Shown one piece after another: positions 1-64,000 of a stretch of 64,000 bases of DNA. The notes under the pieces are model-generated. The model was not told the origin of the DNA and made no database searches. It was given only the letters and a program-made list of their open reading frames with translations. How positions within the stretch are numbered: position 1 is the first letter of the stretch; every line of letters starts with the position of its first letter. Source of the DNA: Gammaproteobacteria bacterium MedPE (GTDB taxonomy: Bacteria; Pseudomonadota; Gammaproteobacteria; Enterobacterales; Psychrobiaceae); contig MPDF01000003.1 of the NCBI GenBank assembly GCA_001874365.1, positions 1-64,000 on the forward strand, given 5' to 3'. Position numbers and translations under genes: made by a program.

Positions 1-1007
1 GGCTCTCTACTGGTTTGTATTATGTTCCGGGAAGTTATGCATCTACCGAAGAAGTCATTGAACTTGCGCGAATAGCGTCTAACTATGACGGAATTTACGA
101 CACTCACTTACGGGATGAAAGTACGTTTAATATTGGCTTTACACAAGCTGTTGATGAAGCCATCGACATTGTAAAAGCAGCAAATATTCATTTGCACTTA
201 GCACATATAAAAGCGCTTGGTGTCGATGTTTGGGGGCAAAGTAGCGCAGTCATCGACAAAGTGAATCGAGCACGAGAAAACGGAGTGAGCATTTCTGCTG
301 ACCAATACCCGTGGCAAGCATCTGGCACTCATTTACATAGTGCGGTTGTTCCAAAGTGGGTGATGGCTGATTCACAACAAGCTTTTGTAAGTCGACTTAA
401 TGATTTGTCATTACGTCCGAAGATTATGGCACAAATTACCGAGAATATTCGTCGTCGTGGCGGTGCTGATGCATTGTTATTTACAGTGGCAAATGATGAG
501 TTCATTGTGGGAAAAACGTTAAAAGATGTTGCCCAAGAGCGCGGGTTAAATGCATCAGAATTAGTCATTGAATTAGTTCAAGGTGCACCAATTCGCGTTG
601 CATCGTTTAATATGTCTGCTGATGATATTCGTCAATTTATGCAACAACCTTGGGTGGTAACGTCTTCGGATGGAACCAATGGACACCCTCGAAAGTATGC
701 AAGCTTTCCAAAAAAATACCGACAATATGTGCTTGAAGAAAGTGTATTAACGTTACCGCAATTTGTGATGCAAAGCAGCTATAAGACCGCTCAAGCAATA
801 AAGTTACCTGAACGCGGCTTATTAACTAACGGATTCTTTGCTGACATTATTATTGTCGATCTTAAAAAATATGAAGATAAAGCAAGTTTTTCTGATTGGA
901 ACGTTCTTTCTGAGGGGGTCGAAATAGTGATTGTTAACGGTTCAATTGTTATTGAAAACAGTCAATTTACGAATATTCTTGCTGGGCGTGTATTAACAAA
1001 AAAATAG
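1..1007 (+). CDS. N-acyl-D-amino-acid deacylase family amidohydrolase (C-terminal part)
   Basis: This is the C-terminal part of a D-aminoacylase/dihydroorotase-like amidohydrolase. The reading frame is open from base 3 and the start lies before the window. The first visible residues (LSTGLYYVPGSYA) match the conserved block of this family. Further family marks are THLRDES near base 100, a HIKALG block (metal-binding His), SADQYPW, and SSDG near base 665, which carries the catalytic Asp. The family hydrolyses N-acyl-D-amino acids or related amides with one or two zinc ions; the exact substrate cannot be read from sequence. A strong hairpin follows the stop. The family call is secure and the substrate is open. 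Confidence 0.85.
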   Translation, partial: LSTGLYYVPGSYASTEEVIELARIASNYDGIYDTHLRDESTFNIGFTQAVDEAIDIVKAANIHLHLAHIKALGVDVWGQSSAVIDKVNRARENGVSISADQYPWQASGTHLHSAVVPKWVMADSQQAFVSRLNDLSLRPKIMAQITENIRRRGGADALLFTVANDEFIVGKTLKDVAQERGLNASELVIELVQGAPIRVASFNMSADDIRQFMQQPWVVTSSDGTNGHPRKYASFPKKYRQYVLEESVLTLPQFVMQSSYKTAQAIKLPERGLLTNGFFADIIIVDLKKYEDKASFSDWNVLSEGVEIVIVNGSIVIENSQFTNILAGRVLTKK

Positions 1008-1023
1008 TATTATCTGATGCTAA

Positions 1024-1058
1024 AATAAGGGAAACAAAAAGATGCTGTTTCCCTTATT
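1024..1058. terminator. Bidirectional rho-independent terminator between convergent genes
   Basis: Perfect 13-bp stem: AATAAGGGAAACA (1024-1036) pairs with TGTTTCCCTTATT (1046-1058) around a 9-nt loop. It lies between the convergent amidohydrolase and dsbB genes, so it probably serves both strands. Confidence 0.8.
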
Positions 1059-1062
1059 AAGA

Positions 1063-1587
1063 TTAAATTTTAAATTGATTGCTAGCACGTAATCTATTGA
1101 GTACAACAGCCAAAAGTGCCGCCACAAAACAGCCAAAGATTACCACCATCCACTGGGACATTGACCAGCCAATAAACATCCACGAGATTGATGCGCAGTC
1201 GCCATCAGCTTTAAAAAAGAAGGGCAACCATTCATCTAATGGCAGCGTATGGGCGAAGTTAGGGCGAAAATCACAGCTAAAAAAGGGCGATTGAGTCGTT
1301 TGAATGCCTACATGCTCAATGGCTAACAATAGGCCTTTAATGGCGCTATACCCCCACAATGCGTAACCAGCTAATCGACAACCAAAGTTGTGTGGGGCAA
1401 TTGCACCAACTAATCCTGCGCCAACAAGCCCTAACATTGCCGTACGTTGATAAATACACATGACACATGGCGCAAGCCCCATAATGTGTTGGAAGTACAA
1501 TGCAACTAATTCAAATGTGGTGGCAACACCAGCCAATGTGAGCCAAGCTTTACGCTCAGTGGGTAGGGAGTTTAAAAAGGTTAACAT
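1063..1587 (-). CDS. dsbB: Disulfide bond formation protein B
   Basis: DsbB is an inner-membrane quinone reductase that reoxidises periplasmic DsbA. The 174-residue product has four hydrophobic segments and both redox pairs: Cys41/Cys44 in a CVMC motif in the first periplasmic loop, and Cys105 with Cys131 in the second. Length equals that of E. coli DsbB. The gene follows nhaB in the same direction, as in the E. coli fadR-nhaB-dsbB order, but an intrinsic terminator lies between nhaB and dsbB, so dsbB may have its own promoter or depend on readthrough. The ribosome binding site is weak. A DsbA-like protein is encoded at 50.5 kb. Confidence 0.95.
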   Translation of the reverse strand: MLTFLNSLPTERKAWLTLAGVATTFELVALYFQHIMGLAPCVMCIYQRTAMLGLVGAGLVGAIAPHNFGCRLAGYALWGYSAIKGLLLAIEHVGIQTTQSPFFSCDFRPNFAHTLPLDEWLPFFFKADGDCASISWMFIGWSMSQWMVVIFGCFVAALLAVVLNRLRASNQFKI

Positions 1588-1626
1588 GAATAACTCGTTG
1601 ATTTAATTTAAAGGTTGTAAAAGAAA

Positions 1627-1650
1627 AAAGCGTATCCGACGATACGCTTT
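1627..1650 (-). terminator. Intrinsic terminator of nhaB
   Basis: AAAGCGTATC (1627-1636) and GATACGCTTT (1641-1650) form a perfect 10-bp stem with a 4-nt loop. On the minus strand a T-rich tract follows, just after the nhaB stop. Confidence 0.8.
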
Positions 1651-1661
1651 CTAACAACACC

Positions 1662-3254
1662 TTAGTGGTGATCGCCGCCGGAAGGCTGAACAATTGCCGA
1701 GTGATGTTTAATCAATCCTTTCTCATAGAGTTTCTCAGTACTGTCTGTTAAGAATCCAGATTGGATACAAATGAAACCTACGATTGAAAGTACGATGGTG
1801 TACGGTAATGCCATATAAACCATGCGACCGTAACTTAGTCTAACCAATGGGGCTAATGCACTCGTTAACAAGAATAAGAACGCTGCTTGTCCGTTTGGTG
1901 TTGCAACACTTGGTAGGTTAGTACCTGTGTTAATTGCAACAGCTAGCATGTCAAATTGATCGCGATTGATACGGCCATCTGCCAACGCTTGTGCAATCTG
2001 TTCAATATAAACAGTTCCAACAAATACGTTATCACTTACCATCGATAATAAACCATTAGCAATGTAGAACATCACCATTTGCGTATTACCTTCATAACTT
2101 AGAACCCAAGTAATCACTGGCGTAAATAAGTTTTGGTCAATAATAACAGCGACGACTGCAAAGAACACGGCGAGTAGTGAGGTAAACGGCAGCGCTTCTT
2201 CAAACGCTTTACCAAGCGCGTGTTCTTCGGTGATACCGTTAAATGCAGTCGCTAATACGATTACGGATAAACCAATTAAGCCAACGGCAGCTAAATGAAG
2301 TGCTAAACCAACGACTAACCAGCCTGCGATAACGCCTTGGGTAATTAACTTTGCTTTGTCTTTAGGCGTTCGGCGTCTGTCTTGTTCATCTGCATAATCA
2401 GACAATACTTTATGAACATTCTTTGGCAGTTGAACACCGTAGCTAAACCAGCCCATTTTTTCGATAACAAAACAGGTGATCAAACCAAAGATAAATACAG
2501 GGATTGTTACAGGGGACATGCGGATCGCAAATTCAATGAATTCCCATCCTGCTTTTTCAGCAATGATTAAGTTTTGAGGTTCACCCACTTTGGTCATTAC
2601 ACCGCCAAGTGCAGTACCAACACCCGCGTGCATTAATAGGTTACGTAAGAAACCACGAAATTGTTTTAAATCGGCGCGATGCTGTTCGTGAAAATCTTCT
2701 TCATGTGTGTGGTCATGTTCATGGTCATAATGTTTACCAGAGGAGACCTTGTGGTAAACGCTATAGAAACCTATAACAACACTAATTACAACCGCGATAA
2801 CCGTTAGCGCATCTAAGAATGCAGATAAAATGGCACCTGCTGCACAGAAAGCTAAGGACAAAACGACTTTAGAGCGCAGTTTAGTAATCAACTTGGTAAA
2901 TACAAAGAGCAGCAAGTCTTTCATGAAGAAGATACCTGCTACCATGAAAATTAGTAGTAATACCACTTCCATGTTGGCCGATATTTCATGCAATACCATC
3001 TTTGGGGACGTCATGCCTATCGCAACGGCCTCTATTGCTAATAAACCACCAGGTTGTAATGGATAACATTTTAATGCCATTGCTAGGGTGAAGATAAACT
3101 CACCGACGAGCAACCAACCGGCAACAAATGGGTCAACTAAATAGAAGACAAAAGGGTTAATAACTAAAAAGGTGATAATCGCTAATTTGTACCATTTAGG
3201 CGAGTTGCCTAAAAAGTTACGCATAAACGCTTGATTAAGTGACATTGTCGACAT
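1662..3254 (-). CDS. nhaB: Na+/H+ antiporter NhaB
   Basis: NhaB is an electrogenic sodium/proton antiporter of the inner membrane, important for salt and pH tolerance in marine bacteria. The 530-residue product has many hydrophobic helices and the family N-terminus ([12 protein letters not shown], close to E. coli). A His-rich stretch ([11 protein letters not shown]) sits in a cytoplasmic loop near residue 180, and the C-terminus is also His-rich. I chose the ATG at 3254 because GTGAGGAAC lies just upstream on the minus strand and E. coli NhaB starts at the same point; a longer frame to 3299 has no such support. The gene is divergent from fadR, as in enterics, but separated by an unusually long gap that holds a repeat element. 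Confidence 0.95.
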
Positions 3255-4152
3255 TTGTTCCTCACGTAGAGAAGAAAACCACATTAATTCTATCAACACT
3301 TCACTGCATAACTAGCAACTTGTTTTGTGAGCTAATTATTCACTGATGATAGACGTGTTTTTCGCATCATTAATAATGGCCTCTATTAATTACAGGCATT
3401 GCATCAATTTGCAAGTGATCTGCTTATTTATCCACTTAATTTCGTTAAATTCTTGTATTAATCGATGCTTAATTGACCAAAGTTAATAGTGTGGGCAGAT
3501 TAATGCGGTTTTATTTTTATTGTAATGACAAATTTGATGACGGTTTTATTACGTGAAATCATTGGTTTTTATTAGCTTTTTGTCGCGAGTTTTAAGCATA
3601 AATAGGATTGCTTATCATTAGGGGCTGTTGATCTTTGTAGGTTGTTTTTGCAGCTATTTGTTTTGGATTTATACAAGGCAGAGCCTATGTGGTGTAGCTG
3701 GCTCGATAATAGCTCCTGCATTATCCTAATGAGCTACATCCATGTAGCAATACACGAATAGGTGATAACGCCGTATAAATTAAAAACAAATGCTGCCCTA
3801 AGGGTTCGACGACAAATCATTTTTGCTACGTTATTTGTCGCTCACTGGGGTAAACCCAGCATCGCTCCTCATGCCTTGCCAAAATGACTTGTCGATTGAA
3901 CAAAATTCGACCTCAAAAGGTCAACAGCCCCTAGATACAGCCAATTAAGCGAGCGCCAATTTAGTGCATAAACTGAAAAAGTGCGTCATGAACTAAAAAG
4001 GTGATGTGTTGGAGATCACTCTTTATCTCAATAATCTTGAGATTGATTAAGAATCGCCGTTAAAAGAGTTAATACGTGAAATAAATCGGTATCAATTTCA
4101 GCTAGCTCTGTTATTATTCTTTGAATTTTATTGAAATTGATTTGAGTGTTTA
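3255..4152. other. Long nhaB-fadR intergenic region
   Basis: This 898-bp gap between divergent nhaB and fadR has no convincing gene. It holds the TIR-bounded element at 3619-3933 (listed separately). Closer to fadR are two imperfect copies of a GTGC...AACT.AAAA motif at about 3963-4000 and a small CTCAA/TTGAG hairpin near 4028-4042. Promoters for both genes must lie here, but I could not assign hexamers with confidence. Confidence 0.6.
3619..3933. mobile_element. MITE-like element with terminal inverted repeats, no ORF
   Basis: The left end TAGGGGCTGTTGATCTTTG (from 3619) and the reverse complement of the right end, TAGGGGCTGTTGACCTTTTG (ending 3933), match over about 24 bp with three mismatches. 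If the inverted repeat begins at GGGG, both sides are flanked by TA, which would fit a TA target duplication. The roughly 310-bp interior carries no plausible ORF but several short dyads, for example an ACTGGGGT/ACCCCAGT-type pair near 3855 and GTAGCT/AGCTAC near 3697-3745. The layout fits a non-autonomous miniature transposable element. No second copy is seen in this window, so repetition in the genome is untested. Confidence 0.55.
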
Positions 4153-4872
4153 ATGATTTATAAGGCGCAAAGCCCAGCCGGATTCGCTGAAGAATATTTA
4201 GTAGATTCTATTTGGACGGGACGTTTTCCTCCTGGCTCATACCTTCCCGCTGAACGTGAACTTTCAGAACTTATTGGTGTAACACGAACGACCCTTCGTG
4301 AAGTATTGCAACGTCTTTCTCGTGATGGTTGGTTGCAGATTCAACATGGTAAACCGACTAAAGTTAATAACTATTGGGAGACCGCTGGACTGAGTGTGCT
4401 TGTTACCATGGCGCGTTTAGATCAAAACGGCATTCCAGAATTAGTTGACCAGTTATTGTCAGCAAGAACAAATGTATCAATCATTTACATTCGAGCTGCA
4501 ATGAAAGCGGCTCAGGAAAAAAGTGAAGATATCTTAAAGCAATATAAGAAGATTGAAGATAATGCTGAAGCGTATTCTGATTTTGACTACTCATTGCATC
4601 ATCAATTAGCGTTTGCATCGGGTAATCCAATTTACGTACTCATTCTAAATGGCTTCAAAGATATGTATAGCCGTCTTGGTAAACTCTACTTTGAGTTAGA
4701 AGAAGCAAGACGTTTAGCTGATAACCATTATGAAGAGCTCATCAAAATTTCGCAATCTGGTGATTACGATCAAGTTGTTATCGCGATGCGTCGTTATGGC
4801 TTAAAAACAGCTAAGCTGTGGATGTCTTTGCGAGACAGAATGCCAACTGACATCGTTGTGCCAATTCGTTAA
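4153..4872 (+). CDS. fadR: Fatty acid metabolism transcriptional regulator FadR
   Basis: FadR is a GntR-family regulator that represses beta-oxidation and activates unsaturated fatty acid synthesis genes, released by long-chain acyl-CoA. The 239-residue product has an N-terminal winged helix (residues about 10-72) nearly identical to E. coli; the known DNA-contact residues Arg35, Thr44, Arg45, Thr46, Thr47, Arg49 and His65 are all present. The C-terminal acyl-CoA-binding helical domain follows, including LAFASGNPIY and LILNG. It therefore should bind the E. coli-type operator (CTGGTnnGACCAG), and one such site occurs before acpP at 41271. It is convergent with spoVR, whose stop is only 8 bp away. 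Confidence 0.97.
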   Translation: MIYKAQSPAGFAEEYLVDSIWTGRFPPGSYLPAERELSELIGVTRTTLREVLQRLSRDGWLQIQHGKPTKVNNYWETAGLSVLVTMARLDQNGIPELVDQLLSARTNVSIIYIRAAMKAAQEKSEDILKQYKKIEDNAEAYSDFDYSLHHQLAFASGNPIYVLILNGFKDMYSRLGKLYFELEEARRLADNHYEELIKISQSGDYDQVVIAMRRYGLKTAKLWMSLRDRMPTDIVVPIR

Positions 4873-4879
4873 AAAACCT

Positions 4880-6394
4880 TTATTCAGGACTCGGTGCCTT
4901 TGGGCATCGAGTTATCTCGCTGACTTTTCCCCCTTCGCTTTCACTTTCTAAAATAACCTCAAATCCCCATAATCGATATAGATGTTTAAGCATTTCATCA
5001 ATATTTTCTCCTAGAGAAATGTTGTGATGGCCATAATGACGCAATGTGATTGAACGGTCACCAGTGATATCTACCCGATGTATTTGAATGTTGGGCTCTA
5101 AGTAGCTTAAATTGTATTGTTGAGACAATGCTTCTCGAATCTTTAGATATCCTTGCTCATTATGAATAGCGTCAATTTCGATGAAGTTATTTTTGTCATC
5201 ATCTACCGTATTAAATAGTTTTAATTCGCGTATTAGATGTGGCGATAAATATTGACTAATAAAGCTTTCGTCTTTGAAATTTTTACAAGCAAAGTGCAAG
5301 GTGTGGAGCCAGTCGCTGCCTGCTATATCAGGAAACCACACTTTATCTTCGTCAGTAGGGTCTTCACAAATGCGTTTAATGTCCTGAAACATTGCAAAGC
5401 CCAATGTATATGGATTGATACCTGAGTAATAAGGACTGTTATACGGCGGTTGATAGACAACATTAGTATGGTGATGTAAAAACTCCAGTATAAAGCTGTT
5501 ATCTACTTTTCCTTCATCAAACAAGGTGTTGATGATCGTGTAATGCCAGAAGGTTGCCCAGCCTTCGTTCATCACCTGCGTTTGGCGTTGTGGATAGAAA
5601 TATTGCGCTACTTTTCTTACGATTCTGACGAGTTCTCGTTGCCAAGACTTAAGCAACGGCGCGTTCTTCTCGATAAAGTAAAGGATGTTTTCTTGAGGCT
5701 GTTGAGGAAAACGATGCTTGTTTGAACACTCTTCAACGTGCTTAGATTTTGGTACCGTGCGCCATAAATCATTCACTTGTGCTTGCAAAAACGCTTCACG
5801 CTCATCTTGACGATTTTTCTCTTCGTGAAGCGATATTTTGGCAGGACGTTTATAGCGATCAACGCCTAAATTCATTAAGGCATGACAAGAGTCCAACGTA
5901 TTTTCGACCGCATCGACGCCATATTTTTCTTCGCAATCACTGACAAACTTTTTAGCGAAAACAAGATAATCAATAATCGAGTCGGCGTCTGTCCACGTTG
6001 TAAATAGGTAGTTGTTTTTAAAGAAAGAGTTGTGGCCGTAACAAGCATGTGCAATGACTAAGGCTTGCATCGTCATGGAGTTTTCTTCCATTAAATAACT
6101 AATACAAGGATTTGAGTTAATCACAATCTCATACGCGAGGCCCATTTGACCGCGATGATAATTTTGTTGAGTTTGAATAAACTTTTTACCATAACTCCAA
6201 TGATTGTAGCCAATGGGCATGCCGACGCTAGAATAGGCATCCATCATTTGTTCAGACGAAATAATTTCAATTTGGTTAGGGTAAGTCGTTAAACCAAAGC
6301 TACATGCGACCTCACTAATGATACTGTCAAAATATTCAAGTTTTTCGAAAGTCCATTCGCAATCTTTAAATTTCGTTGCCGATTGGTTAGTCAT
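4880..6394 (-). CDS. SpoVR family protein (YcgB)
   Basis: This is a SpoVR/YcgB-family protein, 504 residues, the usual length. In Bacillus SpoVR affects spore cortex formation; in non-sporulating Gammaproteobacteria the biochemical role is unknown, although it is co-conserved with PrkA and YeaH. Visible conserved blocks include GMPIGYNHWSYGK near residue 58, the HACYGHNSFFKNN block with paired His, NEGWATFWHY near residue 278, and PYYSGINPYTLGFAMF. The His/Glu-rich blocks look like a metal site, which is inference. It is the third gene of the prkA-yeaH-spoVR operon; the gap to yeaH is 8 bp. Confidence 0.93.
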   Translation of the reverse strand: MTNQSATKFKDCEWTFEKLEYFDSIISEVACSFGLTTYPNQIEIISSEQMMDAYSSVGMPIGYNHWSYGKKFIQTQQNYHRGQMGLAYEIVINSNPCISYLMEENSMTMQALVIAHACYGHNSFFKNNYLFTTWTDADSIIDYLVFAKKFVSDCEEKYGVDAVENTLDSCHALMNLGVDRYKRPAKISLHEEKNRQDEREAFLQAQVNDLWRTVPKSKHVEECSNKHRFPQQPQENILYFIEKNAPLLKSWQRELVRIVRKVAQYFYPQRQTQVMNEGWATFWHYTIINTLFDEGKVDNSFILEFLHHHTNVVYQPPYNSPYYSGINPYTLGFAMFQDIKRICEDPTDEDKVWFPDIAGSDWLHTLHFACKNFKDESFISQYLSPHLIRELKLFNTVDDDKNNFIEIDAIHNEQGYLKIREALSQQYNLSYLEPNIQIHRVDITGDRSITLRHYGHHNISLGENIDEMLKHLYRLWGFEVILESESEGGKVSEITRCPKAPSPE

Positions 6395-6402
6395 AATGTC
6401 AC

Positions 6403-7665
6403 CTATGACGTGGCAAATAGTTCCCTAAATATAGGATAGATATCTGCACGTTCCTTAATGTGTTTAATAGCAAATTCAGGGTATAGTTCACTAATTTTTT
6501 GATAACAGTGCCACATAGACTGATGGCTACTTTTCGTTATTTCGATATAGCTGAAATAGCGAGTATTAGGGAGTAAATCCTGTTCTATAACTTCCTTACA
6601 TAGTGGTGTATCGTCATTCCAATTATCACCGTCAGAAGCTTGCGCTGCATAAACATTCCATTGTGATGTTGGATAACGTTGTTGTTGAATTTTGTGCATT
6701 AATCGCAACGCACTGGAAACGACTGTACCGCCAGTTTCTTGAGAATAAAAAAACTCATGTTCATCAACTTCTTTTGCCTGAGTGTGATGTCTTATATAGA
6801 CAACTTCAGTGGTCTGATAGGTTCGAGATAAGAACAAGTACAATAAGATATAGAATCGTTTCGCAATGTCTTTAGTTTCTTGATCCATAGAGCCTGAAAC
6901 ATCCATGATACAAAACATGACAGCTTTTGAACTTGGTACAGGCGTGCGGGCATAATGGTTGAACTGTAAGTCAAAATCATCAATAAAAGGTACGCGATTA
7001 ATACGCTCTTTGCATTGCTGAATCTGTGCTTCTAGCGATTTACGAGCTTGATAATTCTCACCACTACTTTGTTCCAATGCTGCTAATTGCTCCTCCAGTG
7101 CTGTTAGTTCACGTTTCGTTGAGCCCGTTAGTGCGATACGGCGTGAAATCGATTTTTTCAGGGAGCGCACAATATTAATATTATTGGGTAATCCTACTTC
7201 AGAAAATCCATGTCGCGTTGTCTTAAATTCTTGTGCATCAGCATTTTGCTTAGCCTCTAGATTGGGCAGTGCTAAATCTTCAAACAGTAAATCTAAATAT
7301 TCGTCATGAGAAATCTCGAAAGTAAACTCATCTTCACCTTCTCCTTGGTCACTGGCATTACCGTCGCCAGCGCCTTGGCCACCTGATTGTTTTGGACGTT
7401 CAATTTTATCGCCTTGCTGAAACTGATCGTTACCAGGATGTACACGTTGGCGCTGCCCATCATTGGCGTGGTGAAAAATAGGTTCACTCAGATCTCGCTT
7501 TGGTATTGTGATGTTCTCTCCAGAACTAACATCGGTTACACTGCGATCTGTAATGACATGATCAATGGAACGCTTGATCTGTTCTTTGTGGCGATTTAAA
7601 AAACGCTGTCGGTTAACAGAGCTTTTATTTTTCGCATTTAAACGTCGATCTATAAAATGAGACAT
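6403..7665 (-). CDS. YeaH/DUF444 family protein with VWA domain
   Basis: This is a DUF444 protein, 420 residues. The N-terminal half is charged and contains a Gly/Gln/Asp-rich linker (residues about 80-112). The C-terminal half holds a von Willebrand A domain with the MIDAS signature D255-x-S257-x-S259. In E. coli, YeaH is encoded with the kinase YeaG (PrkA) and the pair act in adaptation to sustained nitrogen starvation; its molecular function is not settled. The start at 7665 overlaps no neighbour, and GGAGGCTCACT precedes the ATG on the minus strand. It sits 13 bp after prkA, so cotranscription is very likely. Confidence 0.92.
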
Positions 7666-7678
7666 AGTGAGCCTCCTT

Positions 7679-9601
7679 CTATGAGGCTTTGCGAACGCGT
7701 AAGTACCATTCAGTGAGCAAGCGAACTTGTTTTTGGGTGTAGCCTTTTTCTGTCATGCGGTCAACAAAGTCAGCGTGCTTTTTCTGATCGTCAGCATTCG
7801 TTTTATTGTTAAATGAAATTACCGGTAATAAGTCTTCCGTGTTTGAGAACATTTTTTTCTCAATAACAACACGTAACTTTTCGTAACTCGTCCATTGAGG
7901 GTTATTGCCGGAGTTATTAGCCTTGGCGCGTAAAACAAAATTAACGATTTCGTTTCTAAAATCCTTAGGGTTACTAATTCCCGCTGGTTTTTCAATTTTC
8001 TCTAATTCGTCATTTAAGGCATTGCGGTCAAATAGTTGCCCAGTTTCAGAGTCGCGATATTCTTGGTCTTGAATCCAAAAATCAGCGTAGGTGACATAAC
8101 GATCGAAAATATTCTGTCCATACTCTGAGTAAGATTCTAAATAAGCGGTTTGAATTTCTTTACCAATAAACTCGATATAATTAGGAATTAAATAGCCTTT
8201 CAAATGCTCAAGGTATTGTTCTCGTATTTCGTCACTAAATTGCTCTCGTTCTATTTGTTGCTCTAACACATAGAATAGATGAACAGGATTAGCGGCAATT
8301 TCATTATCGTCGAAGTTAAATACGCGAGATAATATCTTAAAGGCAAAACGCGTTGATAAGCCACTCATGCCTTCTGTAACGCCTGCATTATCTTTGTATT
8401 CTTGCAGTGATTTAGCACTGGGATCCGTGTCTTTCAATGTTTCGCCATCATAGACACGCATTTTTGATTGAACACTGGAATTAGACGGTTTCGTTAGTCG
8501 AGATAAAATACTAAATTGAGCCAATGTTTTTAAGGTATCTGGCGCACATTGAGCATCGTTAAGCTTCGAGTTCTCTAAGAGTTTGTTGTAGATGTTTACC
8601 TCTTCAGTGACTCGTAAACAATAAGGGACTTGCACAATGAAAACGCGATCTAAAAATGCCTCATTGTTCTTGTTACTCTTAAATGTTTGCCATTCAGATT
8701 CATTTGAATGAGCTAAAATAATGCCATTAAATGGAATGGCTGATATGCCTTCCGTACCATTATAATTACCCTCTTGTGTCGCAGTTAATAGAGGATGTAA
8801 CACCTTGATTGGTGCCTTAAACATTTCAACAAATTCCATTAATCCTTGATTAGAACGGCATAGCGCGCCGCTATATGAATAGGCATCTGGATCATCTTGA
8901 GAGAAGTGCTCTAGTTGACGAATGTCTACTTTACCCACCAATGCTGAAATATCTTGGTTGTTTTCATCACCAGGCTCTGTTTTAGCAATGGCCAATTGGT
9001 CAAGAATGGAGGGGTAAGATTTAACGACTTTAAATTGAGAGATATCACCACCAAACTCATGTAATCGTTTCACAGCCCATGGCGACATAATGGTATTGAT
9101 ATAGCGTTTGGCGATGCCGTATTCTCGCTCAATAATATCGCCATCCTCACTCGCATCAAATAAACATAATGGATGGTCGTTAACCGGCGAGCCCTTTAAG
9201 CGATATATAGGAATATTCTGCATTAAGCTTTTTAATTTTTCTGCGATAGAAGACTTACCGCCGCCAACAGGACCGAGTAAATAAATAATTTGCTTTCGCT
9301 CTTCAAGACCTTGTGCTGAATGCTTTAGGTAAGAAACGATTTGATCAATGGCATCTTCCATGCCATGAAAATCTTTGAATGCCGGATAGCGGTTAATAAC
9401 GCGATTGGAGAAAATTCGGCTTAAACGAGGATCATGTGCAGTATCTACTGTTTCTGGTTCGCCAATTGCCATAAGCAGGCGTTCAGCAGCGGATGCATAG
9501 CAAGATTTATCTTGTTTACATAACTGTAAAAACTCATCGAGCGTAAACTCTTCTTCTTTGGTTGCATCGAAACGAGCTTTATAATGATTAAAAATAGACA
9601 T
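7679..9601 (-). CDS. prkA: PrkA family serine protein kinase (YeaG)
   Basis: PrkA/YeaG is an AAA+-like protein with reported serine kinase activity, involved in stationary-phase and nitrogen-starvation responses. The 640-residue product has a Walker A motif GPVGGGKS at residues 110-117, a long ATPase core, and a C-terminal PrkA kinase-like domain ([15 protein letters not shown] onward). Length matches the E. coli protein (644). The start is fixed by a perfect Shine-Dalgarno sequence, AGGAGGTG, 5 nt upstream. It is the promoter-proximal gene of prkA-yeaH-spoVR. I looked for a sigma-54 -24/-12 element upstream and did not find a convincing one. Confidence 0.95.
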
Positions 9602-9929
9602 TGAGCACCTCCTAGAGTGTGATGTCTCTTCATTAATCAGTGTGTCAAAATAGACTTCAAATGACGTGTTTTACCGATTAACAAAGTCTAATAAAGACAA
9701 TTCATATCAGCAATACTTATGTTTATGTTAATTTGGTTGATTCATTCTTTCAGCTTAGGACAGCATCTTCAGGAAGGCAAAGATTTCTTTTGACTTGTGC
9801 TATTCCCTTAGTCTTCAAATGCAGTCCCTTACTCTTAGACTGCGACTAGCAATCTTAATTTCATAAGTTAGAACAAAAAAATAAAAATAGATAGCACATT
9901 TAAATGAGAAATAATGAATAGGCAATAAA
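9602..9929. other. Intergenic region upstream of prkA
   Basis: About 330 bp between the sodB terminator and prkA. It must contain the promoter of the prkA operon (minus strand). No ORF, tRNA or clear sigma-54 site was seen. Confidence 0.5.
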
Positions 9930-9949
9930 AAAGGGCCAAGAGGCCCTTT
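9930..9949 (-). terminator. sodB terminator
   Basis: AAAGGGCC (9930-9937) and GGCCCTTT (9942-9949) form a perfect 8-bp stem with a 4-nt loop. Read on the minus strand it is followed by TTTATT after the sodB stop. The other strand also has a T run, so it may work both ways. Confidence 0.85.
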
Positions 9950-9976
9950 GGTTTTTTCGTTAAATATTAGCTCAAA

Positions 9977-10561
9977 TTAACCAGCGAAGTTCGCGTTTGC
10001 GAATTCCCAGTTAACTAATGCCCAGAAACCACCTAAGTAGTTAGGGCGAACGTTACGGTAATCGATGTAGTAAGCATGTTCCCATAAATCGACAGTTAAT
10101 ACTGGCGTTAGGCTGTCATCAGTTAACGGCGTCGCAGCATTGCTTGTGTTTACGATATCTAAGCTGCCGTCAGCTTTCTTAACTAACCAAGTCCAGCTTG
10201 AACCAAAGTTGTTAACAGCTTTGTCGTTGAATGCTGCTTGGAACTCTGCAAAAGAACCGAAGCTTGCATTGATAGCGTCAGCTAAAGCGCCAGTTGGCTC
10301 ACCGCCGCCTTGTGGGCTAAGGCTGTTCCAGAAAAATGTGTGGTTCCAGATTTGAGCAGCGTTGTTAAATACACCGCCTTCAGAAGTTTTGATAATTTCT
10401 TCTAAAGATTTAGAAGCTAAATCAGTACCTTCAACTAAACCATTTAGTTTTGCAACGTAAGTGGCGTGGTGTTTACCATGGTGAAACTCTAAAGTTTCTT
10501 GTGACATGTGTGGTGCTAATGCATCGATTGCGTACGGTAAGGCTGGTAGTTCAAACGCCAT
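9977..10561 (-). CDS. sodB: Superoxide dismutase [Fe]
   Basis: Iron superoxide dismutase converts superoxide to oxygen and hydrogen peroxide in the cytoplasm. The 194-residue product has the four metal ligands His27, His74, Asp157 and His161 (in [10 protein letters not shown]). [11 protein letters not shown] with Gln70 is the iron-type signature (Mn enzymes place the equivalent Gln elsewhere). Length matches E. coli SodB (193). AGGAG lies 8 nt upstream of the ATG. A good sigma-70 promoter lies at 10619-10648 on the minus strand, and an intrinsic terminator follows. It neighbours grxD and a peroxiredoxin, making an oxidative-stress cluster. Confidence 0.97.
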
Positions 10562-10618
10562 GGGAGTTCTCCTGAGAAATTTGCCTATTTTAGGCTCACA
10601 TAATTATTATTCGCCGTT

Positions 10619-10648
10619 ATAATACATCAACAAATTGATTTGGGTCAA
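10619..10648 (-). promoter_or_regulatory. Predicted sigma-70 promoter of sodB
   Basis: On the minus strand, TTGACC (10648-10643) and TATTAT (10624-10619) are separated by 18 bp, about 57 bp upstream of the sodB ATG. Confidence 0.55.
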
Positions 10649-10710
10649 AAATGAATGTAACCTTTGTCCACATTGTTAATCAACGCATTAAACACTTAGT
10701 AAATATAGGG

Positions 10711-10739
10711 TTTAGTGTAAGGCAGTGACGGGGTATAAT
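10711..10739 (+). promoter_or_regulatory. Predicted sigma-70 promoter of grxD
   Basis: TTTAGT (10711-10716) and a consensus TATAAT (10734-10739) are spaced by 17 bp. The predicted transcript start near 10746 gives a leader of about 80 nt before grxD. Confidence 0.55.
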
Positions 10740-10825
10740 TGGCGAAATTATTTTAAGTTTTTCCCACTATTTATTACCGCTATTTATTGTTAAAAATAAT
10801 GGGCACTGTCGTCAAAGGAATTCTA

Positions 10826-11158
10826 ATGGATACTATCGAACAAATTAAACAGCAAATTTCTGAAAACCCAATCATTTTATACATGAAAGGTTCTCCTAAA
10901 CTACCTAACTGTGGTTTCTCTTCACAAGCATCTCAAGCAATCATGAGCTGTGGTGAAAAATTTGCTTATGTAGATATTCTACAAAACCCAGACATTCGTT
11001 CAGAATTGCCAAAATACGCAAACTGGCCAACATTTCCACAATTGTGGGCTGATGGTGAGTTAGTTGGTGGTTGTGACATCATCTTAGAGATGTTTCAACA
11101 AGGCGAATTACAGCCATTGTTGAAAGAAGTTGCTGCAAAATATGCAGACGAAGAATAA
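10826..11158 (+). CDS. grxD: Monothiol glutaredoxin Grx4 family
   Basis: This is a monothiol glutaredoxin, which binds and transfers [2Fe-2S] clusters with BolA-type partners and glutathione. The 110-residue product has the CGFS active site with Cys29, preceded by LYMKGSPKLPN as in E. coli GrxD, and the WPTFPQLW segment holding the cis-Pro. I chose the ATG at 10826, which has AAAGGA upstream and aligns with E. coli; an upstream in-frame start at 10787 would add 13 atypical residues. A peroxiredoxin gene follows 54 bp later, probably cotranscribed because no terminator intervenes. Confidence 0.95.
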   Translation: MDTIEQIKQQISENPIILYMKGSPKLPNCGFSSQASQAIMSCGEKFAYVDILQNPDIRSELPKYANWPTFPQLWADGELVGGCDIILEMFQQGELQPLLKEVAAKYADEE

Positions 11159-11212
11159 ATCACAAATTGAAAGTAAAGCTTGGCTAACAAGCACAAAAAA
11201 ACGGAGATAAAC

Positions 11213-11818
11213 ATGAGCGTATTAGTAGGTCGTCCTGCACCGGACTTCACAGCAGCAGCAGTACTAGGTAATGGCGAAATCGTTGATTCATTCACGCTAA
11301 GTGAAGCAATCAAAGGTAAAAAAGCAGTTGTATTCTTTTACCCACTAGACTTCACTTTCGTATGTCCATCAGAGCTTATCGCTTTTGATGCACGCTTTGA
11401 AGAGTTCCAAAAACGTGGTGTTGAAGTAATCGGTGTTTCTATCGATTCACAATTTAGCCACAACGCATGGCGTAACACGCCTGTAAACGAAGGCGGCATT
11501 GGTCCAGTTCGTTACACATTAGTTGCTGACGTTAAGCACACTATCTGTCAAGACTACGATGTTGAGCATCCAGAAGCTGGCGTTGCTTTCCGTGGTTCTT
11601 TCCTAATTGATGAAGAAGGTAACGTTCGTCATCAAGTAGTTAACGATTTACCACTTGGTCGTAACGTTGACGAAATGATCCGTATGGTTGACGCGCTACA
11701 ATTCCACCAAGAAGTTGGCGAAGTATGTCCAGCTGGTTGGAACCAAGGTGACAAAGGTATGGACGCATCTCCAGCAGGCGTAGCTAGCTACCTATCTGAA
11801 AATGCAGATAACCTATAA
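11213..11818 (+). CDS. Typical 2-Cys peroxiredoxin (AhpC/TSA family)
   Basis: This enzyme reduces hydrogen peroxide and organic peroxides. The 201-residue product has the peroxidatic Cys51 in FYPLDFTFVCPSE and the resolving Cys172 in EVCPAGW, so it is a typical 2-Cys peroxiredoxin. The C-terminal tail is long enough for the dimer exchange seen in this class. The ATG at 11213 has GGAG 6 nt upstream; a longer frame from 11180 has no ribosome site. It lies after grxD and ends in a strong terminator. No ahpF is seen nearby, so the electron donor is probably thioredoxin (inference). Confidence 0.95.
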   Translation: MSVLVGRPAPDFTAAAVLGNGEIVDSFTLSEAIKGKKAVVFFYPLDFTFVCPSELIAFDARFEEFQKRGVEVIGVSIDSQFSHNAWRNTPVNEGGIGPVRYTLVADVKHTICQDYDVEHPEAGVAFRGSFLIDEEGNVRHQVVNDLPLGRNVDEMIRMVDALQFHQEVGEVCPAGWNQGDKGMDASPAGVASYLSENADNL

Positions 11819-11845
11819 TTTAGTACTTCACTAAATTGATGACTT

Positions 11846-11870
11846 AAGGCCGCATTCGCGGCCTTTTTTA
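11846..11870 (+). terminator. Terminator of the grxD-peroxiredoxin unit
   Basis: AAGGCCGC (11846-11853) and GCGGCCTT (11858-11865) pair perfectly around ATTC, followed by a run of T. Confidence 0.9.
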
Positions 11871-11979
11871 TTTTTTCCCTCTCAAATCTTCAAATCATAC
11901 TCACTTTATAAAAATAATTTTTTGCTTAAATCCAGCCTGAGCAAGGGGAACGAGCGATCAATTTATAATCACTGAATTT

Positions 11980-12022
11980 TATATAGCAAGCTACCTTGTA
12001 ACGCAAGGTAGCTTGCTATATA
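11980..12022. promoter_or_regulatory. 43-bp perfect inverted repeat, probable PadR operator
   Basis: The left arm TATATAGCAAGCTACCTTG (11980-11998) and right arm CAAGGTAGCTTGCTATATA (12004-12022) are perfect reverse complements with the 5-nt spacer TAACG. Each arm also contains an inner dyad (TAGCAAGCTA / TAGCTTGCTA), so the site could hold two regulator dimers. It ends 9 bp before the padR start codon. Autoregulation by the adjacent PadR protein is the simplest reading. No T run follows, so it is not an intrinsic terminator. Confidence 0.7.
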
Positions 12023-12031
12023 GTTTGTGTT

Positions 12032-12370
12032 ATGAAAGCACAAAACACAATTTCGCAAATGCGACGCGGTATTTTGGAATTCTGCATCATTAGTTTGTTA
12101 GCAGACAACGAAATTTACACCGCAGAACTTATCGACCGGCTAAAGGCTGCTGATCTGCTCGTGACAGATGGCACACTGTATCCGCTACTTAATCGACTAC
12201 AAAAAGCCGATATCTTGCAATATCGCTTCGTTGAGTCTGAGTCTGGTCCGCCACGAAAATATTATTCGTTAACAGAAGAAGGCCACGCGGTACTTAAAGA
12301 TTTAGACGGTGCTTGGCAAGAGATACATGGTTCAGTTGAAATGATTCGACGAGGAAATGACAGTGAATAA
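12032..12370 (+). CDS. PadR family transcriptional regulator
   Basis: This is a small PadR-family winged-helix regulator, 112 residues. MRRGILEFCIISLLADNEIYTAELIDRL is the typical first helix region, followed by the recognition block DGTLYPLLNRLQKADIL and the wing (SGPPRKYYSLTEEG). It is a short PadR of the subfamily-2 type with a brief C-terminal helix for dimerisation. It overlaps the next gene (PspC-domain protein) and lies directly behind the 43-bp palindrome at 11980-12022. This two-gene arrangement, PadR plus a PspC-like membrane protein, is common; the inducer is unknown. No clear Shine-Dalgarno sequence is visible, and the palindrome would place the transcript start very close to the ATG. 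Confidence 0.93.
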   Translation: MKAQNTISQMRRGILEFCIISLLADNEIYTAELIDRLKAADLLVTDGTLYPLLNRLQKADILQYRFVESESGPPRKYYSLTEEGHAVLKDLDGAWQEIHGSVEMIRRGNDSE

Positions 12371-14087
12371 AGTAGTCAATATTGAAATTGCTAAGCAAGT
12401 TTTCTGGATAGAAGAGCTGGGTTACCAAACGCTGCAAGCCTATCTCGAAAAATTAAAGCAACAACTTGCTACACAAGAATTTGGTGACGAAATCTTCGAA
12501 GATATTGAGTTACGCTTCGCCGAATTATTCTACGGTGTTAACGAAGGAAAACAGCGAGCAATAACCCTTGAACAAGCCAAGGAGTTCATTGCACAAGTCG
12601 GTTATTTAGGCGATGAGGAATCTGTTGATGAGCCTGTTGAGAAAACGACGCCAAAAACCTATTTAGATGACAACAACAAAATTGTTGCCGGTGTATGTGC
12701 TGGATTCTCTTTAAGATTCAATATTCCTGCATTGTTAATTCGCTTGGCGTTTACTGGCGCAATTGCTACGTTTGGATTCGGCATAGTGATGTATCTTATC
12801 TTGTGGTTTTCGTTTGATAAGAACAATAGTAGAAACAAAGTGTTAGCATCGAAAGGTGAAACTGCTACTGCACAAAAAATTGCTGCGGTTGGTGATGTGC
12901 CGAAAAGTAAATTCCTGACATTACAACGGGTACTATTTCTTCCCTTTAGCGCAATAGGTTTGGCAATCCATATTATTGTTCATGGCATATTTGCCCAACG
13001 GGCATTTTTTCGGTGGTTACTAAAGAACGTTTTGTTATTGGCGCTGCTGGTCGTGCTTGGTTTACTTGGCATTGGTATTAGTGAATTTAATCATGACCAA
13101 ATTTATTACCAGTGGGTGCAATGGATATTAAGCGCGGCAACTATTTATTTAATGGTTGTTGGCGGTGTGGTGTTTATTCGTGAATATTATCTAGAAAAGC
13201 CACGCCGGCCGGTTAACAGAACGCTTAAGATGCTAACAACTGTGCCAATAGCGTTAATTATTACCAGCGTATTTTACTTAATGGTTGAAATGTCTGACGA
13301 GAAGCAATTGACTCGACAAGTCACTATTACGCCAGAAAATAACATGATGACATTAGCGATCGTCGAGCCTGATCGAGATAATTATCTAGCGCGAAATGTC
13401 GACATTGAGCTTGTTACAACTGCAAATGATGCAAGTGATATTCAGGTTAGTCTTGTTTATTTTAGCAATGGTCGCAGTGAGCCTGCATTGTCGGAAAATA
13501 TTGAGGCAATCGATTATCAGTATAGCGTAAGTGATAATGTGTTGACGCTCAATCGCTACTTTCAACTTTTTCCTGAAACTTTTAATCGCGGCCAGCGCGT
13601 GACAGTTCGCATTGAAGTGCCACAGCAGATAACCATTGATTCATCGCACCTAATGCTTGTGAATATTAAGCGCGAAAGTCCGCGATACATTATCGATAAA
13701 GTCAGTGAATCAACGAACGTATATCGTTCAGCATCGAATTATCTGCACGAGTTCAATGAGCTCGATAACAATCGGGTAACTAGCAATGAACGTCTAATAT
13801 TGCTCGGACAATTTTGTGATGTATTTTTCGCTAAATTACATTGGCGATGCATGAATAGCGAAGAAATGCCTGTGCTAAAAGACGAGCGCTTCGACGCTAG
13901 TTTCCAAGATGATCGCGATACAATTTATGCATTATTGACTAAGATTAAACAGGTGAAGACGTTAGATATAAAGTCGCTGACAGAGCTTAGTAGCACCATT
14001 GCTATTCTTAAGAAGAAACACCCACAAGTTGAAGAACTCAGTCAATATATTCAACACTTAATATTGATTAAAAGACCGCCTTCGTAG
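12363..14087 (+). CDS. PspC domain-containing membrane protein
   Basis: This is a 574-residue membrane protein. The N-terminal soluble region (residues about 1-95) is followed by a PspC domain (DNNKIVAGVCAGFSLRFNIPALLIRLAF... to about residue 150), two or three further membrane segments near residues 190-310, and a C-terminal extracytoplasmic region that reads as beta-rich. PspC proteins act in the phage-shock/membrane-stress response in enterics; here the association is with PadR. I prefer the GTG at 12363, which is 7 nt after AGGA; the ATG at 12357 lies too close to that site. It overlaps padR by 8 nt, so the two are translationally coupled. Whether the downstream ABC genes belong to the same transcript is unclear because of a 164-bp gap. 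Confidence 0.85.
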   Translation: MNKVVNIEIAKQVFWIEELGYQTLQAYLEKLKQQLATQEFGDEIFEDIELRFAELFYGVNEGKQRAITLEQAKEFIAQVGYLGDEESVDEPVEKTTPKTYLDDNNKIVAGVCAGFSLRFNIPALLIRLAFTGAIATFGFGIVMYLILWFSFDKNNSRNKVLASKGETATAQKIAAVGDVPKSKFLTLQRVLFLPFSAIGLAIHIIVHGIFAQRAFFRWLLKNVLLLALLVVLGLLGIGISEFNHDQIYYQWVQWILSAATIYLMVVGGVVFIREYYLEKPRRPVNRTLKMLTTVPIALIITSVFYLMVEMSDEKQLTRQVTITPENNMMTLAIVEPDRDNYLARNVDIELVTTANDASDIQVSLVYFSNGRSEPALSENIEAIDYQYSVSDNVLTLNRYFQLFPETFNRGQRVTVRIEVPQQITIDSSHLMLVNIKRESPRYIIDKVSESTNVYRSASNYLHEFNELDNNRVTSNERLILLGQFCDVFFAKLHWRCMNSEEMPVLKDERFDASFQDDRDTIYALLTKIKQVKTLDIKSLTELSSTIAILKKKHPQVEELSQYIQHLILIKRPPS

Positions 14088-14155
14088 CACCTATTCAATT
14101 TAGCCTGTAAACACAAAGGCTCAGCACGTGCTGGCTATTTATCGGGAACACCCAG

Positions 14156-14173
14156 TAGATAGCTAGCTCTCTA
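14156..14173. promoter_or_regulatory. 18-bp dyad upstream of the ABC/M1 genes
   Basis: TAGATAGCTAGCTCTCTA is palindromic with one mismatched pair and centres on AGCTAGCT. It resembles the TAGC..GCTA core of the padR palindrome. A second perfect 12-bp palindrome, CAGCACGTGCTG, lies at 14122-14133. Either could be an operator for the ABC genes; there is no direct proof. Confidence 0.35.
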
Positions 14174-14251
14174 ATAAAAAATTATTACACCAATTATCTG
14201 AACCTAAATAGATTCGGCGGCTTTTGCACGCCTATAGAAAAGGACAACCCA

Positions 14252-15130
14252 ATGTTATCGATTCAAGCACTATCTCACACCTATGGAAATGGCGTAAAAG
14301 CCATCAACAACGTCAACTTAACTATTCCAAAAGGCATGTTTGGTTTACTTGGGCCAAATGGCGCAGGGAAATCTTCCCTAATGCGCACGTTAGCAACGTT
14401 GCAGCAGCCAACAAGCGGCGAAATTACATTTAATGGCGTTGATATATTAAATTCACCTGATGATTTACGCCGTCAACTTGGTTACTTACCGCAAGACTTT
14501 GGTGTGTATCCACGCGGTAGTGCGTATGATTTGTTGAATCATCTTGCTGTACTCAAGGGACTTACCGACAAGAAGGCTCGTCATCAAGCGGTCGAACGAC
14601 TGCTGGTCCAAACAAACTTGTTTGAAGTCAGAAAGAAAAATGTTGCTACATTTTCTGGCGGCATGCGACAACGATTTGGTATTGCGCAGGCTTTGCTCGG
14701 TAGGCCACAATTGATTATCGTTGATGAACCGACAGCAGGCTTAGATCCAGAAGAGCGTAATCGTTTCCACAATCTCCTAGCCGACATCGGTGAAGACATT
14801 GTTGTTATTTTATCGACGCATATTGTCGAAGATGTTGCCGATTTGTGCACTAACATGGCGGTACTGGCAAAAGGCGAAATATCGGCACATGGCAAACCTA
14901 AAGATTTAATTAACGCGCTAAACGGTCAAATCTGGACTAAAACAATCCACAAATCACAGCTAAATGACCATCGAGAATCCTACAAGGTGATTTCAGATCA
15001 TCTGTGTAGCGGCCAAGTTGAAATTCGTGTGCATTCAGCCAACAAACCTGATGACTCGTTTGGTGTTGCAACGCCCAATTTAGAAGACGTATATTTCATC
15101 GCGATTGGCAAGGAGGCTACCAATGATTAA
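14252..15130 (+). CDS. ABC transporter ATP-binding protein
   Basis: This is the ATPase subunit of an ABC-2-type exporter, 292 residues. Walker A GPNGAGKS is at residues 34-41, the Q-loop LPQDFGVYP near 79-87, the signature SGGMRQ at 135-140, Walker B LIIVDEP at 154-160 and the H-loop STHIVED near 186. AAGGA precedes the ATG. It overlaps the next gene by 8 nt; that gene encodes a permease fused to a peptidase, so the two form one transporter complex. The C-terminal part ends in LEDVYF, common in ABC-2 ATPases of the CcmA type. The substrate is unknown. Confidence 0.93.
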   Translation: MLSIQALSHTYGNGVKAINNVNLTIPKGMFGLLGPNGAGKSSLMRTLATLQQPTSGEITFNGVDILNSPDDLRRQLGYLPQDFGVYPRGSAYDLLNHLAVLKGLTDKKARHQAVERLLVQTNLFEVRKKNVATFSGGMRQRFGIAQALLGRPQLIIVDEPTAGLDPEERNRFHNLLADIGEDIVVILSTHIVEDVADLCTNMAVLAKGEISAHGKPKDLINALNGQIWTKTIHKSQLNDHRESYKVISDHLCSGQVEIRVHSANKPDDSFGVATPNLEDVYFIAIGKEATND

Positions 15131-18100
15131 TTGCATTATGCGTCATGAGTTTCGGTATCAACTCATCTCGTGGCAAAGTTTGTTTATTGGCAGTTTATTA
15201 TTTGGAATCGCCTTTATCTTCACGGCAAACGGTGTTGAGTTTCAAGGCACTGCACGTGGTGGTAACGTATTTATTAACTCGCCTTATATGATTGCTAAGT
15301 TTCTGATTTTAATGTCGATACTATCGGTATTTATTGCGCCTAGTTACTTAGCTAATGCCATTTTAAAAGATCACGATTCAAAATTTGATGGATTGTTGTT
15401 TTCAACGCCCATTAATAAAACAGATTATGTCGTTGGACGTTTTCTGGGGAGCTTTTTAGCCTTTGCTGTTGTTATTGCTATGCTGCCATTGGGCATGTGG
15501 ATTGGTACTCATTGGCCTTGGGTGGTTGAAGGTACACTAGGCGAAGGTGGGATTTCGCAATATGTACAAGTGTACTTCACCATGATTTTACCAACCGTAT
15601 TCATTATTTCGGCATTAATCTTTGCCATGACACTGGCGTTTAAAAAGATTATCTACGCGTACTTAATGGCACTGTTGTTGGTTATTTTATTTATTAGCGT
15701 TGATATATCTACGGCGGTATCCGGTATTGTTGACCCTTTTATGGGGGATCTTTATGGTCGTCATACCGAATATTGGACCGCTGCGCAGCGCAATTCTACG
15801 ATGTTGACCATTGAAGGTGATTTACTGATTAACCGACTTATATGGGTTAGCGTCGCTGTGGTGTTATTAGTTGCTGCATATATAACATTCTCAATGAGAA
15901 CGCCGCCAAAACAACCGAAAGTGAATCACAAACAAGCGGGCTCTGAAACAAAGCTTAAGGCGCTGGTAGATCTTAATGCAGATATAACGTCTAGTTGGCA
16001 TTCAAATAGCCATTGGTTGCAGTTAGTACATTGTCTTAAATTTGAAATGAATGCTATTTTGCGCAGCGTGCCATTTTTAATCTTGATGTCGCTGTGTTTC
16101 TTTTTACTGTTTTTCTCTCTCACTGGGCGTCAAACCGTCTACGATGTAAATACTTACCCATTAACAAGATTCATGCTCAGCGCTATTCAACAAGCCTTAA
16201 CTGGTGCATTAATGGTCATATTGGCGTTCTATAGTGCGGAAGTATTATGGCGTGAACGTCGTAGCAATATCAATGGCGTGATGGATGCTTTGCCAACGCC
16301 TAATTGGGTATTTGTGGTGAGTAAAGTTGGGGCGCTGGTGGCAATGATGATTGCAGTCGTCGGCTTAGGCGTATTAATGGCGATTATTTTACAGCTAGTT
16401 AGTGGTCACTACGACTTACGCTTAGGTGAATACGTTTATCGCGGACTTGTTTACTACCCCATTGCTTATATTTATTTAGCAATTCTTGCCTGTTTTCTAC
16501 AGGTACTTGTCAATAACCGAGCGATTGGGATCTTGCTCTTTATCATGTTTATTGGTTTGCTTTCTCTATCTCGCGACATCTTAGGCGTTGAGCATATGCT
16601 TTTGAGTTATGGCTTGCCGGGAGTTTGGGCGCCATTATCCGAAATGAACGATAATAGTGATTTAGCAACGGCGGGAATTTGGCTACGTGTTTATTGGGGT
16701 GCAATGGCTGGCGTAATGTTAATGCTTACGTATATGTTTTATACACGCGGTACATCACAGTCAATGCGTTTTAGATTGAAGAAATTAGCGGCATTTCGCA
16801 CTAAGGGTTACATATCTATTTTTGCTGGTTTAATGTTGGTGTTTATCAGCAGTGGCAGCTTTATTTATTACAATACTAATGTGATTAATACATACCGCTC
16901 ATCTCTCGATCTTGACCAAATAAATCTTGATTACGAAAGCAAGTATCAGCAGTATTCTCAATTACCGATGCCGCGCATTGTTGATGTAAAAATAGATGTT
17001 GATATTTATCCGATCAAACGCCGTGTCGAAACACGTTCGACTCAAATATTAGAGAATAAAACCGGTGAGCCCATTTCGACCATTCATCTTGTTTTTCCTA
17101 TTCAAGCCAGTGTTGTCTCGGTTGAGTTAGAAGGTGCAACAATTGCTTTTATCGACAAGCCACTTGCTTATTATATCTATGAGTTAGATCAGCCAATGCT
17201 TGCTGGTGAGCAGCGCACTTTAAACTTTGAAACCTTAGTGACCAGACGTGGTTTTGAGAATAATGGTCAAGACATTCGGTTAGTCCGTAACGGCACCTTT
17301 GTCGGTAATAACTTACTGGCACCGCGTATCGGTTTTTATGATGGATTGTTACTGCGAAATAATAAGGAACGAAAATCATACGGTCTTAAGCCATTGTCTC
17401 GAATGCCAGCGATTGAAGACACCCACGAACATCATAATAGCTACGTCAGCCACGACAGTGATTTTGTCAATTTTGAAACCACAGTATCTACCATTAAAGG
17501 TCAACAAGCCATCGCGCCTGGCTATTTAACCAAGCAATGGACGAATAATGAACGGGAGTATTTTCATTATAAAATGGATAAACCCATCATGAACTTTTAT
17601 AGCTTTTTATCGGCTGATTACATGGTCGCTCATGATGAAGTCAATGGCATTGATATCGATATCTACTACCATAAAACGCATGATTTTAACGTTGCGCGCA
17701 TGCTTGAAAGTGCCAAAGATAGTCTGAACTACTACAGTAAAGCGTTCTCGCCTTATCAGTATAAACAACTACGCATATTGGAGTTTCCAGGTTATCAAAC
17801 CTTTGCCAGAGCCTATCCAAATACGATTCCGTTTTCAGAAAATATGGGGTTTGTGACCGATCAACGTGACCCGCAGCAACTTGATCTCCCATATTATGTG
17901 ACTGCCCATGAAGTAGCGCATCAGTGGTGGGCGCATCAAGTGATGGCGGCGAATGCACAAGGCGGCACCATGGTGGTAGAAACATTAGCGCAATACAGTG
18001 CATTGATGGTTGCGGAGAAGAAATACGGCAAGCATAAGTTGCGTCAGTTTCTTAAAGCCGAATTAGATAGATATCTGCGTGGTCGTGGTAGTGAATCACA

Positions 18101-18704
18101 AGGTGAATTACCGCTCTACAAAGTGGAAAACCAACCTTATATTCATTATCGCAAAGGCTCGCTAGTGATGTACGCCTTAAAGGACTATCTGGGTGAAGAT
18201 GTTATCAACGCAGCGTTAAAACGTTTTGTGAAGAATCACGCGTTTAAATCGCAGCCCTATGCGTTATCGACTGACTTTATTGGTTATTTAAGAGACGAGG
18301 CTGGTCCCGAGTATGCCACTCTCATCGATGACTTATTCACCAAGATTACGTTGTTTGATTTGTCGTTTGAGCAAAGCACTGTCCAAAAAATGGATGACGG
18401 TCGATTTAAAGTGACATTGAGTATTGATGCATCTAAGCATTATGAAGATGCTATTGGCAATGTTACTGCGGCCTTGTTGGACTTACCTATTGATATTGGA
18501 CTCTTTACACGTCATCCATCACATCGAGATTTTAGTGAAAGTGACGTCATTCAACTTGATAAACAATCACTGAAAACAGGGACCTCGACATTAGAGTTTA
18601 TTGTCGATAAACAACCGCTGTTTGCTGGTATTGATCCCTACAATAAGCTGATTGATGTTGAATCTGACAACAATATCGGCGAGGTTGAATTGATTGAAGA
18701 ATAG
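15123..18704 (+). CDS. ABC-2 permease fused to M1 family metallopeptidase
   Basis: This 1193-residue protein joins an ABC-2 permease (about residues 1-600, around twelve hydrophobic segments in two sets of six) to a periplasmic M1 aminopeptidase-like domain (about 620-1190). The zinc site is intact: His929-Glu930-x-x-His933, with Glu953 in VETLAQYSA; the spacing is 19 residues against 18 in classic M1 enzymes. A conserved NTIPFSENMGF precedes it and Tyr residues follow (YIHYRKGS). The ATG at 15123 has AAGGAGG upstream and overlaps the ATPase gene. The layout suggests ATP-driven export or extraction of a peptide processed on the outer face, which is inference. Such fusions are known in Shewanella-like bacteria but poorly characterised. 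Confidence 0.9.
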   Translation: MINCIMRHEFRYQLISWQSLFIGSLLFGIAFIFTANGVEFQGTARGGNVFINSPYMIAKFLILMSILSVFIAPSYLANAILKDHDSKFDGLLFSTPINKTDYVVGRFLGSFLAFAVVIAMLPLGMWIGTHWPWVVEGTLGEGGISQYVQVYFTMILPTVFIISALIFAMTLAFKKIIYAYLMALLLVILFISVDISTAVSGIVDPFMGDLYGRHTEYWTAAQRNSTMLTIEGDLLINRLIWVSVAVVLLVAAYITFSMRTPPKQPKVNHKQAGSETKLKALVDLNADITSSWHSNSHWLQLVHCLKFEMNAILRSVPFLILMSLCFFLLFFSLTGRQTVYDVNTYPLTRFMLSAIQQALTGALMVILAFYSAEVLWRERRSNINGVMDALPTPNWVFVVSKVGALVAMMIAVVGLGVLMAIILQLVSGHYDLRLGEYVYRGLVYYPIAYIYLAILACFLQVLVNNRAIGILLFIMFIGLLSLSRDILGVEHMLLSYGLPGVWAPLSEMNDNSDLATAGIWLRVYWGAMAGVMLMLTYMFYTRGTSQSMRFRLKKLAAFRTKGYISIFAGLMLVFISSGSFIYYNTNVINTYRSSLDLDQINLDYESKYQQYSQLPMPRIVDVKIDVDIYPIKRRVETRSTQILENKTGEPISTIHLVFPIQASVVSVELEGATIAFIDKPLAYYIYELDQPMLAGEQRTLNFETLVTRRGFENNGQDIRLVRNGTFVGNNLLAPRIGFYDGLLLRNNKERKSYGLKPLSRMPAIEDTHEHHNSYVSHDSDFVNFETTVSTIKGQQAIAPGYLTKQWTNNEREYFHYKMDKPIMNFYSFLSADYMVAHDEVNGIDIDIYYHKTHDFNVARMLESAKDSLNYYSKAFSPYQYKQLRILEFPGYQTFARAYPNTIPFSENMGFVTDQRDPQQLDLPYYVTAHEVAHQWWAHQVMAANAQGGTMVVETLAQYSALMVAEKKYGKHKLRQFLKAELDRYLRGRGSESQGELPLYKVENQPYIHYRKGSLVMYALKDYLGEDVINAALKRFVKNHAFKSQPYALSTDFIGYLRDEAGPEYATLIDDLFTKITLFDLSFEQSTVQKMDDGRFKVTLSIDASKHYEDAIGNVTAALLDLPIDIGLFTRHPSHRDFSESDVIQLDKQSLKTGTSTLEFIVDKQPLFAGIDPYNKLIDVESDNNIGEVELIEE

Positions 18705-18809
18705 GGTAGTGGCATAGCGGTTAATGGTGATTAAATGCTGACTTGTTAATCAAGCTTAGATAAGGCTATGATAAGTCGGCGTTTAATCAACCACTTTGAC
18801 GGAGCTATG

Positions 18810-19274
18810 ATGAAAGTATTAATGGTGTGCATGGGCAACATTTGTCGTTCGCCAACTGCTGAGGCTGTATTGCGAAAAAAGGCCGATGAGCAAGGTATTG
18901 ATTTACATATTGATTCAGCAGGCACATTAAGTCTTCATGCTGGTAACAATCCAGATCCACGCTCTATCGACGCTGGCGAAGTACGCGGATATGACTTTTC
19001 TGGTATCACTTCTCGACCTATTGCCGATTATGATTTCGAATACTTCGATATCATCGCTCTGATGGACGATGATAATTGGGAAGAAGTCATGATGCGTTGC
19101 CCACCAAATTACCGCCACAAAGTACATTATCTACTAAATTTCGCCTTTAAAGATAACGAAAATCACGACGTTCCTGATCCTTATTATTCTCATGATAAAG
19201 GTTTTGACGAGGTGTTGGATTTAGTCGAGCAGGGCTGTGATGGGTTGTTAGATTGGGTAAAACAGCAGAGGTAA
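18810..19274 (+). CDS. Low molecular weight protein-tyrosine-phosphatase
   Basis: This is a cytoplasmic low-molecular-weight tyrosine phosphatase, 154 residues. The P-loop is at the N-terminus: Cys7-MGNIC-Arg13-Ser, the C(x)5RS signature. The general acid Asp lies in DVPDPYY near the C-terminus. The start at 18810 is 5 nt after GGAG; the preceding ATG at 18807 is too close. It is not beside a Wzc-type tyrosine kinase or capsule genes, so a role in exopolysaccharide control is not supported here. The next gene, a lone TonB C-terminal domain, begins 2 nt after the stop, so they are probably cotranscribed. Confidence 0.92.
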   Translation: MKVLMVCMGNICRSPTAEAVLRKKADEQGIDLHIDSAGTLSLHAGNNPDPRSIDAGEVRGYDFSGITSRPIADYDFEYFDIIALMDDDNWEEVMMRCPPNYRHKVHYLLNFAFKDNENHDVPDPYYSHDKGFDEVLDLVEQGCDGLLDWVKQQR

Positions 19275-19276
19275 AC

Positions 19277-19624
19277 ATGATATTTGAGTTAATTACCGTA
19301 GCAAGCTTAGTGAATTTTTATCAAACTGAAAACATACTAGTGGAATCTTGCGTCGGTGAACCGTTTCACATCGTTAAATTCGTTAAACCCCGTTACCCAA
19401 TATGTCTTAGAGGAAAAACGGGTATTGTCGAACTAAGAGCATATGTCGATCATTTTGGTATGTATAATGAAGTTAAGGTGATAAATGCAACCCCAAAAAG
19501 ACTGTTTGATAAAGAAGCTAGGCGAGCAGTAAAAAAATGGCGATTTAATACTTCAGAGCATACAGAACGCTGTTTTAATATCACGATAAAGTTTCCCATC
19601 GGAAAGATGGAAGTTATGCCGTAA
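19277..19624 (+). CDS. Small protein with TonB C-terminal-like domain
   Basis: This 115-residue protein has a short hydrophobic N-terminus (about residues 1-14) and then a domain resembling the TonB C-terminus: FVKPRYP, a central GIVELRAYVDHFGMYNEVKV strand pair, and DKEARRAVKKWRF. It lacks the Pro-rich spanning region and the long anchor of a true TonB, so it cannot bridge the periplasm in the usual way. Three Cys residues are present (near residues 26, 43 and 99). GAGG precedes the ATG. It follows the tyrosine phosphatase gene by 2 nt. Function is unknown; a periplasmic stand-alone domain is the likeliest state. Confidence 0.7.
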   Translation: MIFELITVASLVNFYQTENILVESCVGEPFHIVKFVKPRYPICLRGKTGIVELRAYVDHFGMYNEVKVINATPKRLFDKEARRAVKKWRFNTSEHTERCFNITIKFPIGKMEVMP

Positions 19625-19720
19625 TTAATAAACATAAGCATTGTACGATTGGTAGTTTGCTAATAATGACAATATGTTAAGTTATATGTACTGAATATTT
19701 GGATATGAAAGGACATCACT

Positions 19721-20461
19721 ATGCAAGTTAGACTTATAAGTTGTTTTTTGATATCGATAATTTGCCTTTCATTAAAATCTCATGCCGACACTTTTAATGT
19801 TGCGCTGCTCAAATCTGGGCTACCGCCGTACATATTTACTCAGCAAGAACGGAAATCAGGTATTTACGTTGATATCTTGAAAGAGATAGAAAAAATCACA
19901 GGAGACAAGTTTGTCCTTCGTTATTATCCCATCAAACGCAGTATTAAAGCATTTTCAGCGGGAGATATAGATATAGAACCCGGTATCAACCCTGCGTGGC
20001 GCAAGCAATGGCAATCTGAATCTCTATATAGCGCTCCCTTTATGATGTATACCGATATAGTGGCATTCAGACGGAATGAATCTTTTAAAGTGTCTAATGC
20101 TCAGGATTTGGTTGGAAAGAAAATTGCGACCGTTAAAGGTTACTACTACCCAGGATATCAAGCGGGCTTTAATAGTAAGAAAATTACTCGTTATAACCTG
20201 ATTCATGAGTTTCAGCTTTTACAATTTCTGTCTGTAAAGCAACGAGGAGCAGACGCTGGTTTTATTAATAAAAACGTATTGCTGTATTACATGAAAACTA
20301 AGAATGTAAAATTTGATATGGGTGACGTTATCGGAAACGTTCCAATTATGTTTCGGTTTCATAAAAATAAGGCAAAGGCACTTCCGCGTTTCAATGAGGC
20401 GCTAGAGCATCTCATTGAAAATGGAAAAATTAATGAGATAGTAAAACGATACAATGAATAA
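19721..20461 (+). CDS. Periplasmic substrate-binding protein (SBP family 3-like)
   Basis: This 246-residue secreted protein has a signal peptide (hydrophobic residues about 5-18, likely cleavage after SHA near residue 22). The mature part reads as a family-3 solute-binding fold: GLPPYIF near the N-terminus, GIYVDILKEIEKITG, FSAGDIDIEPGINPAWRKQW, and DLVGKKIATVKGYYYPGY for the second lobe. No permease or ATPase gene is adjacent, so it may be an orphan sensor-type binding protein or serve a distant transporter. AAGGACATC precedes the ATG. The ligand cannot be told from sequence. Confidence 0.82.
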   Translation: MQVRLISCFLISIICLSLKSHADTFNVALLKSGLPPYIFTQQERKSGIYVDILKEIEKITGDKFVLRYYPIKRSIKAFSAGDIDIEPGINPAWRKQWQSESLYSAPFMMYTDIVAFRRNESFKVSNAQDLVGKKIATVKGYYYPGYQAGFNSKKITRYNLIHEFQLLQFLSVKQRGADAGFINKNVLLYYMKTKNVKFDMGDVIGNVPIMFRFHKNKAKALPRFNEALEHLIENGKINEIVKRYNE

Positions 20462-20598
20462 ATACATTTGAGGTATAAAGTTAATAAAAACAGACCTTTA
20501 GAAATAAAAATCCGCATTGGCCGTTTTTGTATTTGCGGTTTATTCATCATAGTAGATAATGAATTGGTTAATAAGCGAACAATGCAAGGATGGGATTT

Positions 20599-22098
20599 AT
20601 GACTTCAGTAAAAGCGCTACGACGACTCCCTAGTTTAGGACATACCACTGCAAAATCTTTTAAGCTTTGGGCTCGATGCAGTAAAAATGGTCAATGGAAA
20701 ATAGCACTTAAAGTACTTGATACCATAGGTAACGAAGTATTTAACGGTGAATTAGCAACTAACAAGAAACTTAGTAACAGCGGCGTTATTGAAATTACCG
20801 ATTTACAACCGTCCACTACCTATTTTGTATATATTGGGCGTGTAAAAAGTTTGTCCGATTTAGATTGGCAAAACATCACACCATTAACCGTGAAAACTTT
20901 TCCTTCAGAAGATCAATTAACTCAAACCAAGTTTACGTTAACATCGTGTCGCCATCCCGCTCAGTTATTGTCAGCAGGGCAAAAAAATGCAATGCTCAAT
21001 ATTATGCATGAGCGGATGCAAGAGGCCGGAGATTTTGACTTTCGAATAGCATGTGGTGACCAAATCTATGCAGATCATCCGTTTACCGTGCTTTCCAACG
21101 GTACGGCACCGAAGAGTTATAAAGGCTTCGCTAGGCGCTATCTTAAAAATTACAATCGAGCTCATAATCGGGTCGCGTCTAAAATGCCGACTTACTGCAC
21201 TTTTGACGATCATGAGCTTGTTAATGACTGGGCTTTTAGTGATTTTACCGATCAGCGATCTAAGAAAAAGAAATCACCGCGTGATCCACGCATTTTAAAC
21301 AATGGGTTATTGGCTTATGACACTTTTCAGCATGCTTTAAATCCAAATTTTACCCAACAGGCACTCGAACGCCGTATTGACGCAAACTATATCGCCAGTG
21401 AATTTGAGTATTGGTATACGTTTAGCCATTCACAGTCTGGCTTTTTCGCGATGGATACGCGATATCAGCGTATCGAAGGTCCAGAGTTTGAACCTGACGA
21501 AAACCTCGAACCAACTAGCATTCGCAATTCATTTATTCAATTGATCGATCCAGACACACAACTGCAAGACCTAAAAGCATTTTTACGATGTAATCGGCAT
21601 CGGGTGAAATTTATAGTCAGCGCCATGCCATTTGTGCCAGATACGTTACCAGAGGGGATAGGGCATGGAAGAGCACTTTTTACAGCGCCATTTGATAAAT
21701 GGAAGGGAGGGCATCGTCAACGTAAAGAAATCTTAGACTTTATCGACCAAGAGAATATCAAAAATGTGTTTTTCTTATCGGGTGATGTGCATTGCTCTTT
21801 TGTTGCCAAAGTTTCTAAAGATGGCAATACTATTGCCCATAACATCATTTCATCAGCCCTTAATTGGCCCATCTTCGGGCTAGGTCGAAACAGTTTTCAA
21901 CTTGGGCCACTTTATGGTGCAGAGCAATACAATACAGATATCATTTCGACTTGTGAGCGCACAGGCTCGGTTCAATTTGTCGAAAAACGCAATAACTACG
22001 TTGAAGTTGTTGTGAGTGGTAGTGAGGTCACTATTACAACGATTAATAACCTTAACGACGTTTCATCAGTGGTGAGAGTGCCCGTAGAGCCTCACTGA
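20599..22098 (+). CDS. PhoD-like metallophosphatase (alkaline phosphatase D family)
   Basis: This 499-residue protein belongs to the PhoD-like metallophosphatases. An N-terminal Ig/fibronectin-like region (TTAKSFKLWARC..., about residues 10-105) precedes the catalytic domain. Metal-binding blocks are visible: ACGDQIYADHPF, TFDDHELVNDW and LSGDVHCSFV. There is no signal peptide, so it may be cytoplasmic, unlike Bacillus PhoD, which is Tat-exported. I chose the ATG at 20599, which has AAGGATGGGA upstream; the ATG at 20590 sits directly against that site. Substrate (phosphodiester or phospholipid-type) is not known. Confidence 0.85.
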   Translation: MTSVKALRRLPSLGHTTAKSFKLWARCSKNGQWKIALKVLDTIGNEVFNGELATNKKLSNSGVIEITDLQPSTTYFVYIGRVKSLSDLDWQNITPLTVKTFPSEDQLTQTKFTLTSCRHPAQLLSAGQKNAMLNIMHERMQEAGDFDFRIACGDQIYADHPFTVLSNGTAPKSYKGFARRYLKNYNRAHNRVASKMPTYCTFDDHELVNDWAFSDFTDQRSKKKKSPRDPRILNNGLLAYDTFQHALNPNFTQQALERRIDANYIASEFEYWYTFSHSQSGFFAMDTRYQRIEGPEFEPDENLEPTSIRNSFIQLIDPDTQLQDLKAFLRCNRHRVKFIVSAMPFVPDTLPEGIGHGRALFTAPFDKWKGGHRQRKEILDFIDQENIKNVFFLSGDVHCSFVAKVSKDGNTIAHNIISSALNWPIFGLGRNSFQLGPLYGAEQYNTDIISTCERTGSVQFVEKRNNYVEVVVSGSEVTITTINNLNDVSSVVRVPVEPH

Positions 22099-22208
22099 AG
22101 CATTTTTGAGTAAGTATTTGTAGATTTTTATTTGATGCTTTTATATACAATAAAAATCAGGCACACTATTTAATGGAATTTGTGATGGTAAGGAAACAAG
22201 GAGGATTT

Positions 22209-22403
22209 ATGGATGAAAGTAAGCAAATATCACGTATGTCAGATAACGAACTCGTTAATGAATATGCAAGGTTGTCACGTGAAGTAAGCGAGTTTGAAAA
22301 CGATACTGAAGAATGTTGTTGTCGTGAAGGGTTAATCGCTGACATTGAAACTGTTGAAGCCGCAATGCGAAGTCGTAAAATTCGATTTAATGAGATGGCT
22401 TGA
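22209..22403 (+). CDS. Small acidic helical hypothetical protein A
   Basis: A 64-residue protein of unknown function. It is rich in Glu, Arg and Ser and predicted to be almost all helix (SDNELVNEYARLSREVSEFEN), with a CCC triplet near residue 37 followed by REGLIADIETVEAAM. A perfect AAGGAGG lies 6 nt before the ATG, which argues strongly that it is translated. It has its own strong terminator. The layout and the R(E/K)GL motif resemble the small protein at 22649, suggesting the two are distant paralogues. Confidence 0.75.
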   Translation: MDESKQISRMSDNELVNEYARLSREVSEFENDTEECCCREGLIADIETVEAAMRSRKIRFNEMA

Positions 22404-22424
22404 CGATATTAAGTAGCAATAATT

Positions 22425-22457
22425 AAAGCCCCGTAATGTTGAGTTACGGGGCTTTTT
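22425..22457 (+). terminator. Terminator of small protein A
   Basis: AAAGCCCCGTAA (22425-22436) and TTACGGGGCTTT (22444-22455) form a perfect 12-bp stem with a 7-nt loop, followed by T residues. Confidence 0.9.
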
Positions 22458-22648
22458 AGATCGCAATCACTGATTGTTGTTAATAGTTAATTTATTTGCA
22501 AAATATTAAATATACTACCATCAAGCCCCACTTAACTGGCTGTTTTACAGCTGTTTTGAGATCACAAATAAAAAGTGTAAAATGCAAAAGTCAGCAAGTT
22601 TTATAAGGATTGATGCTGAGCTTCTAAAACATGGATTAAGGAAACACA

Positions 22649-22843
22649 ATGACTAGCAGTAATAGCTTGAAAGAATTAACCAACGCACAATTAATTCGCC
22701 TCAGTAATGCCATCGCTAATGAAATGTTAGCACTCAATGAAGAGTTAAATCACGCAACCGACCTGCCTTATGCACGCAAAGGATTAATGCAAGAATTTTA
22801 TCGTTATCAGAGTGAAATCGAGAAACGTAATATTGATTGGTAA
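22649..22843 (+). CDS. Small helical hypothetical protein B
   Basis: A 64-residue protein of unknown function with AAGGAAACACA before the ATG. It reads as two amphipathic helices (LTNAQLIRLSNAIANEMLALNEELN and ARKGLMQEFYRYQSEIEKR) joined by a short ATDLPY turn, like a helical hairpin. It resembles small protein A in length, helix positions and the R-x-G-L motif. It is a monocistronic unit with its own terminator. Confidence 0.75.
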   Translation: MTSSNSLKELTNAQLIRLSNAIANEMLALNEELNHATDLPYARKGLMQEFYRYQSEIEKRNIDW

Positions 22844-22885
22844 ATTACGTGGAATAACGAGAAATACTTAAAAATAATTAAAATG

Positions 22886-22915
22886 AAACCGTCGCTCAGT
22901 GAGTCGCGGTTTTTT
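22886..22915 (+). terminator. Terminator of small protein B
   Basis: A 13-bp stem (22886-22898 with 22900-22912) with one C-C mismatch and G-T wobbles, followed by a six-base T run. Confidence 0.75.
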
Positions 22916-23123
22916 GTGGTCTTAAGAAATAAATTAGCTCTTAATTTTTTGTAATAAAGGAAGTTTTAATCTAAATTGCAAATTACTTAAAGGGATTTAA
23001 GGCGGACACAAATCGCACTTCTTCTAAAGCATTGGGTGCGCAAGGAATACAAATGTCACCAAAATCATGTGATAACTGTGACGTTAAACTTAGTTAAAGT
23101 AAATGAGTACAGGTTTTAAGTCG

Positions 23124-23183
23124 GACAAATTGGCGTTGGCTTTTTGTTCGTACCTCACTTATTTTAGCCAACGATAATTTGTC
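23124..23183. repeat. 17-bp inverted repeat upstream of YcxB-like gene
   Basis: GACAAATTGGCGTTGGC (23125-23140 region) and GCCAACGATAATTTGTC (23167-23183) pair with two mismatches across a 26-nt spacer. The rest of the gap from 22916 to 23214 holds no gene that I can support. No T run follows the right arm, so a terminator role is unlikely; an operator or RNA structure is possible. Confidence 0.5.
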
Positions 23184-23214
23184 CCTTGATAGGACGTTAC
23201 ATCTCTAGGTGAAT

Positions 23215-23754
23215 ATGGAATTTAAAATTACATTAGACAAGCACGACTGGAAAAAATATCAAAGCTACATGGAGAGGGAAATTCCCAAGCGCATGAAAAC
23301 GTGGATGAATAGTGCTTGGGTGAACATGATCATCTGGATGGTTATTGCATTCTTTTTTTTAACTGTGTTTAATCAATATAGTAAGTTCCATTGGCCTACT
23401 GCGATTACTGTTAGTATGTTTTTCATATTCGTCTTGGCTTTGTTCTTCGTTAATATGTTTAAGATCAGAAGAGCATTTGAGCCTACTGAAACCGGTACAT
23501 TTTGTGGAAATCATCTATTTATTTTCAATACGCAGGGCATTGTCTCGGAAGGTGACGGTTATCAAGGAATTCATTCTTGGTCAATTGTTAAGAAAATTGA
23601 ACGCACCGATGGAATGATATTAATTTATTTGGACACCACTTATTGCTTTGTTTTCCCTGAATCTAAACTTAAAGCTCCTGATGACTTTTATAAGGTAATT
23701 TCTGAGCAATATTCAAGAGCTGGTGGGATGCCAAAAAACGGGGCTTCTATTTGA
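23215..23754 (+). CDS. YcxB-like membrane protein
   Basis: This 179-residue protein has two membrane segments (about residues 36-55 and 65-83) that follow a charged amphipathic N-terminus, and a C-terminal cytoplasmic domain of about 85 residues. The pattern NHLFIFNTQGIVSEGDGYQGIHSWSIVKKIE...YCFVFPESKL resembles the YcxB-like domain family, whose function is unknown. AGGTGA lies just before the ATG at 23215; the GTG at 23209 has no ribosome site. It stands alone on the plus strand. Confidence 0.6.
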   Translation: MEFKITLDKHDWKKYQSYMEREIPKRMKTWMNSAWVNMIIWMVIAFFFLTVFNQYSKFHWPTAITVSMFFIFVLALFFVNMFKIRRAFEPTETGTFCGNHLFIFNTQGIVSEGDGYQGIHSWSIVKKIERTDGMILIYLDTTYCFVFPESKLKAPDDFYKVISEQYSRAGGMPKNGASI

Positions 23755-23777
23755 AGCGTGGAAAGTCACGGAAGGAT

Positions 23778-23947
23778 ATGAGTAAATTTGAATCTCTTTT
23801 GCTGCATTTAGTTTACATACTAAAGGTATAGTTGCTTACGAATGTTGCGTTTATACCGATGAGGTCGAACTGCTGTTAAGCAAAAGTATTAGAGAAATTA
23901 TTCTAGCCAACAAATGCTTATCTCTAAGGGGCGTAGTGTGCAAATAA
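23778..23947 (+). pseudogene. Possible decayed small ORF (frameshifted)
   Basis: An ATG at 23778 with GGAAGG just upstream opens a frame (MSKFE...) that soon stops. A shift of one frame near 23790 joins it to an open frame running to 23947 (FAAFSLHTKGIVAYEC... ending VVCK). The joined product of about 55 residues looks protein-like, but no homologue is recognised. It may be a small broken gene, a chance frame, or a sequencing error. Confidence 0.25.
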
Positions 23948-24375
23948 AATTATTGATTACATTATTTATATCTGTTGTTTCGCACGCATCACATGCGAAT
24001 AACGTCAAAGCATGTCCAGTTCTTCCTTATGATTCAAGTTTGGAATGGACATATAAGAGAGGGCCAGATTTTGATCTGTGTTATGCAATCTATCCCGACA
24101 TTAAGGATATGGCTTTCGGTATTTATATGGGAGGGCACCCTAATTTTGAAGCTAACAATAGTGACGAAATTGAAGAAGGTATCGTTGGGGGCAAAGCCAT
24201 AGTTTGGTATAAATTTGAGACAGATGTAAAATCACCTATTCCGGCTCGACAGACGCTATTGACGATTGATAAGGAAGGTAAGTGGTTCGCTCATATCTGG
24301 GTTATTTCTAATACCAAAGCAGAATTAAAAAATAATCTTGCTGTTTTAAAAAAAATAGACTTTAAAAATTCGTAG
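23938..24375 (+). CDS. Secreted hypothetical protein
   Basis: A 145-residue protein of unknown function. With a GTG start at 23938, preceded by AAGGGGCG, it begins with a clean signal peptide (QIKLLITLFISVVSHASHA, cleavage near residue 20). The ATG at 23914 would add eight polar residues before the signal and has no ribosome site. The mature part has two Cys (near residues 26 and 48) and a beta-rich look (MAFGIYMGGHPNF, WFAHIWVISNT). The neighbours are unrelated small proteins. Confidence 0.65.
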   Translation: MQIKLLITLFISVVSHASHANNVKACPVLPYDSSLEWTYKRGPDFDLCYAIYPDIKDMAFGIYMGGHPNFEANNSDEIEEGIVGGKAIVWYKFETDVKSPIPARQTLLTIDKEGKWFAHIWVISNTKAELKNNLAVLKKIDFKNS

Positions 24376-24473
24376 CGGTGCTTTCTAGCAGAGTATCAAT
24401 TTGGATTCAGTTTGCGCCGCAGTTTATACGGTCAAAGGTAGTATTCCAGTATTCACCAAATTCATGAGGGATT

Positions 24474-24806
24474 ATGAAAAAATTAACACTTTTGTTTTTA
24501 ACCGTATTAACTATTAGCGCTTGTAGTAAACCCATTCCTGAAGATAAATTATCTTATGCAGGTGAGTGGCAAAGCAAAGAAATGTATTTGTTAATACTCC
24601 CTGATGGCACAGTGTCATATCAACGATTGCAAAATGGTGGCCGTACGTCGATTGATGCACCACTGAAAGAGTTTGTTGAAGACGATTTTGTTGTTGGTGC
24701 CGCTTTCTTAACAACCACATTTGATGTTACTCAAGCACCACATCAAGTCGATGGACAATGGGTGATGGTTGTTGATGGTGTGAAATTAATTAAAAATCAA
24801 GATTGA
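24474..24806 (+). CDS. Small hypothetical lipoprotein
   Basis: A 110-residue protein with a type II signal peptide: a KK pair, a hydrophobic core and the lipobox ISAC with Cys17 as the lipidated residue. Residue 18 is Ser, which favours outer-membrane sorting by the +2 rule. The mature part starts with KPIPEDKLSYAGEWQS and is beta-rich (MYLLILPDGTVSYQRLQ), like small lipocalin-like or META-type domains, but I cannot assign a family. GAGG precedes the ATG. Confidence 0.75.
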   Translation: MKKLTLLFLTVLTISACSKPIPEDKLSYAGEWQSKEMYLLILPDGTVSYQRLQNGGRTSIDAPLKEFVEDDFVVGAAFLTTTFDVTQAPHQVDGQWVMVVDGVKLIKNQD

Positions 24807-24831
24807 TTTTGTAGGGTAAATACGGCGAAGG

Positions 24832-25158
24832 ATGTTGATAAACTTATTACTCCGTAAATGCCACTGGTTAGCACTGATAGGTGTTTTACCTGATTTTCAA
24901 CATGGACATGATGTCGGCAAAGCGCTAATACAAATGGGCATTCGATTACTAAAGGGTCAGGGCTGCAACGCTTTTTTTATTGGGTGTGAAAACGTATTAT
25001 CCGCAATATGGGTTTGACCCACCGCTAGACAAACACAGTATCCTGAATTGCTTACGATGCCTAAAGCGTGGATGGTATTGGAGCTTAGCGCTGGTGTATT
25101 AACACGTTCAAGTGGTACAACAAAAGTTGTTGAATCATTTATGATCCCGCAGCTATGA
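24832..25158 (+). pseudogene. Decayed GNAT family N-acetyltransferase
   Basis: Three frames in succession give a GNAT acetyltransferase C-terminus. First comes GVLPDFQHGHDVGKALIQMG with IRLLKGQGCNAFFIGCENV, the acetyl-CoA-binding region. Near 24985 the frame shifts to YYPQYGFDPPLDKH. Near 25055 it shifts again to MPKAWMVLELSAGVLTRSSG, ending VESFMIPQL with a stop at 25156-25158. The first 70-80 residues usual for the family are missing. At least two frameshifts plus the N-terminal loss mean it is not functional. The lipoprotein gene ends 25 bp upstream. Confidence 0.8.
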
Positions 25159-25220
25159 GATACATCAGGTCGAGGCTAGTTAATATTTCAGCGACGATAT
25201 GTGAAGCAATAGATTAAACA

Positions 25221-25255
25221 ATAGGGGGCTAAATGTTACAGCCCCCTATTTTTCT
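25221..25255 (+). terminator. Terminator after the GNAT pseudogene
   Basis: AATAGGGGGCT (25221-25231) and AGCCCCCTATT (25241-25251) form a perfect 11-bp stem, followed by TTTTT on the plus strand. It also separates the convergent hydrolase gene. Confidence 0.85.
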
Positions 25256-25271
25256 ATTAAGATCACTAATG

Positions 25272-25967
25272 TTACTTAATCAAGTCATATTGTTTAGCGG
25301 CCGTATCACTTTGTAAACCAAAGTGTCCCAACGCATAGGTGTAACTCGCATCTTCATTCCAAATTTGGCTACTGTGAACGCCGCCAACAGTGCATAAACC
25401 ACCTAAGCAAACTACTTGGTCGATGTAGCTTTTAATAGAATAAGTACGATTGGCAAACGGCTGGCCATATATGCTATCCAGAAACGGGCTTTGAATCGAT
25501 AAGCCGTTTACGCCACAAGTCGATGACCATATGTTAAAGGGATAAATACCACAGCTACGTAAGCCTCTAAATGCACCTGCTATACCGACGAAACTATCAA
25601 TGTTGGCAGCAATGGCGAGCTTATCAATTTGTTGTGCGGCCAGAGTTGCGCCCATTGAGTGACCGATGACATCAATTTGTCCAGAGCATGAACTTGCGAG
25701 CGCGTCTGTTAATGCTTGGCGCACAGGCGTTTCTTCACTACCGCTGTGGTTATTACAGGCCGCACAGGTTTTTGAACCCCAGTTAGGGCGATAGATGTCA
25801 CTTGGTGAATAGCCTTTATTTAACAAGTAATTATAGGTGTTATTCCAGCTTGATGGGCTTGCGGTATTACCATGCACTAACACTACTGGGTCAGTACAGG
25901 CAAAGGCGGTTAAGGGAAAGCAGAACATGCCGAGTAATGTGATGATTAAAATGGATTTTGTTTTCAT
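25272..25967 (-). CDS. Secreted alpha/beta hydrolase (lipase-like)
   Basis: This 231-residue secreted protein has a signal peptide (cleavage likely after AFA, residue 23) and an alpha/beta hydrolase fold: the oxyanion loop VLVHGNT near residues 30-34, the nucleophile elbow GHSMG with Ser104, and a GHFGLQ block near residue 216 that can supply the catalytic His. It resembles class 2 (EstA/LipA-type) bacterial lipases. It carries many Cys residues (for example 24, 68, 71 and 94), suggesting disulfide bonds after export. AAGGAAATAAC precedes the ATG. Probably a secreted esterase or lipase; the substrate is not known. Confidence 0.85.
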   Translation of the reverse strand: MKTKSILIITLLGMFCFPLTAFACTDPVVLVHGNTASPSSWNNTYNYLLNKGYSPSDIYRPNWGSKTCAACNNHSGSEETPVRQALTDALASSCSGQIDVIGHSMGATLAAQQIDKLAIAANIDSFVGIAGAFRGLRSCGIYPFNIWSSTCGVNGLSIQSPFLDSIYGQPFANRTYSIKSYIDQVVCLGGLCTVGGVHSSQIWNEDASYTYALGHFGLQSDTAAKQYDLIK

Positions 25968-26114
25968 TGTTATTTCCTTTATTTAATTGGCGTTAAAACA
26001 TTAAAGGAAGTTGAAGTGGTTAAAAATGGTACTTTCGTGCCGATAGCTGAGCGAGAATAATGACAGCGCGATAAACTATTTGTGCTCATACGTTTGCGCG
26101 CTGTCATTTTTATA

Positions 26115-26315
26115 CTATTGATTTTTTCGTAGTTGCGTTACCTGATCAAATCCAATTCCCCAGTTATCGGTGTCGATTTCGTCGATGACAACAAAGGTCG
26201 TTGCGGGATCTTTGTCGAGCACATCAACCATGAGTTTGGTACAACCTTCGATGATTGCTTGCTTTTGTTCCTGAGTGACACCTTCGTTTGTCACCTTTAC
26301 ATTGATGTATGGCAT
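26115..26315 (-). CDS. 4-oxalocrotonate tautomerase family protein
   Basis: This 66-residue protein belongs to the 4-oxalocrotonate tautomerase superfamily. Pro2, the catalytic general base, follows Met directly (MPYINVKVT), and the beta-alpha-beta pattern with TTFVVIDEIDTDNWGIG matches the family. The real substrate of such orphans is usually unknown. AGGAGAGTCCC precedes the ATG. It is the last of four genes reading away from the LysR regulator, 33 bp after the FrnE-like gene, so it is probably part of that operon. Confidence 0.85.
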   Translation of the reverse strand: MPYINVKVTNEGVTQEQKQAIIEGCTKLMVDVLDKDPATTFVVIDEIDTDNWGIGFDQVTQLRKNQ

Positions 26316-26348
26316 GGGACTCTCCTTTCTATGATTACCAGTTATCTC

Positions 26349-26984
26349 TTAATTTTTTAAGGCATCGATTAATGCTTTTTCAAAGCCTACAACGGATTTT
26401 ATATTCGATGCGAGTGCGACCTTATTGATGAAAAATACGGGCACTGTATCGACTTCCAATATACTTACTCTTTGTTTTGCCATCCTAAATTGATTTTCAA
26501 ACTGCGGCATAAGTAGGATGTCGTTAACTTGAGAACTATCTAAAGAGGTTTGCTGCACTAATTTAGTGAGCACTTCGACATCACTGATGTCGGCACCTTG
26601 ACTAAAATAAGCATCAATAAACACTTCATAAAGTGCGATATGTTCATTGTGCTCTTTTGCCCACAACATGAGTTTGTGAGCGTTCTTGGAATTAAAATAC
26701 ATGGTTCGATTTGTGTAGTTAATATCGACGCCCGCTCGTTTTGCAGTATTAACAACCGATGCTTTATAGCCTTTTAGCTTTTGACGAGACCAGCTCAGGT
26801 GATGTAAAAAATAATCATCTATTGTTTGCCCTGTCGAGGGCATTTGAGGGTTTATCTCGAATGGTAAAAAAGAGAAATCAACGTCAATCGCTAAATTGTT
26901 AATTGCCGTTTGCATATGACGATAACCAATAGGGCACCATGAGCAAACAAGGTCATTAACCATTTCAATGTTTAATTTCTTCAT
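26349..26984 (-). CDS. DsbA/FrnE family oxidoreductase
   Basis: This 211-residue cytoplasmic protein has a thioredoxin fold with the active site Cys14-Ser-Trp-Cys17 followed by PIG, a large helical insertion, and the cis-Pro segment VDTVPVFFIN. It matches the FrnE/2-hydroxychromene-2-carboxylate isomerase-like branch of the DsbA family. There is no signal peptide. The start overlaps the stop of the NTF2-like gene by 4 nt (ATGA), so the two are translationally coupled. A role in thiol or polyketide-type redox chemistry has been proposed for the family; the substrate here is not known. Confidence 0.87.
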   Translation of the reverse strand: MKKLNIEMVNDLVCSWCPIGYRHMQTAINNLAIDVDFSFLPFEINPQMPSTGQTIDDYFLHHLSWSRQKLKGYKASVVNTAKRAGVDINYTNRTMYFNSKNAHKLMLWAKEHNEHIALYEVFIDAYFSQGADISDVEVLTKLVQQTSLDSSQVNDILLMPQFENQFRMAKQRVSILEVDTVPVFFINKVALASNIKSVVGFEKALIDALKN

Positions 26985-27379
26985 GATGATTGAACCGCGA
27001 CATCTGTGTACATCTTAGAAACTATCTGCCATTGGTTGTCAGACTTTATTAATCCTAAGAAATCGATGTATTTAAATTCAAATATCGGGCAATACACTTT
27101 TATCATGGCTTGATCACTAATAATATCTATTGCCAAAATTGAAAATAAATAGTCTTGTTGTAACTCCTTGGGGGTTGCTCTATTGGCAACATCTTTTAAC
27201 CATTGCTTTTTATTGCGTCGTCCACATGGTGTTATTAACCAACTTTCATTTTGAAAGATATTATCCAATAACTGCGTATCGCCGTTATACAGTCCATCGA
27301 AGTAATATTCGATAACCTGTGTTATCTGTTGAAAGTCGGATTGAGTGATATCGACTGTTGATTTAATAGATGGGCTCAT
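26981..27379 (-). CDS. NTF2-like/SnoaL-like protein
   Basis: This 132-residue protein fits the NTF2-like fold of the putative lumazine-binding or SnoaL-like type: an N-terminal helix pair (QQITQVIEYYFDGLYNGD), FQNESWLI, then three strands ending FLGLIKSDNQWQIVSKMYT. Such proteins are small-molecule-binding or isomerase-like; none of the neighbours fixes a substrate. It overlaps the GST gene by one base (TAATG) and the FrnE-like gene by four, so it sits in the middle of a coupled operon. Confidence 0.8.
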   Translation of the reverse strand: MSPSIKSTVDITQSDFQQITQVIEYYFDGLYNGDTQLLDNIFQNESWLITPCGRRNKKQWLKDVANRATPKELQQDYLFSILAIDIISDQAMIKVYCPIFEFKYIDFLGLIKSDNQWQIVSKMYTDVAVQSS

Positions 27380-27975
27380 TAGGCTTCATCACTCGCTAGC
27401 GCCGTTCGAAAGCTTGAACGAGACCTAGTTTCAAGCAGCATGTTGGTGGTTCGTTCACCAAAATTGATTGCTACTGGAAAGTAAACTCCCCAACTAGAAT
27501 AAACCGCCAACATGATATCGGCGGCTGATGGTTGATCACCACCTAAATATTGTTGCTGACTGAGTTTGTCTTCCACAACCTGCCACAACTTATTGATATG
27601 CGCTGCCGCTGCATCTAAAGCTTGTTGTTTGGCATCTTCATTACTGATGTGCTCATTGATGAAAAATAGTTTTGAATAGGCAGGATGCATGGTCGCGTTA
27701 GCAAACATGATGTGCTCTATTGCTTGTTGGCGAGCTTGTGGTTCACTTGGTAATAGGTCGTTGTCGTGCTTCTTAAGTAGATACAAAACAATAGCCGCAC
27801 CTTCCGTGAGCACTTGATCATCGATTGTTAGCGCCGGAACTGAAGCGACAGGATTAACAGTATCAAAGTCAGTAAGGGTATTAACGTTGATGACTTTAAC
27901 GGGAATAGCTAACTCATTTAAGATCGTTAACGTCGCTAAAGAGCAGGCTCCAGTTGAGTGATATAGAGAATACAT
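27379..27975 (-). CDS. Glutathione S-transferase family protein
   Basis: This is a 198-residue GST. The N-terminal thioredoxin-like domain has YHSTGACSLATLTIL (Ser/Cys near residues 11-12 where beta-class GSTs place the catalytic Cys), VASVPAL with the cis-Pro, and LTEGAAIVLYL for the glutathione gamma-glutamyl site. The C-terminal all-helical domain has QPSAADIML. It is the first gene of a four-gene operon and is divergent from a LysR regulator. Conjugation or reductive detoxification is likely; the electrophile is unknown. Confidence 0.88.
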   Translation of the reverse strand: MYSLYHSTGACSLATLTILNELAIPVKVINVNTLTDFDTVNPVASVPALTIDDQVLTEGAAIVLYLLKKHDNDLLPSEPQARQQAIEHIMFANATMHPAYSKLFFINEHISNEDAKQQALDAAAAHINKLWQVVEDKLSQQQYLGGDQPSAADIMLAVYSSWGVYFPVAINFGERTTNMLLETRSRSSFRTALASDEA

Positions 27976-28150
27976 ACAATTTCCTTAATTAGTTTGGTGG
28001 ATAGCAATTGTCTATTCGGGTTAATGACATCGACAATGGCTAAATAGTACGTCGTCTTTTTGTTCTGATATATACGAATAATGCGAACCTACTGTTCACA
28101 ATATGGAGACAATTGGTTACAGTTTGTCATTGATATTAGGTAGAGTATTT

Positions 28151-29026
28151 ATGGATAAATTAAGAGCAATAGAGTTATTTGTTAAATTGGCAAATTTGGG
28201 TAGTTTCACGAAAGTTGCAGAGCAAACCAATACGTCAAAATCGATGATTAGCAAAGAAATCCGTCGTCTGGAAGACGATTTAGGTTCACGTTTACTACAT
28301 CGTTCGACACGTAATGTCGCTTTAACTCATGTTGGGGAAGGGTATTTACAACGTGCGCGAGATATTTTAGCGCAGGTTAATGACGCTGACACCTTTGTTA
28401 GCGATTTACAAAAGAACATTAAGGGTAAACTAAAAATTAATGCGCCAATGGCGCTAGGTATTACCGATTTGTCTCACTTGTTTGCAGACTTTATCGCAGA
28501 AAACCCTGATATTGAGTTAGATATTCACTTAGGCGATGAAAGTATTGATTTGGTTGAACAGGGATTTGATTTGGGTTTTAGAGCCTCTAGTACACCAATT
28601 GATTCTAATTACGTTGGAAAGGTACTTACGCAGTTTTCCTATAAAGTCTGCGTATCGCCAGAATACTTGGCTAAGCATACGCCAATTGAGCGACCTGAAG
28701 ACTTACAACAGCACAACTGTTTTGTTTATCGTTATTTTCAAGGCAAAAATACTTGGCCCATTGATGAAGGCGTCAAAGTAAGTGGCAATCTCACCGTTAA
28801 CAATACACTTTTTATGCTCGATTTTGTTAAGAAGGGATTAGGCATTGGCTTTCTACCTGACTTTGTTTGTCAGCAAGCGATAGATAAGGGAGATGTTGTT
28901 GAAATTTTGTCTGCAACTCAGAAACCTAATTTGACGTTGTACGCGTTATATCCTGCTCGTCACTTTGTTCCCGCTAAGTTAGTGCAATGTATCGACTATC
29001 TTCAGGCGTGGTTTAAAACAGAATAA
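28151..29026 (+). CDS. LysR family transcriptional regulator
   Basis: This 291-residue LysR-type regulator has the N-terminal winged helix (LRAIELFVKLANLGSFTKVAEQ, then SKSMISKEIRRLEDDLGSRLLHRSTRNVALT) and a periplasmic-binding-protein-like effector domain. The ATG at 28151 gives the canonical LysR start; a longer frame from 28103 adds 16 unrelated residues. It is divergent from the GST operon, and this arrangement usually means that it controls that operon. A T-N11-A-type dyad lies at about 28001-28015 in the shared region. The effector is unknown. Confidence 0.9.
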   Translation: MDKLRAIELFVKLANLGSFTKVAEQTNTSKSMISKEIRRLEDDLGSRLLHRSTRNVALTHVGEGYLQRARDILAQVNDADTFVSDLQKNIKGKLKINAPMALGITDLSHLFADFIAENPDIELDIHLGDESIDLVEQGFDLGFRASSTPIDSNYVGKVLTQFSYKVCVSPEYLAKHTPIERPEDLQQHNCFVYRYFQGKNTWPIDEGVKVSGNLTVNNTLFMLDFVKKGLGIGFLPDFVCQQAIDKGDVVEILSATQKPNLTLYALYPARHFVPAKLVQCIDYLQAWFKTE

Positions 29027-29052
29027 GTAGTTGTGATAGAGGTTTTATTATA

Positions 29053-29086
29053 AAAAAAGCAGTGATGTTGCCATCACTGCTTTTTT
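29053..29086. terminator. Bidirectional terminator between lysR and rne
   Basis: AAAAAAGCAGTGATG (29053-29067) pairs perfectly with CATCACTGCTTTTTT (29072-29086) around TTGC. A/T runs on both sides serve both convergent genes. Confidence 0.9.
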
Positions 29087-29137
29087 AATGAAATACGTGA
29101 TTGTTGTTTATCTCTCTCGTATTTTATTCGCCTAAAC

Positions 29138-32100
29138 TTACTCAGCTTTTGCCAGTGTTGCACCACTTGATGCGCGGCTTGTAGCGCCGAGTGTGCTGAT
29201 GTTGCGATCGCTCTTTGCAAACTCTGCACGTTGCTCGTTTGGCATGATTGTTACTTCAATACCAGATGATACAACTTCAGCGGCTGGTGGCTTAGTTGTT
29301 GGCGCGCTTGCGAAACCTTTAACGATTGATAGCGTTGGTTTGCTTTTAGCTTTAGGCGCCGCTTCAACCACTGGGGCTTCTTCGGCGACAGCTTCAACAG
29401 GTGCTTCAACTTCAACCTGTATTTTGTCTGCTGATTCAACGACAGGTGCTTCTTCAACCACTTCAGTGATGTCTTCAGCTGTTGTTTCTACAGGCGTTTC
29501 AACAGTTTCTTCCACAATTGCTTCAACTTGAACTTGAGGAGCAGCTTCAACAACAGGTGCTTCTTCTTTCGCTTCAATAGTTTCAACAGCGACTGGTGCT
29601 TCTTCAGTCTTAGTTTCTGCTTCTACAGCAACAGGTGCTTGAGTCGTTTCTTCTACTGCTTCGACAACTGGCGCTTCTTGCACAGGTGTTTCAACAACAG
29701 GCGCTTTCTCAACACTCGCTTCAACAACAATTGCCGGTTGCTCTGACTGTGCCTTTTCTTGTTCTAACTCTTGAGCAAGCTCTTCGTTAGTCTTGATTGG
29801 GTAGCGAGCTTCAACAGCTTCGTCTGTCGTGCGTTCTTGACGATTACGACGTTGACCAGAAGAACGTAAATGGCGAGGTGAGCGACGGTTACGACGACGT
29901 TCGCCTGTTTCTTCATCTTGAGCCTTAACTTCTTGTGCTGGCGCTTCATTAACAACTGATGTTTCTTCAACAGCAGGCGCTTGTTGCGACTCTTCTCTCA
30001 CCGGCTTTTCAGCTTTTGGAGCACGTGTTTTAGGCGCTTGTTTCTCAGGCGCCGTTTCGTTTGTTACTGTGTCTTCTTGCTGCTCTACAGCGGCACCAGT
30101 ACGAACTTTCTTACGCATGTTGTTGCGACGTTGACGACGTTGAGCAACTTTTTCTTCAGCAGCTGGTGCATCAGTATTTTTGTTGTTCTCTTGCGTCTTA
30201 GCGTTGTTGTTGCGCGGTTTACGCTGCTTGTTACGACGGTTATCGTTACGCTCTTTGTGTTCGCCTGCTTCATTGCGGTTGTCGTCGCGCTGATTGCGGT
30301 TGTCATTCTCGTCATTGTTACGCTTGTTCTGATTTGAATTACGGTTGCGATTGCGGTTGCGATTACGGTTGCGATTACGTGGACGTTGTGGTTTTTCTTT
30401 AACTTCTTGAACTTCTTCTTCAGCAATGAACAAACCTTTGATGGTCTTAAGGATGCGTGAGAATAGTGAAGGTTTTTCTTCTTCTTTCTTAACGCTTGGC
30501 TTATGACTTGGTTTTTTCGGCGCTGGTGTTTCTTTAACTTCCGGGGCCTTAGGCTCTGGTGCAGTAACGTTTGCTGGTGCTGAAATACCTTTCAGTACTG
30601 GTTCGTTTTTGCTAATGCTTGATTTTAATAAACGAGACTCGTATTGCTCTTCGTTATCGCCATCTTTCACTAAATCGTATGTTGCAGCCGTTACTGTGTC
30701 GTCATTGCGATGACGAATCACTTCGTAATGTGGTGTTTCAAGGTTCACGTTTGGCACGATAACAACGTCAACATTGTGGCGAGTTTCGATAACGCGAATT
30801 GCTTTACGCTTCTCATTAAGCAAGTAAGCAGCAACATTGACAGGAACCTGCGCTTCAATTTGCGATGTTGAATCTTTAATGGCTTCTTCTTCCATTAAAC
30901 GCAAGATTGACAGGGCTAGAGATTCAGTTCCACGAATGGTGCCTTGGCCTGTACAGCGCGGACATATGTGGGTGCTAGATTCGCCTAAACTTGGGCGAAT
31001 ACGTTGACGTGACATTTCCATTAAACCAAAGCGAGAAATGCGACCTACTTGGATTTTTGCGCGGTCAACTTTTAGCGCGTCACGTAGTTTGTTTTCTACG
31101 TCACGTTGGTGTTTTGTTGAGTTCATATCGATGTAGTCGATAACCACTAAACCACCTAAATCACGTAGTCGTAATTGACGAGCAATTTCAACAGACGCTT
31201 CAAGGTTGGTGTTAAACGCGGTTTCTTCAATATCGCCGCCTTTAGTAGCACGTGCCGAGTTGATATCGATAGACGTTAATGCTTCTGTTGGATCAATCAC
31301 GATCGAGCCACCAGATGGTAGGCGCACTTCACGTTGGAACGCCGATTCAATTTGCGTTTCAATTTGATAGTGAGTGAATAACGGCACTTCACCGGTGTAA
31401 TGCTTGATACGGTTTAAGTAATCAGGACGCACAACGCTGATATGCTCACGTGCACTTTCGTATACGCGTGGGTGGTCAATTAAGATTTCACCGATATCAC
31501 GACGTAAATAATCACGCATTGCACGAACAATCACGTTACTTTCTTGGTGAATTAAAAACGGAGCAGGACGAGAGTCCGCAGCGCCTTTGATAGAACGCCA
31601 GTGATTCTCTAGGATATCTAAATCGTATTGTAATTCTTCAGACGCTTTACCAACACCCGCTGTACGAACGATTACGCCCATACCTTTTGGCATCGTTAAC
31701 GCTGATAATGCGGCTTTAAGCTGTGTGCGTTCTTCGCCTTCAATGCGACGTGAAATACCGCCAGCACGAGGGTTATTTGGCATTAATACCAAGTAGCCAC
31801 CCGCCAAACTGATAAATGTAGTTAGTGCAGCACCTTTATTGCCACGCTCTTCTTTATCAATTTGAACAATAACTTCTTGGCCTTCTTTGATAACGTCTTT
31901 AATGCTTGGACGTCCTTTAAAAGAATAGCCTTCAGGGAAATAATCACGCGAAATTTCTTTCAGTGGTAGGAAACCATGACGCTCAACCCCGTAATCTACA
32001 AATGCTGCTTCTAGACTAGGCTCTACGCGAGTGATTTTACCCTTGTAGATGTTGGCTTTGGTTTGTTCATGACCGGGACTTTCAATATCTAGGTCGTACA

Positions 32101-32170
32101 GGTTTTGGCCGTCGACTAAGGCGACGCGCAACTCTTCTGACTGAGTTGCATTAATTAACATTCTTCTCAT
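29138..32170 (-). CDS. rne: Ribonuclease E
   Basis: RNase E is the essential endonuclease of the RNA degradosome, acting on mRNA turnover and rRNA/tRNA processing at the inner membrane. The 1010-residue product has the catalytic half (residues about 1-530): an S1 domain ([22 protein letters not shown]), the 5' sensor, the DNase-I-like core ([17 protein letters not shown] and [17 protein letters not shown] with the catalytic Asp pair), and the zinc link CPRCTGQG. The C-terminal half is disordered: an Arg/Asn-rich RNA-binding block with six RN repeats in a row, then an acidic tail rich in APVVE repeats. Start [10 protein letters not shown] matches E. coli [11 protein letters not shown] structured leader lies upstream. 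Confidence 0.97.
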
Positions 32171-32475
32171 TTGGAAGCTCATCCATTGTGAGTTACCAAA
32201 CAATCAAGTTGTGGCTGTCCGGAGCCTTTATGTACAATCTCGCGATTGGGCTAAGGCGCATTCTAAACGTAAGACTAATTTTTACGTGCTTGATTTAGCT
32301 AATAAAATAACTGTGATTACCGTTTTTAGTAACATTGTCTACAGTCTATTATCTTCAAAATCTAGTAATTACTAGATGAGCTAAATAATTCCTGCTTGCC
32401 ATTAGTGCAGGCAAGCGGCTAAGCGTCGTTTTTATTTATCCATTGTAAAGGGCAATTGGCCATTCACAATGTTGA
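32171..32475 (-). promoter_or_regulatory. Structured rne leader or promoter region
   Basis: The 782-bp rne-rluC gap is divergent. Near rne it holds three structures: a perfect 16-bp palindrome TCTAGTAATTACTAGA (32361-32376), a hairpin GCTTGCC/GGCAAGC (32394-32416), and a CATTGT/ACAATG hairpin with an inner GGC/GCC stem (32441-32471). E. coli rne has a long structured 5' leader that mediates autoregulation; a similar role here is inference. From 32476 to 32940 I see no convincing gene; a 101-codon frame at 32469-32774 looks like chance. Confidence 0.45.
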
Positions 32476-32939
32476 GCATTTGGCTCAAATTCTGTCTATT
32501 TGATAATGGACACGTCATCTCGACGATTCATTATTTGCCGGTAAAAACCTACGGGCTGACTATTTTAGCAACGGTTTTACTATTAAAGGCGAGTCATCAT
32601 TTGTCACTGATGTCATCGCAAAAACTATTTTTTGTATTCTTGCAGGTATTCACGCCACAGTGCTTTCAACATTGTTATTTGTGCAAACAAAGTTTTAGCT
32701 TGTTGTTTCTTAACGCTATTATTAGCGAATTTGTTCAGCGTTTGTATGCCTTAATTGAGAAAATATCAAAATAAACCTACAAGAACACCCAATTATCACA
32801 CTAATTGGGCCCAATCGCTACCAATACTTTTGAATAAAGTGAGGAACAGAAATTTAACCGATTGCTCATTTCTCATTGTTTTAAGTGACGGACGGCGCTA
32901 AAAGTTTATTTTATTGCGGTGCCAAACATTTGATTGATG

Positions 32940-32952
32940 TACAATGCGCGCC
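32940..32952 (+). promoter_or_regulatory. Predicted -10 and GC-rich discriminator of rluC
   Basis: A TACAAT -10 box (32940-32945) is followed by GCGCGCC and then the rluC ATG at 32953, so transcription would start almost at the start codon. No Shine-Dalgarno sequence is seen. The -35 element is weak (TTGCGG at 32914, spacing 20). Confidence 0.4.
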
Positions 32953-33912
32953 ATGAATGAAAAACAACCACAAGTCGCGGCAAAAGTGCAGTTTGTCACT
33001 ATTGATGACAATCATGCTGGCCAGCGCATCGACAATTTCTTGGTAACCTTTTTAAAAGGCGTACCTAAAAGCCGTGTTTATCGTATTTTGCGTAAAGGCG
33101 AAGTTCGCGTAAATAAAAAACGTGTAAAACCTGTTTATCGTCTAAACGACGGTGATATTGTGCGCGTCCCACCCATTCGTATGGACGAAGAAAAAGAGCT
33201 GCCAAATGCAAAACTTGAAAAAGTAGCGTCGCTTGAAAAGCACATTATCTTTGAAGACAAATACCTTATTGTGATGAATAAACCTTCTGGTATTGCAGTG
33301 CATGGCGGTAGTGGTTTGAAGTTTGGTTTAATCGAAGGATTACGTGCGTTGCGTCCTGACGCTAAATCACTCGAACTTGTTCACCGGCTTGATCGCGATA
33401 CCTCGGGGTGTATTTTAATTGCTAAGCGTCGTAGTACATTACGTGCATTACACGAGCAATTACGTGAAAAAACGGTTGAGAAAAACTACCTCGCCTTAGT
33501 AAAAGGTCAATGGCGTAAAGAAGATAAAGCCGTTAATGCACCGCTTCTTAAAAATACTGTTGCTTCAGGCGAGCGTATTGTTCGTGTAAATCCTGAAGGT
33601 AAAGATAGTTACACCAAGTTTAAAATTGTACAGCGTTTTGAAGATTGTACGCTAATTCAAGCGAGTCCAGTCACTGGGCGTACGCATCAAATTCGCGTTC
33701 ATACCCTACATGCTGGGCACCCAATTGCTGGTGATGATAAATACGGTGATAAAGCGTTTGATAAGACAATGAAAGCTCATGGTTTAAATCGTTTGTTTTT
33801 ACATTCTGCTAGCGTGCGTTTTTTCCATCCTAATGAAGAAACGACTATGTTTTTTGAAGCGCCATTTGATGATGCCCTCAAGAATACTGTCACGGCTTTG
33901 AGAAAGACCTAG
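32953..33912 (+). CDS. rluC: 23S rRNA pseudouridine synthase RluC
   Basis: RluC makes pseudouridines 955, 2504 and 2580 in E. coli 23S rRNA. The 319-residue product has the N-terminal S4-type RNA-binding domain ([26 protein letters not shown]) and the catalytic domain with the Asp-containing motif HRLDRDTSG, followed by [15 protein letters not shown] and [12 protein letters not shown]. Match to E. coli is extensive. The gene is divergent from rne, the conserved enteric order. The ATG at 32953 is preferred over 32944 by alignment to E. coli and the promoter position. A near-leaderless mRNA is predicted. Confidence 0.96.
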
Positions 33913-33915
33913 TTG

Positions 33916-34590
33916 ATGACAATGAATAATGAATTGAAATTAGTTATCTTTGATTGGGATGGCACAGTAATGGATTCGGTGGCGAAGATTGTTGATTCAA
34001 TGCAAATCGCTGCCCGGCGAGAAGGGCTTAGTGTCCCTTCTGTACAAGCTGTTAAAGACATTATTGGTTTGAGTTTAGCACCGGCGTTAAAGCAATTGTT
34101 TGGTGAATTGAATCAGCAACAAGTCGACGACATGGCACTTTTTTATAAAGAAGCTTATTTAGCACTCGATAAAAAACCAAGTGCATTGTTTGATGGCATT
34201 GTGGATGTATTTGACTCGTTAAAAAATCGCAATATTAAGATTGCGGTGGCAACGGGGAAATCACGTGTTGGATTGAATCGTTTGATTGAACAAACCGGGT
34301 TAGGGCACTTTTTCTGTGACAGCATGACTGCTGATGAAGCCGAATCTAAGCCGCATCCTCAAATGATTGATGACATTGTTGACCGCCAAGGTGTTGATAA
34401 ATCACAGGTAGTAATGGTTGGTGATTCGATTTTAGATTTAACCATGGCCAACAATGCTGGTGTGAAAGCGCTGGGGGTTAGTTATGGCGCTCACGATAAA
34501 GCGAAATTGCTTACGCGAGAGCCAATGGCTGTCGTCGATAAAGCAGCTGAATTATTAGACTATCTTGACGCTAAACCTATTGTGGCGTAA
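33916..34590 (+). CDS. HAD family hydrolase (phosphoglycolate phosphatase-like)
   Basis: This 224-residue HAD-superfamily hydrolase has motif I DWDGTVMDS (nucleophile Asp and general acid Asp), motif II in VATGKSR, the Lys of motif III in ESKPHPQMI, and motif IV VMVGDSILDLTMA. In E. coli the gene after rluC (yceF region) differs, but an HAD phosphatase after rluC is common in Alteromonadales and Vibrio. It starts within 4 nt of the rluC stop, so cotranscription is very likely. It ends by overlapping the convergent glycerate kinase by 14 nt. The substrate is unknown. Confidence 0.88.
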   Translation: MTMNNELKLVIFDWDGTVMDSVAKIVDSMQIAARREGLSVPSVQAVKDIIGLSLAPALKQLFGELNQQQVDDMALFYKEAYLALDKKPSALFDGIVDVFDSLKNRNIKIAVATGKSRVGLNRLIEQTGLGHFFCDSMTADEAESKPHPQMIDDIVDRQGVDKSQVVMVGDSILDLTMANNAGVKALGVSYGAHDKAKLLTREPMAVVDKAAELLDYLDAKPIVA

Positions 34591-35845
34591 TCATAATCGC
34601 CCGAAAATCGTTAACGTTGGTATGGGTCGGCCCTGTGATAATTAAATCATTGAGTGCATTAAAAACGCGGTAGCTATCAAAAGTGGCTATCGCGTTTTTT
34701 ATATCTAGGTTGTGGCTTTTTGCGCGCTTTAATGTCGATTCATCAATAAAAGCACCTGCGACATCAACGCTGCCGTCTATGCCGTCTGTATCGCAGGCGA
34801 GGGCACAGATGCCTTCTTCGCCATTTAATGCCTTGGCTAGGCACAATAAATAATGTTGGTTTGGGCCCCCATCACCTGTCGCATTGTTATCTAATGTGAC
34901 GGTGAGTTCACCTCCCGAGATCAACAACGTTGGCTTATCATTTCTCTTGGCAGCAATGGCTAATTGGGCATGTTTATTGGCGATAGTGTTAGCATCACCT
35001 GTTAACTCATAATCAATGATTTCAATGTAATAGTGTGTTGTATCAATGGTTGATATCGCATGATCGATAGCTTGTTTGGCATTGGCAATGATTGATAGGC
35101 GATGGCGCGTTGCTGCTTCGTCACGTTTATTGTTCCTGTCATTTGATGCATTATGCTGGGTTAACGCTGCAATCACTTGCGGCATTGGTGTCCACTGGTA
35201 CTTATCTAAAATCGCTAATGCATCGATGGGTGTCGATTCACTAGGTAAGGTTGGCCCTGACGCAATAATATGTGGATTGTCGCCGACAACATCGGAAATG
35301 ACAAAAGTATGACTCGATCCTGTAATAGCTTGAGCTAACTTTCCACCTTTGATATCAGATAGATGCATACGCACCGTATTAATTTCGTTAATAGGCGCGC
35401 CACATGACAGTAGAAATTGATTGATGGCAACCTTGTCGTTGAGGGAAATACCCTGACACGGTAAAGAAAGTAGCGCAGAGCCGCCTCCTGATAAGAGAAA
35501 GATCACTGGCGTGTTACTATCGGCAGCCTTGGCAATCGACAGAATTTGCGTAGCTGCTTGCATGCTGTATTTATCTGGTAGCGGATGACCGCCTTTTAAA
35601 ATCTTTACATTACCAATGTTATCGTGCTCACTATATCCGTGACGGCAGACAACTGCGCCGTAACAACAGTCGCCAAAATAATCGACCATCACCTGTGCCA
35701 TTTCAACACTGGCCTTACCTGCGCCTAGCACACACACTTTATCTTGGATAGATAAGGTATTGAGATGCGGTGTTAAACAAGCGCGGGGGAGACTCGCACT
35801 CACCGCTTGCGTAAACAACTGATATAAGAAATGTTTGTTGTCCAT
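34577..35845 (-). CDS. Glycerate 2-kinase (GckA/TtuD, MOFRL family)
   Basis: This 422-residue protein belongs to the glycerate 2-kinase family (GckA/TtuD type), which phosphorylates D-glycerate to 2-phosphoglycerate. Visible family blocks are VCVLGAGKASVEMA, ILKGGHPLPD, FLLSGGGSALLSLP with NTVRMHLSDIKGGKLA, ISDVVGDNPHIIASGPT, and the MOFRL-type C-terminus TLLISGGELTVTL with GDGGPNQHYLL and ACDTDGIDGSVDVAGA. Its 3' end overlaps the HAD gene on the other strand by 14 nt, leaving no room for an intergenic terminator. No hydroxypyruvate or tartrate genes are nearby. Confidence 0.9.
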   Translation of the reverse strand: MDNKHFLYQLFTQAVSASLPRACLTPHLNTLSIQDKVCVLGAGKASVEMAQVMVDYFGDCCYGAVVCRHGYSEHDNIGNVKILKGGHPLPDKYSMQAATQILSIAKAADSNTPVIFLLSGGGSALLSLPCQGISLNDKVAINQFLLSCGAPINEINTVRMHLSDIKGGKLAQAITGSSHTFVISDVVGDNPHIIASGPTLPSESTPIDALAILDKYQWTPMPQVIAALTQHNASNDRNNKRDEAATRHRLSIIANAKQAIDHAISTIDTTHYYIEIIDYELTGDANTIANKHAQLAIAAKRNDKPTLLISGGELTVTLDNNATGDGGPNQHYLLCLAKALNGEEGICALACDTDGIDGSVDVAGAFIDESTLKRAKSHNLDIKNAIATFDSYRVFNALNDLIITGPTHTNVNDFRAIMITPQ

Positions 35846-35926
35846 TGGTTATCCAAAACTAATGCGTATCGGTTGAGATTATTTAGGCCTTTTAAAAAAT
35901 GTGGAATAAAGAGTGATAACACGCAG

Positions 35927-36532
35927 CTACTTTAGCTGTGCCAATACATTCATGCCTTCATTATTTAACATATCTATCAAGGTAATAAGTGGCAGACCAA
36001 TCAGGGTATTTGGATCCTTACCTTCTAGACGTTCAAATAGTGCAATGCCCAATCCTTCACTTTTGAAACTACCAGCGCAATTGTAAGGTTCTTCAGATGT
36101 TAAATAGCCCGTAATCATGACATCTGTTAACTCTCTAAAATGTACATGAAAAGGTTCAACCACGACTTGATGTTTTTTGGTACCACTATTATATAAGCAC
36201 AAGCCCGTATAAAAGGTGATAACTTGACCGCTAGCACGGCGTAGTTGTGCAAATGCATTGTCGAAGTTATGTGGTTTGCCTACTATTTCATCGTTTATGA
36301 CAGCAACTTGATCACCGCCGATGATCAAATGATCGTTAAATTGATCCTCACAAGCTTTTGCCTTAGCAAGCGCCAAACGCTCTACTAGCGCGGGCGCCGT
36401 CTCATTTGGGCGTGACGTTTCATCGACATTGGGCTTTGCACAGTCAAAAGATAGCATTAATTTTTGGAGAATTTGCTGACGAAATGGTGAAGTTGATGCT
36501 AGAATCAGCGGTCGGTTTAAGGTCTTGTTCAT
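35927..36532 (-). CDS. Maf-like nucleotide pyrophosphatase (YceF-type)
   Basis: This 201-residue Maf-family protein hydrolyses non-canonical nucleoside triphosphates; the E. coli YceF branch acts on 7-methyl-GTP. Visible are ILASTSPFRQQIL (the N-terminal phosphate loop with Ser and Arg), DETSRPNETA, IIGGDQVAVINDEIVGKP (catalytic Asp) and the C-terminal NTLIGLPLITLIDML. It is divergent from yceD, as in the E. coli yceF-yceD arrangement, which favours the YceF assignment. No Shine-Dalgarno sequence is visible. Confidence 0.9.
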   Translation of the reverse strand: MNKTLNRPLILASTSPFRQQILQKLMLSFDCAKPNVDETSRPNETAPALVERLALAKAKACEDQFNDHLIIGGDQVAVINDEIVGKPHNFDNAFAQLRRASGQVITFYTGLCLYNSGTKKHQVVVEPFHVHFRELTDVMITGYLTSEEPYNCAGSFKSEGLGIALFERLEGKDPNTLIGLPLITLIDMLNNEGMNVLAQLK

Positions 36533-36637
36533 AAGCGTATAGTCGTTGATTTTATAACCGTTTTTAGGTGTGATGGCTTAATTTTCGTTAAGTTTATCAT
36601 GAGATATAAAAAAACCATTAGTTTTAAGGATTTTCCT

Positions 36638-36664
36638 TTGACTAGTGGCATTATGATCTATAAG
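36638..36664 (+). promoter_or_regulatory. Predicted promoter of the yceD-rpmF-fab cluster
   Basis: TTGACT (36638-36643) and TATAAG (36659-36664) are spaced by 15 bp, shorter than ideal, followed by the GC-rich stretch GCGCGACC. The predicted start is about 36671, only a few nucleotides before the yceD ATG. Confidence 0.4.
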
Positions 36665-36674
36665 ATGCGCGACC

Positions 36675-37193
36675 ATGCAACTAGTAAAGATACCTTTGAC
36701 GCTTGATCCAATCAAAGCGGCTAAAATGCACTCTAACTACCAAGGTGGTATAGAGAGCGCTCAATTGCCAAGATTGTTGGAAGCGTCCGCCGGATTCTGT
36801 AGCGATATACAGGTACAGTTTTCTTGTGATACTGACGAACAGGGCACTGTGATCATTAATGGTCACGCGCAAGGCGAAGTCACCCTGACTTGTCAGCGTT
36901 GTATGCATGAATATAAGCAGAATCTTTCTGTGGAATTCTGTTATTCACCTTTGACTGCAAAGTCTCAGGAGGATGACATACCGGACATTTACGATCCTGT
37001 CGATATGGATGAAAATGGACATATTGCAATTGCTGAACTTATCGAAGATGAGTTTATCGTTTCAATTCCATTTTTTCCTATGCACGATGTAGAAGATTGT
37101 TCTGTTGAACAAGATTTTACATTGGGTGAAATAGATGACAGCGTCGAGGAACGTCCAAACCCGTTCGCGGTGTTACAAAAATTAAAGAAATAG
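36675..37193 (+). CDS. yceD: YceD family protein (DUF177)
   Basis: This 172-residue DUF177/YceD protein is linked to large ribosomal subunit accumulation (plant and bacterial homologues are needed for 23S rRNA or 50S assembly); the molecular role is not settled. It has the family LPRLLEASAGF start, a CQRC motif near residues 75-78 that may bind zinc, and an acidic segment DIPDIYDPVDMDENGHIAIAELIEDEF. It precedes rpmF, as in most Gammaproteobacteria, with a 20-bp gap, and is likely translated from a near-leaderless transcript. Confidence 0.92.
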   Translation: MQLVKIPLTLDPIKAAKMHSNYQGGIESAQLPRLLEASAGFCSDIQVQFSCDTDEQGTVIINGHAQGEVTLTCQRCMHEYKQNLSVEFCYSPLTAKSQEDDIPDIYDPVDMDENGHIAIAELIEDEFIVSIPFFPMHDVEDCSVEQDFTLGEIDDSVEERPNPFAVLQKLKK

Positions 37194-37213
37194 GGTTTTT
37201 TTAGGAGACCATC

Positions 37214-37384
37214 ATGGCTGTTCAAAAAAGTAAAAAATCACGTTCAAGACGTGGCATGCGTCGTTCACACGATGCGCTAACTGGCGTTCAACTAAGTGTT
37301 GATGAGACAACTGGTGAAACTCACCGTCGTCATCACATCACTGCTGACGGTTACTACCGTGGCAAAAAAGTAATCGAGCTATAA
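37214..37384 (+). CDS. rpmF: 50S ribosomal protein L32
   Basis: L32 is a small protein of the large ribosomal subunit. The 56-codon gene encodes [20 protein letters not shown] at its start and ends [10 protein letters not shown], the classic L32 layout with the Lys/Arg-rich N-terminus. The four-Cys zinc knuckle of some L32 proteins is absent, so this is the zinc-free type. TAGGAGACC precedes the ATG. It lies between yceD and plsX, as in E. coli. The short reading frame is easily missed. Confidence 0.97.
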
Positions 37385-37396
37385 TAGGCGATTACT

Positions 37397-38422
37397 TTGA
37401 GTGATCTAACCCTTGCGTTAGATGCCATGGGGGGCGATTTCGGTCCCCAAGTGACGGTGCCTGCATCCTTGCAGGCACTGGAACGTTTTCCTTTTCTATC
37501 TATTTCCATCTTTGGCGACGCCAACACTATTAAGCAGTTTATTCCTGCGCAATTTCCTCATTTAAATCGTTTACACATCGAACATTGTTCACAAATTGTT
37601 ACCATGAATGACCGTCCATTGACTGCTGTTCGTAATCGCCGTGAATCGTCGATGCGCAAAGCGATTGATATGGTTCAACAGGGGCGAGCAGCTGCGTGTG
37701 TCAGTGCTGGCAATACTGGTGTGTTGATGGCGATGGCGAAGTTAGTACTTAAGACGTTGCCAGGCATTGATAGGCCAGCGCTTATTTCAACATTACCCAC
37801 ACTGCAGAATAAGCCTGTGTATATGTTGGACTTAGGGGCTAATGTGAGTTGTGATTCAGATACATTATTGCAGTTTGCAGTGATGGGCTCGGTTGTTGCA
37901 CAAAAAGTGAATGACATTCACAAACCACGGATTTCATTACTTAATGTTGGTGAAGAGGCGATTAAAGGCAATGATGTTGTCAAACAGACCGCTGAACTTT
38001 TAAAGGAAACCTGTCAATTAAACTACATTGGTTATATTGAAGGACATCAGATCTTTGAAGGTAATACCGACGTTATTGTGTGTGATGGCTTTGTTGGCAA
38101 TATTAGTTTAAAAACAACGGAAGGTGTGGCTAATCTTTTGTTTGAACATCTGAAACAGGCGGCGAAATCTAGTCCATTAATGCGCTTTTTATCGTTTATC
38201 TCCACACCTTTTCTTAAAAATGTACTTTGTAAGGTGAAACCCGACCAGTACAACGGTGCAAGTCTGCTAGGATTGCGCGGTATAGTAATCAAGAGTCACG
38301 GCAACGCTGATCAACAAGCCTTTTTAAATGCCATTAAACAAGCAATTACTGAAGTTGAACAGCAAGTTCCTGACAGAATTCAAGACAGCTTAGAATCTAT
38401 ATTATTAGAAAAAATCTGCTAG
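37397..38422 (+). CDS. plsX: Phosphate acyltransferase PlsX
   Basis: PlsX makes acyl-phosphate from acyl-ACP for phosphatidic acid synthesis, linking fatty acid and phospholipid synthesis at the membrane. The 341-residue product has LALDAMGGDFGP at the N-terminus, the Rossmann-like motifs (CVSAGNTGVLMAMAKLVL) and VDxLxxG-type metal and phosphate residues in YMLDLGANVSCDSD. It starts at TTG (37397), supported by alignment to E. coli MTRLTLALDVMGGD; no ATG fits. The gap to rpmF is 12 bp. The weak start codon could set a lower translation rate than for rpmF. Confidence 0.95.
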   Translation: MSDLTLALDAMGGDFGPQVTVPASLQALERFPFLSISIFGDANTIKQFIPAQFPHLNRLHIEHCSQIVTMNDRPLTAVRNRRESSMRKAIDMVQQGRAAACVSAGNTGVLMAMAKLVLKTLPGIDRPALISTLPTLQNKPVYMLDLGANVSCDSDTLLQFAVMGSVVAQKVNDIHKPRISLLNVGEEAIKGNDVVKQTAELLKETCQLNYIGYIEGHQIFEGNTDVIVCDGFVGNISLKTTEGVANLLFEHLKQAAKSSPLMRFLSFISTPFLKNVLCKVKPDQYNGASLLGLRGIVIKSHGNADQQAFLNAIKQAITEVEQQVPDRIQDSLESILLEKIC

Positions 38423-38452
38423 CTTCCAACTGTCTTCATAAGAGCTTTCATC

Positions 38453-39418
38453 ATGTATTCAAAAATTTTAGGTACCGGTAGTTATCTACCGACACAAGTG
38501 CGTAGTAATGCCGATCTTGAAAAAATGGTCGATACTACAGACGAATGGATCACTGCACGTACGGGAATTAGCGAACGCCGTATTTCTGATACTTCTGAGT
38601 CAGTGGTCACTATGGCGCATGAGGCTGCTAAACAAGCACTCGAAATGGCAGGATTGTCTGCAAACGACATTGATATGATTGTCTTTGGCACAACCAGTGG
38701 TGAAAACGCATTCCCTGCCGCTGCTTGTCAGTTACAAGAATTTCTAGGCATTGAAGCGCCTATCCCTGCGTTTGATGTTGCCGCGGCATGTTCAGGTTTT
38801 ATTTTTTCGATGAGTGTTGCAGATCAATATATTAAATCGGGTAATGCTAAGAATATTCTAGTGATTGGCGCTGACGTTTTATCACGTTTATGTCATCCAG
38901 AAGATCGTTCTACTATTATTTTATTTGGTGATGGTGCAGGCGCTGCGGTATTAACGGCAAGTGAAGAACCTGGTATTTTATCAACGCACATTCGAAGCGC
39001 TGGTAAACACGGCGATTTATTAAAATCACGTGCGGTTCCTCGTCATAAGAATCCTGAAGATCCCATTGAAGGTTTCATTGAAATGAAAGGCAATGAAGTT
39101 TTCAAGTTTGCTGTCACTCAACTCAGTAACGTAGTGAGCGAAACATTAGCCGCTAACAACCTTGAGAAATCGGACATTGATTGGTTAGTGCCACATCAGG
39201 CAAACTACCGCATTATTAGTGCCACCGCTAAAAAGCTATCAATGCCAATGGAGCAAGTTGTTTTAACACTCGCTAAGCACGGTAATACGTCGGCTGCTTC
39301 AGTGCCAATTGCACTCGATGAAGCGGTACGTGACGGCCGAATTCAACGTGGACAAATGTTACTACTTGAAGCATTCGGTGCTGGTTTCTCGTGGGGCTCT
39401 GCGCTCGTACGTTTCTAA
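38453..39418 (+). CDS. fabH: 3-oxoacyl-ACP synthase III FabH
   Basis: FabH starts fatty acid synthesis by condensing acetyl-CoA with malonyl-ACP. The 321-residue product has the catalytic triad: Cys113 in DVAAACSGF, His in VPHQANYR and Asn in KHGNTSAAS. It follows plsX by 30 bp, and the fatty-acid cluster continues with fabD, fabG, acpP and fabF. A perfect 11-bp hairpin lies between fabH and fabD. Confidence 0.97.
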
Positions 39419-39441
39419 CGGTTACTGTAAATCTATTTAAT

Positions 39442-39467
39442 AATAAACGCGCTGAGGCGCGTTTATT
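39442..39467 (+). terminator. Hairpin between fabH and fabD (attenuator or processing site)
   Basis: AATAAACGCGC (39442-39452) and GCGCGTTTATT (39457-39467) pair perfectly around TGAG. The following tract GATTTTCTATAAAA is only moderately T-rich, so it may be a weak terminator or an RNA processing element rather than a full stop. Confidence 0.55.
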
Positions 39468-39502
39468 GATTTTCTATAAAAATTTAATAAAGGATAATTA
39501 TC

Positions 39503-40432
39503 ATGTCAAAAACGGCGATAGTATTCCCCGGTCAAGGTTCACAAACCTTAGGCATGCTAAGCGACATCGCTAGCGAGCACGCAATTGTTCAAGAAACATT
39601 TGCGCAAGCATCTAACGTATTAGGTTACGATTTATGGGCATTAGTTCAAGATGGTCCTGGTGAAGATTTGAATCGTACAGATCGTACTCAGCCAGCATTA
39701 TTAGCCGCAAGTGTTGCTATTTGGCGTGTATGGAATGAACAAAATGGCAAACAGCCTGAGTTTTTAGCCGGTCACAGCCTTGGTGAGTATTCTGCATTGG
39801 TATGTGCTGGTGCTATTGCGTTTGAAGATGCGATTAAGTTAGTTGAACTACGTGGTCAATATATGCTTGAAGCCGTGCCAGAAGGCACGGGTTCGATGGC
39901 GGCGATTATCGGGTTAGATGACGATGCCATTGCTAAAGCCTGTGGAGATGCTGCGCAAGATCAAGTGGTATCGCCAGTAAACTTCAATTCACCCGGACAA
40001 GTTGTTATTGCTGGTCATAAAGAAGCTGTTGAGCGCGCATCAGCACTATGTAAAGAAGCCGGGGCAAAACGAGCATTGCCATTAGCGGTTTCAGTACCAT
40101 CACATTGTTCATTAATGTCGCCAGCGGCAGAAAAACTAGCGGCTCAACTAGAGACGATTGACGTTAAGTCGCCAGTGCTTAAAGTGATTAATAATGTTGA
40201 TGTTGCCATTGAAAGTGACCCAGTTGCGATAAAAGACGCCTTAAAACGCCAACTGTTTAGTCCTGTTCGTTGGTCTGAAACAGTACAGTTTTTCGCAGCA
40301 AATGATGTGTCATTACAAATTGAAGTGGGACCTGGCAAAGTGCTGTCTGGTCTTGCAAAACGTATTGATAAAAGTGTTAGTGGCGTTGCAACTACAGATG
40401 TTGCTAACCTAACTAGTGCGTTAGAAAAATAA
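39503..40432 (+). CDS. fabD: Malonyl-CoA:ACP transacylase FabD
   Basis: FabD moves malonyl from CoA to ACP. The 309-residue product has the active-site GHSLGEYSA with Ser92, the FPGQGSQ start and the His motif VPSHCSLM. AAAGGATAATT precedes the ATG. It is followed by fabG after 15 bp, and both have good ribosome sites, so they are cotranscribed. Confidence 0.97.
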   Translation: MSKTAIVFPGQGSQTLGMLSDIASEHAIVQETFAQASNVLGYDLWALVQDGPGEDLNRTDRTQPALLAASVAIWRVWNEQNGKQPEFLAGHSLGEYSALVCAGAIAFEDAIKLVELRGQYMLEAVPEGTGSMAAIIGLDDDAIAKACGDAAQDQVVSPVNFNSPGQVVIAGHKEAVERASALCKEAGAKRALPLAVSVPSHCSLMSPAAEKLAAQLETIDVKSPVLKVINNVDVAIESDPVAIKDALKRQLFSPVRWSETVQFFAANDVSLQIEVGPGKVLSGLAKRIDKSVSGVATTDVANLTSALEK

Positions 40433-40447
40433 TTAACGGAGTTAACA

Positions 40448-41188
40448 ATGAGTTTTAATTTTTCAGAAAAAGTTGTTTTAGTGACCGGTGCAAGCCGTGG
40501 CATTGGTAAAGAAATCGCGAAAGTATTCGCTGCTGGTGGCGCAACAGTTATTGGCACTGCAACAAGTGAAAATGGCGCAGGCAAGATCAGTGAGTATTTA
40601 GGTGAAAACGGTAAGGGTTTAGTATTAAACGTTACTGATAGCGACTCTATTGCAGCCTTATTTGACTCGATTAAGTCTGATTTTGGTGGCGTTGATATTT
40701 TAGTTAATAATGCTGGTATCACGCGCGACAATCTAATGATGCGTATGAAAGATGAAGAGTGGGATGACATCATCACTACAAACTTAAATTCAGTGTTTAA
40801 GATTTCTAAAGCTGTATTACGTCACATGATGAAAAAACGCGAAGGCCGTATTATTAATATCGGTTCTGTCGTTGGTTCTTCAGGTAATCCAGGCCAAGCA
40901 AATTACTGTGCATCTAAAGCAGGTTTACTTGGTTTTACAAAATCTTTAGCACAAGAAGTTGCATCTCGCGGCATTACAGTAAATACTGTTGCTCCTGGTT
41001 TCATCCAAACGGATATGACTGAGGAATTAAACGATGAGCAAAAAGACACTATCTTGTCTAAAGTACCTGCAAATCGTTTAGGGAAACCACAGGAAATTGC
41101 CGGTGCAGTTGCTTTCTTAGCATCTGACATGGCTGCTTACATCAACGGTGAAACGTTGCATGTGAACGGTGGTATGTACATGGGCTAA
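40448..41188 (+). CDS. fabG: 3-oxoacyl-ACP reductase FabG
   Basis: FabG is the NADPH-dependent ketoacyl-ACP reductase of each elongation cycle. The 246-residue short-chain dehydrogenase has the Rossmann motif TGASRGIG, NNAGITRDN, and the catalytic Ser-Tyr-Lys (IGSVVGSSG..., then YCASKAG). The CATSENG-type N-terminal residues are typical. GGAG precedes the ATG. No terminator follows directly; the acpP leader of 176 nt begins, with a FadR operator in it. Confidence 0.97.
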   Translation: MSFNFSEKVVLVTGASRGIGKEIAKVFAAGGATVIGTATSENGAGKISEYLGENGKGLVLNVTDSDSIAALFDSIKSDFGGVDILVNNAGITRDNLMMRMKDEEWDDIITTNLNSVFKISKAVLRHMMKKREGRIINIGSVVGSSGNPGQANYCASKAGLLGFTKSLAQEVASRGITVNTVAPGFIQTDMTEELNDEQKDTILSKVPANRLGKPQEIAGAVAFLASDMAAYINGETLHVNGGMYMG

Positions 41189-41268
41189 ATTGATTTAGCG
41201 CATTAGAATAATAGTTTATTAGTATTTGTTTACAAATTGGGGTAAATTTCGGCGATAATGCCGTTAAA

Positions 41269-41285
41269 TTCTGGTTTGACCAGCA
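41269..41285. promoter_or_regulatory. Predicted FadR operator upstream of acpP
   Basis: TTCTGGTTTGACCAGCA contains CTGGT-TTG-ACCAG, a perfect 5-bp-arm dyad that matches the E. coli FadR core CTGGTnnGACCAG (E. coli fabB site: ATCTGGTACGACCAGAT). The window also encodes a FadR whose DNA-contact residues are the same as those of E. coli FadR. The operator centre is 88 bp before the acpP ATG. Activation from a position near -40 is possible but the promoter is not fixed. Confidence 0.7.
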
Positions 41286-41364
41286 TTTCAGATATTGATT
41301 TGTTTGGTTAATCCTCTAAACTAGCCCCATATTTTATGACTCTGTAAAAACAGGAAAAATTGCC

Positions 41365-41598
41365 ATGAGCATTGAAGAACGCGTAAAGAAAATTGTTGTT
41401 GAACAACTAGGTGTTAAAGAAGAAGAAGTAGTTAGCGGTGCGTCATTTGTTGATGACCTAGGTGCTGATTCACTAGACACAGTTGAGCTAGTAATGGCTC
41501 TAGAAGAAGAATTCGACACTGAGATTCCAGACGAAGAAGCTGAAAAAATCACTACAGTTCAAGCTGCTATTGATTACGTAAACAGCGCTCAAGGTTAA
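41365..41598 (+). CDS. acpP: Acyl carrier protein
   Basis: AcpP is the small acidic carrier of all fatty acid intermediates. The 77-residue product has the [12 protein letters not shown] motif with Ser36, the site of 4'-phosphopantetheine attachment, and is nearly identical to E. coli AcpP. AGGA lies about 8 nt before the ATG. It has its own leader (with the FadR operator) and its own strong terminator, allowing separate and higher expression than its neighbours. Confidence 0.98.
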
Positions 41599-41615
41599 TT
41601 TAACCTTTGCATTGA

Positions 41616-41640
41616 AAAGGCGGCTTTTGCCGCCTTTGTT
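41616..41640 (+). terminator. acpP terminator
   Basis: AAAGGCGGC (41616-41624) and GCCGCCTTT (41629-41637) pair perfectly around TTTT. The T tract after the stem is short (TTTGTTG), so partial readthrough into fabF is likely. Confidence 0.75.
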
Positions 41641-41755
41641 GTATCTAGCGCTAAATGAAATAAACACGATCGGTGTTATTTGCTACAAATTAATACATTT
41701 GAAGATAGTTTGAAGCAAATAGCAGCAAGAATTCAATAAATTTGGAAGGGTTGAG

Positions 41756-42997
41756 ATGACAAAACGTCGTATTGTAGTAACAGGCATGGGCATGGTTTCT
41801 CCTGTTGGTAATACTGTTGCAGAAAGTTGGGACAGTGTATTACAAGGCAAAAGCGGTATCGATATTATTAAAGCATTCGATACAAGTATCTACAGCACAC
41901 ACTTTGCGGGTGAAGTAAAAGACCTAGATATGGAACCTTACTTACCTAAGAAAGAAGCGCGTCGAATGGATAAATTCATCCAATTTGGCATGGTTGCTGG
42001 TGTACAAGCTATCGAAGACAGTGGCATTGAAGTAACCAGTGATAATGCACCGCGTATTGGTGTTGCCATTGGCTCTGGTATGGGCGGTTTAGGATTAATC
42101 GAAACGACTCACGCTCAAATGGCTAAAACAGGTGTGCGTAAGATTTCTCCGTTTTTCGTGCCGGGTACCATCATTAACATGATTGCTGGTAACTTATCGA
42201 TTCGCTATGGCTTCCAAGGTCCAAACATTGCGATTACAACAGCATGTACTACTGGTGTGCACAATGTTGGCCATGCAGCTCGTATGATTGCCTACGGTGA
42301 TGCGGATGTTATGGTTGCTGGTGGTGCAGAAGCTGCGACGACAGAACTCGGCTTAGGCGGTTTTGGTGCTGCTAAAGCATTATCAACGAACAATGATAAT
42401 CCACAGCAAGCTTCTCGCCCTTGGGATAAAGACCGCGATGGCTTCGTGATGGGGGAAGGCGCCGGCATGATGGTATTAGAAGAATACGAACATGCGAAAG
42501 CCCGTGGTGCAAAAATTTATGCTGAGTTAACTGGCTTTGGCATGAGCGGTGACGCACACCATATGACATCACCACCTAGTGATGGTGCTGGCGCAGCTGC
42601 TGCAATGGTTAATGCATTAAATGATGCTGGTGTTGCACCTGAAGACATTGGTTACATTAATGCTCACGGCACGTCGACGCCGGCTGGTGATAAAGCTGAA
42701 ACAGCGGCTGTTAAATCAGTATTTGGTGAGCATGCTTATAACTTAGCGGTTAGTTCAACTAAATCAATGACAGGTCATTTATTAGGTGCTGCGGGGTCGG
42801 TGGAAGCGATTTTCTCTGCGCTGGCGGTAAGTGATCAAATTATGCCACCAACCATTAACTTAGATAATCCTGATGAAGGTTGTGATTTAGATTACGTCAC
42901 CGAAGGTGCACGTAAGAAAGAACTGAATCATGTACTTTGTAACTCATTTGGTTTTGGCGGTACAAACGGTTCATTGTTATTCAGTAAAGTTAAATAA
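41756..42997 (+). CDS. fabF: 3-oxoacyl-ACP synthase II FabF
   Basis: FabF is a condensing enzyme of elongation, with a role in temperature control of membrane composition in E. coli. The 413-residue product has Cys164 in [10 protein letters not shown], His in NAHGTSTP and His in [12 protein letters not shown], with the C-terminal [19 protein letters not shown] precedes the ATG. The 157-bp gap after acpP holds the acpP terminator and an AACAC/GTGTT dyad near 41665; fabF may also have its own promoter there. Confidence 0.97.
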
Positions 42998-43017
42998 GCG
43001 TTATTAAATTTACTGGT

Positions 43018-43047
43018 AAACCCGCTCGTCAAACAGCGGGTTTTTTT
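43018..43047 (+). terminator. fabF terminator
   Basis: AAACCCGCT (43018-43026) and AGCGGGTTT (43035-43043) pair perfectly around an 8-nt loop, followed by TTTT. Confidence 0.9.
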
Positions 43048-43074
43048 ATGGTTGATAAACGCTTTACAGCAAAA

Positions 43075-43464
43075 TTAGTTTGTATGAGTGATGAAAAGAG
43101 CAGGGTTATATAGTGTTAGTAAAACGAGACAGACAATAATATTTAACCATGAACAAATCCAAAAAATTGTTCTAAATGGCTGCTTTTGTGTTTTGTGACG
43201 CCTTATTTGCTGAATTAAATAACTCCCCGGCCAGCCACCGCAACACGCCAACACATAAAAACGCAATTCACTTATCCGCGGCATACCTTTTATAGCTGCT
43301 GATTTATCTTGCCATGTAAATAACACTGTAATTAGGTTTAGTGTCGTAAAGTAACTCACGAATAATGTTTGATGAATTTGAGGTAACGTCATGGCGACTA
43401 ATGTCACTGAAACGACAAAGGCGATGCAAATGATAACACCTAGTTTTAATACTGATTTACGCAT
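43075..43464 (-). CDS. DUF1294 family membrane protein
   Basis: This 129-residue protein has three or four membrane segments and the DUF1294 signature: Y..LN..TVLFTWQDKSAAIKGMPRISE, then CCGGWPGSYL and RRHKTQKQPF. Function unknown. I start it at the ATG at 43464, which overlaps the TetR stop by 8 nt (ATGCGTAA); the longer frame to 43515 would run inside the TetR gene. It is the last gene of the aldehyde dehydrogenase-TetR-DUF1294 operon and is probably translationally coupled. Confidence 0.8.
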   Translation of the reverse strand: MRKSVLKLGVIICIAFVVSVTLVAMTLPQIHQTLFVSYFTTLNLITVLFTWQDKSAAIKGMPRISELRFYVLACCGGWPGSYLIQQIRRHKTQKQPFRTIFWICSWLNIIVCLVLLTLYNPALFITHTN

Positions 43465-44038
43465 CAATGGCAATGGCTCGCCAAAACAAGTTAAAAGCGT
43501 TATCACGATAATCATCGATGGCTATCAATGATGGGTTATTAATAAAGAATAGGCCGCTAGCAATCATCTGAGATTGGCAATGGTCTAGCAGTAAATCGAG
43601 AGGGTATTCCACAATAATTTTTTGTGCTTGTCCAACGGTAATCATCATTTCTAGAATTGATAATTCTGTCTTCATAGCTTTAATTCGCAATGCTTGTGGC
43701 AAGAAGTTTTCAGTCGCTACTTGTTGAAAAAAAGTCAATTGTCGAGGATGTGAAACCGCCCAATTTAGCGCCAAATGCCACAAGGCTTCGACTTGTTGCT
43801 TTAGTGACTGTGATAACAAATCATCGGATAAGACTAATGCGCTGGCCAATTGTTGTTTACTGGCAATATACAACGAGGATACCAACGAGTGCTTGTTTTC
43901 AAAATGATGAAACAATGTGCCGTTAGCAACGCCAGCATGTTTGGCAATTGACGCAGTAGAGGTGCTGTGAATGCCTTGTTCACTAAACAGCGTTAAAGCG
44001 CTGTTTAGCAATAGATCACGTTTGGTTGTTTTGCTCAT
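43457..44038 (-). CDS. TetR/AcrR family transcriptional regulator
   Basis: This 193-residue TetR-family regulator has the N-terminal helix-turn-helix (TKRDLLLNSALTLFSEQGIHSTSTASIAKHAGVANGTLFHHFENK) and a variable ligand-binding domain. Its ATG shares one base with the stop of the aldehyde dehydrogenase gene (TAATG). A degenerate dyad of the type bound by this family lies just upstream of that operon at 45491-45504, so autoregulation of the whole unit is likely. The ligand is unknown; an aldehyde or alcohol-related compound is a guess. Confidence 0.9.
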   Translation of the reverse strand: MSKTTKRDLLLNSALTLFSEQGIHSTSTASIAKHAGVANGTLFHHFENKHSLVSSLYIASKQQLASALVLSDDLLSQSLKQQVEALWHLALNWAVSHPRQLTFFQQVATENFLPQALRIKAMKTELSILEMMITVGQAQKIIVEYPLDLLLDHCQSQMIASGLFFINNPSLIAIDDYRDNAFNLFWRAIAIDA

Positions 44039-45474
44039 TAGCGAATAAATATCTTAATCATTAATTTTTGAATCCAAGTCCCGTACGGTGGAAAAACAAG
44101 TTTGCCTGTATTGAGTCTACCGCGCGACAACACTGTCTTTGCTTTTGAGAAGGTTAAGAAACCTTCGCGGCCATGATAGTGTCCCATACCTGACTCTCCA
44201 ACGCCGCCAAACGGGGCATCGTCGGCGGCAACATGCATAATGGTATCATTGATACAGACTCCACCAGAATGGGTATTGTCGAGTAAATAACGTTGGATAG
44301 CCTTATCAAAGCTCATGATATAAAGCGCAAGTGGGCGAGGGCGATTGGCAATGTAATTAACGGCGTCAGTGAGATCATCGTAAGGTAAAATGGGTAAAAT
44401 AGGGCCAAAGATCTCCTGTTGCATTAACAACATGTCGTCATTGGTATGAGTGACTAACTGCGTTGCCATATTGCGTGAAGATTTATCAATAGCCAAGTCA
44501 TTGGCGGACGTAATAGTCGCGCCCTTTGTTTGTGCATCATCAAGCCATGATAACAAGCGTTGGTGTTGTGCATCATTAATGATATTGCTGTAATCTTCGC
44601 GTTGCTCTTTGCTCCCATACATAGCGACAAACTGCTTTTTATATTCTGCGACGAATTCATCGATCTTATTTCGAGGGCAGAAAACATAATCAGGGGCGAT
44701 ACAAATTTGTCCCGCGTTTAAACATTTTCCAAATATTAGTCGTTCAACCGCGGTGGTAATGGGCATGTCTGGCGCGACAATTGCGGGTGATTTCCCCCCC
44801 AGCTCAAGCGTTACAGGCGTTAAGTTTTCTGCAGCGGCACGCATCACATGACGACCCACGGCAGTTGAGCCTGTAAAAATTAAATGGTCAAAGGCCAGTG
44901 CTGAAAATTGAGCGGCAACATCAGCTTCACCTTCTACAATAGCGACTTGATCATCACTAAATACGCTAGTAAGCATGGCAATGATTGCTTGATTGGTATG
45001 CGGAGTGAACTCAGATAGCTTTAACATTGCGCGATTGCCGGCCGCGAGTGCCGTAATGAGCGGTCCAATAGATAACATGACAGGAAAGTTCCATGGCACC
45101 ATGATTCCGATAACGCCTAATGGCTGATATTCAACACGCACTGTCGCTGGTGATAACAATAGCCCAGCGTGACGTCGGCTCGGTTTCATCCATTTTTTTA
45201 GGCGCTTAATCGTGTAATTAATATTCATCACACAAGGCAGAATATCGCCGATTAAAGAATCGTTTGCTGGACGTTTTCCATAATCTTGTGCCATCGCGTC
45301 AATTAACATCTGTTGATGTTTTAGTAATGCTGATTTTAACTGTTTGAGCATCGAAACACGCTGTTGCGCACTTGGCATAGGAGCACTGACAAAGGCTTGT
45401 TTTTGCGTTGTTAGTATTTGTTGTAGCGTCGTAGTGCTATTGATTTGAGTAACACTTTGTGAAGTAATGGTCAT
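44038..45474 (-). CDS. Aldehyde dehydrogenase (coniferyl aldehyde dehydrogenase-like)
   Basis: This 478-residue NAD(P)-dependent aldehyde dehydrogenase has the catalytic Cys258 in CLNAGQICIAPDY, the general base Glu224 in LELGGKSP, VPWNFPV and TGSTAVGR for the cofactor site, and a C-terminal PFGGVGESGMGHYHG. The CIAPDY signature fits the coniferyl/medium-chain fatty aldehyde class. The C-terminus is hydrophobic (LMIKIFIR), which may anchor it at the membrane. It is the first gene of an operon with a TetR regulator and a DUF1294 protein. Substrate assignment is uncertain. Confidence 0.9.
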   Translation of the reverse strand: MTITSQSVTQINSTTTLQQILTTQKQAFVSAPMPSAQQRVSMLKQLKSALLKHQQMLIDAMAQDYGKRPANDSLIGDILPCVMNINYTIKRLKKWMKPSRRHAGLLLSPATVRVEYQPLGVIGIMVPWNFPVMLSIGPLITALAAGNRAMLKLSEFTPHTNQAIIAMLTSVFSDDQVAIVEGEADVAAQFSALAFDHLIFTGSTAVGRHVMRAAAENLTPVTLELGGKSPAIVAPDMPITTAVERLIFGKCLNAGQICIAPDYVFCPRNKIDEFVAEYKKQFVAMYGSKEQREDYSNIINDAQHQRLLSWLDDAQTKGATITSANDLAIDKSSRNMATQLVTHTNDDMLLMQQEIFGPILPILPYDDLTDAVNYIANRPRPLALYIMSFDKAIQRYLLDNTHSGGVCINDTIMHVAADDAPFGGVGESGMGHYHGREGFLTFSKAKTVLSRGRLNTGKLVFPPYGTWIQKLMIKIFIR

Positions 45475-45490
45475 AACGCAACCTAAATTG

Positions 45491-45504
45491 ACTGATTAGT
45501 CGGT
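45491..45504. promoter_or_regulatory. Probable TetR operator upstream of the aldehyde dehydrogenase operon
   Basis: ACTGATTAGTCGGT is symmetric under purine/pyrimidine rules (ACYGAYTARTCRGT), as is common for TetR/AcrR sites of the ACTGACYRGTCAGT type. It sits 17 bp before the aldehyde dehydrogenase ATG. Confidence 0.55.
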
Positions 45505-45603
45505 CTATTAAACACTGGAACAATTAAAGATACAAGTAATACTTGTCTGTAGGTTTCAGGGAAGTTGGTGGGCTCTATCTGATGATAGAACCCTTCATTG
45601 TTT

Positions 45604-47277
45604 TTACTGTTGTTTTAACACAGCGTGTTGTTTGTCATTATCTAAGTAATTTACAATCTGCGCTGATGGCTGTGGTTTTTCAAAGAAATAGCCTTGACCA
45701 AACTTACAACCTAGTTGTTGCAGTAAGGCTTGTTGTTCTTGATGTTCAATGCCTTCAGCGAGCACATCAAGTCCGAGCACATTGCCAAGCTCAATGATAT
45801 GTCGAATAAACTCTTGGTCAATCTCAGTGTGACAAAGATTATCAATAAGACTCTTGTCTAGCTTGAGCTTGTCAATAACATTATGTAATCGGCGTATTAA
45901 GCTAAGTGATGAGTAGCCAACCCCAAAATCATCAATAGCAATGTGAATGCCAAGAGCCTTCACTTGACGCACGTGATTAATGAGATTGTTAATGTTGTTG
46001 ATACTGGTTGTTTCAGTAACTTCGATCTCAATTAAGTCTGCTGGACAGGTGCTTGCCTCAATTATTTGTGTCACACGCTTGACAAAATCAGGCATTTCTA
46101 ATGTTTTGAATGACACATTGACAGATACGCGTGGCACATTAAATCCGTCATCAAGCCATGTTTTTACTTGTTGACATACTTGTTTTAACACATAGAGATC
46201 AAATTCAAAATTGAGTCCAATATCTTCCGCAATAGACGCAAAAAAAGCAGGCGATATATGGCTTAGCTCTTTATGATGCCAACGTGACAGCGCTTCAAGC
46301 CCCATCAATTTCTTAGAGGTTAGGCAATACTGGGGTTGATAATGTTGCGTTATCTGTTGTTTAGCAATGGCTTGCGGGAAATCATCGATAATCAATTTGC
46401 GCATCAATAATTTGTTGGTTAGTTCACTAGTTGCGAATATAAACTTGGAATTACTAAATTTTGCTGCTTGATGCATCGCTGTTTCAGTTGCAATTTCCAT
46501 CGCAAAATAACTGGAATATTTAGCGGTTAGCTCACTGACGCCGACACTGAAACTTTTATGTACCTTCACATTGTCTGAAAGTTGCATTGGTTGTTTGGTA
46601 ATGTCACAGATTGCTTGGCATTTATTAGTGACGAGCGTTTCAAAATCAATTTTTGATGCTCGCTGATAATCTTCTACTAAGATACCGAATTTTGCATTGG
46701 AAAATCGCACGACGAGGTAATCATCACCAAACAAGGCAACGAGTTTTTTGCCAAGGGTTTCTAGGTACTCATCACCAACGTTATAGCCTTGACGAAAGTT
46801 TAGCGTCGAAAAGTTATCGACTCTGAAAATAATTACAGCCAGTTGTGGGGCTTTCTTAGTTGGTAACGTGAGTAAATGATTTGCGCGTGAGCTCATCGCC
46901 CAACCATTAGGTAGACCTGTAACGCTATCTAGCGATTTGTCTTCGAGTACTCTAAAGAATACGTCATAACACAATTCATCCACATTTGAACGTTGGCATA
47001 CAACTTCAACGGGGAGTTCGTAGTAATGGCGGTTCTTTAATAAACCTTGTTGCGGTTTATCTATATGTTGCACAAGCCATTCAATCGTTGAATAACTTTG
47101 CGCGTCTGCACTATCAAAGGTCAGTAGATCTTTTAGTTGATAGCCATTAAGCATTTGGGCTTGATAGCCGAAACGCTCACTAAATACGGTATTACATCCT
47201 TTTAATACCCCATTTTTTACCATGATAGACGGTAGTAACATTTGTTCAACGTTATTCATTATTGGGGTCGCTAGCAT
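45604..47277 (-). CDS. GGDEF/EAL protein, degenerate GGDEF, intact EAL
   Basis: This 557-residue protein has an N-terminal PAS-like region (residues about 1-115), a GGDEF domain (DSVTGLPNGWAMSSR... to about 285) and an EAL domain (about 295-545). The GGDEF active-site loop is replaced by FSNAKFGIL, so it should not make c-di-GMP. The EAL domain keeps LEALSRW, EVTET, IDDFGVGYSSL, KLDKSLI and LAEGIE, so phosphodiesterase activity is likely. No membrane segments or signal peptide are seen. It sits alone; the upstream gap of 450 bp holds only the aminotransferase terminator and its promoter. Confidence 0.87.
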   Translation of the reverse strand: MLATPIMNNVEQMLLPSIMVKNGVLKGCNTVFSERFGYQAQMLNGYQLKDLLTFDSADAQSYSTIEWLVQHIDKPQQGLLKNRHYYELPVEVVCQRSNVDELCYDVFFRVLEDKSLDSVTGLPNGWAMSSRANHLLTLPTKKAPQLAVIIFRVDNFSTLNFRQGYNVGDEYLETLGKKLVALFGDDYLVVRFSNAKFGILVEDYQRASKIDFETLVTNKCQAICDITKQPMQLSDNVKVHKSFSVGVSELTAKYSSYFAMEIATETAMHQAAKFSNSKFIFATSELTNKLLMRKLIIDDFPQAIAKQQITQHYQPQYCLTSKKLMGLEALSRWHHKELSHISPAFFASIAEDIGLNFEFDLYVLKQVCQQVKTWLDDGFNVPRVSVNVSFKTLEMPDFVKRVTQIIEASTCPADLIEIEVTETTSINNINNLINHVRQVKALGIHIAIDDFGVGYSSLSLIRRLHNVIDKLKLDKSLIDNLCHTEIDQEFIRHIIELGNVLGLDVLAEGIEHQEQQALLQQLGCKFGQGYFFEKPQPSAQIVNYLDNDKQHAVLKQQ

Positions 47278-47665
47278 CAGATTAAGATGGTTGCAGGCTT
47301 CACGATACTACTTTGAGATAGCTGCTTATGTATTTATAATACATTTCTATTGCAAATGTGCCAATTAATGAAGGTTCAATTGGTGATAAATCACTCTTTT
47401 TTTCTAATATCTGATGGTCGTTTTGTGATGAGAGTAATATCGACATGGTGTTGACGGTATAAAAACGGCGCAAATGATGTACCTCAATCTCGGCTTTTAT
47501 AGACTATTCTGGTCGTAATCTATTATGAATACGCTGTAAACCTATCCATTTTACTGTGCCTATTTGGCTCAGTAGCGCCACTTGTAACCGTACAATTTAA
47601 CTAGAAATTTCGAAATGAAAATGTAGATATTTTTTGAGCTAAATTTTGTTTTTTTCTTGTGTGAT
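47278..47665. other. Intergenic region upstream of the EAL gene
   Basis: About 390 bp with no recognisable gene. It should carry the promoter of the EAL gene on the minus strand. A small GTGAT/ATCAC hairpin near 47380-47395 is the only dyad I noticed. Confidence 0.5.
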
Positions 47666-47699
47666 AAAAAAGGCACTAAATCAATTTAGTGCCTTTTTT
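47666..47699 (-). terminator. Terminator of the aminotransferase gene
   Basis: A 16-bp perfect stem: AAAAAAGGCACTAAAT (47666-47681) with ATTTAGTGCCTTTTTT (47684-47699), loop of 2 nt on paper (so a few inner pairs open). T run on the minus strand. Confidence 0.85.
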
Positions 47700-47727
47700 G
47701 TGATTTTTGAACAAGCTATTGTGCTTG

Positions 47728-48918
47728 TTAGGCAATAACCTTAGCGATCGACTGTGCAAGATATTTAACGTTGTCTCTGCTAATTCCTGCGATTGATATA
47801 CGGCTTGAATCAACCATGTAAATACTATAATCCTTTATCAGAGTGTTGACTTGCTCTGATGTAATACCAAGGAACGAAAACATGCCTGACTGTTTCGTAA
47901 TGAAACTAAAATCTCTATCAACGCCTTCTGCTTTCAACGCGTCAACTAACATGTGACGATTATTGCTAATGCGGTCACGCATAATGGCAAGCTCTTCGTG
48001 CCATTGAGCAGTTAACTCGTTGTCAGATAAAATAGTACTAACAAGTGCTGCACCATGTGCTGGTGGCATAGAATAAATGCTACGTACAACAGACAATACA
48101 ACCGAATAAGCCACATCTGCGGTTACTGAATCTTTTGCGATTAATGTAAAACCGCCAATACGTTCACGATAAAGACCAAAGTTCTTTGAGCATGAGCTAC
48201 ACAATAGTAATTCATCAAGCTCTTGTGCCATTAGGCGTGGACCAAAAGCATCTTCATCTAAGCCTAAACCAAATCCCTGATAAGCCATATCGATAAGCGG
48301 CGTGAAGCCATTTTGTTTCGCTATTTGCGTGACTTGTTGCCATTGTTCTTTTGATAAATCCATGCCACTTGGATTGTGACAACATGCGTGAAGTAATACG
48401 ACATCGCCAGCAGGCACGGTCGCTAACGTTGTTAGCATTGCGTCAAAATCGAGAGATTTTGATTCATAGTCATAATAGGGATATGACTCGATGGTTAAAC
48501 CTGCCGCACTAAATAGTCCATTATGATTGGCCCATGTTGGGTTTGATAACCAAATTTTTGCATTAGGCTTACACGCTTTAATAAACTCAGCGGCAACACG
48601 TAATGAACCCGTGCCACCCGGTGTTGAAATAGTACGCGTTCGGTTATCTTCTATCACTTGATGACGACCAAAAATTAACTTGGTCATGTATTCGTTAAAT
48701 GCTGCTTCGCCCGTTGGGCCAATGTAAATTTTTGATGTTTCAGTGTCTGTGCGATGACGTTCAGCTGTTTTTACGCAATCTAGAATAGGGGTATGTCCAT
48801 TATCATCTTTAAAAACACCCACGCCTAAATCGACTTTTTGAGGATTGGTGTCTTCGCCATAGGCTTTTAATAGCCCCAAAATGGGATCGGCAGGCAAAGG
48901 GGATAGTTGCTCTAACAT
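47728..48918 (-). CDS. Aromatic amino acid/aspartate aminotransferase
   Basis: This 396-residue class I PLP aminotransferase transfers amino groups between aspartate or aromatic amino acids and 2-oxoglutarate. The Schiff-base Lys245 lies in SSCSKNFGLYRERIGG; the substrate Arg is in DSSRISIAG near the C-terminus; the PLP phosphate loop and the CCHNPSG motif are present. AGGAAAATC precedes the ATG. It could be aspC or tyrB in function; sequence alone does not decide. It is monocistronic with a strong terminator. Confidence 0.9.
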   Translation of the reverse strand: MLEQLSPLPADPILGLLKAYGEDTNPQKVDLGVGVFKDDNGHTPILDCVKTAERHRTDTETSKIYIGPTGEAAFNEYMTKLIFGRHQVIEDNRTRTISTPGGTGSLRVAAEFIKACKPNAKIWLSNPTWANHNGLFSAAGLTIESYPYYDYESKSLDFDAMLTTLATVPAGDVVLLHACCHNPSGMDLSKEQWQQVTQIAKQNGFTPLIDMAYQGFGLGLDEDAFGPRLMAQELDELLLCSSCSKNFGLYRERIGGFTLIAKDSVTADVAYSVVLSVVRSIYSMPPAHGAALVSTILSDNELTAQWHEELAIMRDRISNNRHMLVDALKAEGVDRDFSFITKQSGMFSFLGITSEQVNTLIKDYSIYMVDSSRISIAGISRDNVKYLAQSIAKVIA

Positions 48919-49079
48919 AATGATTTTCCTAATTGAGATAGGCGCAGCGCCGTGAATAATTCTTGGTTGATAATCTAACGTAGTTTTGATGTGGTGAATA
49001 CTATTTATAGCATCAATTTATAAAATACTTAGCGCGTTGGATGTGAAGACGTGTGTAAAGAAAAAATGACAATAAAAAA

Positions 49080-49103
49080 CCTCAACCAGAAAACTGGATG
49101 AGG
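49080..49103 (-). terminator. fabV terminator
   Basis: CCTCAACCAG (49080-49089) and CTGGATGAGG (49094-49103) pair with one A-A mismatch around AAAA. A T run follows on the minus strand after the fabV stop. Confidence 0.8.
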
Positions 49104-49130
49104 CTCTAACAAACGTTTAAGCGTAAGTAA

Positions 49131-50330
49131 TTAAATCGCTTTTACGTCAAAATCTACAAGTGTATTTACGTCTGCTTCATAGTCGACACCGTCAACTTCG
49201 AAACCAAATAGTTGTAAGAATTCTTTTTTGTAACCCGCATAATCAGTTAAATCAAATAGATTCTCAGTGGTTACTTGTGGCCAAATGTCACGACATGCTT
49301 GTTGAACATCGTCACGCAATTCCCAATCATCTAAACGGAAGCGATTTTTGTCATCAACGTTAATCTCGGTGCCGCCATTGTATAGCTGTGTACTAAATAA
49401 GCGGAATACTTGTTCCATACAGCCTTCATGCAAACCTTTTTCTTTCATGATTTTAAAAGCCATTGCAATGTAAAGAGGCATTACCGGAATGGCTGAGCTT
49501 GCTTGTGTAACAACGCTTTTTAGCACTGCAACGTTAGCTTGACCGCCAGTTTTACCTAATCTCTCATTGAGTAGGTGTGCAGCGCGATCTAAATCTTCCT
49601 TCGCTTTACCTAGTGCGCCATCCCAGTAGATAGGCCAAGTAATTTCAGTACCAATGTAGCTATAGGCAACCGTTTTACAAGTGTCACTTAATACGCCAGC
49701 ATCTGCCAACGTGTTAACCCAAAGTTCCCAATCTTGACCGCCCATCACTGTAATGGTGTCTTCGATTTCTTGTTCTGATGCCGGTTCAACTGACGCTTCG
49801 ATAATAGTATCTTTATTCGTATCGATGGCCGTTGATGTATAAGTTTCACCAATTGGCTTTAAGCAAGAACGTACGACTTCACCTGTTTCTGGAAGTTTAC
49901 GAACTGGTGCAGCAAGTGAGTAAACGATTAAATCGATTTGACCTAAATCTTCTTTAATGGCTTCGATGACTTTCGCTTTTGCTTCATGAGAAAACGCATC
50001 GCCGTTAAAGCTTTTTGCGTATAAACCAGCTTCTGTTGCGGCTTTATCAAATGCCGCAGCATTGTAATAACCAGCACTGCCAGGTTTGCGTTCAGTCGGT
50101 TCTTTTTCGAAGAATACACCAATGGTGTTGGCACCGCCGCCAAATGCTGCGCTGATGCGAGAAGGCATACCGTAACCACTTGATGAACCAATTACTAATA
50201 CATTTTTGGGTGCATCTTTAAGCTTTGGTTGTGATTTAGTGAATTCAATTTGTTTTAGAATGTTTGCTTCACAACCCGTTGGGTGAGTAGTTGTACAAAT
50301 GAAACCACGAATTTTAGGCTTAATAATCAT
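49131..50330 (-). CDS. fabV: Enoyl-ACP/trans-2-enoyl-CoA reductase FabV
   Basis: FabV is an NADH-dependent enoyl-ACP reductase that completes each elongation cycle and is insensitive to triclosan in Vibrio and Pseudomonas. The 399-residue product has the N-terminal [21 protein letters not shown] block, the NADH motif [27 protein letters not shown], and the family Y-x8-K active site ([10 protein letters not shown]). It is about 60% longer than FabI. It lies 6 kb from the main fatty-acid cluster and supplies the one step missing there. No FadR-type site was found in its upstream region. Confidence 0.96.
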
Positions 50331-50527
50331 TGATTTAACTCTTGTCTATTTGGTTAGATTAATGTGGGTTTTAGAAATTGTTGGCTACTATACAGCATTT
50401 TTTTAAGGTGGCTGCTCTGATTAGTTAATTTCTTTCCAAATCAAGGCGCTTAGCGGGATTATTACACTGGTTATATCCTGTCTTGTGGGTTAGAATTTGA
50501 CGGAATTTATTAGAATCGAGAAATGTT

Positions 50528-51211
50528 ATGTCGTTATTAAACGTTGTTAAAGCTTCCTCTTTAATGGTATTGCTTGCTGGGACCATTGCGTGTTCACCGT
50601 CTGCTGAAGAAGCAGTTAAAGAGGCTGCAGTTAGTTTTCAATTGGATAAAGACTATGAAGTGGTACGAAAAACGCCTTCAAAGAGTCCGCAAATCATCGA
50701 ACACTTTTCGTTGTACTGTGGCCATTGTTATAACACCGAACCTTTGATTAAATCGCTAAAAAATTCGTTGGCTAAAGACGTAGAGTTTAAACGTTCACAT
50801 GTGACTTTTTTGCCACAGCAGCGTCCTGAGTGGGGTAAGGCAATGACTTTTGCGGTTGCTGCTTCGCAGAAGTTAGGGGTCGAAGAAGCATTTGTAGCAA
50901 GCGTTTTTGATAGTCATTTTGTGCAAAAAAAGTTTCTTGGCGATTATGCTCAGTTACGTGATGTGTTTGGTACGCTAGGCGTTGATGCTCAAACGTTTAA
51001 AGATACAATGAATAATGAAGAAACTGTCGATGTAGTGCGAGCTATGGTGAACAAAGCATCAAGTGACAAAGTGCGTTTTACCCCCGATTTAATCGTTAAT
51101 GATAAATATCGTGTTTTGTTGTCCAATGTACCAAAATCAGCGAAAGAAAATGGTGTCACAACTGAACAGCAACTAGATAAGCTAGTGGCATTTTTGCTGA
51201 CTAATCCTTAG
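50528..51211 (+). CDS. DsbA family thiol:disulfide oxidoreductase, probable lipoprotein
   Basis: This 227-residue DsbA-like protein has the active site Cys64-Gly-His-Cys67 in LYCGHCYNTE, the helical insertion, and the cis-Pro loop FTPDLIVN. The N-terminus is a signal (VVKASSLMVLLAGTIAC) whose Cys22 sits at a lipobox-like TIAC, so it may be a lipoprotein rather than a soluble periplasmic DsbA. After that come about 25 polar residues before the catalytic fold. It probably pairs with DsbB at 1.1 kb. The start has GAG only, a weak ribosome site. It ends in a strong terminator. Confidence 0.88.
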   Translation: MSLLNVVKASSLMVLLAGTIACSPSAEEAVKEAAVSFQLDKDYEVVRKTPSKSPQIIEHFSLYCGHCYNTEPLIKSLKNSLAKDVEFKRSHVTFLPQQRPEWGKAMTFAVAASQKLGVEEAFVASVFDSHFVQKKFLGDYAQLRDVFGTLGVDAQTFKDTMNNEETVDVVRAMVNKASSDKVRFTPDLIVNDKYRVLLSNVPKSAKENGVTTEQQLDKLVAFLLTNP

Positions 51212-51246
51212 AAGCTTATATTAGGTTTCAAGTATACTTTTAGATG

Positions 51247-51276
51247 AGGCGCTTAACGACGTTAAGCGCCTTTTTC
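51247..51276 (+). terminator. Terminator of the dsbA-like gene
   Basis: AGGCGCTTAAC (51247-51257) and GTTAAGCGCCT (51261-51271) pair perfectly around GAC, followed by a T run. Confidence 0.9.
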
Positions 51277-51283
51277 ATGTTTA

Positions 51284-53416
51284 TTACACGACTGGTGTCT
51301 GGGGAATATTAGAAAAGTTTTGCTCAATAATCCACCGTTCTAGATTGCTCGAACTTTGTGGTTTAGAGAAAAAGTATCCTTGTAGATAGTTAACTTTATT
51401 AGCAATAAGGAATTTACGTTGTTCGTCTGTTTCAACGCCTTCAGCGGTAACTTGCAAATTCAAGCTGTGGGCTAAATTAATGGTTGCTTTTACAATCGAC
51501 TCATCGCCAGGATCTTCGCCAATGCCATTAACGAAATATTGATCTACTTTTAAGGTGTTCAACGGTAACTTAGACAAATAGGTCAATGAGCTATAGCCTG
51601 TTCCAAAATCATCGATTGCAATTTTTACCCCAAGATCACGTAACTGGGTGAGTACGACAATGGCGTGTTCTACATCATTCATCATGGTATATTCGGTAAT
51701 TTCAACTTCCAAACATTCCGGTGGCATTCCCGTTTGTGCTAGAACATCTTCAATTGTTTTTACGAGAGACTTTTCACTTAATTGGCGTACAGAAACATTT
51801 ACTGCAACCGTCGTGTTTTCTGCGACAATACCTTCGTCAATCCATTTCTTATTTTGTGCGCAGGCCATTTCAAGCATTTGTTTACCAAGTTCAACTACCA
51901 ATCCTGTTTCTTCAACGAGCTCAATAAAATCACCTGGGAATACTAAGCCGCGGGTCGGATGTTGCCAGCGAACTAAAGCTTCGTAACCCGTTAAGTGACC
52001 GTTAGCGGCAATTTTCGGTTGAAAATGGCTCTCAAACTGACGTTCTTTGAGTGCAACTGTTAATTCTTTTTCTAGGGTATCCTTAGCTAAAACCCGTTCT
52101 TGCATCTCACGAGAGAAAAACTGGAAGTTATTTCGACCTGTGCCTTTAGCATGATACATTGCGGTATCTGCAGATTTCACAAGCTCTTTAATATCTTTTC
52201 CACCTTCAGGAAAGGTAGTGATACCAATACTTGCTCCAACGGTTAACGTATAGCTGCCAAGTTGATGGGGCTTTTTAAAGGATTCTAATACTTTATTAGC
52301 AACGCGGCCAGCGTCGTCAGATTTTCTGATGACTGGTAAAATAATACCGAATTCATCGCCACCTAAGCGCGCCACCAAATCGCCCTGGCGTAAGCATTCT
52401 TCGAGTCGTGCAGATACCGATTGCAGTAATTTGTCTCCAACGTCATGACCCAAGGTGTCATTAACACGTTTAAAGTCATCCATATCGAGCATGAGTAGCG
52501 CTAAATTACCGTTGTCACGTACTCGCTCTTGCAGGCTAACTCGCAAAAACTCATGGAATAGGGCACGGTTGGGTAGTTGGGTTAAAGAGTCTTCTTGCGC
52601 TAAGCGAATCAGTTCATCTTCGGCCCATTTACGCTCGGTAATATCTTGAAATGAAAACACACCGCCGTCTTGGATATCTTCTGTGAATCCAGACATCGAA
52701 AATTCAACAGGGAAGGTTGTAAAATCGGGGCGTTTTAGTAAATAGTCGCAATTTCTAATTTGCGCATGTGAGCCAGATTCATTGGTTTGTGTAAAATCAT
52801 TCCATTGAACTTCCGGCTGGTTTTGATCTAAATGAAATAAATCAAACAGCTTTGATTTTACTAACTGTGGTAATGTCATGCCAAGTAATCGCAAGGCGGT
52901 TGGATTTGCCCAATCGACAATCCCTTGACTGTTAAACGAGATTATTCCTTCGATAATACAATCGAGTACTGTTTCGTTATGTGCAGCCATCTGCCTATTT
53001 TGTTGGACAGCCTCTTCAAGTTCTATGCGTTGTTTCTCAAGCTCCAGAAATACTTTGACTTTACTGAGTAACACACCGGGTGCAATCGGTTTAAAGAGAT
53101 AATCTACAGCACCTGATTCATAGCCTTGTTCGACGAATTGACGCTCTTTGGAAATGGCAGTTACAAAGATGACAGGGACGTTCTTGGTGTCGTCATAATC
53201 TCGCATCAAGCTAACGGCTTCAAAACCGTCCATACCTGGCATTTGCACGTCCATTAGGATCAGGGCAAATTGTTGCCGTAGAACTTGAGACAAAGCTTCT
53301 TCTCCCGACATTGCACGGGTGAGAGAAGCATTGAGGGGCTTCAACGTTTGCTCAAGAGCAAACAAGTTCTCTGGTCTGTCATCGACCAGCAATATTTTCG
53401 GTCGCTGATGTTCCAT
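51284..53416 (-). CDS. Response regulator with REC-PAS-GGDEF-EAL domains
   Basis: This 710-residue regulator has a receiver domain (residues about 5-120) with phospho-acceptor Asp56 in LMDVQMPGMDG and Lys in FKPI, a PAS domain (about 145-260), a GGDEF domain with the intact active site LGGDEFGI and an EAL domain with YEALVRW, EITEYT, DDFGTGYSSL and AEGVE. Both c-di-GMP enzymatic activities look possible. I start it at the ATG at 53416 with AAGGA 8 nt upstream; the ATG at 53431 has none. It is the last gene of the kinase-cheR operon and is likely phosphorylated by that kinase. Confidence 0.9.
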   Translation of the reverse strand: MEHQRPKILLVDDRPENLFALEQTLKPLNASLTRAMSGEEALSQVLRQQFALILMDVQMPGMDGFEAVSLMRDYDDTKNVPVIFVTAISKERQFVEQGYESGAVDYLFKPIAPGVLLSKVKVFLELEKQRIELEEAVQQNRQMAAHNETVLDCIIEGIISFNSQGIVDWANPTALRLLGMTLPQLVKSKLFDLFHLDQNQPEVQWNDFTQTNESGSHAQIRNCDYLLKRPDFTTFPVEFSMSGFTEDIQDGGVFSFQDITERKWAEDELIRLAQEDSLTQLPNRALFHEFLRVSLQERVRDNGNLALLMLDMDDFKRVNDTLGHDVGDKLLQSVSARLEECLRQGDLVARLGGDEFGIILPVIRKSDDAGRVANKVLESFKKPHQLGSYTLTVGASIGITTFPEGGKDIKELVKSADTAMYHAKGTGRNNFQFFSREMQERVLAKDTLEKELTVALKERQFESHFQPKIAANGHLTGYEALVRWQHPTRGLVFPGDFIELVEETGLVVELGKQMLEMACAQNKKWIDEGIVAENTTVAVNVSVRQLSEKSLVKTIEDVLAQTGMPPECLEVEITEYTMMNDVEHAIVVLTQLRDLGVKIAIDDFGTGYSSLTYLSKLPLNTLKVDQYFVNGIGEDPGDESIVKATINLAHSLNLQVTAEGVETDEQRKFLIANKVNYLQGYFFSKPQSSSNLERWIIEQNFSNIPQTPVV

Positions 53417-53483
53417 GGCTAATTCCTTCATTAAAAAAACATCCGTTATTTCACTAAGTCCTTTTAGCTATAAAAGGCTATAA

Positions 53484-54329
53484 CTACTGCTTTTTACGAT
53501 AAATTTTATATTTATCAAAAACGGCTTCATAGCGTGTTAGGGCGAGAGAGTAATGGAGCGACTCGTGACTTCCCAAACACAAATATCCTAGAGGAAAAAT
53601 ACTGTCACTAAAGAGTGAAAATACTTTTTCTTGTAACGATTTTCCAAAATAAATCAACACATTCCGGCAGAGTATTAAATGAAACTGACCAAATACACTG
53701 TCACTAGCTAGGTTGTGTTTTGCAAATGTTACATTTTGCATTAAATCTTTACTCATCAAGATGCCATCCTCATGGCTCTGGTAGTAATCTGAAAAACTAC
53801 GTTTGCCGCCAGCAAGGTAATAGTTTTCAGTATATTTTTGCATGCGGCTATAACTCAATATGCCGTCTTGTGCTGACTTTAACGAATTGGCATTAAAGTC
53901 TGTTGCATAAATATTGCAATTCTCATACAGACCTTCTTCTTTCAACATAATGGCCATCGAGTAAACTTCTTCACCTGTTGCACAGCCTGCATGCCAAATA
54001 TTCACGCTGGGATAAGTTTTAAGCAATGGTAAAACTTTTTCCCGTAATGTTTTGAAAAATAACGGGTCACGAAACATTTCTGTTACTGGCACTGATACGG
54101 TATTTAACAGGTTTTCGAAAAATACTTCATCTTGCACTATTGGCTTAATCATGTCCGTTAGGTTTTCGAATGCATATTTTTCAACATGAGACTCTAGCCT
54201 GCGTTTCAATGATTTTTGCGCGTAATCATCAAAATTATGTCCATATTTTAATTTGATAGCGTGTAAAACCAATTGATATTCAATATCATCACCGGATGAC
54301 AACGCGCCAGCATTCGATTTTTTAAGCAC
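53484..54329 (-). CDS. CheR-type protein-glutamate O-methyltransferase
   Basis: This 281-residue CheR has the N-terminal helical domain (EYQLVLHAIKLKYGHNFDDYAQKSLKRRLE) and the SAM-dependent methyltransferase domain with IWHAGCATGEEVYSMAI, YATDFNANSLK and LILCRNVLIYF. It starts at GTG (54329), 3 nt after the kinase stop; no ATG fits better. No chemoreceptor or cheB is near, so it may methylate the adjacent kinase or a remote receptor, or act in a non-chemotaxis pathway. This gene pairing with hybrid kinases is common in Alteromonadales and Pseudomonas. Confidence 0.9.
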   Translation of the reverse strand: MLKKSNAGALSSGDDIEYQLVLHAIKLKYGHNFDDYAQKSLKRRLESHVEKYAFENLTDMIKPIVQDEVFFENLLNTVSVPVTEMFRDPLFFKTLREKVLPLLKTYPSVNIWHAGCATGEEVYSMAIMLKEEGLYENCNIYATDFNANSLKSAQDGILSYSRMQKYTENYYLAGGKRSFSDYYQSHEDGILMSKDLMQNVTFAKHNLASDSVFGQFHLILCRNVLIYFGKSLQEKVFSLFSDSIFPLGYLCLGSHESLHYSLALTRYEAVFDKYKIYRKKQ

Positions 54330-54332
54330 GAT

Positions 54333-57300
54333 TTATGTCACTTCCTGGTAAAGCCACACTCGCATCATGGCAATTAATTTATCAATATCAACAGGCTTAG
54401 TTAGATAATCGCTAGCCCCAGCTTCAACACACTTTCGTCTATCTTCTTGCATTGCTTTAGCTGTTAAGGCAATGATCGGTAAATTGGTATATTTCTCCTG
54501 TAACCTGATCTGTCGCATTGCTTCGTGGCCGTCCATCACTGGCATCATGATATCCATTAAAACAATGTCAATGGCACTGTTTGCTTCTAAACGTTCCAAA
54601 GCCATTTGGCCATTATCAGCCAACGTTACTTTCATGCCCTGCTTTTTAAGTACTTTCGACAGTGCGAATGTATTTCGTAAGTCATCGTCCACTAACAAGA
54701 CCTCACAACCCTCAAAGCTCACTTCATTCTTATTGACATTCTTTGTGGATTTTAGCGGCGTTATTGGCGTCGATGTTGGTGCGGCACTGACTTCAAATTG
54801 CGCTTGCGTTGATTGAATTTCGTTATTATCGACTTTCGATAGGAATAGTAGAACTTCGTCATGGAGACGTTCATTGGAATGTGCGCCATCAATAATTACG
54901 TGGCAATCAAGTTGAGCAAGGGTGGTAATTTGTTCCTGATTTGGATCTTGATCGACAAAGACAATAACTGAAATATTCGATTCGCTGATAAATTGATAGT
55001 TTTCATTGAGCCAAGTTAATTGAATATCTGATAATTCTTTGGCTTTAATGATTATCCCGCTGACGATATCACCGGCATTTCCAAGATTATGGGACAACTC
55101 ATCAAGCGATTGAACCGTAGCAATACTCATGGCGGTATTATCTAAAAATTTTAAATCGATTTCTGTATTCGAATCACCTTGTTCATATACTATCAATTGT
55201 TGCTCGCTCTGATTTGGTGACTCTTTGACGAGGCTGTAAAGCAACGTGCGAATTTCCTGAGTTGCAATAGGTTTTTGATGGAAAGCAGCCGCTCCCTTAT
55301 CGGTTAATTCAGTTGTTTTATTGTGGCCAGAAATAACATGTACAGGAATATCACGGGTATCAGGTTGTTCTTTTAATATCTCAAGAATATCAGCGCCAGG
55401 AAGATCAGGGAGTCCTAGATCGAGTATTACTCCACAAGGCTGATGCTCTTTGACGAGGTTAACACCTTGGGCGCCCGTGCTAGCTAAAATACAATCAAAG
55501 CCGGACTTTTTCGCTAAAGTCGCCAGCACCTTTGAAAAGTTAATGTCATCTTCAATAATGACCACTACCTTGTTATCACTCTCGGCAGACTGGATACTTT
55601 GTTTAATGTCGGCAATTGTTGGCTCTTGTGATGGTGCTGGCGACACAGATACTGGGGTTTTCGTACTTAAAAGGGGGCTTGGAGTTGTTGAAATCATTGC
55701 TGGTTCAATGTCTTCCCCCGTATTTTCAACGGCATCTTTCACAGGGATATACAGCGTAAAGGTACTGCCTTTATTTGGTACACTTTCCACGCCTAACTCG
55801 CCGCCAATAAGGCTTGTTAAATGACGAGAAATAGTCAAACCAAGCCCTGTGCCACCATACTTACGGCTAGTTGAACCATCTGCTTGTTGGAAGGCTTCAA
55901 ATATAGCTTTTTGTTTTTCTTCAGAGATGCCAATTCCTGAGTCAACAATTGAAATCGCAAGTGCCGGGTTTTCGCTTAGCCCTTTCTGAGCGTATTTACG
56001 GCCCGCATCGGCATATTTAATCACTAACTTGACGCCGCCGACTTCGGTGAATTTGATGGCATTGGACAATAGATTTTTTAAGATTTGTTGTACTTTTTGA
56101 ACATCAACCGCCATTTCAACGGGGACTTCTTTATCAACGTCTATATCGAAGGTGAGTCCTTTCTCAGAAGTTAGCGCTTTGAACTGGCCATTGAGTTCAT
56201 GGGTAATATCACGCACATCATATGCTTCGTATAACACTTCCATTTTGCCAGCTTCGATTTTAGAGAGGTCTAAGATATCATTAATTAATGACAACAACTC
56301 TTGGCCACTGCGATGAATAACGTTAGACGACTCTACTTGGTCTTCGTCAAGGTTACCTTCTTCGTTATCTGCGAGAATTCGCGACAAAATGAGCATTGAG
56401 TTGAGTGGAGTGCGCAGTTCATGTGACATATTGGCTAAGAACTCAGACTTGTAGCGACTAGAAGTTTCAAGCTGTTCGGCCTTATCTGTAATCTCTTGAC
56501 GAGACTTTTCTATTTCAGCGTTTTTCGTTTCAATGGCATTATTTTTATGCTCAAGAGCTTCATTGGTGGCTTGAAGTTCTTGCGACTGTTGCTCAAGTTT
56601 CTTCTGTGAATTAGCGAGTTGTGTTGAACGTTGTTCTACTTCCTCGTTAATTGCTCGAAGTTCTTCTTCGCGAACCTGAAGCTCTTCCATGTGTTGTTGA
56701 GATTGGTCTAATAACTCTTGTAGTTTTTGGTGTGACTCAGACACGCTTAATGCGGTAGCAATGGATTCGGTAATCGCTTCCACATAACGGTAGGCATCTT
56801 TATGTGACTTTTCTAACCATCCGAGTTCCATAATTCCGATGACGACATCATCTTTAACTAACGGGAAGATAATCAATGTTTGTGGGGAGATTTCTCCCAT
56901 GCTGGAACTGATAGAAACATAGTCTTCAGGGAGATCATTGATGGTCATTACTTGTTTTGAAATGGCGGCTTGGCCAATTAAACCGTCACCGAACTCAATT
57001 GATTGATTGGCAAAGTGTGGAACAAAGGCATACCCACCAGCTAATTCAAGTTCTTGATCTTTAACAATGTACAGGGAGCCAACTTTGGCATTGAGGTAAC
57101 CACAAACAAAGGAAACTATATTGTCGGCTAAATCAGTACTTATTTGATTGCCACGCATTGTCTCCGATAATTTTACCATCCCTTCTTGTAACCAACGCTC
57201 GGCTTCTTCATTTTGAAATGCTTGGTTGATATGGTTAGACATTTCATTGATAGAGTTGGCCAGTTGACCAATCTCATCTCGTGATGTTACTTCTAATTCT

Positions 57301-58352
57301 TGTTCAATATCACCACTTGCTATCGCATTAGTTGAACTTACCATGCTGATAATTGGCCGCGTGTAGTGACGGGCCATCATATAAGCAAAGATAATTAACG
57401 GCACCGCAATGACAAAGATAATAACGTAAATTGATACCTGCATTGCGTTAATATTGGCCATCACTTCAACCATATCTTTTTTAACGACAATACCAATGTT
57501 GTATTTCGGTGAATAACGCCAAACACTCACTACTTTCTCTAAGCGATAATCGAAGGTTTCTCCTTGTCCTGAGTTACCTTGCACTGCATGTTGAATCGCA
57601 TGACTCATGTCGGCATCAAGTTCAATCGAAAGCGGTTTCGCACTTTTTTGTGCAAATCGTCGCTCAGACAAATACTGGACGGTATTTCCGTTTAAATACC
57701 CTAAAATTACTTCGCCAGTTTCTCCCAACGTCGCATCTGTATTAGAGATCGAAGCCAACACTTGAGGTGAAATTTGAAATAAAACGACACCCTGTATAAT
57801 GTCCTTTTTAATAATTGGGTGAGCAATGAATGCTGAAAAGCTATTTCCATCCGCCGCATAGGTTTCAAATTTAGAATGCTGAGATTCTTTCGTTCTAATA
57901 GTATCGCGCGCTAATGTTGCAAGTGACGAATTATTATAGTAACCAGTATATATATTAGTACCAACATCATCTGTACTGGCCGTCGCATATTTTATATCGC
58001 CAGTGTTGTTAATAAGATATATATTTTTTAGGTGTTCTTTATCTTTAATGCTAACAAGGTATTGTGCTAACTCAGCGCTAATGACATCGTTCACGGTTGA
58101 TGCATTATTAAAGATAATAGCTTGGTTAATAATTTGAGGCGATTTGGCGAGTGTATTGGCTTGGCCAATTTCACGATCAAACAATTGCTCTATGAGCTCT
58201 AATCGATGAGATAGCGTGGCGTCAAGCTCATAAAACGTTTGTTTTATTTGTTCACTTTTTGTTGATTGAAACGTTAGAAATTCAGTAATAACAGTTGGTA
58301 ATAATGCAACGATAATCAATAAGATCAACAGCTTGTCTTGAATTCTCTTCAT
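54333..58352 (-). CDS. Large hybrid sensor histidine kinase (dCache-HAMP-GAF-HK-REC-REC)
   Basis: This 1339-residue membrane kinase has a first membrane helix (residues about 6-24), a periplasmic double-Cache-like sensor (about 30-290), a second helix (about 303-325), HAMP (about 325-380), GAF (about 390-545), a long coiled coil (545-635), HisKA with SHELRTPLNSM (His near 643), HATPase with NLLSNAIKFTE and GGTGLGLTISRHL, a first receiver (Asp near 977, VILDLGLPDLPG), a middle region resembling a receiver without acidic residues, and a final receiver (Asp near 1266, LMDIMMPVMDG). AAGGACTT precedes the ATG. It heads a three-gene operon with CheR and a GGDEF-EAL regulator. The ligand is unknown. 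Confidence 0.93.
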   Translation of the reverse strand: MKRIQDKLLILLIIVALLPTVITEFLTFQSTKSEQIKQTFYELDATLSHRLELIEQLFDREIGQANTLAKSPQIINQAIIFNNASTVNDVISAELAQYLVSIKDKEHLKNIYLINNTGDIKYATASTDDVGTNIYTGYYNNSSLATLARDTIRTKESQHSKFETYAADGNSFSAFIAHPIIKKDIIQGVVLFQISPQVLASISNTDATLGETGEVILGYLNGNTVQYLSERRFAQKSAKPLSIELDADMSHAIQHAVQGNSGQGETFDYRLEKVVSVWRYSPKYNIGIVVKKDMVEVMANINAMQVSIYVIIFVIAVPLIIFAYMMARHYTRPIISMVSSTNAIASGDIEQELEVTSRDEIGQLANSINEMSNHINQAFQNEEAERWLQEGMVKLSETMRGNQISTDLADNIVSFVCGYLNAKVGSLYIVKDQELELAGGYAFVPHFANQSIEFGDGLIGQAAISKQVMTINDLPEDYVSISSSMGEISPQTLIIFPLVKDDVVIGIMELGWLEKSHKDAYRYVEAITESIATALSVSESHQKLQELLDQSQQHMEELQVREEELRAINEEVEQRSTQLANSQKKLEQQSQELQATNEALEHKNNAIETKNAEIEKSRQEITDKAEQLETSSRYKSEFLANMSHELRTPLNSMLILSRILADNEEGNLDEDQVESSNVIHRSGQELLSLINDILDLSKIEAGKMEVLYEAYDVRDITHELNGQFKALTSEKGLTFDIDVDKEVPVEMAVDVQKVQQILKNLLSNAIKFTEVGGVKLVIKYADAGRKYAQKGLSENPALAISIVDSGIGISEEKQKAIFEAFQQADGSTSRKYGGTGLGLTISRHLTSLIGGELGVESVPNKGSTFTLYIPVKDAVENTGEDIEPAMISTTPSPLLSTKTPVSVSPAPSQEPTIADIKQSIQSAESDNKVVVIIEDDINFSKVLATLAKKSGFDCILASTGAQGVNLVKEHQPCGVILDLGLPDLPGADILEILKEQPDTRDIPVHVISGHNKTTELTDKGAAAFHQKPIATQEIRTLLYSLVKESPNQSEQQLIVYEQGDSNTEIDLKFLDNTAMSIATVQSLDELSHNLGNAGDIVSGIIIKAKELSDIQLTWLNENYQFISESNISVIVFVDQDPNQEQITTLAQLDCHVIIDGAHSNERLHDEVLLFLSKVDNNEIQSTQAQFEVSAAPTSTPITPLKSTKNVNKNEVSFEGCEVLLVDDDLRNTFALSKVLKKQGMKVTLADNGQMALERLEANSAIDIVLMDIMMPVMDGHEAMRQIRLQEKYTNLPIIALTAKAMQEDRRKCVEAGASDYLTKPVDIDKLIAMMRVWLYQEVT

Positions 58353-58634
58353 CTATTAAGTCCTTGATTCAAGAATATTGCTATTGTGGGCTAACATTTA
58401 TCTTACCAGTGTCACTTAACGGTAACCCTTTGACTAATAACTTCCTAAACATCTTAATTCCTTTTAACGCTACCTAACTATTGAGAGTTACATACGATTA
58501 AAATCCAACATATCATAAAAAAAGATGAGTGTAACTATTGAGCAATAGATTTTTTATTGACCAGTTTTGTTGTCTTTTTTCATGGCTTTCATAGATAATC
58601 TAATCTTTCCAATCAGTCACTTAATCGAGGTTGC
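58353..58634. other. Divergent promoter region between the kinase operon and recC
   Basis: A 282-bp gap with two copies of TAACTATTGAG (58475-58485 and 58532-58542), and flanking AGTTAC/GTAACT. These may be regulator sites. No gene is seen. Confidence 0.4.
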
Positions 58635-61600
58635 GTGTTTAGACTTTATCACTCAAATAAACTGGATGTTTTAAAAGGAATCTTGGCGCATATTATTAGG
58701 CAACAGCCTCTGTCAAATCCCTTTGAATCTGAAAAAGTCTTGGTACAAAGTCCGGGTATGGCACAATGGCTAAAATTAGAACTTGCTAAAGATTTTGGTA
58801 TTTGCGCAAATGTTAACTTTCCTTTACCGGCAAGCTTTATATGGCAGACTTTTGTCGATTTGTTGCCAGATGTTCCTGAGCGAAGTGCATTTAATAAAGA
58901 TGCAATGGCGTGGCAAATTATCAAGTTACTGCCAAATTACCTTGATGATGACGTGTTTGATGAATTATCTCAGTATCTAAATGATGATGAGCCATTAAAG
59001 CTGTATCAGCTCGCTTACAAAATTGCAGATATATTCGATCAGTATTTAGTGTATCGACCACAATGGATAGAAGCGTGGCAACAAGGGGACTTTGCGACAT
59101 GTCGTGATAAACCGTGGCAAGGAATTTTATGGCAACGCTTGTTTGAGGTCGTTACTCAAAGTGGTCAAAGTCACTATCACCGTGCAAATCTCTATGAACA
59201 CCTCATTGAAGCGTTGGAAAAACCAAATGCAAAGTCACATTTACCACCGCGAATCTTCGTGTTTGGGATTTCTGCATTACCGCCTAAATACCTTCAAGCG
59301 CTAAAAATGATGTCCTCACATATTGATATTCATTTCTTCCTTAATAACCCATGTCAGCATTATTGGGGCGACATTGTTGATGAACGTTGGCTCGCTAAAT
59401 TGAGCAAACGTCAGTTTAAGCAGTTGAATGTTAAAGATTACAGTGAAAAAACAGCGACTCATAATCAGCCGCAACTCTTATCTGACACTCAATTTAATGC
59501 GATGGGTGAATTGGCCGTTGGTAATCCATTGCTTGCGTCTATGGGGAAATTAGGTCGTGATAATCTAGCCTTGCTATTAGAGCTAGAAGCACAAGAAATT
59601 GACGCCTATGTGCCAAGTGAGCAAGCGTCACTGTTAGATCTCATTAACGACGATATTTTAGAGTTACAAGACAGCACTTTTATTCCGCGCACCAAAGAAC
59701 AATTATCTGGCGATAATCCACGTCGGACAATTTCACGTCAAGATGATTCTATTTCAATTCACAGTTGTCATAGCCCAATGCGAGAAGTCGAAGTGTTGCG
59801 TGACCAAATATTAGCGATGTTGGCTCAAGATCCCGAGTTAACACCAAAAGATATTGTGGTCATGATGCCGGATGTGAACGCTTATAGTCCTTACATTCAA
59901 GCGGTCTTTTCACATCGCCATCACTATATCGATTTCTCTATTTCTGATCGTAGCGCAGCACAAGAATTCCCCATTTTATTAAGCTTTATGAGCTTGATGT
60001 CGCTCACACAGTTGCGCAAAGGCGCTAGTGAATTGTTTAGCTTGTTGGAAGTGCCTGCCATTATGGCGCGATTTGAATTAGACACTAAGCATATTGAATC
60101 ATTGAAACGGTGGATTGATGAATCCGGCATTCGTCAAGGACTAGGCGATGAAGGCGTTTATACCAATAGTTGGTTGTTTGGCTTAAATCGAATGTTTAAA
60201 GGTTACAGTCATCACGAGTCAGATCCGCTCAGTAATATTGATATTGAGTTGTGGCAGAATATATTAGCTTATCCCGAATCCGTTGGCTTAGCGGCTGAAA
60301 ACTTAGGTCAATTAAGTTATTTTGTGGAGCTTATTTCTCGCTATAGCCAAGATTTACATGGCGATAAAACGATAGCTCAATGGCGTGAGTTGATAGAAGC
60401 GATGCTCGCTCAGTTTTATCACGCATCGATAGAAAACGATAATGAGTTAAGCATAATCCATCAAGCATTAGAATCACTTGAACAGGAATTAGCACTTGCT
60501 GACTATCATGCCACAATCAGCCACGACGTGTTGTTTGCTCATCTTAGCGGTAAGCTAGACGCTGGCTCATCGAGTCAACGGTTCTTAGCGGGAAAACTCA
60601 ATTTTTGTACCTTGATGCCAATGCGTTCAGTACCCTTTAAAGTGGTTTGTATTTTAGGCATGAATGATGGTGTTTATCCACGCAGTATTGCGCCAATAGG
60701 TTTTGACTTAATGGCAAATAATCATCAAAAAGGTGATAGAAGCAGGCGAGATGATGACCGCTATCTGTTTTTAGAAGCCATGCTGAGTGCGCAGCAAAAA
60801 CTTTATATCAGTTATTGTGGCCGCAGTATTAAAGACAACAGTGAGCGTTGTCCAAGTGTCCTTATTAATGAATTAACCGATTATATTTCACTGTCTTATC
60901 GACTCGATGGTGACGATGAGCTGAGCCCTCAAGAGTGCGGTAAACGTATTATCGACAAGCTGATTTGTCAGCACCCATTGACACCGTTTAGTTCAAGTTA
61001 TTATCAAGAAGATCGTACTTACTTCTCTTATCAACGTGATTGGTTAGGGGCTTTAGAACATCATCAAATTGACGATAATTTGTCACAGCAATCGTTGACC
61101 ATGCTATTAGACAACACGGATCTCAGCATTGAGCAGCTAACAAGATTTGTAAAACATCCGGCGCAGTACTTTTTTAACCAGCGATTGGGGATCTATTTTT
61201 CAGATGAAGATGGAGAGCTCAGTGACAGTGAACCTTTCTCGCCAGATGGTCTCGTGAGTTATGATGTCAAACAACGTCTGTTAGCAGGGTATATTCACAG
61301 CGCTCAATCAAATACTCAATCGTATATCAGAGGCATGGGTGTGTTACCTCATGCACATTTTGCCGATTTGTTCCTCGATGACCAGCAACAAGTAATGTCG
61401 CCATTAGCTCAGCAAATCAAACCTTACATTAAGCATCCTAGCACTGATATAGAAGTGGATATTGTGATTGAAGCTCACGGCCAACGTTTTAATTTGCAAG
61501 GTTGGCTGAAAGGCCACTATGACCAGAAAACACTCATACGTTATAAGCCAGGTAAAGCAAATGCTAAGTTCTTTGTTGAATGTTATGTGCAGTTTTTGTG

Positions 61601-62042
61601 TTATTGCGCGGTCACTCATCAGCAGCATGTTCAAATGAGAATTTTTGCCCAAGATGGCCATTGGTTATTTAATGCCATTGATGCCGATGATGCAAAAATG
61701 CGTCTCGCGGAGTTAATTACGTGTTACGTGGATGGGTTATCTCGACCATTGCCGTTAGCACTGCAAAGTGGCTGGAAATATATTCAAATGCGTTATCACG
61801 AAGAGACAGGCGAGCTACTTGATGACGAAAAATCATTGGATAAAGCGCACCGCGCTTTCAAAGAGAGATATAACAGTAATATGCGTATGGCTGGTGAAGG
61901 TGAAGATCCTTATCTACAACGGTGCATGACAAGTGCATCGTTTGACGGTTTGTCTCAAGAATCACAACGCCAGATGTTTGATCTTGCGTTAGCCATACTG
62001 TTACCAGTGCGCCGACTATTGGAGACTACAAACGATGACTAG
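58635..62042 (+). CDS. recC: Exodeoxyribonuclease V subunit gamma (RecC)
   Basis: RecC is the Chi-recognising, inactivated helicase subunit of RecBCD, which processes DNA double-strand ends. The 1135-residue product has the N-terminal FRLYHSNKLDVL and VLVQSPGMAQWLKLELA blocks, the FGISALPPKYLQALK region, the SIHSCHSPMREVEVL motif and the conserved CTLMPMRSVPFKVVCILGMNDGVYPR segment. Length is near that of E. coli (1122). It starts at GTG 58635 with GAGG upstream. recB overlaps its stop by 8 nt. ptrA, which lies between recC and recB in E. coli, is absent. Confidence 0.96.
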   Translation: MFRLYHSNKLDVLKGILAHIIRQQPLSNPFESEKVLVQSPGMAQWLKLELAKDFGICANVNFPLPASFIWQTFVDLLPDVPERSAFNKDAMAWQIIKLLPNYLDDDVFDELSQYLNDDEPLKLYQLAYKIADIFDQYLVYRPQWIEAWQQGDFATCRDKPWQGILWQRLFEVVTQSGQSHYHRANLYEHLIEALEKPNAKSHLPPRIFVFGISALPPKYLQALKMMSSHIDIHFFLNNPCQHYWGDIVDERWLAKLSKRQFKQLNVKDYSEKTATHNQPQLLSDTQFNAMGELAVGNPLLASMGKLGRDNLALLLELEAQEIDAYVPSEQASLLDLINDDILELQDSTFIPRTKEQLSGDNPRRTISRQDDSISIHSCHSPMREVEVLRDQILAMLAQDPELTPKDIVVMMPDVNAYSPYIQAVFSHRHHYIDFSISDRSAAQEFPILLSFMSLMSLTQLRKGASELFSLLEVPAIMARFELDTKHIESLKRWIDESGIRQGLGDEGVYTNSWLFGLNRMFKGYSHHESDPLSNIDIELWQNILAYPESVGLAAENLGQLSYFVELISRYSQDLHGDKTIAQWRELIEAMLAQFYHASIENDNELSIIHQALESLEQELALADYHATISHDVLFAHLSGKLDAGSSSQRFLAGKLNFCTLMPMRSVPFKVVCILGMNDGVYPRSIAPIGFDLMANNHQKGDRSRRDDDRYLFLEAMLSAQQKLYISYCGRSIKDNSERCPSVLINELTDYISLSYRLDGDDELSPQECGKRIIDKLICQHPLTPFSSSYYQEDRTYFSYQRDWLGALEHHQIDDNLSQQSLTMLLDNTDLSIEQLTRFVKHPAQYFFNQRLGIYFSDEDGELSDSEPFSPDGLVSYDVKQRLLAGYIHSAQSNTQSYIRGMGVLPHAHFADLFLDDQQQVMSPLAQQIKPYIKHPSTDIEVDIVIEAHGQRFNLQGWLKGHYDQKTLIRYKPGKANAKFFVECYVQFLCYCAVTHQQHVQMRIFAQDGHWLFNAIDADDAKMRLAELITCYVDGLSRPLPLALQSGWKYIQMRYHEETGELLDDEKSLDKAHRAFKERYNSNMRMAGEGEDPYLQRCMTSASFDGLSQESQRQMFDLALAILLPVRRLLETTNDD

Positions 62043-64000
62043 CATTGAAATAAGTCGCACTGAGATAGAGACTGCTGAGATAGTTACAGCGCAGCAACTT
62101 AATGTAATGACATTACCACTGTTTTCAGAGCGCTTAATTGAAGCCTCAGCGGGGACGGGTAAAACCTACACTATTGCCGGTTTATATTTACGTTTATTAC
62201 TGGGACACGGTGATGAAAATGCACACCCTCGTCCATTAAGTGTTGACGAAATATTGGTGGTAACATTCACTGATGCCGCAACCAGTGAACTTAGAGATAG
62301 GATCCGCGCGCGTATTGTACAAACCCGCCAAGCATTTATTGCTGGGTTTAGTGACGATCCATTGATTAGTGAATTATTGAATCAATACCCTGACCACGCT
62401 CAAGCGGAGTATTTGTTGCTCAATGCGGTTCGTCAAATGGATGAAGCGGCGATATTTACGATTCATGGTTTTTGTCAGCGCATGCTTAAAGAGCATGCAT
62501 TTGAATCGGGTAGCTATTTTGAAACTGAATTTATTACCGATCAAGCAACTATTCGCATTCAAGCGGTTGAAGCGTTTTGGCGTGAATCTTTTTACCACAC
62601 TAACGACTCTCAAGATTTATTGCTCGCCAAGCTGGTGGACAGTTTATGGGCATCACCGCAATTATTGCTTAAAGATATTAGCCGATATCTATCGGATCCT
62701 TATTTATCAATTCAAGCGCCGCTGGCTGATAAATCACTCAAACAATCACTTAATGCTATTGTTGAGTCGATAGATCAGTTCAAACAACAATGGTTTGCTG
62801 CTTATCAAGACATTGAAAGCCATATCAAAGAATCTGGTGTTGATAAGCGCAGTTACAGCAGCCGCAATGTCCCTAAATGGATTGGACAAATCACTGAGTG
62901 GGCACAGCAGCCAACTCAATCGATTGTCGTTCCTGACTCATTAGCGCGTTTTGACGTGGACTTATTACATGAAAAAACGAAAAAGGGCGCTGCGCCATCA
63001 TTAAATATTTTTACGGTGGTAAATCAGTTTTTGGCGCAAGATATTGATTTAAAACCTGCCCTTTTAGCCCAAGCAATTGCATATACGCGAAAGCATGTAT
63101 CGGATTACAAAAAGCAGCAATCACTGCTGTCGTTTGACGATTTACTAACTAATCTGCATCAGGCGCTAGACAGTAACCGCAGTGCGCAGGCGGTTAGTTT
63201 AGCAACAAAAATTCGCACGCAATATCCACTAGCGATGATTGATGAGTTTCAAGATACCGACTTGATGCAATATGAAATATTTAACACTATTTATGGCGCA
63301 CAGTCTGATGCTGGTTTGTTAATGATTGGCGATCCTAAACAAGCTATTTACAGCTTTCGTGGCGCTGACATTTTCACTTATATCAAAGCGCGTAAGACGG
63401 TAAAGAATCATTATACGCTCGGCACTAACTATCGCTCTACGCCTATGATGGTTGATGGTGTTAATCGCTTATTTGAGCAATCAAGTGCGCCTTTTATTTA
63501 CCGAGATGATATTGGCTTTACACCGGTTAAATCCGTGGATAATAAATCGACGTTTATATTGAATGGACAAGAACAACCTGCTATTACGCAGTGGTTGTTG
63601 CCAAGTGAGGGCACAGTATCTAACAGTGACTATCAAACGCAAATGGCACTGGCTTGTGCCAATCAAATTAACACCTTGCTAACCCAAGGACTCAATGGAC
63701 AGGCTGGTTTTAAAAATGAAGAATCAATGGTGGCGGTTAAAGCCAGTGATATTGCTGTCTTGGTAAGAACTGGGCGAGAAGCACAATTAGTAAAAACTCA
63801 ATTGGCGCAACAAGGTATTGCGAGTGTGTATTTGTCTAATCGGCAAAGTATTTTTGGCAGTACTATTATCAAGGATTGCTGGCGTGTGCTACATGCCATC
63901 GCAAATCCCAATGATGGACGTGCCATACGCAGTGCAATGGCCACTGGTTTAATGGCGCAATCGCTTGAACAGTTAGAGCGTCTTAATAACGATGAGCGAC
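62035..64000 (+). CDS. recB: Exodeoxyribonuclease V subunit beta (RecB), partial
   Basis: RecB is the helicase-nuclease subunit of RecBCD. The window holds its first 655 codons; the rest lies beyond 64000. The Walker A block ERLIEASAGTGKT is near residue 42, the motif Ia TFTDAATSELRDRIR follows, and motif II IDEFQDTD (near residue 403) and motif III GDPKQAIYSFRGADIFTY are present. The C-terminal nuclease domain is not in view. The ATG at 62035 overlaps recC by 8 nt, so translation is coupled. An extra N-terminal stretch of about 20 residues precedes the usual E. coli start. Confidence 0.96.
   Translation, partial: MTSIEISRTEIETAEIVTAQQLNVMTLPLFSERLIEASAGTGKTYTIAGLYLRLLLGHGDENAHPRPLSVDEILVVTFTDAATSELRDRIRARIVQTRQAFIAGFSDDPLISELLNQYPDHAQAEYLLLNAVRQMDEAAIFTIHGFCQRMLKEHAFESGSYFETEFITDQATIRIQAVEAFWRESFYHTNDSQDLLLAKLVDSLWASPQLLLKDISRYLSDPYLSIQAPLADKSLKQSLNAIVESIDQFKQQWFAAYQDIESHIKESGVDKRSYSSRNVPKWIGQITEWAQQPTQSIVVPDSLARFDVDLLHEKTKKGAAPSLNIFTVVNQFLAQDIDLKPALLAQAIAYTRKHVSDYKKQQSLLSFDDLLTNLHQALDSNRSAQAVSLATKIRTQYPLAMIDEFQDTDLMQYEIFNTIYGAQSDAGLLMIGDPKQAIYSFRGADIFTYIKARKTVKNHYTLGTNYRSTPMMVDGVNRLFEQSSAPFIYRDDIGFTPVKSVDNKSTFILNGQEQPAITQWLLPSEGTVSNSDYQTQMALACANQINTLLTQGLNGQAGFKNEESMVAVKASDIAVLVRTGREAQLVKTQLAQQGIASVYLSNRQSIFGSTIIKDCWRVLHAIANPNDGRAIRSAMATGLMAQSLEQLERLNNDER

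Follow-up and report, generated by a model that had tools for sequence, protein, structure and literature searches.

A 43-bp perfect palindrome upstream of padR as a putative autoregulatory operator overlapping a conserved promoter-like element

A perfect 43-bp inverted repeat precedes a padR gene in the window, the whole 64,000-nucleotide stretch of DNA analyzed here, and its inner part, its position and its overlap with a promoter-like pair of hexamers are shared by the orthologous padR promoters compared. Judging from these features, the palindrome is very probably an operator through which a PadR dimer represses transcription of its own gene and hence of the padR-pspC operon, possibly together with the ABC transporter genes that follow. 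The original prediction had proposed an operator for autorepression, and this proposal was supported by the core found in 13/13 distinct orthologue promoters, by a half-site and a spacing like those of a published PadR-s2 site and by the overlap with the conserved promoter-like pair. The arrangement is ordinary for a PadR repressor, and its form is unusually long and symmetric. The coordinates of the features are collected in Table 1.

Table 1. Coordinates of the palindrome, of the promoter-like elements and of the genes downstream (positions in the window).
Feature	Position	Strand	Remark
Perfect inverted repeat, putative extended PadR operator	11980..12022	.	19-bp arms, 5-bp loop
Conserved core TACCTTG-N5-CAAGGTA (TACC-N11-GGTA), 19 bp	11992..12010	.	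From orthologue promoters
-35-like hexamer TTGTAA, putative promoter	11996..12001	+	Within the operator core
-10-like hexamer TATAGT	12019..12024	+	Overlaps the palindrome at its right end; spacer of 17 bp
Predicted start of the padR mRNA (leaderless), on or beside the ATG	12031..12032	+	Inferred from the -10 spacing
padR, 112 aa, PadR-s2-like (PF03551)	12032..12370	+	ATG start
PspC-domain/toast-rack membrane protein, probable operon partner	12357..14087	+	14-nt overlap with the end of padR
ABC transporter ATPase, possible further operon member	14252..15130	+	
ABC-2 permease segments and M1-type peptidase domain, possible further operon member	15105..18704	+	

The product of padR carries the PadR winged helix PF03551 (60.8 bits vs. 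a cut-off of 27) in a short protein of the PadR-s2 size (about 110 aa), and 39 matches at E ≤1e-4 were obtained against solved sequences, nearly all of them named as PadR-type regulators. Counterparts of the PadR-s2 motifs YGYE(I/L), EGT(L/I)YPxLxRLE and G(P/R)RKYYx(L/I)TxxG (PMC3506622) were read by eye as YTAEL, DGTLYPLLNRLQ and PPRKYYSLTEEG, all of them close and each with at least one substitution. A relative of the PspC protein was located 3' of padR in 31/31 loci (L009-L039) by tblastn of the window proteins, the match often covering only the first 150-180 residues and, in L017, only the 33 residues that fit the fetched stretch. Of the 14 closest loci (L009-L022), seven showed the ABC ATPase at more than 60% identity (L009, L010, L011, L012, L018, L021 and L022; the L017 stretch ends before the position of this gene). 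Beside the ATPase gene, one single frame fuses the permease segments and the peptidase domain; its first start codon is at 15105, and a start further downstream is possible. Within the genus, this padR was detected in 2/9 genomes, the own one included (E ≤0.001; some of the others are incomplete), and therefore the padR-pspC module looks accessory. Orthologues 76-77% identical were observed in records whose titles name another class or phylum, namely Kordiimonas (L013), a metagenome-assembled genome titled Holophagae (L018) and Aliikangiella marina (L014/L015), the latter having two padR copies 59 kb apart with identical 140 upstream bases. These records and the A. marina copies suggest horizontal spread and a recent duplication of the module.

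The arms of the palindrome (11980-11998 and 12004-12022) are complementary at 19/19 nucleotides (100%) with 5 nt between them, and the gap 12023-12031 separates the repeat from the ATG at 12032, in agreement with the perfect repeat 9 bp 5' of padR first described. No longer perfect-arm inverted repeat was detected in the window with loops of up to 12, and the maximum arm per sequence was 9-11 in 20 first-order Markov sequences of the window length. The palindrome is real and beyond chance. As had also been pointed out, a second dyad, TAGCNNGCTA, is present in both arms, its occurrence in the second one following from that in the first because of the perfect complementarity of the arms. This nested design had been called unusual; nevertheless, a 4+4 dyad with a spacer of 0-4 was held by 17.6% of random 19-mers drawn from the window, and nesting alone is thus unremarkable. 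The lack of a T run directly 3' of the palindrome was borne out as well (tail GTTTGTGTTA), and despite this tail the palindrome was still scored as terminator-like by a loose terminator scan. A clear terminator-like site was located 3' of ahpC (11846-11865). Other long inverted repeats of the window, at 47666-47699, 29053-29086, 22425-22455 and 51247-51271, all had T runs on their 3' side and resemble ordinary terminators, and another one at 1024-1058, with 13-bp arms and a 9-base loop, had no T run after it.

The conservation of the palindrome was analyzed in an ungapped alignment on the dyad centre of the window, 14 loci of at least 71% identity and L095. According to the record titles, the rows came from Colwellia, Aliikangiella, Pleionea, Kordiimonas and several metagenome-assembled genomes (one Holophagae). 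Dropping L009 (equal to the window over 61 bases), L015 (equal to L014) and L095 (equal to L017) gave 13 distinct rows; L004 and L096-L099 were left out, their promoters repeating those of L009, L014/L015, L020 and L019. The core, which in the window reads TACCTTGTAACGCAAGGTA, was exact in 11/13 distinct rows, L013 and L018 each deviating by a single base, with TACCTTG-N5-CANGGTA in 13/13 and no compared row without a core. The dyad centre was always 30-32 nt 5' of the padR ATG (13/13 distinct rows). At the inner offsets 3-9 of these 13 rows, 89/91 cells were symmetric with a single Watson-Crick type per position. The outer arms vary in letters and mostly retain their symmetry, since at offsets 10-19 of the 13 rows 105/130 cells were symmetric and more than one Watson-Crick pair type was observed at 7/10 positions; slid-partner controls gave 11-50 of 130. 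In shuffles of the right-hand letters, which ignore the relatedness of the rows, the outer-arm value of 105/130 was reached by 0/2000, the 85/110 that was obtained when a single Colwellia row was kept also by 0/2000, and the 29/91 of the flank (offsets 24-30) by 178/2000. The outer symmetry was broken in L017, L019, L020 and L022. The nearest relative, L009, with a padR 99% identical, showed 13 substitutions and one gap against the window over 11819-11979 (alignment count), vs. 0 differences in the 52 bases of 11980-12031. On the evidence of this alignment, conservation marks out a single dyad, with its centre at 12001, as the unit; the earlier idea of two regulator sites, based on TAGCNNGCTA, was not supported, given that this dyad was confined to 4/13 distinct rows (the window and three Colwellia).

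A TTG at a fixed place followed, after 17 bp, by TANNNT was observed in 14/14 rows, the -10-like hexamer being TANNNT in 13/13 and TATAGT in 9/13 distinct rows and lying 6-8 nt from the ATG. A promoter scan of 11800-12100 gave two promoter-like sites (the other one at 11889-11918) vs. 0.9 (sd 0.9) in shuffled sequences; the promoter was therefore assigned from conservation and not from the scan. The -35 element is less certain than the -10 element, because its TTG belongs to the operator core and its conservation is not independent. None of the SD-like tetramers AGGA, GGAG, GAGG and AAGG was found in the last 20 nt before the ATG (14/14 rows). From the spacing of the -10-like hexamer we infer that padR transcription starts at or beside the ATG; with such a start the padR mRNA would probably be leaderless, and the palindrome would be promoter DNA instead of leader RNA.

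In the mechanism proposed here, a PadR dimer would sit on the dyad centred at 12001 with its recognition helices in the two TACC/GGTA half-sites, covering the -35-like TTGTAA and reaching the -10-like TATAGT, so that RNA polymerase could not bind. When allowed, transcription would begin at or next to the ATG and yield a leaderless message without the hairpin, and release of PadR may follow a signal that the co-encoded PspC/toast-rack membrane protein helps to sense. The palindrome might instead be transcribed as part of the padR leader and fold there into a hairpin that prevents or times translation, and in fact the + strand folds strongly (centroid -31.2 kcal/mol, z -7.3) and the outer-arm pairing survives changes on both sides. 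Such a hairpin is nevertheless very improbable: the palindrome has the conserved -10-like hexamer at its right end, which places the start after the hairpin, none of the 14 rows offers an SD-like tetramer to hide, no Rfam family was found at cut-off in 11500-12500, and the core is fixed in its letters as well as in its pairing; furthermore, a possible upstream -10, TATAAT at 11964-11969, is TATGAA in the nearest relative. The same hexamer, by putting the start at the ATG, disfavors the stem hiding the translation start that had originally been offered as another function; with a direct block of polymerase and a probably leaderless mRNA, such a stem is unlikely.

Binding of two PadR dimers to the long palindrome, one per arm or as central and flanking contacts, would lead to cooperative repression. 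The symmetry reaches offset 19, roughly double the extent of the core, and includes changes in both arms, and both several shifted complexes of cdPadR1 on its promoter (PMC5050560) and two LmrR dimers on PlmrCD (PMC4534193) have been reported; however, the restriction of the proposed arm dyad to 4/13 distinct rows, together with the lack of good outer symmetry in 4/13, makes this possibility rather unlikely. As for a multicopy or mobile palindromic repeat (REP/MITE-like) or a terminator placed before padR by chance, long perfect palindromes are typical of such elements and the loose terminator scan flagged this one. Nevertheless, when 201 bases around the palindrome were searched against the 3.25-Mb assembly (80.9% complete), both strands of the palindrome gave a match only at its own place. 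The genome-wide search for copies suggested in the original prediction thus gave a single one, and the palindrome is not a multicopy repeat because there is one copy in the 81%-complete assembly. The exact core was found in 5/369 class genomes, the own one included, vs. 1/369 for the reversed pattern, none of the 13 distinct rows departs from the position 30-32 nt before the padR ATG, and a T tract is missing. Being single-copy and conserved in position, the palindrome contradicts the REP/MITE-like reading, and a repeat or terminator of this kind is extremely improbable. An operator for PadR at its own promoter remained the preferred reading.

With up to one mismatch, the core occurred at three places of the assembly, the palindrome and two others inside open frames; 21 two-mismatch matches were listed, and the two inspected (2/2) were also inside open frames. 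Allowing up to three mismatches, 175 core matches per strand were obtained vs. 104 for the reversed pattern, and additional weak sites may therefore exist. The arm pattern TATATAGCNNGCTA had one exact match outside the palindrome (C120:20350-20363), the best core score in the gap between pspC and the ABC genes was 9/14, and the one inspected of the four exact-core matches in other class genomes (G182) was inside an open frame. Hence, no further strong operator-like site was found in the assembly (81% complete; 2/21 two-mismatch matches inspected), which suggests that PadR is a local autoregulator. A second PadR gene of the assembly (L104, on C20) has a 12/14 match, TACTTTG-N5-TAAATTA, near locus position 1359 of a 3.5-kb stretch, which could be due to chance.

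Additionally, the 200 bases preceding padR genes were scanned with a relaxed core, TACYWTG-N5-CAWRGTA, at a threshold of 12/14; this core was chosen after viewing L009-L039, and only L040-L076 form the held-out set. It was present in 13/13 close loci (L009-L022 without L015, with L009 in and the window out), 12/17 Bacteroidota-type loci and 17/37 held-out loci, the latter 17 including records titled Bacillus, Paenibacillus, Clostridium, Acidobacteria, Gemmatimonadota and a cyanobacterium. In the 37 held-out loci, control spacers of 2-4 and 6-8 gave 0-4 and the reversed pattern gave none; in other windows of each set of loci, the relaxed core was seen in 3/661 (held-out), 2/231 (close) and 2/302 (Bacteroidota-type) cases. 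A looser core precedes related padR genes in several bacterial phyla. No 12/14 core was found in the 200 bases upstream of 20/37 held-out and 5/17 Bacteroidota-type padR genes, and therefore the relaxed core is not universal. Most of the Bacteroidota-type genes L024-L035 (e.g., L030, L033 and L034) showed a TAC(T/C)TTG-N5-CATAGTA-like core 50-151 bases before the ATG. The TTTG inside the core of some of these genes could be the -33 element of their promoter type, and the same operator may lie over a different promoter class there. A broader proposal, that PadR-s2 genes, many of them pspC-adjacent, share a TACYWTG-N5-CAWRGTA code of constant geometry across phyla, and that the branch of the window adds a leaderless promoter and a long covarying dyad for more than one PadR dimer, is tentative and seems doubtful as a whole.

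The palindrome leaves the known working of PadR repressors unchanged, and it gives an uncharacterised PadR-PspC module of several phyla a concrete, testable candidate promoter and binding site. The association of PadR with PspC and toast-rack proteins has been described, with the HAAS domain proposed as the link, and the available part of this account describes no operator (PMC11237479). As in those modules, a standalone PadR here adjoins a PspC and toast-rack protein. Unlike in the HAAS-PadR modules, no Pfam HAAS match at E ≤1 was found in the N-terminal part (residues 1-108) of this protein; its PspC and toast-rack domains were detected. The core TACCTTG-N5-CAAGGTA was not found named in the excerpts of the open-licence PMC literature on PadR.

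The older PadR consensus is given as ATGT-N8-10-ACAT (PMC3506622, PMC5428041), and this canonical ATGT/ACAT pair was absent from 11980-12022 when read by eye. As reported for LmrR and the canonical PadR box, where a PadR-family dimer represses its own gene and a transporter operon (PMC4534193, PMC5428041, PMC3506622), the dimer proposed here would act on its own operon; in contrast to them, the half-site differs and the palindrome has no ATGT/ACAT pair. LftR, with 108 residues, is described as binding a partially palindromic site of its own promoter with a Kd of 6.2 nM (PMC6457526). The closest likeness in half-site was to cdPadR1, a PadR-s2 protein of Clostridioides difficile. Gel shifts revealed binding of cdPadR1 to TACT(N11-12)AGTA repeats of its own promoter, small fragments without the repeats were unbound and longer DNA was bound non-specifically; variable spacer lengths were tolerated and an AT-rich spacer was required (PMC5050560). 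A fixed 11-nt spacing is thus no demonstrated requirement of cdPadR1, because changed spacer lengths were tolerated. In the window, a TACY/RGTA inverted repeat, 11 nt apart, lies in the regulator's own promoter at 11992-12010. The TAC/GTA operator, known from a single clostridial member of the PadR-s2 group, may accordingly be a common one among these proteins. The palindrome and the cdPadR1 operator are both inverted repeats in the own promoter with TAC/GTA ends at an 11-nt distance, and the second repeat copy of cdPadR1 (N12) overlaps its predicted -35/-10 (PMC5050560). Whereas cdPadR1 has two separate repeats, here TACC-N11-GGTA forms part of one perfect 43-bp dyad, 9 bp from the ATG.
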